Part shown: positions 1 to 33,368 of the stretch, piece after piece | Numbering within the stretch: the first letter of the stretch is position 1 | Layout: each line of letters starts with the position of its first letter | Assembly (NCBI GenBank): GCA_030156225.1 | Contig: JASGMW010000007.1 | Location: 1-33,368, forward strand | Direction of reading: 5' to 3' | DNA from: Methanofollis sp. | GTDB lineage: Archaea; Halobacteriota; Methanomicrobia; Methanomicrobiales; Methanofollaceae | DNA: 33,368 bases | Program-made: the position numbers and the translations under genes | The notes under the pieces: generated by a model | The model's input: the letters and a program-made list of their open reading frames with translations, nothing else | What the model was told of the DNA's origin: nothing | The model's database searches: none

Positions 1-144
1 TACGACGCAGGGCGGCAGGCATACGGCGTCTCGATCATCCGCGGCGCCACCGGACGCCACGGCGACGACCGTCAGATGTACCCGGCCGAAGGATACTGGC
101 TCCAGATGAACGAGCCCGACACCCTCTACGCGATCGGAGCATGA
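1..144 (+). CDS. C-terminal end of a surface or secreted protein (partial)
   Basis: An open frame enters from the left edge and stops with TGA at 142-144, giving 47 residues. They include GVSIIRGATG and the ending EGYWLQMNEPDTLYAIGA. A Tyr-Trp-rich 'GYWL.M.EP.TL' ending resembles the C-termini of repeat-bearing, PKD-type surface proteins of Methanomicrobiales, so a secreted role is inferred. The frame has no internal stop, and its codon use matches the neighbouring genes. The start and most of the protein lie outside the window, so the family cannot be fixed. Confidence 0.6.
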   Translation, partial: YDAGRQAYGVSIIRGATGRHGDDRQMYPAEGYWLQMNEPDTLYAIGA

Positions 145-177
145 AGGTGAGAACAGGACAGACGATCACCATCAAAC

Positions 178-183
178 TTTTTT
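178..183 (+). terminator. T-run after the partial surface-protein gene
   Basis: Six consecutive T residues lie about 35 bp after the upstream stop codon and before the cobT-like start. Archaeal termination often uses such U-tracts without a hairpin. Only the T-run is visible. Confidence 0.3.
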
Positions 184-207
184 GGGCTGTCCCATATATA
201 CATTGAT

Positions 208-1218
208 ATGGCATTTCTCTCTGACAATCTCCCGATCGAGTTCTCAAAGCCGCTTTTTGCGGCCGTCCTCGGCAACACCGCTCTTTCCACAGTCCCGGGC
301 ATATCCGGGGCCGGGTCCACGCCCGAACGGACGGTGTTCACCCCGATCCTGGACGCCGAACTGATCGCAACCGGTGCGATCACCTCGGTGAACTACAAAC
401 CCAACACCCCGACGAACTGCCCGACGCCGGCGGTGATCACCAGATCGATGGTTCATCTCTCAGGCATCGACCCGGTCTTCGTCAATGCCGGAATGTACAA
501 CCGCCCGACCGTCCCGTGTCTCGACGTCTACGGTGAGCCAGGCGGCGACCCCCGCGAGGTCGATGCGGTGCCGCGTTCCCGCAACCTCTTTGCCGCCGGC
601 GAACAGGTCGGCCGTCACCTCTCCAGGTGCGCCGATCTCCTCGTGCTCGGGGAATGCGTACCCGGCGGGACGACGACGGCCCTCTGCGTGCTGCGCGCTC
701 TCGGCTATGACGCCAGGGTGTCGAGCAGTTTCGTGAACAATCCGGTGGCTCTGAAAGAGGAGATCTGCCGGGCGGTGCAGGACCGCGTGGAAGATGCCGG
801 GATCACCGATCCCCTCGATGTGGTGCGGGTCGGCGGCGACCCCATGATGCCGGTTGCTGCCGGGATTGCCCATGCCTTTTCCGGGGAAGTGGTGCTTGCG
901 GGCGGCACCCAGATGCTCGCCGTCGATGCCGTCCTGAAGGGGATGGGTGACGAAATGGCGCCGCTCGTCACCACGGCGTATGTGCGCGCCGATCCGTCGG
1001 CAAACTTTGAGACGGTGGCGGCCGCGATCGGGGTCAGGGCATGTTATGTGGATCCGGGTTTCGACACCATCGGCGATGCCGGCCTTGCGCGCTACTGCGA
1101 AGGTGAGGTGAAGGAGGGGATCGGGGCGGGCGGCGCCATGTTCCTCGCCAGGATCATGGGCCATACCGCCGAGGAGATCAGGTCTTCGATCCTCTCGACC
1201 GTACTCTCGTTCCGCTGA
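208..1218 (+). CDS. cobT: CobT-like nicotinate-nucleotide phosphoribosyltransferase
   Basis: The 336-residue protein resembles the archaeal CobT family (TIGR00303 type). That family transfers phosphoribosyl from nicotinate mononucleotide to the cobamide lower-ligand base during nucleotide-loop assembly. Family-like segments are LGECVPGGTTTA (about residues 148-159), VRVGGDPMMPVAAG (about 210-223) and VLAGGTQMLAVDAV (about 232-245). Length is normal for the archaeal family. The ATG at 208 has no Shine-Dalgarno sequence. A TATA-like CATATATA (193-200) lies too close to serve a leaderless start there, so the promoter is unclear. The gene is about 4.9 kb upstream of the corrin operon and is followed by guaAA. 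Its base substrate in methanogens (benzimidazoles) is inferred from family knowledge. Confidence 0.85.
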   Translation: MAFLSDNLPIEFSKPLFAAVLGNTALSTVPGISGAGSTPERTVFTPILDAELIATGAITSVNYKPNTPTNCPTPAVITRSMVHLSGIDPVFVNAGMYNRPTVPCLDVYGEPGGDPREVDAVPRSRNLFAAGEQVGRHLSRCADLLVLGECVPGGTTTALCVLRALGYDARVSSSFVNNPVALKEEICRAVQDRVEDAGITDPLDVVRVGGDPMMPVAAGIAHAFSGEVVLAGGTQMLAVDAVLKGMGDEMAPLVTTAYVRADPSANFETVAAAIGVRACYVDPGFDTIGDAGLARYCEGEVKEGIGAGGAMFLARIMGHTAEEIRSSILSTVLSFR

Positions 1219-1224
1219 CAAAGG

Positions 1225-1231
1225 CTATACC
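1225..1231 (+). promoter_or_regulatory. TATA-like box for guaAA
   Basis: CTATACC lies 24-30 bp upstream of the ATG at 1255, in a short AT-richer spacer between two genes. This is the spacing expected for a leaderless archaeal transcript that starts at or near the start codon. Confidence 0.4.
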
Positions 1232-1254
1232 CTGGTACTACCATACATTTTTCA

Positions 1255-1809
1255 ATGCTTCCCATTTTTGTCGTGAACAACCATGGGCAATTCAATCACC
1301 TCATCCACCGCAAGCTCCGGGATATGGAGATCGAGGTGAAGATGGTCCCGAACGACACCCCGCCTGCCGAAGTGGCGGCCGGGTGCAGCGGGGTCATCCT
1401 CGGAGGGGGGCCTTCCCTTGAGCGTGCCGGCAACTGTGCCGGATACCTCGATCTCGGGCTGCCGGTCCTCGGCATCTGCCTCGGCCTCCATATCATCGCC
1501 ACGGCGCGGGGCGGTTCGGTCGGGCCGGGATCACACGGCGGTTACGGCGGCGTCTGCGTTCATGTCGCCCAGGACAACGATATCCTTGCCGGCTATCCTG
1601 AAAAAATACAGGTCTGGGCTTCACACGCCGACGAGGTGAAAGAGATCCCTCGGGGCTTTTCGGTCTATGCCCGCTCAGAGATCTGTCCGGTCGAGGCAAT
1701 GGGGTGCCCTGAAGAACGGCTGTACGGGGTGCAGTGGCATCCCGAGGTGAGCCATACCGAGAACGGCGATCTGGTCTTCCGCAACTTCGAGAAAATATGC
1801 GGACGATAG
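1255..1809 (+). CDS. guaAA: GMP synthase, glutamine amidotransferase subunit A
   Basis: This 184-residue class I glutamine amidotransferase supplies ammonia to the separate ATP-PPase subunit that converts XMP to GMP. The split arrangement is typical of archaea. The nucleophile-elbow motif GICLGLH (residues 73-79) carries the catalytic Cys75. The His-Glu of the triad are in VQWHPE (His162, Glu164). ILGGGPS at 49-55 is the usual oxyanion-side loop. Length fits the stand-alone amidotransferase subunit rather than the long bacterial GuaA. The partner subunit is not in the window. The next gene overlaps its 3' end by 13 bp, so they are probably co-transcribed. Confidence 0.93.
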   Translation: MLPIFVVNNHGQFNHLIHRKLRDMEIEVKMVPNDTPPAEVAAGCSGVILGGGPSLERAGNCAGYLDLGLPVLGICLGLHIIATARGGSVGPGSHGGYGGVCVHVAQDNDILAGYPEKIQVWASHADEVKEIPRGFSVYARSEICPVEAMGCPEERLYGVQWHPEVSHTENGDLVFRNFEKICGR

Positions 1810-2339
1810 ACAGTCTCGCCGATGAGATCGCGGCGACCGGTTTTCGCTGCACCGGGTGCGGTGCCTGTTGCAGCGAGGTCGCCGGGGGTTCGAACGTCGT
1901 CATGGTCGCCCCCGTCGAGGTCAGGGCCGTGGCAGACGCAATCGGGAGTACCTTTGCCGGGGTTGCCGAACCCTATCCCGAATCCGTCGAGACGGAGGAC
2001 GGAACCAGGTACACCTTCGACTGGTGTCTCCGGAGGGACGGCGGGCGTTGTCTCTTCCTTGAAGGAGGGCGCTGCTCTGTCTATCGGGCGCGCCCCTGGA
2101 TCTGCCGCACCTATCCCTTCATGCTCGACGGCGACCGTCTGATCGTCTCGGCGTGTTCGGGGCTGGGTGCGGAGATAAGCCGGGAAAAGGCCTGCCTTCT
2201 CGCCGCCCTCCTCATCGGTCGGCAGGAAGCCGAACGCGTTGAGGAAGAGGGCATCAGGGCGGTGATGGCGTCGACGGCCATGCCGCCAGGAACCCGCGCC
2301 GTCGTCGATTCGGAGGGGGTCTGGCCGGTTTATGGGTGA
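1797..2339 (+). CDS. YkgJ-type CxxCxxCC cysteine-cluster protein
   Basis: The protein has 180 residues from the ATG at 1797. The frame is open further upstream, but that part lies inside guaAA. The N-terminal motif CTGCGACC (about residues 18-25) plus later Cys residues in the DWCLRR, GGRCLFLEGGRCSVY, PWICRTYPF and SACSG segments fit the YkgJ (UPF0153) family, which is thought to bind zinc or an iron-sulfur cluster. Molecular function is not known for most members. It overlaps guaAA by 13 bp and the next gene by 8 bp, so translational coupling is likely. No membrane segment or signal peptide is visible. Confidence 0.8.
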   Translation: MRTIDSLADEIAATGFRCTGCGACCSEVAGGSNVVMVAPVEVRAVADAIGSTFAGVAEPYPESVETEDGTRYTFDWCLRRDGGRCLFLEGGRCSVYRARPWICRTYPFMLDGDRLIVSACSGLGAEISREKACLLAALLIGRQEAERVEEEGIRAVMASTAMPPGTRAVVDSEGVWPVYG

Positions 2340-3534
2340 GATCAAACTCGTCGGGACGGCGCATGTTTCGGAAAAAAGTGTGGCCGAGGTCAGGGCGGCG
2401 ATCGAGGAGTTCCAGCCCGGCATCGTCGGCGTCGAACTCGATCCCGGACGTTACGCCGCCCTCAGACAGGAACAGCCCCCGCCGAAGGTCGAAGAGGTCC
2501 TGAAGGCCGGCAACTTCTCGCAGCTCCTGTTCCAGTGGACCCTTGCCTATCTTCAGCGGAAGATCGGCATGGACGTCGGCGTCGAGCCCGGTGCCGAGAT
2601 GGTCGCAGCGATCGAGGAGGTCGAGGGACGCGGCCTGCCCCTCGCCCTGATCGACCGGGACATCAGGATTACGTTCGCCCGATTCTGGGAGGGAATGAGT
2701 CTCTGGGAGAAGGCGAAGATGGTCTATGCCCTCGCCGTCTCGGTGACCGGTGCCGGGGAGGATACGATCGATATCGATGCCCTCACCGAGCAGGACGTGG
2801 TCTCCGCCGCCCTCGACGAGTTCAGAAAGTTTTCGCCGAACGGGGCGAAAGCCCTCATCGACGAGCGGGACGCCTACCTCGCCCGCCGTATCCTCGACCT
2901 CTCCACGCGCTACGACCGGGTGATGGCGGTGGTCGGCGCCGGTCACGTCAGGGGCGTCGAACGCTATCTCAACTCCCCTGAACTTCTCCCGCCCGAGGCC
3001 GACCTCGTTGCCCGCCCCAGACAGTATCCCTGGGGCAAGATCGTCGGCGTTGTCTTCATCGCCATGTTTGCGTTCCTGATCATATCCCTGGCGTTTTCAG
3101 GGGCCGGCTTTGCGATGCTCGGGTGGGCGATCCTGTACTGGGTGCTGATCAACGGCGTGCTTGCGGCGGTCTTCACCGTCGCCGCGGGCGGCCATCCCCT
3201 GTCCGTGATAACGGCCTTTGCGGTGGCATGGCTCACCTCTCTCAATCCCCTGTTGGCGGCGGGATGGTTTGCGGCCGCCGTGGAGGCGAAGGTCAGAAAG
3301 CCGTCGGCTTCGGACTTTCACCTGATCATGGAGGCGGAGAGTTTCTCAGAGATGCGGAAAGTGCCGATCTTCAGGGTCGTACTGGTGGCGGCGCTTGCAA
3401 ATGTCGGTTCGACCCTCGGGACGATCGCGTACTTCGCCTTCATCTCGCCGATCCTCGGGATCGATCCGACAGTCGTCATTCCGGTGGGTTTTTCGAACTT
3501 CATCGGATGGCTCGGCGACATTTTTTCTCTCTGA
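2332..3534 (+). CDS. TraB-family (TraB/PrgY) membrane protein
   Basis: This 400-residue protein begins with a TraB/GumN-type domain. Family marks are VGTAHVSEKSV (residues 6-16), GVELDPGRY (about 33-41) and VVGAGHVRGV (about 204-213). The C-terminal half holds several hydrophobic segments, from KIVGVVFIAMFAFLIISLAF through to the end, indicating an integral membrane region. TraB/PrgY homologues in enterococci dampen peptide pheromone activity. The archaeal members are uncharacterised, though the conserved His/Glu motifs suggest a peptidase-like or metal site. It overlaps the preceding gene by 8 bp and ends at a T-run, so it is probably the last gene of the guaAA unit. Confidence 0.85.
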   Translation: MGEIKLVGTAHVSEKSVAEVRAAIEEFQPGIVGVELDPGRYAALRQEQPPPKVEEVLKAGNFSQLLFQWTLAYLQRKIGMDVGVEPGAEMVAAIEEVEGRGLPLALIDRDIRITFARFWEGMSLWEKAKMVYALAVSVTGAGEDTIDIDALTEQDVVSAALDEFRKFSPNGAKALIDERDAYLARRILDLSTRYDRVMAVVGAGHVRGVERYLNSPELLPPEADLVARPRQYPWGKIVGVVFIAMFAFLIISLAFSGAGFAMLGWAILYWVLINGVLAAVFTVAAGGHPLSVITAFAVAWLTSLNPLLAAGWFAAAVEAKVRKPSASDFHLIMEAESFSEMRKVPIFRVVLVAALANVGSTLGTIAYFAFISPILGIDPTVVIPVGFSNFIGWLGDIFSL

Positions 3535-3538
3535 TCTC

Positions 3539-3545
3539 TTTTTTT
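3539..3545 (+). terminator. T-run terminator after the TraB-family gene
   Basis: Seven T residues start 5 nt after the stop codon at 3532-3534. There is no strong hairpin, which is compatible with archaeal U-tract termination. Confidence 0.45.
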
Positions 3546-3674
3546 CAGTGTATGCCTGCCAGATCTGTAAGGAGGCCGTTTCAGGCATCCGGTCCCGGCC
3601 GGTTGTGGTGACCCGGTATCCCCTGCCTCTTCGCAACTATTATCCGGTTTCCCTCCCCAGACAGGAGCATGTAT

Positions 3675-4187
3675 ATGGGTCCGAATCTTGAGCTCATCAT
3701 CTTCAGGACGCGTCACTCCGTCAGGAGTTACAGGGACGATCCGGTCGATGAAAAGATCATCAGGGACGCTCTCGACTGCGCCCGCCTTGCCCCGTCGGCG
3801 AGAAACGAGCAGCCCTGGCTTTTCGGCGTCATCTCGGAGAGGTCGACGCTCACGCAGATCGCCGGCCTCACCGATCATGCAAAGTTCCTGGCCGACGCGC
3901 CGATCTGCTTTGCGGTTTTTGGAAAAAAGGACGAAAAATATTATCTTGAGGACTGTTCGGCCGCCACGACCCAGTTGATCCTCGGCCTCTGGGCCTATGG
4001 CGTCGGATCCTGCTGGGTTGCAGGGGACAAAAAAGAGTATGCCGACGCCGTACGTGAGATCCTCGGTGTGCCTGGGGGCTATACCCTCGTCTCCCTGGTG
4101 CCTGCGGGATACCCGAAAGAGATCGCCATGGCCGGGAAGAAAGACCTTGACGATATCGTTTTTTCAGAGAAATATTCGGGCAGTTGA
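3675..4187 (+). CDS. Nitroreductase-family FMN oxidoreductase
   Basis: The protein has 170 residues from the ATG at 3675. An in-frame ATG at 3669 is only 1 nt from AGGAG (3663-3667), whereas 3675 has a 7-nt spacer, so 3675 is preferred. Family marks are the N-terminal RHSVRSYRDDPV, then CARLAPSARNEQPWLF (the FMN-binding segment), and GLWAYGVGSCWVAG near residues 106-119. The length suits compact archaeal NADH/F420-type nitroreductases. The physiological substrate cannot be deduced. BluB belongs to the same superfamily, but its reaction needs oxygen, so that role is unlikely in a methanogen. It converges on the PadR-type gene across a 28-bp spacer. Confidence 0.85.
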   Translation: MGPNLELIIFRTRHSVRSYRDDPVDEKIIRDALDCARLAPSARNEQPWLFGVISERSTLTQIAGLTDHAKFLADAPICFAVFGKKDEKYYLEDCSAATTQLILGLWAYGVGSCWVAGDKKEYADAVREILGVPGGYTLVSLVPAGYPKEIAMAGKKDLDDIVFSEKYSGS

Positions 4188-4193
4188 AGGTGC

Positions 4194-4205
4194 GGGCGAA
4201 TGCCC
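4194..4205. terminator. Small hairpin between convergent genes
   Basis: GGGC-GAAT-GCCC forms a 4-bp stem in the 28-bp gap between the nitroreductase stop and the PadR-type stop. It may slow polymerase in both directions. The evidence is only the inverted repeat and its position. Confidence 0.3.
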
Positions 4206-4215
4206 ATGCCTATTT

Positions 4216-5043
4216 TCAGAGCGTTTTGTCCTTCGGCCGGCAGAAGATGAGGGAGAGATCCAGGTAGTTGACGCTCATGACCTCGAAGTGAGCGTCGAGT
4301 TTCTTGAAGAAATCGACCTGCTGCCAGATACGCATTTCAGGGAAGAAGGTGGCGATCTCCCTGAGCAGAAACCCGCCGATCAGCGAGGTCTCTGCCATCT
4401 CTCCGGCGAACGGCAGGAACGTGACCAGCTGCGCTCCCTGGGCGAGGATCCGTGCAATCTCGGGCAGGGCCGTCGTAAGGTCGGCCCCGGCGAGGGCCGG
4501 TGCGATGACCAGATCGAAGGTCTGATCCCTGAAGGGGAGGTTCTCCTGTGCGGCGGCGACGGGGAGGAACCCTTCTGTCACCCTTCTCTCCCGACTGATG
4601 AGCCAGCGTTCCGGGATCTCGCCGGTCAGGTCGGCGGTTGCCGCCGCGAAGAGAGCCGCCTGCTCGCCCCTGAATGGGTCGGTGAGGAGTGCGATCCTGG
4701 CGAGCGGGCGGTCGCTCTCGAATTCGGCAACCATCAGTTCCTGAAAGGTGGCGGCGACAAGGAGATAATAATCTGCGATGATGAGCCCGATCCCGCTCCT
4801 GCGGGCGTCGAGCAGGGCTTTGCGCCCGGCGTCGGTGATGGAGTAGACCTTCCGTTCCGGTCCGACGTCGCTCGCTTTCCTGACATAGGAGACGAGTCCC
4901 CTTCGTTCGAGGGAGTTGATCATCTTGTAGAGATCGCTGTGACTCTTATGGAGGTCCCGTTCTTCGAGGCGAAACTTCAACTCATATACGTGGGAGGGTG
5001 CGGCGTCGAGCGCGGTGAGCACCTCCAGTTCAGGGTCACGCAT
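4216..5043 (-). CDS. PadR-type winged-helix protein fused to a methyltransferase-like domain
   Basis: The protein has 275 residues. About residues 1-85 form a PadR-like winged helix: a LEVLTALDAAPSHVYELKFRL-type start, DLYKMINSLERRGLVSYV as the recognition-helix region, and RKVYSITDAGRKALLDA as the wing. About residues 105-275 resemble a class I methyltransferase fold, with LPFRDQTFDLVIAP (strand 4-type) and PEIARILAQGAQLVTFLP (strand 5-type). The canonical glycine-rich SAM motif I is not evident; RIALLTDPFRGEQAAL occupies that place. The domain may therefore be a sensor rather than an enzyme (inference). It is divergent from cbiT across a 92-bp promoter region, the usual layout for a local regulator. 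Its ATG lies about 28 bp from a TATA-like TATTACTA on its strand. Confidence 0.72.
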   Translation of the reverse strand: MRDPELEVLTALDAAPSHVYELKFRLEERDLHKSHSDLYKMINSLERRGLVSYVRKASDVGPERKVYSITDAGRKALLDARRSGIGLIIADYYLLVAATFQELMVAEFESDRPLARIALLTDPFRGEQAALFAAATADLTGEIPERWLISRERRVTEGFLPVAAAQENLPFRDQTFDLVIAPALAGADLTTALPEIARILAQGAQLVTFLPFAGEMAETSLIGGFLLREIATFFPEMRIWQQVDFFKKLDAHFEVMSVNYLDLSLIFCRPKDKTL

Positions 5044-5135
5044 GTACTATGGTGACGCAGGTGAGTAGTAATACCTTCTCAAATGCTTCCGGAAAAACAA
5101 GGGTTAATTATCCTGCACAGGTCACCTTTACCTGC
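5044..5135. promoter_or_regulatory. Divergent promoter region of the PadR-type gene and the cbi operon
   Basis: On the minus strand, TATTACTA (5066-5073) lies about 28 bp from the PadR-type ATG. On the plus strand, TTAATTA (5104-5110) lies about 26-32 bp from the cbiT ATG at 5136. Both transcripts could thus be leaderless. The region also holds GTAATAC (5068-5074), overlapping the minus-strand TATA box, and AGGT-C-ACCT (5119-5127), a 4-bp-arm inverted repeat between the plus TATA box and the cbiT start. GGTGAC at 5051-5056 and GTCACC at 5121-5126 are inverted to each other. These are candidate operators; none is proven. Confidence 0.5.
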
Positions 5136-5666
5136 ATGGAGAGGGGACTTTCTGGCGGCCCGACTCAGGACGAGGTTGCGGCGGTGGCGCTCTGGCACCT
5201 CCGCCTGAGGGACGGATGCACCGTCGTCGACGTCGGCTGCGGGACCGGAAAGATCGCGGTGGCCGCCGCACGCACGGCCGGCCGGGTGATTGCAGTCGAC
5301 CGCCGCCCCGAAGCGGCTGCATGCACGAAGGCGGCCGCAGAAGAGATTCGTGCCCGAAACATCGAGGTCGTCTGCGGCGAGGCGGCGGCCGCCCTCAGGG
5401 GTGCGGGCCCGTTCGACGCCGCATTCGTCGGCGGTTCGCAGGACCTGGAGGCGGTGCTCGGCGTTCTCGCCGCCGAGGTAACCGGGCGGATCGTCGTCGA
5501 CTGCGTTCTTCTCGGCACGCTCCACCGTGCCGTGGAGACGATGCAGCGCCTCGGCATCTTCAGGGAGGTCGTGTCGCTCCAGGTCGCTCGCTCCCGCGCG
5601 CTCGGGGGCGGGCTGATGATGACTCCGTCGAATCCGGTCTGGCTTGTCATCGGGGAGGCGGTCTGA
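5136..5666 (+). CDS. cbiT: Cobalt-precorrin-6B C15-methyltransferase (decarboxylating)
   Basis: The protein has 176 residues from the ATG at 5136. An upstream in-frame start at 5049 would add 29 unrelated residues and leave no promoter room, so 5136 is chosen. It lies about 26-32 bp after a TATA-like TTAATTA. GGPTQDEV (residues 7-14) is characteristic of CbiT, and VDVGCGTGK (31-39) is the SAM motif I of class I methyltransferases. CbiT methylates C15 and removes the C12 acetate carboxyl late in the anaerobic corrin pathway. Length matches stand-alone archaeal CbiT; in CobL the same domain is fused to CbiE. It is the first gene of the operon, and its stop abuts the cbiL start. Confidence 0.92.
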   Translation: MERGLSGGPTQDEVAAVALWHLRLRDGCTVVDVGCGTGKIAVAAARTAGRVIAVDRRPEAAACTKAAAEEIRARNIEVVCGEAAAALRGAGPFDAAFVGGSQDLEAVLGVLAAEVTGRIVVDCVLLGTLHRAVETMQRLGIFREVVSLQVARSRALGGGLMMTPSNPVWLVIGEAV

Positions 5667-6281
5667 ATGCTCGTCGGCGTGGGTATCGGCCCGGGCGATC
5701 CCGAACTCCTGACCGTGCGTGCGGTGCGGATGATCAGGGAGGCCGATGCGGTCTTTGTCCCCGGGCGGGTTGCGGCGGCGATCATCGCCCCGTACCGCAC
5801 CGACGTGCAGATTCTCTCTTTTCCCATGACCGACGACGAGGAGTATATCGCCAGGTGCATCGAGGAGAACGCGGAAATCATCGCCCCGCACGCGCGCGAC
5901 GGTCTCTGCGTGTTCTGCATCCTCGGCGACCCGAACTTCTACGGCACTTTTTCCCGCCTGACGACCGTGCTCGCCGGGCGCCACCCGGGAATTGCGTGCT
6001 CCACGGTGCCGGGCATCTCGGCGATCACCGCCTTCGCCTCTGCCGCCGGCGTCTCCGTTGCCGGCGGCGTCGGGGTGAGCGACGGTTCTTCCGAGTCTTC
6101 GCGCCTTCTCCTGAAGGTGAAACGGCCGAAAGAGACGGCCGCCCGCCTCAGGGAGGAGGGCTTCGACGAGTTCGTTCTTGTCGAGCGGATGTACATGGGG
6201 GGGGAGCGGGTCTGCCGGGACGCGGATCTCCCCGAGGAGAGCAGTTATTTCAGCGTGCTGTTTGCGAGGAGAAACAAATGA
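5667..6281 (+). CDS. cbiL: Cobalt-factor II C20-methyltransferase
   Basis: This 204-residue SAM-dependent tetrapyrrole methylase has the precorrin methylase fold: GVGIGPGDPELLTV at the N-terminus, LGDPNFYGT (about residues 86-94) and VPGISAI (114-120). The combination fits CbiL, which adds the C20 methyl to cobalt-sirohydrochlorin, the first committed methylation of the anaerobic branch. It is slightly shorter than bacterial CbiL. Its ATG follows the cbiT stop directly (TGA-ATG), and its stop overlaps the cbiF start in ATGA. The assignment against the other methylases in the operon rests on motif style and on the presence of clear F, H and E homologues elsewhere. Confidence 0.87.
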   Translation: MLVGVGIGPGDPELLTVRAVRMIREADAVFVPGRVAAAIIAPYRTDVQILSFPMTDDEEYIARCIEENAEIIAPHARDGLCVFCILGDPNFYGTFSRLTTVLAGRHPGIACSTVPGISAITAFASAAGVSVAGGVGVSDGSSESSRLLLKVKRPKETAARLREEGFDEFVLVERMYMGGERVCRDADLPEESSYFSVLFARRNK

Positions 6282-6994
6282 ATACGGTATATTTTGTCGG
6301 TGCGGGGCCGGGCGATCCCGATCTGATCACGGTGAAGGGCAACGACCTGCTGATGCGGGCCGACCTGCTCATCTATGCAGGTTCGCTCGTGAACCCCGAG
6401 CTTGTCGCCAGGTCGCCGGCCCGGGAGAAGTACGACTCATGGGGGATGAAGCTCCCTGAGATGGTCGGGCTCATGCGCGAGGCCGCAGCGGCGGGAAAGC
6501 GCGTGGTGCGTCTCCACTCAGGCGACCCCTCCCTCTACGGTGCGATCGTCGAGCAGATCGCGGAACTGGAGCGCGACGGGATCGATGTCGAGGTGGTGCC
6601 CGGCGTCTCCTCGATGTTCGGCGCCGCGGCCGCGCTGAAGACCCAGTTCACGCTGAGGGGGGTGTCAGAATCGGTGATCGTCACCCGCCCGGCCGGTGCG
6701 ACCCTGGAAAAGGATATGATCCCGGAATTTTCCCGTTCCGGCGCCACGCTGGTCGTCTTCCTCGGCACCGAACACCTCGAAGCGGTGGTGGCGAAGGCCG
6801 AATGCCCGCCTGAAACGCCGGCCGCCGTCGTCTACCACGCCACCTGGCCCGACCAGAAGGTGGTCGTCGGCACGGTCGCCGATATCGCGGCGAAGACGCG
6901 GGCGGCCGGGATCGAGCGTTCGGCCCTGATCATCATCGGCCGGGTGGTGGACGCCGCCCGGTCGGGGTACGCCAAATCGGACCTCTACCGATGA
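6278..6994 (+). CDS. cbiF: Cobalt-precorrin-4 C11-methyltransferase
   Basis: The protein has 238 residues from the ATG at 6278, which overlaps the cbiL stop in ATGA and follows GAGGAG at 6266-6271. The open frame runs much further upstream through cbiT and cbiL, but that part is a shadow. Marks are VYFVGAGPGDPDLITVKG at the start, the CbiF/CobM-typical LIYAGSLVNPEL (31-42), HSGDPSLYGA (80-89) and VVPGVSSMFGAAA (106-118). CbiF methylates C11 of cobalt-precorrin-4. Length is close to the usual 250 residues. Its stop overlaps the cbiG start in ATGA, indicating translational coupling. Confidence 0.93.
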   Translation: MNTVYFVGAGPGDPDLITVKGNDLLMRADLLIYAGSLVNPELVARSPAREKYDSWGMKLPEMVGLMREAAAAGKRVVRLHSGDPSLYGAIVEQIAELERDGIDVEVVPGVSSMFGAAAALKTQFTLRGVSESVIVTRPAGATLEKDMIPEFSRSGATLVVFLGTEHLEAVVAKAECPPETPAAVVYHATWPDQKVVVGTVADIAAKTRAAGIERSALIIIGRVVDAARSGYAKSDLYR

Positions 6995-7863
6995 AGACGG
7001 CGGTGATTGCCCCCGGACGTTTTGCCGGGGATGCGGAGCGGCTTGCGGGCATCGTCGGGGGGGATTATCTCCCCTATGCGCACGACGTATTCGAACAGGC
7101 GTTCGAAGGCTATGACCGGATCGTCGCCCTGATGTCCGCGGGCATCGTCGTGCGCAGGATCGCCCCGCTCCTCACCTCCAAGTGGCGGGACCCTGCGGTG
7201 GTCGTGGTGAGTCCAGACCTCCGCTTTGTCGTCCCGCTCGTCGGCGGCCATCACGGCGCAAACGATCTCGCCCGGGAGATCGCCGCGGCCACCGGGGCCG
7301 CGGCGGTGATCTCGACGGCGACCGAGGCGCTCGGCCGCCCCTGTGTGGAGGGGATCGCCGCGGTCACCGGAACAGAGGTCGCGAATCCCTCCTCCACCCT
7401 GCCGGTGAACGCCGCCATGCTCGACGGCGACGTGCCGGTGTATACGGTGGGCGGCCCGGCCGTGGTGGTGGCCGGTCCGGCGGTCTCGGTGCTCGCCAGA
7501 GGCGGGGGGTACGTCGTCGGCGTCGGCTGCCGGCGCGGCACGCCTGCGGCAGCCGTCGTATCCGCGATCGGATCGGCGCTTGGCGAGGCCGGGATCACGG
7601 CGGACGATGTGCTCGTCTATGCGACGACGGAGAAAAAACGTGACGAGGCCGGGCTGACCCGGGCGGTTGCGGACCTCGGCGGGGTGCTCGTCTTTCTGCC
7701 CGACGCTGTGCTGAACCGGGAGACGCCCCCCTCGCCGTCGAGGGCCGGGCTGATCGGGCTTTCGGGTGTGGCCGAGCCCGCGGTCCTCGCGCTTGCGCAG
7801 CGGCGCGAACTGGTGCTGAACAAACGTGTCTACGGGGATGTTACGATTGCAATCGGACGATAA
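6991..7863 (+). CDS. cbiG: Cobalt-precorrin-5A hydrolase
   Basis: The 290-residue protein has CbiG architecture. An N-terminal domain carries MSAGIVVRRIAPLL and VPLVGGHHGANDLA (about residues 48-95). A middle part follows, and the C-terminal CbiG domain begins about residue 165 with VVGVGCRRGTP and contains LVYATTEKKRDEAGL. CbiG opens the delta-lactone of cobalt-precorrin-5A and releases the two-carbon fragment as acetaldehyde, the ring-contraction step of the oxygen-independent pathway. Its presence with CbiD shows that the anaerobic route is used. It overlaps cbiF by 4 bp and cbiH by 26 bp. Confidence 0.93.
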   Translation: MKTAVIAPGRFAGDAERLAGIVGGDYLPYAHDVFEQAFEGYDRIVALMSAGIVVRRIAPLLTSKWRDPAVVVVSPDLRFVVPLVGGHHGANDLAREIAAATGAAAVISTATEALGRPCVEGIAAVTGTEVANPSSTLPVNAAMLDGDVPVYTVGGPAVVVAGPAVSVLARGGGYVVGVGCRRGTPAAAVVSAIGSALGEAGITADDVLVYATTEKKRDEAGLTRAVADLGGVLVFLPDAVLNRETPPSPSRAGLIGLSGVAEPAVLALAQRRELVLNKRVYGDVTIAIGR

Positions 7864-8614
7864 ATCAGGCAAACTCTCTATCGTGGGAATCGGTCCCGGC
7901 GGGGCCGCCTGGATGACCGGTCGGGCTGCCGGGGCGATCGGGGAGGCGGAGTACGTCATTGGAAACGCCTTTTATCTCGAACAGATCAGATCCCTCCTCG
8001 AAGGGAAGACGGTGATCAGGAGTTCGATGGGAAAGGAGGTCGAGCGTGCGCGCCGGTGCATCGCACTCGCCAGGGAGCACCGCGTCGCCATGGTGAGCGG
8101 CGGCGATCCCGGCGTCTACGGGATGGCCGGGATCGTGCTCGAGGTGCTGGACCGCTCGGACGCCGCGGTCGCCGTCGAGGTGGTGCCCGGCGTCACCGCA
8201 GCCTGCGCCGGCGCTTCCCTGCTCGGATCCCCTCTCACCGGCGACCACGTGACCCTCTCCCTCTCCGACCTGCTCACGCCGTGGGAGGAGATCGAGCACC
8301 GTCTCGACTGTGCGTTTGCGATGGGCGTGCCGGTCGTCCTCTACAATCCCAGGAGCCGCGGCCGGCCCGAGAACCTCTCGCAGGCCCTTGCGATCGCGCT
8401 CCGCCACGCGTCGCCCGGGACGCCGGTGGGACTGGTGCGGAACGCCTGCCGGGACGGACAGGCGGTGTCGGTCACCACCCTGGGCGCCCTCGCCGCGGCC
8501 ACCGGGGCCGTCGACATGCACACGGTGGTCTTCGTCGGCGGGAAAGAGACGGTGAAGACGAAAAATGGGGGAATGCTCACGCCGAGGGGATATGGGAGGA
8601 AATATGTATATTGA
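7838..8614 (+). CDS. cbiH: Cobalt-factor III C17-methyltransferase
   Basis: The protein has 258 residues from the ATG at 7838. A GTG at 7826 in the same frame is also possible, but 7838 gives the usual short N-terminus. Marks are LSIVGIGPGG (13-22), MVSGGDPGVYGMAG (85-98), VEVVPGVTAACAGASLLG (113-130) and VVLYNPRSRGRPENL, the last typical of CbiH/CobJ. CbiH methylates C17 and promotes ring contraction by lactone formation. The gene overlaps cbiG by 26 bp and cbiC by 11 bp. It is an unfused CbiH, with no C-terminal CbiG or ferredoxin-type extension. Confidence 0.93.
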   Translation: MLRLQSDDKSGKLSIVGIGPGGAAWMTGRAAGAIGEAEYVIGNAFYLEQIRSLLEGKTVIRSSMGKEVERARRCIALAREHRVAMVSGGDPGVYGMAGIVLEVLDRSDAAVAVEVVPGVTAACAGASLLGSPLTGDHVTLSLSDLLTPWEEIEHRLDCAFAMGVPVVLYNPRSRGRPENLSQALAIALRHASPGTPVGLVRNACRDGQAVSVTTLGALAAATGAVDMHTVVFVGGKETVKTKNGGMLTPRGYGRKYVY

Positions 8615-9230
8615 TCCCGGCGCCGACACCCCGGAGGGGTACGCGATCTCGCGGACGAGCCGCGCCCTTGCCAGAGAGGTGATCGGCGATCAGACGGTCG
8701 AGGACCGGATCAGACAGCGGTGTGCGATCGCCGTCGGGGACTTCGTGATGGCCGATCTGGTCAGGTTCCGGGGCGACGGCGTCGCCGCCGGCCTCGAAGC
8801 GCTTGGAAGGGGGGCGCCGATCGTCGCCGACATCCATATGGTGCAGATGGGGATCCGGAAAAAAGAGCACGCATCCGAGGTGCTCTGCGCCCTCGATTTC
8901 GGGGCGGAAATCTCGGCCGAACGCGGGATCACCCGTTCTTCTGCCGGTTTTATCGCCCTCCGCCACCGGCTGGACGGCTCGATCGCCGTGATCGGCAACG
9001 CCCCCTCCTCTCTCCTCTCCCTCTGCGCGATGATCAGGGAGGGGGTGCGGCCCGCGCTCGTGATCGGCATGCCGGTCGGTTTTGTGCATGCCGCCGGGTC
9101 GAAAGAAGAACTCCGCGGTCTCGACGTCCCCTCGATCACGACGCAGGGGACGCGGGGAGGGACGCCGCCTGCGGTGGCGGCGATGAACGAGATCGTCACC
9201 CTCTTTGTGGAGCGGCAGCGTGCGGCGTGA
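8604..9230 (+). CDS. cbiC: Cobalt-precorrin-8 methylmutase
   Basis: The protein has 208 residues from the ATG at 8604, which follows GGGAGGA (8594-8600). In-frame upstream starts lie inside cbiH and are less well placed. CbiC/CobH shifts the C11 methyl to C12, giving cobyrinic acid in its cobalt form. The motif PIVADIHMVQMGI (residues 72-84) contains the family's catalytic His78. VIGNAPSSLLSL and VGMPVGFV-type segments (here GMPVGFVHAAGSKEEL) complete the family pattern. It overlaps cbiH by 11 bp and the cbiD start by 11 bp. Confidence 0.93.
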   Translation: MYIDPGADTPEGYAISRTSRALAREVIGDQTVEDRIRQRCAIAVGDFVMADLVRFRGDGVAAGLEALGRGAPIVADIHMVQMGIRKKEHASEVLCALDFGAEISAERGITRSSAGFIALRHRLDGSIAVIGNAPSSLLSLCAMIREGVRPALVIGMPVGFVHAAGSKEELRGLDVPSITTQGTRGGTPPAVAAMNEIVTLFVERQRAA

Positions 9231-10239
9231 GGCGATCACCGACCCGGTCACCGGCTTTGTCTATCCTGAGGAGTGGACGGCGCGGTGCGCGAGCCCGGAG
9301 GCCCTGACCCTCGCCGCCTCGGGTCTCGGCGTGCTCACCGCCTCGGGCGCGGTGCTTCGCCGCGGTTTCACCACCGGGACGACGGCCGCCGCGGCGTGCA
9401 CGGCGGCGGTGCTCTCCCTGCGAAATCCGGTCTCCGATGTTGCGGTCGCCCTGCCCTGCGGACTTGCGTTCACCGTCTCTGCCCCGGGCAGGAAAGGCAT
9501 CGGTTCGGCGAGGAAAGACGCAGGAGATTATTTTTCCGACGTGACGGCCGGTCTTCTGTTCGTGGCCGTCGCAAAACCCGCCCGGACCGGTCTCGCTGTT
9601 GAGGCCGGAGAGGGTATCGGACGCTTTGTCAGGGATACCCCCAGGTTCCGCGCCGGGGCGGCGGCGATCAGCGAAACGGCGATGGCATCGATCCTGCAGG
9701 GGATCAGGGGGGCCATGGCGGCGACCGGCATCCCGGGCGTCCGGGTGCGCCTCTCCATACCGGACGGTGCGGCGGTCGCCGGAAAAACCCTCAACCCCCG
9801 CATCGGGATCGAGGGCGGCATCTCGGTGCTCGGCTCGACCGGGCTCGTCGAACCCTGGGACGACCATCTCACCGGGTCGGCGTTCGAGCGGATCAGGGGT
9901 GCGGACCGGGTGGTGCTCACCACCGGCAGGATCGGGCTGCGTTATTCGCGTCTCCTCTTCCCGGACCGCGAGGCCGTGCTCGTCGGGGTGAACCTCGGGC
10001 GGGCGCTCGACGAGGCCCGGGGAGAGACGGTGATCTGCGCTCTTCCCGGCCTCGTGATGAAGTTCATCGATCCCGGGATCCTCGAAGGCACGGGATGCGG
10101 CACCGTCGAGGAACTGACGGCGACGCCTGCGTGGCCCGGGATCATGGCGCGTGCATTTGCGCGGTTCAGAGCCGACCGTCCCGGCGTCCGGGTCGTGATT
10201 GTGGACAGAAACGGTTGCATCATGGGTGATTCGGGATGA
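9220..10239 (+). CDS. cbiD: Cobalt-precorrin-5B C1-methyltransferase
   Basis: The protein has 339 residues from a GTG at 9220, with GGAG at 9209-9212 giving a 7-nt spacer. The open frame extends back to a TTG at 9205. Marks are RRGFTTGTTAAAAC (47-60), which is the CbiD hallmark, DPVTGFVYPEEW before it, and later GGISVLGSTGLVEPW and GCIMGDSG at the C-terminus. CbiD methylates C1 of cobalt-precorrin-5B with SAM and has a fold unlike the canonical precorrin methylases. Length fits archaeal CbiD. It overlaps cbiC by 11 bp and cbiE by 4 bp (ATGA). A cbiJ reductase, which should act straight after CbiD, is not next to it. Confidence 0.92.
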   Translation: MRREAITDPVTGFVYPEEWTARCASPEALTLAASGLGVLTASGAVLRRGFTTGTTAAAACTAAVLSLRNPVSDVAVALPCGLAFTVSAPGRKGIGSARKDAGDYFSDVTAGLLFVAVAKPARTGLAVEAGEGIGRFVRDTPRFRAGAAAISETAMASILQGIRGAMAATGIPGVRVRLSIPDGAAVAGKTLNPRIGIEGGISVLGSTGLVEPWDDHLTGSAFERIRGADRVVLTTGRIGLRYSRLLFPDREAVLVGVNLGRALDEARGETVICALPGLVMKFIDPGILEGTGCGTVEELTATPAWPGIMARAFARFRADRPGVRVVIVDRNGCIMGDSG

Positions 10240-10808
10240 AGATCGTCGGCGTGGGCTGCGGCCCTGATATGATCACGGCGGCGGCGGCAGCGGCGATCGC
10301 CCGGGCAAAGGTCGTCTTCGGCTCGGATCGCGCCATCGATCTGGCCCGCCCGTATATCCGCGAGGGAACCGAGGTGCACGAGATCGCCGACTACCAGCAG
10401 CTCAGGTCCCTGCCTGCCGATGCGGTCGTGCTCTCGACCGGCGACCCCATGCTTGCGGGGCTCGGCTATCTCGGAGGCGAGGTGATACCCGGCATCTCCT
10501 CGATGCAGGTCGCCTTCGCCCGTCTGGGGGTCTCCCTGGTCAGGTGTGCGGTCGTCGCCGCCCACGGGAAGGACCACGCGGCGGCGATCCGCGACGCCTC
10601 CCTGGAAGTCTCACGCGGAAAGGTTGTTTTTCTCATCGCCGATCCGCTGTTCTCGGTCCCTGATCTCGCAGCGGCCCTTCCCGTGGAGATGCGGATCGCC
10701 GTCTGCGAGAACCTCGGCTATCCCGACGAGCGGATCGTCGTCGGTACGGCAGGGGAGCCGCCGGTGCCTGAGACCGGACTCTTTGCGGTGGTGGCAGGCC
10801 GGTTCTGA
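10236..10808 (+). CDS. cbiE: Cobalt-precorrin-7 C5-methyltransferase
   Basis: This 190-residue precorrin-methylase-fold protein has MKIVGVGCGPDMIT at the N-terminus, VVLSTGDPMLAGLG (64-77), EVIPGISSMQVAFARLG (82-98) and AVVAAHGKDH. These fit CbiE, which methylates C5; together with CbiT it equals the two halves of CobL. It is the last gene of the eight-gene block, starting by ATGA overlap with cbiD. It converges on a truncated tnpB with a 12-bp gap, so the mobile fragment lies immediately beyond its stop codon. Confidence 0.9.
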   Translation: MKIVGVGCGPDMITAAAAAAIARAKVVFGSDRAIDLARPYIREGTEVHEIADYQQLRSLPADAVVLSTGDPMLAGLGYLGGEVIPGISSMQVAFARLGVSLVRCAVVAAHGKDHAAAIRDASLEVSRGKVVFLIADPLFSVPDLAAALPVEMRIAVCENLGYPDERIVVGTAGEPPVPETGLFAVVAGRF

Positions 10809-10809
10809 T

Positions 10810-10846
10810 CGATTGGCCGCTCAATCGCATGTGCCTGGAAGCGGCC
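10810..10846. terminator. Competing hairpins at the cbiE/tnpB junction
   Basis: CGATTG (10810-10815) and CAATCG (10822-10827) form a 6-bp stem with a 6-nt loop. GGCCGCT (10815-10821) and AGCGGCC (10840-10846) form a 7-bp stem with an 18-nt loop. The two share bases and so exclude each other. They lie at the 3' end of both convergent genes. They could be a terminator or the right-end hairpin of an IS200/IS605-type element. Confidence 0.45.
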
Positions 10847-11516
10847 CTGTCGGCACATAATAGCACCATTCGCTTCCTGCCGGTGCGATCGCCTTTCTGT
10901 GCACTTTTTTTCCCGGCCGTTCTTTCTGCTGCATGAGCGGTGCGATCGCGGCGATGTTCAGGGCGGCATTCACGTCGGCGTGTTCCTCATAGCCGCAGGA
11001 GGGGCAGAAGAAGTATTTGCGCTGCCTGACCCCCGTCTCCCCGCATCGTGAGCACCGTTTCGACGTGCCTGTCGGGTTCACGAACTCGACCGGGATTCCT
11101 TTCATCTCCGCCCTTTTCACGACCGTCTTCTGGAGGGTATAGAAGAGCCAGAGCTCGTGATTTTCTGTCGAGATCTCCCTGCCCTGTCGTTTTCCGAAGA
11201 GCCGCTCCATCCTGATCCCGGCCCCCCTATCCCTGGCGAATTCGACGACTCCGGTGCTGATCGCATGGTTCTGATCCCTGATCATCCTGAGCATCGTTTT
11301 TTTCTGTTTTTTCCGGTGCATCCCTTTTTTTGATCCCGTTCGTTCGACGCTCCGCCTGAGGGCGGCGAGGCTTCTGCCGAAACACCGCACCTCTCCGGTC
11401 ACCGGTTCGGCTGCAACGGCAATGTGGCCGGCGGTGTTCAGGTCCACGCCGACCCAGAAGAGCGGACGCTGGCCTCCCCCACCCTGGATGCCGGGGTCCG
11501 GGAAGCCACTATACAC
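10821..11516 (-). pseudogene. tnpB: N-terminally truncated IS605-type TnpB with intact RuvC residues
   Basis: The reading frame gives 231 residues from a GTG at 11516; full-length TnpB is usually about 350-400. The C-terminal nuclease part is complete: WVGVDLN (Asp25, RuvC I), RMERLFGKR (Glu104, RuvC II), the zinc finger CSRC (155-158) and CPSC (171-174), and HADVNAALNI (Asp181, RuvC III). The N-terminal nucleic-acid-binding domain is missing, and a stop codon closes the frame upstream at 11535-11537. No TnpA is seen. TnpB is an RNA-guided nuclease, with the guide transcribed from the element's 3' end. Here it lies between cbiE and cbiA, opposite to the operon. It is probably a decaying insertion, although domestication cannot be excluded. 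Confidence 0.85.
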
Positions 11517-11646
11517 AGTGGATGATTGACAATACTACTATATATGTGTTGTTTTCAATTTCTGTTCTTAATCCTCATGTATATGGCATATGTGGCGGGT
11601 TTTATCGAGGTGTTAATAAAAATGAGTATCCCGACACTCTATAGTG
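11506..11646. repeat. AT-rich segment bounded by two small CACT/AGTG inverted repeats
   Basis: CCACT-ATACAC-AGTGG (11506-11521) overlaps the truncated tnpB start. CACT-CTAT-AGTG (11635-11646) lies near the right end. The roughly 113 bp between them are much more AT-rich than the surrounding genes and hold no convincing gene. The segment may be the left end of the insertion or the remains of its deleted 5' half. TTAATAAAA at 11612-11620 could serve as a TATA box for cbiA transcription starting near 11645. Confidence 0.4.
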
Positions 11647-11703
11647 GTCGACCTGCCGCCCGAACCCAATCTTCTTCCATCGGGCCGATCAACACTGCGA
11701 TCG

Positions 11704-13026
11704 ATGATTCCGGCACTTGTCATCGCAGGCACCCACTCCGGCTGCGGCAAGACCACCCTCGCGAGCGGCATCATGGCGGCGCTGCGGGCCAGGGGGCTTG
11801 TCGTCCAGCCCTTCAAGGTCGGCCCAGATTTCATCGATCCCTCCCACCACACCGCTGTCTGCGGCCGCCCTTCGAGAAACCTCGATCCCTATATGATGGG
11901 TGCGGACGGCGTGGTGCGGACCTTCCTCTCGGCGTCCGAAGGAGCGGACATCGCCGTCGTCGAAGGGGTGATGGGCATGTACGACGGCCTCGAGGGCGAG
12001 GAGACCGGGAGCACGGCGCATGTGGCAAAGATCCTCGACGCCCCGGCGGTCCTTGTCGTCGATATCAATGGGATGTCGCGGAGCGCCCATGCACTCGTCA
12101 GGGGGTATACCACCTTCGACCCTGCCGTCCGCTTTGCCGGCGTGATCTTCAACCGGGTCGGGAGCCCGAGGCACCGGCAGATGATCGAGGACCATCTCTC
12201 CGTTCCGGCCCTCGGATGGGTGCCGAACGAGCGGGAAATGAGCGTCGAGAGCCGCCACCTCGGGCTTGCGATGGCCGGAGAGGCGAGCATGGCCGGGTTC
12301 GGAGAGGTGTGCGCCAGGCACTGCGATCTCGATGCCCTGATCAGGTCGGCATCGTCGTCGCCGTCTCTTCCCCCTGCGCCCGAACGCGAGGCCAGGGCGC
12401 CCTCTGTCCGCCTCGGCGTCGCCGTCGACGCCGCCTTCTGCTTCTATTATCAGGACAACCTCGATCTCCTCCGTCGATCAGGCGTGGAGATCGTCCCCTT
12501 CTCTCCCCTCGCCGACACGCTCCCTGATGTCGACGGACTCTACCTCGGCGGCGGCTATCCCGAGCTCCACGCGGAGGCGCTGTCCCGCTCTCCCTGCACC
12601 CGGGAGATCAGGACGGCCGCCCGGGACGGGATGCCGATCTATGCCGAGTGCGGCGGCCTTCTGTACCTCTGCGAGCGGCTCTCCTGCGGGGACGCAGAAC
12701 ACCGGATGGCAGGCGTCCTGCCGGGCGAGGCCGCAATGTGCCGGCGTTTCCAGGCCCTCGGCTACGTGGACGCCAGGAGTACCGGCGCCTCGCCGCTCCT
12801 CCCGGCCGGGCTCTCTTTCAGAGGGCACGAGTTCCATTACTCCTCGGTCGCGACCGCGCCGGACGCCCGCTTCGCCCTGGAGCTCGGGCGCGGGAGGGGT
12901 ATCAGAGACGGTCTCGACGGTCTCTGTGAGCATGCCGCCCTCGGGGGCTACAGCCATGCCTATCTGACCGACGCCTTCGCCGACGCCTTCGTCGCGGCCA
13001 TGACGCGCTACCGGCGGGGACGATGA
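11704..13026 (+). CDS. cbiA: Cobyrinate a,c-diamide synthase (CbiA/CfbB family)
   Basis: The protein has 440 residues from the ATG at 11704. A GTG at 11644 in frame would add 20 residues and lies about 24-32 bp from TTAATAAAA, so it remains possible. The N-terminal ATP-binding domain has GTHSGCGKTT (residues 9-18) and VEGVMGMYDGLEG. The C-terminal glutamine amidotransferase domain has YLGGGYPELHAE and AECGGLLYL with nucleophile Cys316. The enzyme amidates the a and c acetate side chains. CfbB, which amidates Ni-sirohydrochlorin for coenzyme F430, is a close homologue. The corrin context favours CbiA, but a dual role cannot be excluded by reading. It is separated from cbiE by the tnpB remnant and is followed after 1 bp by the GATE protein. 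Confidence 0.87.
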   Translation: MIPALVIAGTHSGCGKTTLASGIMAALRARGLVVQPFKVGPDFIDPSHHTAVCGRPSRNLDPYMMGADGVVRTFLSASEGADIAVVEGVMGMYDGLEGEETGSTAHVAKILDAPAVLVVDINGMSRSAHALVRGYTTFDPAVRFAGVIFNRVGSPRHRQMIEDHLSVPALGWVPNEREMSVESRHLGLAMAGEASMAGFGEVCARHCDLDALIRSASSSPSLPPAPEREARAPSVRLGVAVDAAFCFYYQDNLDLLRRSGVEIVPFSPLADTLPDVDGLYLGGGYPELHAEALSRSPCTREIRTAARDGMPIYAECGGLLYLCERLSCGDAEHRMAGVLPGEAAMCRRFQALGYVDARSTGASPLLPAGLSFRGHEFHYSSVATAPDARFALELGRGRGIRDGLDGLCEHAALGGYSHAYLTDAFADAFVAAMTRYRRGR

Positions 13027-13027
13027 G

Positions 13028-13978
13028 ATGGTCGACGCCCTCTCGGCAACGGCGGCGGCCGGCTACCTGGTGAGAGCGGTCGCCCTGATCACCGTTGGCA
13101 TCGTCGTTGCAAACGTCATCACCGAGACCGGCATCATCTCAAGGCTGAAGTTCCTGTCCTGTCCGATCTCCAGGATTTCCGGCATCTCTTCCCGTTCGTC
13201 TCTCGCCCTCGTCACCATGGTGGCCGACGCCACCGCCGGAAAATCCATGCTCGCCGAGTTCTATCACGACGGCAGCGTCCGGCGGGAGGAGGTGGTGCCG
13301 ACGCTTCTGATGGGAACCTTCCCGACCGTCCTCGGCGAGTCGCTCTTCCGTGTCCAGCTTCCGACCGCAATCGTTCTTCTCGGCCCTGTGATCGGGGGGA
13401 TCTATACGGGCCTGAACATTCTTTCCGCCCTGATCCAGACGACCGGCGCGATCGTCTGGGTCAGACTGATCCGGAAAAACGCCGGCGGCGTTCTCCAGGA
13501 TGAGGAAGAGCCTGCCCGCGTCGGCCTCGACCGACTGACCATCAGGGCCGGGGTTGTAAAGGCATTTTCCTCCCTGAAACGCATCGTCCCGATCACCGTC
13601 GCGGCCACGATCGTTTTTTTTATCCTCTCCTCGACCGGAGTGGTGGACCTGGTCGCCGCCGTGTTCGCGCCGGTTCTCGGTCTCATCGGCGTTCCCGGCG
13701 AGAGCATTGCAGCGATCGTCGCCCAGGCCCTTCACTTCTCGGCAGGGTACGCCGTGGTGGGTTCGCTCATGGCGGGCGGCATCCTTTCGATGGAACAGGC
13801 GTTGATCACCCTGATCGCCGGATCGATGGTGGTGATCACGATGATATACATCAAGTACTCCGTGTCCATATACCTCTCCCTCTTCGGCGACGAAGGGCCG
13901 AAGATTATTGCAAAGACCTATCTGGCGAGCATGGGGGCGAAGGTGGCGACGATACTGATCGTGCTCGCTGTTTTTTGA
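13028..13978 (+). CDS. GATE (nucleoside-recognition) domain membrane protein
   Basis: This 316-residue hydrophobic protein has several membrane segments, for example AVALITVGIVVANVI near residues 17-31, AIVLLGPVIGGIYTGLNILS, and IVPITVAATIVFFILSST. It also has the conserved region SSLALVTMVADATAGKSML. This fits the GATE/nucleoside-recognition family (COG3366-like), related to the pore-forming Gate regions of FeoB. It starts 1 bp after the cbiA stop, with GGGGA (13016-13020) as ribosome-binding site, so it shares that mRNA. Position beside cbiA and cobN suggests transport of cobalt or another metal, or of a pathway compound. That is inference from context; no substrate residue can be read. Confidence 0.75.
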   Translation: MVDALSATAAAGYLVRAVALITVGIVVANVITETGIISRLKFLSCPISRISGISSRSSLALVTMVADATAGKSMLAEFYHDGSVRREEVVPTLLMGTFPTVLGESLFRVQLPTAIVLLGPVIGGIYTGLNILSALIQTTGAIVWVRLIRKNAGGVLQDEEEPARVGLDRLTIRAGVVKAFSSLKRIVPITVAATIVFFILSSTGVVDLVAAVFAPVLGLIGVPGESIAAIVAQALHFSAGYAVVGSLMAGGILSMEQALITLIAGSMVVITMIYIKYSVSIYLSLFGDEGPKIIAKTYLASMGAKVATILIVLAVF

Positions 13979-14020
13979 GCAGATTTCGCATCGTCTCCGT
14001 GTGATATACAGGCCAATTTT

Positions 14021-14060
14021 GTAATACTTTTTTCATATTAGTAATACATTTAACATATCA
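14021..14060 (+). repeat. Tandem 20-bp imperfect repeat with GTAATAC in the cobN promoter
   Basis: GTAATACTTTTTTCATATTA (14021-14040) is followed directly by GTAATACATTTAACATATCA (14041-14060). They match at 16 of 20 positions. The 20-bp period is close to two helical turns, so two proteins would bind on the same DNA face. TATA-like sequences (CATATTA, ACATTTAACATAT) lie inside, so binding would block or position the transcription factors. This is a candidate operator-promoter for cobN and the downstream ATPase. Confidence 0.5.
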
Positions 14061-14131
14061 AGATCTCTCTAGTATGATCACGCCGATCAACGGGCAGTGT
14101 CCTGTTGACGCGGATCGCGTGGGACCTGATC

Positions 14132-17100
14132 ATGGAGAAGTGCACAGTTGCGGTAATTGCGTGGGGGAACGAACTCCCTCTCTTCCTGGAGGAGGCGGGA
14201 GAACTCGGACTGGAATGCGGGGGATGGGCCGTTCATGATCTCAAGGAGCATTCGTCGGCGAGGGAGGCATGCAGGGGCGCACTCGGTCGTGCGGACCTTG
14301 TTCTCGTTCATCCCTCCAGCGAACCCTGGTGGGACGACGTGATGGACGGGATCGCCGCCGGGACGCCTGTGGCGACCTTCGGCTACACCGATGCCTTCTG
14401 GGACGCCTCCACGGTGCCGCTCGGCACGGTCGCCACCCTGAACGCGTACTATCTCTTCGGCGGGCGGGAAAATATCAGAGATCTGCTCGCCTGTGCGGTG
14501 CACGAACTCCTCGGCATCGACCGCCAGTACGGCCCCCCGCAGCCGACCCTCTGGGAGGGGATCTACCACCCGGACGCCCCGGCCCCTTTCACGTCGACCG
14601 GCGACTACTTTGCATGGCGTCCGCGCCGGCATGCCCGAGCGGTCGGTCTCCTCTTTTCCAGGACCGCCTGGCTCACCGGGGATCTGGCCGTGGTCGACGC
14701 CCTGATCCGGGAGTTCGAGCGGGACTGCGACGTCGTGCCGGTCTTCTGCTTCGGCACCGGCGACCGTGAGACCGGCGCCCTCTCCTCGGCGTCGGTCATC
14801 GACACGTACTTTGCGTGCGGCATCGACGCCCTCGTCGAGGCCAGATCGTTTATCCATACTGCCGATGCCGATGCATATGAAAAACGGCTCGCCACCCTCG
14901 ATCTCCCGGTCGTCCATCCCCTGGTGCTGTATCACACCACCGAAGAGGAATGGTTCTCGTCCCGCGACGGCATGGGGAGCGACGAAGTGGGGTGGTGCAT
15001 CGCCCTCCCCGAGTTCCAGGGAATGATCGAGATGCTTCCGGCAGGGGTTGCCGTCGCCGGGGAGACCGGTGTTCATCGCCCCCTCCCCGAACGGATCAGA
15101 CGCACGGCCGATCGCCTCAGGGCCTGGATCCGGCTCAGGAACACGCCGGCGTGCGACCGGCGGGTGGCGTTCATCCTCCACAACAAGCCCTGCGGTTCGG
15201 TCGAAGGCGGCGTCGGGGCAGGCGCCCATCTCGACACCCTGGAAAGCGTGGCGCGTCTCCTCAGGGCCATGGCCGCCGCCGGGTATGCGGTCCTGCCCCC
15301 TGCCGACGGAAAAGATCTGATCGGAACGATCCTCGACCGCAAGGCGATCGCCGAGTTCAGGTGGACTGCGGTCGGCGAGATCGTGGAGAAGGGGGGCGCG
15401 CTCGACCTGATCGAGATGGACCGGTACATGCGCTGGTTCTCGGCCCTGCCCGACGGCGTCAGGCAGGCCGTCAACGACGCGTGGGGGGAGCCTCCCGGCG
15501 GAAAAGAGGGCGTGCCCCCGGCCATGGTGTACGAGGGAAAGATCGTGGTCACCGGCGTGCGCTTTGGAAACGCCGTCGTGTGTGTCCAGCCAAAGCGCGG
15601 CTGCGCCGGGAGCCGGTGCGACGGCGCCGTCTGCCGCATCCTGCATGATCCTGAAGTGCCGCCCACCCACCAGTACCTGGCCACCTACCGGTGGCTCGAA
15701 GAAGAGTTCGGCGCCGACGCGATCGTCCACGTCGGCACTCACGGCAACCTCGAGTTCCTGCCGGGAAAGAGCACCGCGCCCTCGGGTTCGTGCTATCCGG
15801 ACATCGCCATCGGACGGGTGCCGCACCTGTACATCTACAACGCCGACAACCCTCCGGAGGGAACGGCCGCGAAGAGACGGGCCTGCGCCACCCTGGTCGA
15901 TCACGCCCAGGCGGCGATGGTAGAAAGCGGCCTGTATGGGCCGTTGAAAGAACTGGAGACCCAGATCGCCGATTACCGGAGGGCGGAAGGGGTCGACGGG
16001 GCCCGCGCCCATGCCCTCACCCACACGATCCGGGAACTCATCGCCGGATCCGGTCTCTCCGAGGAGCCCGGGCTTTCCGGGGATCGCCCCTTCTCAGAGA
16101 TCGTCGCCGCGGCCGAAGCCCTCCTGACGGCCACCTACGACACCAGGATCCCGGACGGGATGCACATCTTCGGCGAGATGCCGGCGGGGAGAGAGAAAGC
16201 ATCGTACATCGCCACGATCATGCACCACGGCGGCGACCTCAGGTCGGCGGTCGGTCTGATGGCCGGCGTCGACCCGGAGACCGCCAGCTCTGTTCTCCTC
16301 AGGGATATCGACGCCGCGGCCCTGGCCCTTGTTGCCGCTCTTCTCGAAGGGAGCGACCCGGTCGACGCGGTCCGGACGGTTCTCGGCGCCAGGCTGAAAA
16401 ATCCTGACGTCTCCCTTGATGCGGTTGCGGAAACGGTCCGCGATCTCTCTGATCGGATCGATGCATCTGACGAGATCGGAAGTCTTCTCCACGGGCTGGA
16501 CGGCGGGTTTGTCAGGCCCGGCCCCTCCGGCCTGGTCACTCGGGGAAAACCCGAGGTCCTGCCCACCGGCCGAAATTTCTATTCGCTCGATCCCTTCCGG
16601 GTTCCGACCCGTGCGGCATGGCGGGTCGGGTCGCGGCTCGCCGATCTGCTCCTTGCCCGGTACCTGGACGAGGAGGGGGCGTACCCCGAGAACGTCGCCA
16701 TGTACTGGATGGCCTCGGACATCATGTGGGCCGACGGCGAGCAGTGCGCTCAGGTGCTCGCCCTGCTCGGCTGCGAGCCCGTCTGGCACGAAGGAAGGGT
16801 GCGGTCGTTCAGGATCGTTCCGGTCGAGGACCTCGGCAGGCCGCGCATCGACGTGACGATCCGGGTGAGCGGGATTCTCCGGGACAACTTCTACTCCTGC
16901 ATCGAGTTGATCGACGATGCCGTCCGTGCGGTCGCCGATCTCGACGAACCGCAAGAGTCGAACTTCGTGCGCAGGCATGCGCTCGCATCGGGAAACACCG
17001 ATCGGATCTTCGGGAGCAGGCCCGGAACGTACGGCAACGGCGTCTCCCTTGCGGTATATGCTTCGGCGTGGAAGGACGAGGCCGAGATTGCCGATGTCTT

Positions 17101-17794
17101 TCTGCGGTGGAACGGCTATGCCTACGGCAGGGGGCGCTACGGCGCGGCATCAGAAGAGGGTCTGTCAGGACAACTCTCCTCCGTCGCCATGACGTTCAAC
17201 AAGACCGCAACGGACGAGTACGACCTCCTCGGCTGCTGCTGCTACTTCGGGACACACGGCGGCCTGACCGCGGCGGCCCGCGCCATCGGCGGGAAGGACG
17301 TGCCGGCCTATTACGGGGATACCCGCGATGCCGACCGGGTGGCGATCCGGAGCCTTGCCGACGAGGTCAGGCGGGTCGCCAGGACCAAACTTCTCAACCC
17401 GAAATGGATCGAGGGGATGCGGCGCCACGGCTACAAGGGCGCCGGGGATATCGCCCGGCGGATCGGCACGGTCTATGGCTGGGAAGCGACGACCGGCGAG
17501 GTCGACGACCGGATCTTCGACGAGATCACGCGCACGTTCGTGCTCGATCCCGGGATGAAGCGGTTTTTCGAGGAAGAAAATCCCTGGGCCTTCGAGGAGA
17601 TCGGGCGGCGGCTTCTCGAAGCCTACGGACGCGGCCTCTGGACGCCGGACGACGATGTGATCGATGGGCTGAAAGAAGCGTACCTGGAGGCCGAAGGCTG
17701 GATGGAGGACTCGATGGGAGGAGGCGGCGAGGTGCAGGGCGGCGCGATCCATGCGATGTCCCTTGCCGACCTTGACGAATGGAGAAAAAAATGA
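14132..17794 (+). CDS. cobN: CobN-type cobaltochelatase large subunit
   Basis: The protein has 1220 residues from the ATG at 14132; a TTG at 14105 would add nine residues. Neither has a clear ribosome-binding site. Length and sequence fit the CobN/BchH/ChlH superfamily. Marks are [17 protein letters not shown] (about residues 531-547), [20 protein letters not shown], and [15 protein letters not shown] further on. CobN binds the corrin ring and inserts cobalt using an AAA+ partner, which is the next gene with ATGA overlap. In the known aerobic route CobN acts on hydrogenobyrinate diamide. Here it sits among anaerobic genes in which cobalt enters early, so its true substrate is uncertain. It has its own promoter region with a tandem repeat. 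A 645-residue antisense frame beneath it is a codon-bias shadow. Confidence 0.9.
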
Positions 17795-19827
17795 CCGGAA
17801 ACAACCATATTAAACGGAACACTCTGCCTTTTTCGGCGATCATCGGGCAGGACGAGATGAAACTCGCGCTCGTTCTCAATGCCGTGAACCCGGCCATCGG
17901 CGGCGTGCTGATCAGAGGAGAGAAAGGAACCGCCAAATCGACGGCTGTCAGGGCGCTCGCCGATCTTCTCCCGGAGATCGATGTTGTTTCCGGCTGTCCC
18001 TTCGGCTGCAGCCCTGACGATCCCGACCTGCAGTGCGATCGCTGCCGGGAACGGGCGGAACGCGACGGGATTGTCGAGCGCGAACGGCGGCGCGTCCGCG
18101 TCGTCACCCTCCCCCTCGGGTCGACCGAGGACCGCGTCGTCGGGACGGTGGACGTGGAGCAGGCGATCAGGGAAGGGATCTGCGCCCTTGAACCCGGTGT
18201 TCTCGCCGCCGCGAATCGGGGGATCCTGTACATCGACGAGGTGAACCTCCTTGACGACCATGTGGTGGACCTCCTCCTCGACGCCGCGGTGACCGGCGTC
18301 AACATCGTCGAGCGGGAGGGCATTTCCCTCGCCCATCCGGCCAGGTTCATTCTGATCGGGACCATGAACCCGGAGGAAGGAGAACTCAGGCCGCAACTCC
18401 TGGACCGGTTCGGCCTCCAGGTGACGGTCGGCGGCATTGCCGATGTCGAGGAGAGGATGCGGGTCGTCGAGACGGTCGGCGCCTTCGAGGCCGATCCTGA
18501 CAGTTTTCTGGAGGCATGGGAACCGGAGCAGGAGCGGCTTCGCCGCACGGTGGTCCGCGCCCGCGCCCTGCTTCCCGGCGTGACCGTCGACCGCAGCCTG
18601 ATCAGGCAGGCCGTCACGGCGTGCATCTCCCTCGGGGTCATGACGCATCGGGCCGAACTGACGGTGATCAAGACCGCGCGGGCGCTCGCAGCCTTCGAAG
18701 GGCGGAACGAGGTCTCGGCCGGGGACGTGAAGCAGGCGATGGCCCTCGCCCTCCCGCACCGGATGCGGAAACGCCCCTTCGAGGAGCCGATCATGGACCC
18801 GGAAATGCTGGACTCCCTTATCGGCGGAGACGATCGCCATAAAAACGAGGGCCGTGGCGAAGAAGCGACTGGAGAATCATCTTCCGGCGGCGACGGCGGG
18901 GAGCCCGGCCGCGAGGGGAAGGACCGGGAGCAGGTGTTCTCTCCGGAAGGTGCCGTCGACCCGCGGGCGATTCGGCCGGCGCAGCCGGACCGGACGATCC
19001 AGAAGGCGTCGGGCAGGCGTAAACCGGTGCCGGCCGGGAGAGGCGGCCGGTCGGCGTCGACCCGTCCGGGCAGGGAGGATCTGGACCTTGCCGGGACGAT
19101 CAGGGCGGCAGCGCCGCACCAGCGTCGGAGAGATGCGGGCGCCCTCGCTCTTGCAGTCGAGCCCGGGGATCTGCGGCAGAAAGTCAGGCGCGGGAACGCC
19201 CCGGTGGGATCGCTCTTCGTGGTGGACGCGAGCGGCTCGATGGGTGCGGAGCGGCGGATGGAGAGTGCGAAAGGTGCGGTCATCTCGCTGATCTCGGACT
19301 CGTACATCCACCGCGACCTTGTCGGACTCGTGGCCTTCAGGGGAAGCGGCGCCGACCTCGTCCTGCCGATGACCCGCGCCGTCGACCGCGCCGTGCTGCG
19401 TCTTGCCGAGATGCCGACCGGCGGAAAGACCCCGCTGGTCTCCGGTCTCCTGAAGGGCATGGACGTGCTCCTTGCCGAACGGAATAAAAATCCGGATCTC
19501 GTCCCTCTGCTTGTGCTGATCAGCGACTGCCGCGCCAATGTGGGCCTTGGCGGGCAGATCAGGGAGGAGGTGGTCCGGACGTCCGGTCTCCTCGGCGAGC
19601 GCGGGATCAGGACGGTGGTGATAGACACGGAGGCATCCTCCTCGCTCCCTGTCTCTCTTTCCCTGGGTTTCGGCCGCACGATCGCCAATCTCTCGGGTGG
19701 AACCTATTACCGGCTTTCAGACCTGACGGCCGGAGAGATCGGAGATATTGTCCGGTACGAACGGTCATCATCCGTCGAATCCGACAGTCATGGCATAGAT
19801 ATGCAGATCAATTCGCGGATAAACTGA
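17791..19827 (+). CDS. ChlI/ChlD-type AAA+ and VWA chelatase ATPase subunit
   Basis: The protein has 678 residues from the ATG at 17791, which overlaps the cobN stop (ATGA) and follows GGAG (17781-17784) with a 6-nt spacer. An upstream ATG at 17779 is less well placed. The N-terminal AAA+ module has Walker [10 protein letters not shown] (43-51) and Walker [12 protein letters not shown] (from 146). A Cys cluster (Cys69, Cys73, Cys82, Cys85) between them may hold a metal. An acidic, glycine-rich linker (about 348-380) leads to a C-terminal von Willebrand A domain with MIDAS DASGS (479-483). It combines the I and D subunits of magnesium chelatase and should drive metal insertion by CobN through ATP hydrolysis. 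Confidence 0.9.
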
Positions 19828-19830
19828 TAC

Positions 19831-19884
19831 GATATATTTAAACAATAGGTAATTGTAATACGAATAGATACTTTTTTATTACCT
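19831..19884 (+). promoter_or_regulatory. TATA box and inverted repeat AGGTAAT/ATTACCT before the RHH-like gene
   Basis: GATATATTTAAA (19831-19842) is a strong TATA-like element. AGGTAAT (19847-19853) and ATTACCT (19878-19884) are perfect 7-bp inverted arms separated by 24 bp. GTAATAC (19855-19861) lies between the arms. The predicted transcription start falls between the arms, a typical position for a repressor site. The gene has GGGGG (19920-19924) 5 nt before its ATG. Confidence 0.5.
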
Positions 19885-19929
19885 GACAGTAATGGTTGAT
19901 CAGGCATCGTATGGTGCCAGGGGGAAATC

Positions 19930-20466
19930 ATGGCAGATCAGATCGAAACACTCCATCCCGGGAGTACGACGGGAATGAGGACCCTTTCCCTGAGGGAAGC
20001 CGAATACGATCGCCTTCTGTCGATCATAGCGGGAGGCGAGTCCTTCTCTGATGCGATCGAGCGTCTGCTCGATTTCTATGAGGCCTATGCGTCCGGCGTT
20101 CATTCCAGGGATCTGGCCGATCTCAAACGAGAACTCACACTTCCGGAATCTCAGGTATACCGGAAGGTGGCCTGCACGCTCCTTGCGCAGACGCTCGCGC
20201 TGGGGGACAATGTCTCGTTTACAATCGGCTACGATCCACTGACCCCTCCTCTTTCGAGGACAGGAAAGGGTCTGATCACGTTTTATAAAGATGACAGGAG
20301 GTTCTGCCTGTTCAGAATCGGAAAAGATTATCTGTGGCTTTATTTCCCGACTGAACGGGAGGATACGGACCTGGAGGGATGGGAACTCGTTCAGAATGTA
20401 TTGCTCGACAATTATCTGGAAGAAGGAGGTATGTGGCTTATTCAAAAGCAGTATGCAACTCTTTGA
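19930..20466 (+). CDS. Ribbon-helix-helix-like protein with C-terminal domain of unknown function
   Basis: The protein has 178 residues. Residues 17-48 read as RTLSLREAEYDRLLSI then GGESFSDAIERLLDFY. This is the strand-helix-helix pattern of ribbon-helix-helix proteins, similar to archaeal VapB-type antitoxins (TISLxxEtYerL...GeSFSdvIerL). The remaining residues form a soluble domain (GLITFYKDDRRFCLFRIGKDYLWLYF and so on) that I do not recognise. No toxin gene follows. Position between the chelatase genes and the importer, and the inverted repeat in its own promoter, suggest a transcriptional regulator. The function is inference only. Confidence 0.55.
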   Translation: MADQIETLHPGSTTGMRTLSLREAEYDRLLSIIAGGESFSDAIERLLDFYEAYASGVHSRDLADLKRELTLPESQVYRKVACTLLAQTLALGDNVSFTIGYDPLTPPLSRTGKGLITFYKDDRRFCLFRIGKDYLWLYFPTEREDTDLEGWELVQNVLLDNYLEEGGMWLIQKQYATL

Positions 20467-20806
20467 CAGCACGTCCTATCGAAATAGAGGAACACCTATC
20501 GCTTCATCTTTTAATCCTGTGCAAATATCAGACATTCAACCAATTTTTTTACCTGCGGAGATGAAAACGGATCCGCTTCCCTTTATAGATTTTGATGGCG
20601 CCGTCGTGATCTCCGGCGTTGCGATCTCTCCAATACCTGCGTTTGTGCGCGGCTCATCTGCTCTCTTCGTTCCGACTGTAGCGGTTGCACCGGCATCAGA
20701 TATGCTTTTTCAGGGAGACGAATCTCCGAAGAAGAGGTTCTGAAACCGGATGCACCCATCACCCATGCAAAAATATCTAAATCCTTCGAATCTAATATGA
20801 CAAAAG
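20467..20806. other. Intergenic region, 340 bp, no confident gene
   Basis: A run of seven T at 20544-20550 may end the upstream transcript. A small perfect hairpin, GGAGA-CGAA-TCTCC, lies at 20714-20727. AAATATCTAAA around 20769-20779 is a TATA-like element about 30 bp before the next ATG at 20807. A 60-codon frame at 20561-20743 has no recognisable family. No cobalamin-riboswitch-like conserved core was seen. Confidence 0.5.
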
Positions 20807-21316
20807 ATGCCGCCTGTAATACTGCCCCGGACGATCGCAGGACGAAGAACCCTGTTGATCTCTTGCTTCTGCATCGTCGCTCTCTGCACGTCGGCCGCTG
20901 CCGCCGAATCCATTGTGCGGGAGGTAGGCCCCCCTGACGCCGGCGGAGTGATCACCGTCACCCTGTCGTTTCCCGGCACGGATATCTGGGGTGTCGCCGA
21001 AACGCTTCCCGAAGGATTCGCCTATGTGGACTCCTCTCTTCCGCCTTCCCGCGTGCTGGTCCGGGGCGATCTGATCTGTTTCAGCGTCGTCAACGAATCG
21101 ACGGTCACCTACCGCGTGCGCGCTGCCGATCCGGAAAGCGGCGAGATCGCCGGGGCGTGGTGGGATTTTACGGCCCGAACGAACGGAACGGTTCAGCCAT
21201 CCGCGATCGCTGCGGGCGGCGTTGAGACGACCACCCCTTCGGCGTCCGGTCCGGGCGCCTGCCTGAGCGTCCTCGGCCTCCTCGCGGTTTCGGCCCTCCT
21301 GAGGTGGCGCCGATGA
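20807..21316 (+). CDS. Secreted, C-terminally anchored surface protein
   Basis: The protein has 169 residues. The N-terminus has Arg residues, then a hydrophobic stretch (TLLISCFCIVALCTSAAAA) typical of a signal peptide. The middle (about 37-125) is a beta-rich extracellular-type domain with a GGVITVTLSFPGT start and an ETLPEGFAYV segment, resembling archaeal Ig/cohesin-like modules. The C-terminus is a Thr/Ser-rich spacer, then GPGACLSVLGLLAVSALL and RWRR, which looks like a PGF-CTERM-type sorting tail, although the tripeptide here reads PGA. It overlaps the substrate-binding protein gene in ATGA. It is therefore probably a membrane-tethered partner of the importer. The specific binding role is inference. 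Confidence 0.65.
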   Translation: MPPVILPRTIAGRRTLLISCFCIVALCTSAAAAESIVREVGPPDAGGVITVTLSFPGTDIWGVAETLPEGFAYVDSSLPPSRVLVRGDLICFSVVNESTVTYRVRAADPESGEIAGAWWDFTARTNGTVQPSAIAAGGVETTTPSASGPGACLSVLGLLAVSALLRWRR

Positions 21317-22509
21317 AACGGCTCGCGCTTCTTGTCTGCCTTCTCCTGGTCGTCGCTCCGGCGATCGCCGCCACGGCGATCCCGGGGGACGCCGACGGCA
21401 ACGGTCGGATCGGCGGCGACGAACTCTCCGCGCTGATCCTCGCGTACCTGGCCGGCGGACAGGACGCACCCGCACTCGGCGATGTGCAGGATGCCGCCGC
21501 CGCGTACCGTTCTGCAACCTGGACCATCCGGACCGTCACCGATTCTTCGGGCAGGACACACACCATCGCCGCACCGCCTTCCCGCATCGTCGTCATGAAC
21601 GGCGAGACGCTGGAAACATTGCGCTCCCTTGGCGTCGAATCGTCCACAGTCGTCGGGATCGACAAATATTCTGCAGGCAGACCTGTCTTCTTCCCGGAGT
21701 ACGTCAACACCACGGTCGTCGGCAGCGTCTGGTCGCCGGACTACGAGACGATCATCTCACTCGAACCGGACGCTGTCTTCCTGTATGCGACGACGAGCAA
21801 GGACGCCTGCGACGAGATCCAGAGCAGGCTGGAGGCCTCGAACCCGGAGATTCAGGTCTTCAGGTTCGACTGCTATCAGCCGGGAACCTATGCGGCCGAG
21901 ATCCGCGCTCTTGGCACCATATTTGGCCGGGAATCCGATGCAAACCGGTTTGCAGGGTTTTATACCGGAACTCTCGACACGATCTCCGCCCGGCTATCAG
22001 GGATCGCGCCGGCAAATAGAACCAGCGTATACCTGGAATACTGGAAGGACTACAGCACCGGTGCCGCCGGTTCGGGGTACGATGAGAAGATCCTGATGGC
22101 TGGCGGCCGGAACATTTTTTCCTCCCTGCCGACCGAGTACCCGGAGGTCGACCCCGAGGCGGTGATCGAGGCCGATCCCGATGTCATCGTCAAACTGATC
22201 GGTGCCGGCTCCTATCTCTCAGGTGGCTACGGCAATGAGGATGTGGCGGCGATCCCGGAGATCTATGCGCTGCTGGCCGACCGCCCGGGCTGGCGTTCGC
22301 TCTCTGCCGTGAAGAACGGAAACCTGCATCTCCTCCACAATGACATCTTCGGCGGTCCGGAACACTTCATCGGTGTCGCCCATCTGGCGAAGTGGTGCTA
22401 CCCTGATGTCTTTGCAGATCTCGATCCTGCAGAGATACACCGCCTCTATCTGGAAGACTACCAGCACCTCGCCCTCGACCCGGCAGACGACATCTTTACC
22501 TATCCGTGA
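21313..22509 (+). CDS. ABC importer substrate-binding protein with EF-hand/dockerin-like module
   Basis: The protein has 398 residues from the ATG at 21313, which overlaps the previous stop. A signal peptide (MKRLALLVCLLLVVAPAIAA) leads to a short calcium-loop module. Its 12-residue EF-hand-like loop spans Asp26-Glu37 (DADGNGRIGGDE), followed by LSALILAYLAGG and a degenerate second half. From about residue 70 a Fe3+-siderophore/B12-type binding domain follows: TVTDSSGRTHTI, PSRIVVMNGETLETLRSLG, DYETIISLEPDAVFL, and DVIVKLIGAGSYL. It captures a metal chelate or corrinoid outside the cell for the BtuC/BtuD-like pair downstream. Context favours a corrinoid; iron-chelate uptake remains possible. 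Confidence 0.85.
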   Translation: MKRLALLVCLLLVVAPAIAATAIPGDADGNGRIGGDELSALILAYLAGGQDAPALGDVQDAAAAYRSATWTIRTVTDSSGRTHTIAAPPSRIVVMNGETLETLRSLGVESSTVVGIDKYSAGRPVFFPEYVNTTVVGSVWSPDYETIISLEPDAVFLYATTSKDACDEIQSRLEASNPEIQVFRFDCYQPGTYAAEIRALGTIFGRESDANRFAGFYTGTLDTISARLSGIAPANRTSVYLEYWKDYSTGAAGSGYDEKILMAGGRNIFSSLPTEYPEVDPEAVIEADPDVIVKLIGAGSYLSGGYGNEDVAAIPEIYALLADRPGWRSLSAVKNGNLHLLHNDIFGGPEHFIGVAHLAKWCYPDVFADLDPAEIHRLYLEDYQHLALDPADDIFTYP

Positions 22510-22513
22510 TGCC

Positions 22514-23563
22514 ATGTCTGACACAGATCTGCGATCAGCATGTGCCGCCTCACGAAGGAAGAGGGCCCTCTTCCTTTGCGGCATGGTGCTGGTCATCGTC
22601 CTGCTGGCCGGGGTTGCGGTCACGCTGGGCAGCGCCGATCTCTCTGTGGTCGAGGTGTACAGGGCCGTCTGTGCCGGACTCTTTCCTGATCAGTTCTCAG
22701 CCTCAGATACGGCGATGACCATCGTCTGGGATTACCGCCTGCACCGGGTGCTGATGGCGATCGCCGCCGGGTTCGGGCTGGCGATCGCCGGCACTGTAAT
22801 GCAGGGGATTCTGAGAAACCCGCTGGCAAGCCCTTTCACCCTGGGGATTGCGTCTGCGGCGTCAACCGGTGCCTCGATCGCCATCGTGCTCGGTGTCGGT
22901 GTCATCGGCGGGGAGTTCCTCGTTGTCGGCAACGCGTTCGTCTTCGCTCTCCTCGCCGCGGCCCTCATCTACGGCATGGCCAGGGTCAGAGGCATGGGGG
23001 CAGAATCGATGATCCTTGCGGGTATCGCCCTCATGTATCTCTTCTCGGCCGTGACGTCCCTCCTCCAGTACGTCGGCTCTTCCGAACAACTCCAGGAGGT
23101 CGTCTTCTGGACGTTCGGATCTCTCGGCCGTTCTGACTGGCCGAAGGTCGGGATCATCGGCGGCATCGTGGCGGTATCCACTCTTTATCTCATCTACCGC
23201 GCCTGGGACCTCAACGCCCTTGCTGAGGGGGACGATGTTGCCGAGAGCCTGGGCATCCCGGTGAAACGCTCGATGACGATCTTCATGCTCATCGCCTCTC
23301 TGATCACCGCCTCGATCATCTGTTTCACCGGGACAATCGGCTTCATCGGTCTCGTTGCGCCACATATCACGCGCATGGTCGTCGGCACCGACCACCGTTT
23401 TCTCCTGCCGGCGTCCGGCCTCGTGGGGGCGCTCCTCCTGCTCGGCGCCGACAGTCTGGCCAGAACCCTGCTCGCCCCGACGATCCTGCCGGTGGGGATC
23501 ATGACGGCGTTTCTTGGTGTCCCGTTCTTTATCGCCCTGTTTTTGCGCGGGAGGGGTGCCTGA
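22514..23563 (+). CDS. btuC: BtuC/FecCD-type ABC importer permease
   Basis: The protein has 349 residues from the ATG at 22514, 4 bp after the upstream stop. The open frame extends back into the previous gene, but that part is a shadow. It is very hydrophobic, with about ten membrane segments expected. Family marks are DYRLHRVLMAIAAGFGLAIA, GTVMQGILRNPLASPFTLGI, FWTFGSLGRSDWPKV and GTIGFIGLVAPHITRMVVG, the last being the loop that contacts the ATPase. This family moves B12, haem or ferric siderophores across the membrane. Position next to corrin genes makes a corrinoid the best guess. Its stop overlaps the next start by 1 bp. Confidence 0.88.
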   Translation: MSDTDLRSACAASRRKRALFLCGMVLVIVLLAGVAVTLGSADLSVVEVYRAVCAGLFPDQFSASDTAMTIVWDYRLHRVLMAIAAGFGLAIAGTVMQGILRNPLASPFTLGIASAASTGASIAIVLGVGVIGGEFLVVGNAFVFALLAAALIYGMARVRGMGAESMILAGIALMYLFSAVTSLLQYVGSSEQLQEVVFWTFGSLGRSDWPKVGIIGGIVAVSTLYLIYRAWDLNALAEGDDVAESLGIPVKRSMTIFMLIASLITASIICFTGTIGFIGLVAPHITRMVVGTDHRFLLPASGLVGALLLLGADSLARTLLAPTILPVGIMTAFLGVPFFIALFLRGRGA

Positions 23564-24339
23564 TGGTCAGCCTTGCGGTCAGGAACCTTTCGTGTACGAT
23601 CAGGAATTGCCGGATCCTCTCGGAAATCTCCTTTGATGCCCGGGCGCCTGCGCTGGTCGGGCTTGTCGGCCCGAACGGTTCGGGCAAAACCACCCTGATC
23701 CGGTGCATCGACGGCATACTCTGGTCTGAAGGGAGCGTCTCTCTTGACGGCGAGGAGATGTCTGCTCTGCCGAGGATGGAGGTGGCGCGGCGCGTGGCCT
23801 ATGTCCCTCAGGGGATCAGGGACTCTTCGGCGTCGCTGGTCTTCGATACCGTGCTGATGGGCCGCCGCCCCCATCTCTCGTGGAGCATCAGGAAAACAGA
23901 CGAGGAAGAGGTCATCCGTGCGCTTGAACTGCTCGGCGTCGACGATCTGGCCTTCAGACAGCTGCGCACGCTCTCGGGCGGGGAGCGGCAGCGCGTGATG
24001 ATCGCCAGGGCACTGACCCAGGGTTCGCCGCTCCTCCTGCTCGACGAACCGACGAGCGCCCTGGACCTCAGAAATGCGATGGAGGTGATGGGGCTGATCC
24101 GCCGCCTCGCCGTTGACGAGGGGCGGCTTGCGATCATGGCGATTCACGACCTCAATCTGGCCGCCCGGTACTGCACCGAGATTATCGTGCTCTGCGAGGG
24201 ATCGATCGTCGCCCGGGGCCCTCCGGCCGATGTCTTCACGCCCGATGTGATCGGCAGGGTATATGGGGTGGATGCGGTGATCGAGCAGCGGGGCAAGATC
24301 CCGTATATCTTTCCCCTCAGCCCGAGAAAGAGGGCATGA
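23563..24339 (+). CDS. btuD: BtuD/FecE-type ABC importer ATPase
   Basis: The protein has 258 residues. It shows Walker A GPNGSGKT (36-43), Q-loop VPQGIRD (81-87), signature LSGGERQ (137-143), Walker B LLLLDEP (157-163) and the switch-His region IMAIHDLNLAARYC. The DVFTPDVIGRVYGVDAVI tail is typical of FecE/BtuD-like subunits. It energises the upstream permease. The start overlaps the permease stop by 1 bp, so the four genes from 20807 form one unit. It converges on the phosphoglycerate mutase gene with a 28-bp gap that includes a T-run near 24369. Confidence 0.9.
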   Translation: MVSLAVRNLSCTIRNCRILSEISFDARAPALVGLVGPNGSGKTTLIRCIDGILWSEGSVSLDGEEMSALPRMEVARRVAYVPQGIRDSSASLVFDTVLMGRRPHLSWSIRKTDEEEVIRALELLGVDDLAFRQLRTLSGGERQRVMIARALTQGSPLLLLDEPTSALDLRNAMEVMGLIRRLAVDEGRLAIMAIHDLNLAARYCTEIIVLCEGSIVARGPPADVFTPDVIGRVYGVDAVIEQRGKIPYIFPLSPRKRA

Positions 24340-24367
24340 CGCGTTTGCCAGGGAGCGACAGAGATGA

Positions 24368-25117
24368 TTATTTTTCCGCCGTCCCCTGTTTCTTGACGCC
24401 CTCGATCGCCGCCTTCACCGTCGTTTCGTCTGCAAGGTAATAGTGGCGGATCGGTTTCAGGTCGTCGTCGAGCTCATAGACCAGCGGGATGCCGGTGGGG
24501 ATGTTCACCTCTGCGATGGCGTCGTCAGGGATTTCGTCCAGGTGCTTGACGAGCGCCCTGATGCTGTTGCCGTGCGCGGCGACGAGCACCCGTTTCCCCT
24601 CTCCGAGGGCCGGGACGATCGCGCCCTCCCAGTACGGCAGGAAGCGGGCGACCGTGTCCTTCAGGCACTCGGTCGCCGGGAGTTCCTCGGGGGACAGGTC
24701 GGCATACCTGCGGTCCTTTCCCGGGTGCCCGGCATCGTCGGCGTCGAGGGGCGGGGGCGGGATCGCATAACTCCGGCGCCAGACGAAGACCTGTTCGTCG
24801 CCGTACTTTTCGGCCGTTTCGGCCTTGTACAGGCCCTGCAACGCGCCGTAGTGACGTTCGTTCAGGCGCCACGACCGCTCTACCGGGATCCACATCAGGT
24901 CCATCTCGTCGAGGGCGATCCAGAGGGTGCGGATCGCACGCTTCAGCACCGAGGTGAAGGCACAGTCGAAGGTGTAGCCCTCGCGCAGGAGAGTTTTTCC
25001 GGCTTCATGCGCCTCGGCGATCCCTTTCTCCGAGAGGTCGACGTCAGTCCATCCGGTGAAGCGGTTTTCCTTATTCCATATGCTCTCGCCGTGGCGTAAA
25101 AGGACGAGTTTGATCAT
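24368..25117 (-). CDS. gpmA: 2,3-bisphosphoglycerate-dependent phosphoglycerate mutase
   Basis: The protein has 249 residues from the ATG at 25117; the frame is open further upstream but the family start is here. [12 protein letters not shown] (residues 4-15) holds the phospho-accepting His9. [23 protein letters not shown] and [13 protein letters not shown] carry the other active-site residues. This is the dPGM type, interconverting 3- and 2-phosphoglycerate. Many methanogens rely on the unrelated cofactor-independent archaeal enzyme, so a bacterial origin is possible. A TATA-like CATAAGA on the minus strand lies about 30-36 bp before the start. It is divergent from the HPS-RraA gene. Confidence 0.92.
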
Positions 25118-25203
25118 GGTATTCAGAGAGCATGTGCCTGCAGGGCTCTTATGCCTGACGCATGGAGGCAAGTCTTAACATTATGCCTGTCCCACCTCAT
25201 CGC

Positions 25204-26490
25204 ATGACGCGTTCGATGCTCCAGGTTGCGCTTGATATTCTCGAACTGCACCGGGCCGCCGGGATCGCAGAGGAAGCGGTCGCCGGCGGCGCCGACTGGA
25301 TCGAGGTGGGCACCCCCCTGATCAAGAGCGAGGGGATGGCCGCGGTGCGGCAGATCCGCGAGGCATTTCCCGACCATGTGATCGTCGCCGACATGAAGAT
25401 CGCCGACACCGGGACTGTTGAAGTGGAGATGGCAGCGAAGGCAGGCGCGAATATCGTCTGCGTCCTCGCCGACGCCGACGATGCGGCGATCGCGGAGTGC
25501 GTCCGGGCCGCCCGTCTCTATGGGGTGCGGATCATGGCCGACCTGATCAATGTCGGCGACCCGGTCGCGCGGGCGCGGGAACTGGAGGCACTCGGCGTCG
25601 ATATCGTCAATGCCCATGTGGGGATCGACCAGCAGATGATCGGTAAAAACTCGGTGGACCTCCTCAGATCTCTTGCCGGAGAGATCTCGCTCCCGCTTGC
25701 GGTCGCCGGCGGGCTCGACGCCTCGACGGCGGCGCAGGCGGTGGAGGCCGGGGCCGATATCGTCATCGTTGGAGGCTGGATCGTGAAGTCCGGCGATGTC
25801 GAAGGGTCGGCACGGCGGATCAGGGAGGCGATCGACGCGCCGTCCGTCGCCAGGCCGGTGAAAAAAACCATGGACGAGGAGATCAGGTCTCTTCTCATGC
25901 AGGTCTCGGCCCCGAACGTCACCGATGCGATGCACCGGAAAGGGGCGATGAACGGCCTTGTTCCCCTGTCCGCAGGCGTGAAGGCGGTCGGCCCGGCGGT
26001 GACGGTCCAGACCTTTGCGGGCGACTGGGCGAAACCGGTGGAGGCGATCGACGTCTGCCGCCCGGGCGACGTGCTGGTGATCAACAACGACGGCGGCACG
26101 CACGTCGCCCCGTGGGGGGAACTGGCGACCAGGAGCGCGATCAACCGCGGCGTCGCCGGGGTGGTAATCGACGGCGCCGTGCGGGATGTCGACGATATCA
26201 GGGGCCTGAAATTCCCCCTCTTTGCGCGTTCCTGCGTCCCGAACGCGGGGGAGCCGAAGGGGTTCGGCGAGATCAACGCCGAGATCGCCTGCTGCGGCCG
26301 CGAGGTCCGGCCAGGCGACTGGATCATTGCGGACGAGAGCGGCGTTGTCGTCGTCCCGAAGGAGCGCGCCTACGAGGTCGCCCGCCGCGCCCTCGAGGTG
26401 AAGAAGAACGAGGAGCGGGTGCGTGAGGAGATCGCGCGCGGCAGCACGCTTGCCGGGGTGCAGGAGCTGTACAGGTGGGAGAAGAAGTAG
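25204..26490 (+). CDS. 3-hexulose-6-phosphate synthase fused to an RraA-like domain
   Basis: The protein has 428 residues from the ATG at 25204, which lies about 23-32 bp after the TATA-like CTTAACATTA. Starts at 25162 and 25183 are possible. Residues 1 to about 210 form an HPS (OMP-decarboxylase-like) barrel: [33 protein letters not shown] and VAGGLDA. Residues about 225-410 are RraA/HMG-aldolase-like: [25 protein letters not shown] and [14 protein letters not shown]. In archaea HPS works with PHI to make ribulose 5-phosphate from fructose 6-phosphate, or to fix formaldehyde. The role of the fused domain is unclear; ribonuclease regulation is only a family label. PHI is not in the window. 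Confidence 0.9.
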
Positions 26491-27095
26491 GGGCCTCTCG
26501 AAGTGCCGCAAACGACGCGGCCGGGGGCCTGTCTGCGGGTGTCCGGAGAGAGAGGTCGGGCGTCTTTTTGATTCGGAGAGAGGCCCAGTCCCACCGCGAC
26601 GCGTGGCGGTCCGGTGGGAAGCCCGGTGCCGGGACTGAAATCCTGCAAAACCAGCCAGAACGCCACGAATAAGGCCATATTTGCCTTCTGTCTCCAGCCT
26701 GTGTCTGTTCGGTGCAGGCACGGGCGACCCGGTGTACCATCCCCCCGTGCACCCTCAAAAAAACCCGTATGGGGCTCAATTTCCCCTTTTTGTGCAATGA
26801 GATCTTCATGATCCGGGCATTTCTCAGATGCTCCTCATATCCCAGGTATTTTTGATAATGGGGGAAATTCAATGCCATTTTATCAGGCTGGTGGCGGTCG
26901 CCGCGGCTCAAGACATGCTGGAGGGTATGGTGCCGGCGGCAGGGAGGCTGAGGTGCCGCAGCAGGAGGCAAAAATCCGTGCATTTCTATGGGCTTCAGGC
27001 GTGATGAATGGGAATTTGAGACCAGAAATACGATATTTTTAGATTGGGAAGACTTTATCCCGTCCCATCCCCCACGATCCTCCGGAACACTATTC
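26491..27095. other. Gene-free stretch with clustered inverted repeats
   Basis: No convincing coding frame was found in 605 bp. A CGGAGAGAG repeat occurs at 26544 and 26574. CAGTCCC (26586-26592) pairs with GGGACTG (26631-26637) around an inner hairpin ACCGC/GCGGT (26593-26597, 26606-26610). GGTGTAC (26730-26736) pairs with GTGCACC (26746-26752). GGGG (26771-26774) and CCCC (26783-26786) are followed by TTTTT. CGATATTTTTA at 27031-27041 is the probable TATA box of the next gene. A structured RNA is possible (see findings). Confidence 0.45.
26771..26791 (+). terminator. Hairpin with T-run in the gene-free stretch
   Basis: GGGG-N8-CCCC is followed by five T. On the other strand CCC-ATAC-GGG (complement of 26762-26773) is followed by a T-run (complement of the A-run just before 26762). 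The site could thus end transcripts in both directions. Confidence 0.4.
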
Positions 27096-27773
27096 ATGAA
27101 GATCTGCGCAGTACAGGGAAGCCCGCGGGGCATGGGAAGCAGGACGCGAAAACTGGCGCGCTGGGTGCTCGACGGCGCCGCCGAAGCCGGGGCCGATGTG
27201 GATCTGGTGGACCTCACCGACCTTCAGATCACTCCCTGCACCGCCTGCAACAGCTGCAGCCTGGACGGCTCCTGCGTCTTCGCCGACGATTTCAGCGCCG
27301 TGTATGCGCGGATGATCGACGCCGACGGCCTGGTCCTCGCCTCGCCGGTGTACGTCGACGGTGTCACCGGCCAGATGAAGATCTTCATCGACCGCCTGGC
27401 CGACGCCATCCACTACCAGACCTGCACCGGGAAGTACGGCTGCGCCGTCGCCACCACCGCGTGCTCGGGCGGCGACGACGTCGTCGCCTACCTGAACCAT
27501 GTGCTCAACTATCTGGGCGTGATCGCCGTCGACGGGATGAGCGTTGCGCTCGGCGACGATCCCGGGGCGATCTTCGGGGCCGAAGCGGGAGCGCGTGATC
27601 TCGGGCAGAGACTTGCGGCGGCGATCCGCACGCGTTCGTCCTATCCCGATCAGGAGGCGAAGCTTGCGGAGAACCGCGCCTGCTTTGCCGCAATCGTGCG
27701 GGAGAACCGGGACTGGCGTCCCGAGGACTACGACCGCTGGGTCGAGATGGGATGGATCGAGAAAAAAGAGTGA
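27096..27773 (+). CDS. Iron-sulfur flavoprotein / NADPH-dependent FMN reductase family
   Basis: The protein has 225 residues from the ATG at 27096; a longer frame from 26988 crosses the promoter. ICAVQGSPRGMGSRTRKL (3-20) is the flavodoxin-like FMN phosphate loop. Cys48, Cys51, Cys54 and Cys60 give CX2CX2CX5C, the compact 4Fe-4S motif of methanogen iron-sulfur flavoproteins (Isf). LASPVYVDGVTGQMKIFIDR follows as in the family. Isf moves electrons between ferredoxin and acceptors, including oxygen species in Methanosarcina. The role here is not known in detail. A TATA-like box at 27031-27041 predicts a start near 27066. A seven-T run at 27778-27784 ends the gene. Confidence 0.9.
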   Translation: MKICAVQGSPRGMGSRTRKLARWVLDGAAEAGADVDLVDLTDLQITPCTACNSCSLDGSCVFADDFSAVYARMIDADGLVLASPVYVDGVTGQMKIFIDRLADAIHYQTCTGKYGCAVATTACSGGDDVVAYLNHVLNYLGVIAVDGMSVALGDDPGAIFGAEAGARDLGQRLAAAIRTRSSYPDQEAKLAENRACFAAIVRENRDWRPEDYDRWVEMGWIEKKE

Positions 27774-27777
27774 AACC

Positions 27778-27784
27778 TTTTTTT
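27778..27784 (+). terminator. T-run after the iron-sulfur flavoprotein gene
   Basis: Seven T residues begin 4 nt after the stop codon, compatible with archaeal U-tract termination. No other clear feature lies in the 166-bp convergent gap. Confidence 0.4.
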
Positions 27785-27939
27785 CTGAATGTACTGGCTC
27801 TGTTAACGCTCGTGCGGAGCCGCGAAAAGTGAGACCCGAAATATTCCCGCTCTTTGTGTCTTTGTGCGAGATGTTCTCGACATACTACGAAGGGAACAAT
27901 TGACCCTGGCGGCTGAATGTCAGGTGTTTCTCGTTGGTA

Positions 27940-28863
27940 TCATGTGTCTTCGAAATAATCCAGATCGATCTTTTTGATGATGTAGGACGTATACGGCGAC
28001 ACGCCCACATTGTAGTCGATCATCAGGTTTGCCAGCGTTTTTCCATCGATCATCACCACTTTCTGCTCGATTCTGGTGACATATTCCCGTGCTTCATTCG
28101 AGAAATCGGACGTTGTAATGAACACTCCCTTTTTTGCCCGGTTCCCTGCAAGACTCCCGACAAATGCCTGTACAATCGGCCTTCCAACCGTTTTCTGCCA
28201 TCTCTTCGCCTGAATTGCGATAAAGTCCAGTCCGAGACGGTCTTCCTTGATGATGCCGTCTATTCCGTCGTCGCCCGTCCTGCCGATCGCCTTTCCCGCA
28301 TCGGCAATCGAACCGCCGTAACCCATTGCGACGAGAAGATCGACCACCAGCCTTTCGAAAAAATCAGGCGTGCATTGCATGACGCGGGCGATCACTTCTT
28401 GCGACAGCTCTTTTTGGATCTGCTCGTAACCGGCCTCAAGCATCTCCTCGGGTGTCTGATCTGAATTTTCTGCATTTTCATCCTCGGATGCGTCTGATGT
28501 TGATCGTTGCGATCTCTCCCCGGAAGAGGATTTTTTATGAAATTCCGGGAACTGACTGAGATATGCATGGTCGATTCGTTCCGGGCCGGTTGTCAGGACG
28601 TCAAGCCCGCGTTGCGTGATTAAAAGGACGCCTCTTGATGGTTTTTCAATACATCTCGATTGCGTCAGGTATGCAGTCGCCCAATCCACCCGGTTGTCAA
28701 GGATCCGTTGCCTGCCGCCGGGAAGGCGTTGATCACGTTCAGAATCTGATAAATGGAACTGTTCGGCCATCGTGTCGATGACCTCGTTCCTTGGATGATT
28801 TTTCCCGTCTGAAAGAATTTTAAGAATCGGTCGAATGAGGGTTTGAAAATCTGGAATTGTCAT
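27940..28863 (-). CDS. mrr: Mrr-type restriction endonuclease
   Basis: The protein has 307 residues. About residues 1-110 form a winged-helix Mrr N-terminal domain (LIRPILKILSDGKNHPRNEV and so on). A low-complexity acidic linker covers about 112-142. The C-terminal PD-(D/E)xK domain starts near 165 (TPDFFERLVVDLLVAMGYGG) and contains GDDGIDGII (197-205) and IAIQAKRW (215-222), giving Asp202 and Gln218-Ala-Lys220. Mrr proteins cut methylated or foreign DNA (type IV restriction). No methyltransferase gene lies nearby. Base composition is visibly lower in GC than its neighbours, suggesting horizontal acquisition. A TATA-like GTATTATTC lies upstream on the minus strand. Confidence 0.88.
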   Translation of the reverse strand: MTIPDFQTLIRPILKILSDGKNHPRNEVIDTMAEQFHLSDSERDQRLPGGRQRILDNRVDWATAYLTQSRCIEKPSRGVLLITQRGLDVLTTGPERIDHAYLSQFPEFHKKSSSGERSQRSTSDASEDENAENSDQTPEEMLEAGYEQIQKELSQEVIARVMQCTPDFFERLVVDLLVAMGYGGSIADAGKAIGRTGDDGIDGIIKEDRLGLDFIAIQAKRWQKTVGRPIVQAFVGSLAGNRAKKGVFITTSDFSNEAREYVTRIEQKVVMIDGKTLANLMIDYNVGVSPYTSYIIKKIDLDYFEDT

Positions 28864-28934
28864 TCATGGTGGTGTGCACCTTCATCCTACATATGATATT
28901 CGAATAATACTCAAAAAGAATGGATATCAGATCT

Positions 28935-29366
28935 TCACCTGAACTGTTCGGCGCCGAGCAGTTTTCCGCCGGCGTCCAGCACCTTCGTGATCCCCTCTTC
29001 GACTCTGTCCACGCGGAGGATCAGCACCGCCCCTTCCTTCCCCGAATAGGCGTACGAATATTCGATATTGATCCCGGCATCGCCCAGGATGCTGGCGATA
29101 TCGAAGAGGCCGCCGGGCTCGTCCCGCATGGCGACGGCGATCACATCGGTGAACGAGACCATGAACCCGAGTTTGGTGAGGGTTTCATAGGCTGCATCGG
29201 GTTTGTTCACGAGCGCCCGCACCACCCCAAACCCGTTCGCCTCCGCGATCGAGAAGGCGAGGATATTGATCCCGGCCTCTTCGAGCGCATGGGCGATCGC
29301 CGCCAGGCGTCCGGGCTTGTTCTCCGAAAAGATCGAGATCTGCTTGATGATATACTTCTCCGTCAT
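28935..29366 (-). CDS. Double ACT-domain protein
   Basis: The protein has 143 residues from the ATG whose complement is at 29364-29366, 1 bp after the paaK stop. A start seven codons earlier would overlap paaK. Two ACT units are visible: IKQISIFSENKPGRLAAIA (from about residue 6) and, in the second half, DVIAVAMRDEPGGLFDIAS. ACT domains bind small ligands, often amino acids. Stand-alone double-ACT proteins commonly follow paaK-type genes, where they may sense aromatic amino acids or regulate the ligase. It is the last gene of the minus-strand paaK operon. Confidence 0.88.
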   Translation of the reverse strand: MTEKYIIKQISIFSENKPGRLAAIAHALEEAGINILAFSIAEANGFGVVRALVNKPDAAYETLTKLGFMVSFTDVIAVAMRDEPGGLFDIASILGDAGINIEYSYAYSGKEGAVLILRVDRVEEGITKVLDAGGKLLGAEQFR

Positions 29367-29367
29367 T

Positions 29368-30672
29368 TCAGTACACTCTCCGGTCAATCACTCTCTTCGC
29401 CTTCCCCTCGAATCTCGGGAGGCTTCCCGGCGCCACGAGTTCCACGTCGGCCGCCACGTTCAGGGAGTTTCTCAGTTCGTGGCCGACCTTCGCCTTCATC
29501 TTCATGAGATCGGTGATCTTGTCGGAAAAGGCGTCCGGGCTCATCTCCACCCGCACCAGCATCGAGTCCAGCGCGCCCTTCCGGTCAACCTCGATCTGGA
29601 ACGCCGACCCGAGCACCTCGGGGATGCCCATCAGGGTGTGCTCCACCTGCGACGGGAAGACATTGATCCCGCGCACGATGAGCATGTCGTCGACCCGCCC
29701 CTGGATGCGCATGATCCGCGGCGAGGTCCGCCCGCAGGGGCAGACCGCATCGTCGAGCATGGTGACGTCCCCCACCCGGTAGCGGATCATCGGAAGGGCC
29801 TCCTTTTTCAGGACGGTCATCACCAGTTCGCCCTTCTCGCCGGCCGGGAGCTGCTCCCCGGTCTCCGGATCGATGATCTCCGGATAGGCGATGTCCCCCC
29901 AGATATGGATGCCGTGCTGTTCGGCGCACTCGGTGAACATCGGCCCCGACATCTCTGAGGTGCCGTAGATATCGAAGACCCTGATCCCGAGCGAATCCTG
30001 GAGTTTCGTGCGCATCCGCTCCGACCAGGGCTCGGCCCCCAGCACCCCCACCCGCAGGTTCGTATCGTTCTTGATCGAGACACCCATCTTCCCGGCCGTC
30101 TCGCCCAGGTGGACAAGGTACGACGGGGTGCAGGCGATCGACGTCACGTGCAGATCCTGCATCAACTCGATCTGGCGCTCGGTGTTCCCCGTGCCGATGG
30201 GCAGCACCGTCGCCCCGATCCGCTCGGCCCCGTAGTGCAGGCCGAGGCCGCCGGTGAAGAGCCCGTAACCGTAACTCACCTGCATCACATCGCCCTCGCC
30301 GAGGCCGCAGGCGGTGAGGGATCTGGCGACCGAGGTCGTCCATGCTTCGAGGTCGTTTGCCGTATAGCCGACGACGGTGGGTTTGCCGGTCGTCCCCGAG
30401 GAGACATGGTAACGCACCAGTTCGTCCTGCGAGGCCGTGAAGATCCGGTCGGGATAGTTGTCCCGCAGATCGCTTTTATACATGAAGGGAAGCGTTGCGA
30501 TATCGTCGAGCGTTCTGATGTCGTCCGGGTGGACGCCAGCCGCCCGCATCCGCTCATGGTAGAAGGCCGAGAAACTGTACAGCCGGTAGACGAGCATCTT
30601 GAGCAGACGATACTGGAGCCGCTTCAGATCCCCGGGCGGCATCTCCTCGATCCGCGGGTCCCAGACCCTCAC
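29368..30672 (-). CDS. paaK: Phenylacetate-CoA ligase family, copy 1
   Basis: The protein has 434 residues from a GTG at 30672. The start gives the family-typical VWDPRIEEMP opening and overlaps the previous stop by 4 bp (GTGA). AMP-binding motifs are SSGTTGKPTV (91-100), DIYGTSEMSGP, RYRVGDVTML and GRVDDMLIVRGINVFPSQVE. CPCGR is a Cys pair seen in this family. The enzyme forms aryl-CoA from an aryl acid, ATP and CoA. In methanogens it likely acts on phenylacetate or indoleacetate to recover aromatic amino acids (inference from family knowledge). It is followed by the double-ACT gene. Confidence 0.9.
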   Translation of the reverse strand: MRVWDPRIEEMPPGDLKRLQYRLLKMLVYRLYSFSAFYHERMRAAGVHPDDIRTLDDIATLPFMYKSDLRDNYPDRIFTASQDELVRYHVSSGTTGKPTVVGYTANDLEAWTTSVARSLTACGLGEGDVMQVSYGYGLFTGGLGLHYGAERIGATVLPIGTGNTERQIELMQDLHVTSIACTPSYLVHLGETAGKMGVSIKNDTNLRVGVLGAEPWSERMRTKLQDSLGIRVFDIYGTSEMSGPMFTECAEQHGIHIWGDIAYPEIIDPETGEQLPAGEKGELVMTVLKKEALPMIRYRVGDVTMLDDAVCPCGRTSPRIMRIQGRVDDMLIVRGINVFPSQVEHTLMGIPEVLGSAFQIEVDRKGALDSMLVRVEMSPDAFSDKITDLMKMKAKVGHELRNSLNVAADVELVAPGSLPRFEGKAKRVIDRRVY

Positions 30673-31961
30673 CAGATCGCCCCCCGTCGATCGACCACGC
30701 GCTTTGTCTTGCCTTCGAAGCGCGGGAGAGTGCCGGGCTCCACGAACGTCACCGTCGTCCGCAGATTCAGCGTCTCCCTGATCGCCCCGGCCACCTTCTT
30801 CTGGAGCCGCTGGAGCTCGGCGAGCTCGCCGGAGAAGTAGTTCCTGTTGATCTCCACCTCGATCGTCATCTCATCAATATGGTTGATCCTGTCCACATAA
30901 ACCATATACTGATCCCCGACTTCTGGAAGAGAGAGAAGCGTGTGTTCGATCTGGGAAGGGAAGACGTTGATGCCGCGGATGACGAGCATGTCGTCGGCCC
31001 GGCCGGAAAGGCGTGCAATCTTTTTGCCGCGCCCGCACGGGCAATCGTCCGTGAGGAATCTGGTGATGTCGCCGGTCCGGTAACGGATCAGGGGCATCGC
31101 CTCCTTGACGAGGGGGGTGATCACCAGTTCTCCGGTCTCGCCGTCGGGCAGTCGTTCCCCGGTCTCCGGGTCGATGATCTCGGCGAGGTAGCAGTCGTGC
31201 CAGATATGGAGCCCGTCTTTTTCCGGGCACTCGAAGGCGACGCCCGGGCCGTACATCTCGCTCATCCCGTAACTGTCGTAGGCATCGATACCGAGACGCG
31301 TTTCCAGCTCCTTTCGCATGTTTTCTGACCAGGGTTCGGCGCCGAAGGTGGCGATCTTCAGGGTGTCGAGCGACGCCCCCATCTCCTCGGCCACCTCGGC
31401 CAGGTGCAGGCCATAGCCGGGGGTGCTGTTGATCGCCGTGACCCCGAAGTCCTCGATCATCTCGATCTGCCGTTTCGTGTTCCCGGTGGAGCTCGGGATC
31501 ACGGTCATCCCGATCCGCTCGGCCCCGTAGTGGAAGCCGAGACCGCCGGTGAATAACCCGTAGCCGAGGATGTTCTGGAAAACGTCGTCTTCGGTCAGGC
31601 CGACCATCGTCAGGTTCCGTGCGATCAGTTCAGACCAGGTGTCGAGATCCCGGCGGGTATAGCCGACGACGGTGGGCTTTCCGGTCGTTCCCGAGGTCGT
31701 GTGGATCCTGACCACCTCGCGCTTCGGCACCGCAAAAAAACCGAAGGGGTAGCCCTCCCTGAGGTCTTTTTTCGTTGTGAAGGGCAGTTTTTCGATATCG
31801 TCAAGCGTCCGTATGTCCCGGGGTGCGACCCCGGCTTCCTGAAACGTCCGCCGATAGAACTCGACATTCTGAACCTGGCGCACCGTCCACTTCAGCCGGG
31901 AGAGTTGCAGCGCCTCAAGGTCGTCCCCTCCCATCGTCTCCATTTCCCTGTTCCAGAACAT
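30669..31961 (-). CDS. paaK: Phenylacetate-CoA ligase family, copy 2
   Basis: The protein has 430 residues from the ATG whose complement is at 31959-31961. AGGA lies 7 nt before it on the minus strand; the frame is open further upstream without family similarity. Motifs are SGTTGKPT (90-97), DSYGMSEMYGP, IRYRTGDITRF, CPCGRGK and GRADDMLVIRGINVFPSQIE. It is a clear paralogue of the gene downstream, probably an old duplication with divergent substrate range. It is first in the operon, with the next start inside its stop (GTGA). A TATA-like site at 32012-32024 serves the unit. Confidence 0.9.
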   Translation of the reverse strand: MFWNREMETMGGDDLEALQLSRLKWTVRQVQNVEFYRRTFQEAGVAPRDIRTLDDIEKLPFTTKKDLREGYPFGFFAVPKREVVRIHTTSGTTGKPTVVGYTRRDLDTWSELIARNLTMVGLTEDDVFQNILGYGLFTGGLGFHYGAERIGMTVIPSSTGNTKRQIEMIEDFGVTAINSTPGYGLHLAEVAEEMGASLDTLKIATFGAEPWSENMRKELETRLGIDAYDSYGMSEMYGPGVAFECPEKDGLHIWHDCYLAEIIDPETGERLPDGETGELVITPLVKEAMPLIRYRTGDITRFLTDDCPCGRGKKIARLSGRADDMLVIRGINVFPSQIEHTLLSLPEVGDQYMVYVDRINHIDEMTIEVEINRNYFSGELAELQRLQKKVAGAIRETLNLRTTVTFVEPGTLPRFEGKTKRVVDRRGAIW

Positions 31962-32296
31962 GCACAATCCTTTCTGTCCCGCTGGCACTGCCGGCGCGGC
32001 CGCGGGCGATGTGTATACTATATGGTCGCGACCCGCCAATAACCTTGTCGTGCTCTGGCATGGCGCGCCGGCGCAGATCGGCTCCGGCACATTCCTCCTG
32101 CCGGTCGATCCCGTTTATGGGATGGGACGAGGTCGAGTTGGTCCCGAAAAAAAGAATGTTGTGTTCGGCATTGAACCCGAGTGTGCGGAAGAAGCGGGCG
32201 AGTATTTCCCTGACGGTCGTGCGAAACCGCTCCGGGCTCCACGACCGCAGCCTGAAGGTCCGGGCCGATGTTCGCGCAGGGGTAAGCCGATCCGCA
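31962..32296. other. Intergenic region, 335 bp, no confident gene
   Basis: The region contains the paaK promoter (32012-32024). The remainder, between the promoter and the 3' end of the UvsE-like gene, holds only open frames without recognisable families and no tRNA-like signature. It may be remnant DNA. Confidence 0.5.
32012..32024 (-). promoter_or_regulatory. TATA-like box for the paaK operon
   Basis: GTATACTATATGG on the plus strand reads CCATATAGTATAC on the minus strand, about 51-63 bp before the ATG. It predicts transcription starting near 31988 and a leader of about 27 nt that contains AGGA. Confidence 0.5.
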
Positions 32297-33151
32297 TCAC
32301 TCTTTCAGGCCGGCAGCGTGCAGGCACCTTCGTTTCGGCACAAGCCTGGGTTCTTCGAAGGCCGCGATCATGGCTATCATGGCACTCCGTTCTCCGTCCG
32401 CGAAATCGACCAGAATATCGAGGTCCAGGGGTCGGGAAAGCGTGAGAAAAGAGAGGAACTGCCGGGCGTCGATGGTGGGGGCAGTGGTGTCCGCATCTTT
32501 TCCAGGCAGGGAAAACCTGACCAGGGGAAGACCGTCGTTTTTTCGCCAGGTGCGTGCGCAGGCGTCGAGCAGATCTGCAACGATCCCTTCCTTTCCGGCA
32601 TAATAATGGTCGTACATGATCGGGACGCTGCATTCGCGGGAGATTTCACAGCACCGAACGATGGTCCAGACATCGTCGTTCAGCACGGCCAGGCGTCTCC
32701 TGACTTCCGGCGGTGCGATGTCGAACTGTTCGTAGAACTTCTCGGGGTCTCCAGGCCGTGTCGGTATCCGTGCATCCTCTCCGAGGCCCATGGCGCCGAG
32801 CACCGTTGCCGCGTATTCATAGTAGTCCGGATAGGACCCCGGGCCCGAGAACGGCACGCCGGGCCGTATCGCGATGCGCATTCCCATCTCTCTGACGAAT
32901 GCTCCGAGAGCAGCAAAATCGGCTGCGAACTCCTCTGTCCATTTCAGCGTGTTCAGGGGGTGGGCGGCATACGGTACGAGGCCGGCATCCAGTACGAGGA
33001 GGTGGAGACCTGCCTTCAGGTTGAATTCCAGGGTGCGTGCCAGACGGGAGAGGTTTTTTGCAGTCGTCCATACCTGAGCATCCTCAGAATATGCGATGGG
33101 ATTGAACGCGCGATCCGACGAGCACCCGGCACTGCAGTACCCTACTTTCAT
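32297..33151 (-). CDS. UvsE-like TIM-barrel protein with altered active site
   Basis: The protein has 284 residues from the ATG at 33151. A TATA-like TTTTTATAG lies about 30-38 bp upstream, so the transcript may be near-leaderless. The N-terminus follows the UV-damage endonuclease (UvdE/UvsE) pattern: MKVGYC, NLSRLARTLEFNLKAGLHLL, LVPYAAHPLNTLKWTEEF and FVREMGMRIAIRPG. Places where the family has metal ligands appear changed: the HPGQF-type His is Arg in IRPGVPF, the LENDE-type Glu is Leu in AVLNDD, and the DxHHH-type cluster reads DHYYAG. It is therefore probably not a classical UV endonuclease. It may be a sugar-phosphate-isomerase-like barrel or a degenerate paralogue. Alignment was by eye. 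Confidence 0.7.
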   Translation of the reverse strand: MKVGYCSAGCSSDRAFNPIAYSEDAQVWTTAKNLSRLARTLEFNLKAGLHLLVLDAGLVPYAAHPLNTLKWTEEFAADFAALGAFVREMGMRIAIRPGVPFSGPGSYPDYYEYAATVLGAMGLGEDARIPTRPGDPEKFYEQFDIAPPEVRRRLAVLNDDVWTIVRCCEISRECSVPIMYDHYYAGKEGIVADLLDACARTWRKNDGLPLVRFSLPGKDADTTAPTIDARQFLSFLTLSRPLDLDILVDFADGERSAMIAMIAAFEEPRLVPKRRCLHAAGLKE

Positions 33152-33368
33152 CCGTGAACCCAGATGTGAATAGTCCACCCACTATAAAAATGATCTCATT
33201 TCTGCAGGAGACGTCCGGGTGCTCCCGGACGACCCCATACCGAGAGCGTATGATGTCTCCGTACGCGTCGTCAACGACCCCGCGCCTGTGTGGACGGGGC
33301 TTGAGACTCTATCATGTCGATAGTTCTCGTCTGGGTGGCTGACTGCACCCCTGCATCTCCAGGTTGTA
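33152..33368 (+). other. Right-edge region with a promoter-like box and serial hairpins
   Basis: ACTATAAAAATG (33181-33192) is TATA-like for the plus strand and predicts a start near 33211. It is followed by CGTCCGGG-TGCT-CCCGGACG (33212-33231), a perfect 8-bp stem. Next come GTCGT-CA-ACGAC (33267-33278), CCCCG (33278-33282) with CGGGG (33295-33299), and CTATC-ATGTC-GATAG (33309-33323). No protein frame is convincing. The region may be the start of a structured RNA that continues past the window. Confidence 0.35.

Follow-up and report, generated by a model that had tools for sequence, protein, structure and literature searches.

PadR-family regulators such as AphA, TM0937, and RosR of Halobacterium (VNG0258H) carry a winged-helix head with a helix after the wing, and a helix at this position is the usual dimerisation site in PadR proteins. 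Autorepression is common in the family. In SahR, an HTH is combined with a methyltransferase-like part, a build that a gene length of 1023 bp would fit. COMT-type O-methyltransferases and BchU, which methylates a tetrapyrrole, place a winged helix before a class I methyltransferase fold. Enzyme folds re-used as the sensors of regulators are known mainly from bacteria. VNG0258H is listed as a PadR-family member repressed by RosR (PMC4287449). ArsR^M of Brevundimonas consists of an HTH and a methyltransferase domain, is reported to bind its own promoter, and acts as an arsenite methyltransferase (PMC10190100). SahR, encoded by a 1023-bp gene, is a SAH-responsive bacterial regulator of the ArsR family with a SAM-cycle regulon (PMC4239095, PMC8877191). 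TrmB of Halobacterium is a sugar-responsive global regulator that affects cob/cbi genes (PMC3794607).

The regulator described here is encoded in the window, that is, the whole stretch of 33,368 nucleotides that was analysed. Like AphA, TM0937, and RosR, it has a winged-helix head, and a helix is predicted after the wing, but where ordinary PadR proteins end in a short helix or a helical domain, it carries a methyltransferase fold. Like ArsR^M, it unites an HTH head and a methyltransferase domain in one chain. ArsR^M, however, has an ArsR head, keeps its SAM site intact, and is active as a SAM-dependent arsenite methyltransferase, whereas the window regulator has a PadR head and lacks SAM motif I. 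SahR is comparable as an HTH regulator in SAM metabolism, but it is bacterial, belongs to the ArsR family, and senses SAH. TrmB is also an archaeal one-component regulator, yet of another family and without a methyltransferase fold. COMT-type O-methyltransferases and BchU share the order of domains, but they are active enzymes with motif I and use the winged helix for dimerisation. HTH-methyltransferase fusions are already known. In the literature consulted, which lay largely outside subscription journals, we came across no archaeal regulator that joins a PadR head to a methyltransferase fold. Such a protein, with its SAM site lost and its gene maintained by selection in a few methanogen-type archaea, offers a compact, uncluttered system in which to ask what signal a defunct enzyme domain perceives.

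Architecture of the regulator

The gene and its product are laid out as follows.

4216-5043, minus strand: regulator gene, PadR/pseudo-methyltransferase, 275 aa (ORF list, profile match, homologues, structure model)
4813-5022, minus strand: PadR winged-helix domain, residues 8-77 (PF03551, E 8.9e-15)
4723-4833, minus strand: long linker helix, residues 71-107 (secondary structure of the model)
4228-4728, minus strand: class I methyltransferase-fold domain, residues 106-272 (profile and fold matches)
4666-4698, minus strand: place of SAM motif I, residues 116-126, without G-x-G-x-G, aligned to LEIGCGNG of true methyltransferases (alignment)

The winged-helix N-terminus recognised in the preliminary description is confirmed by Pfam, where PF03551 (PadR) scores 54.9 bits against a curated cut-off of 27. 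Among the Pfam hits to E 1, PadR was found instead of an ArsR model, and an O-methyltransferase dimerisation domain was likewise absent. The PadR and methyltransferase matches in NCBIfam are weak, none of them close to its cut-off, and the sequence matches in the PDB are PadR proteins at the head and weak methyltransferases at residues 142-215. The AlphaFold model of the whole regulator, for which an alignment of eight homologues was the input, is confident (pLDDT 86.3, pTM 0.76) and places the parts in the order winged helix, long helix, and alternating strand-helix domain. The helix after the PadR wing is predicted in a single-chain model, and the regulator would dimerise, most likely through this helix.

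When the whole regulator was compared with the PDB by Foldseek, the matches were O-methyltransferases that begin with a winged helix, including BchU (E 1e-8), at TM-scores of just 0.41-0.47 over the full chain, probably as a result of different domain placement. The C-terminal part alone (residues 106-275, 170 residues; modelled from nine homologues, pLDDT 77.8) matches class I methyltransferases (E 4e-7; TM-scores about 0.5-0.64), and the class I methyltransferase fold proposed earlier for this half is upheld by structure prediction and fold search. Methyltransf_11 matches residues 153-207 barely above the cut-off (E 1.4e-4; profile positions 37-94 of 95). Since this match begins at profile position 37, the first third of the profile, motif I included, is missing. 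As had been suspected, the glycine-rich motif I (G-x-G-x-G) is absent, in all nine homologues with a readable segment. At this place the window has ALLTDPFRGEQ, G006 has AVVPDPLSGGM, G018 has ALVLSPFAASR, and G058 has LLVLSPISAKE, and the run in G199 is unrelated. LEIGCGNGK or LDIACGTG stands there in those true methyltransferases of the order to which the domain is similar, and the order's nearest stand-alone methyltransferases keep the motif. The window regulator and its close relatives have lost the motif III aspartate (AAQENLPF), which is present in G018 (GDAAQLPF) and G058 (GDATEIPF). Most homologues retain the strand-IV and V/VI motifs (FDLVIAP, LPEIARxLAPxGQLVTFLP), and the pair Cys268-Arg269 is invariant. 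These alignments indicate that the domain has retained its core and lost its main SAM-binding loop. With motif I gone throughout, it is unlikely that the domain senses SAM in the usual way, as had been suggested earlier.

Distribution and gene neighbourhood

Gene content suggests that the organism belongs to Methanomicrobiales. Homologues are present in 10 of the 232 genomes of the order, the same 232 genomes serving for the order search and the class search. Six of the 12 members of the window's genus, three members of family f3, and one genome of family f5 carry them. Nine are full-length and one (G048) is split over two contig ends; the f5 homologue (G199) is divergent but full-length, at about 22-27% identity. 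Apart from G199, those weak order-wide hits (E 1e-4 to 1e-12) that were read are PadR proteins or methyltransferases of the ordinary kind. No full-length homologue appeared outside the order in a sample of 393 phylum genomes, and a scan of genome contigs yielded PadR heads from bacteria alone (Streptomyces, Vibrio AphA-like), with nothing related to the C-terminal domain. In pairs of G007 with genus members, dN/dS is 0.13-0.22, which indicates purifying selection on the gene, with dS close to saturation in several pairs and an overlapping antisense frame that could inflate the constraint.

The following neighbours recur.

5136-10808, plus strand: cbi operon cbiT-L-F-G-H-C-D-E, divergent neighbour in the window's genus only (ORF list, NCBIfam, neighbourhoods)
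3669-4187, plus strand: nitroreductase-family gene, convergent with the regulator at each of the ten homologue loci (profile match, neighbourhood comparison)
L100:7798-8361, L103:457-1011, and L101 near 3361-3885: DUF2115 gene (PF09888) overlapping the regulator in three f3 genomes

The regulator lies tail-to-tail with the nitroreductase-family orthologue in 10/10 loci, with DUF2115 between the two in f3, where the regulator stop codon overlaps the DUF2115 start codon by 4 bp (G018, G048, G058). The nitroreductase-family gene is present in 61/61 relatives examined, usually next to traB, and in genomes read further its neighbours also include ykgJ, guaAa, and cobT, whether or not the regulator is present. 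Its best NCBIfam match in the window is BluB, at 53 bits far under the cut-off of 150, and in G058 it comes after cobZ and cobS. DUF2115 occurs in 60/61 relatives, often in two or more copies, and in family f4 and several f3 genomes it adjoins the nitroreductase gene with no regulator present; no literature on DUF2115 was found.

On the upstream side, the regulator faces the cbi operon over 92 bp (5044-5135) if cbiT starts at 5136, and the orthologous cbiT genes favour a start well inside the mechanical ORF at 5049. The divergent arrangement seen at the outset stands. By established cbi biochemistry, six enzymes of this operon (CbiT, L, F, H, D, and E) use SAM. Divergent cbiT is the upstream neighbour in 5/10 loci, all in one genus (G000, G002, G004, G005, G006). 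In G007 this neighbour is a gene for a nucleoside-recognition-type membrane protein (the orthologue of window 13028-13978), in G018 a SelB/EF-Tu-like gene, in G199 the end of a ribosomal-protein/secY operon, and in G048 an apparent hexulose-phosphate-synthase-type gene. The cbi genes of G018, G058, and G199 lie elsewhere or on another contig, and none were found in the G048 contigs read. The preliminary description had tied the regulator to the corrin genes and had named unlinked homologues as the finding that would speak against this tie; such homologues make up half of the loci, and a dedicated regulator of the corrin operon is not supported.

Within the genus the two also part, in both directions. 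Six of the 11 cbi-bearing members lack the regulator, and in these genomes (G001, G003, G008-G011) cbiT adjoins the nitroreductase gene; no remnant of the regulator was found in the nitroreductase-cbiT gaps of G001, G003, G008, and G011. In a tree of five neighbour proteins whose deep branch is weakly supported, genomes with cbi and without the regulator fall into two separate groups. Conversely, G007 has lost the whole cbi operon, with neither CbiT nor CbiD, and keeps the regulator; solely a stretch resembling the end of cbiA is left at the site. The loss was seen against relatives at C3 465000-484000 (L097), and G007 probably depends on salvaged cobamides. Neither the regulator nor cbi needs the other, the cbi neighbourhood is recent and dispensable, and the adjacency is most likely lineage-specific. 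A divergent placement beside an operon can mislead where relatives separate the two in this way.

Intergenic DNA and possible roles

The DNA between the regulator and cbiT holds these elements.

5044-5085, minus strand: upstream DNA of the regulator, probable own promoter and control site (identity to G007)
5066-5073, minus strand: TATA-like TATTACTA of the regulator promoter (intergenic alignment)
5076-5094, no strand: weak candidate dyad TTCn..nGAA, imperfect in the window (not above shuffles)
5096-5110, plus strand: cbi core promoter (AACAAGGGTTAATTA) (conserved whether or not a genus member carries the regulator)

Promoter-like elements are conserved on both sides, in keeping with the double-promoter region proposed earlier. 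The cbi side has a box AACAAG/A.GTTAATTA (GTTATTTA in one clade) and then a conserved leader to ATGGA, and both are nearly identical in genus members with and without the regulator, so the box does not depend on it. On the regulator side, 35 of the 42 bases at 5044-5085 (83%) are identical between the window and G007, against 38 of 96 fourfold sites of the regulator gene (40%). This comparison shows that the upstream DNA is under constraint in a genome without cbi, a constraint that a core promoter could explain by itself. The arms of the dyad are complementary, with compensating outer bases, in four of the six regulator-bearing genus members; no inverted repeat upstream of the regulator rose above shuffled sequence, and the constraint is what suggests autoregulation. 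In four genomes there is no second copy, exact or with one mismatch, of the 16-base motif around TATTACTA, and the window contains no cobalamin riboswitch or other Rfam family.

We consider it fairly likely that the protein is a PadR repressor of narrow distribution which probably regulates itself, that its pseudo-methyltransferase domain is the effector part, and that its adjacency to cbi is lineage-specific. It would act as a one-component transcription regulator, its PadR winged helix binding DNA as a dimer; DNA binding and repression are expected because they are known for PadR proteins. The class I methyltransferase fold without motif I would serve as an effector domain, perhaps binding a ligand, or as a scaffold for dimerisation, and not as an enzyme. 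The most probable target is its own promoter (5044-5094), under autorepression. In the sister family f3, the regulator may also govern the co-transcribed DUF2115 gene, and control of cbi, if any, would be a late addition in the window's genus.

Control of the divergent operon in that genus, with a corrinoid, a pathway intermediate, or the SAM state as signal, is possible, since regulator and cbi share a short intergenic region in five members. As the role of the protein we regard it as unlikely, even though cobT belongs to the block on the other side of the regulator and the homologues of G058 and G018 have cobZ and cobS nearby. Genomes without the regulator conserve the cobT block as well, the six members that lack the regulator have an unchanged cbi core promoter, G007 retains the regulator without cbi, no homologue outside the genus adjoins cbi, and the loss of motif I argues against a SAM signal. 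A broader proposal, that the protein represents a new archaeal class of one-component regulators whose methyltransferase fold has given up its SAM site and senses another ligand (corrinoid, nucleotide, or redox signal), with later recruitment to the corrin operon in one genus, seems distinctly unlikely to us.

The constant convergent neighbour and the overlapping operon with DUF2115 in three loci might instead point to control of the nitroreductase/DUF2115 locus by the protein, possibly in answer to redox conditions, with the methyltransferase-fold domain serving only for dimerisation. Convergent genes, however, have no common promoter, the traB-nitroreductase block and, in another family, DUF2115 are conserved without the regulator, and DUF2115 is absent at the regulator site in the window's genus, which makes this role very unlikely. 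The domain order and the best fold matches, BchU among them, are also those expected of an active methyltransferase that dimerises through a winged helix, as O-methyltransferases of plants and bacteria do. We hold such an enzyme to be extremely improbable, as motif I is missing in every readable homologue, the genus has lost the acid of motif III, and the head is PadR rather than an O-methyltransferase dimerisation domain.

Other features of the loci

A 352-aa ORF at 3997-5055 on the plus strand was rejected as a gene; its frame is antisense to the regulator and is an artefact of the high GC content. Between cbiE and cbiA, a TnpB-like ORF at 10821-11516 on the minus strand of the window is an insertion-element remnant, of which an 82% identical copy lies at the same place in G004 and which was not found there in G002, G005, or G006. 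Near the regulator locus of G018 (L100:1-4100) there is a direct-repeat array with a CRISPR-like look, with FNPHFPRNGIET repeated in its translation.
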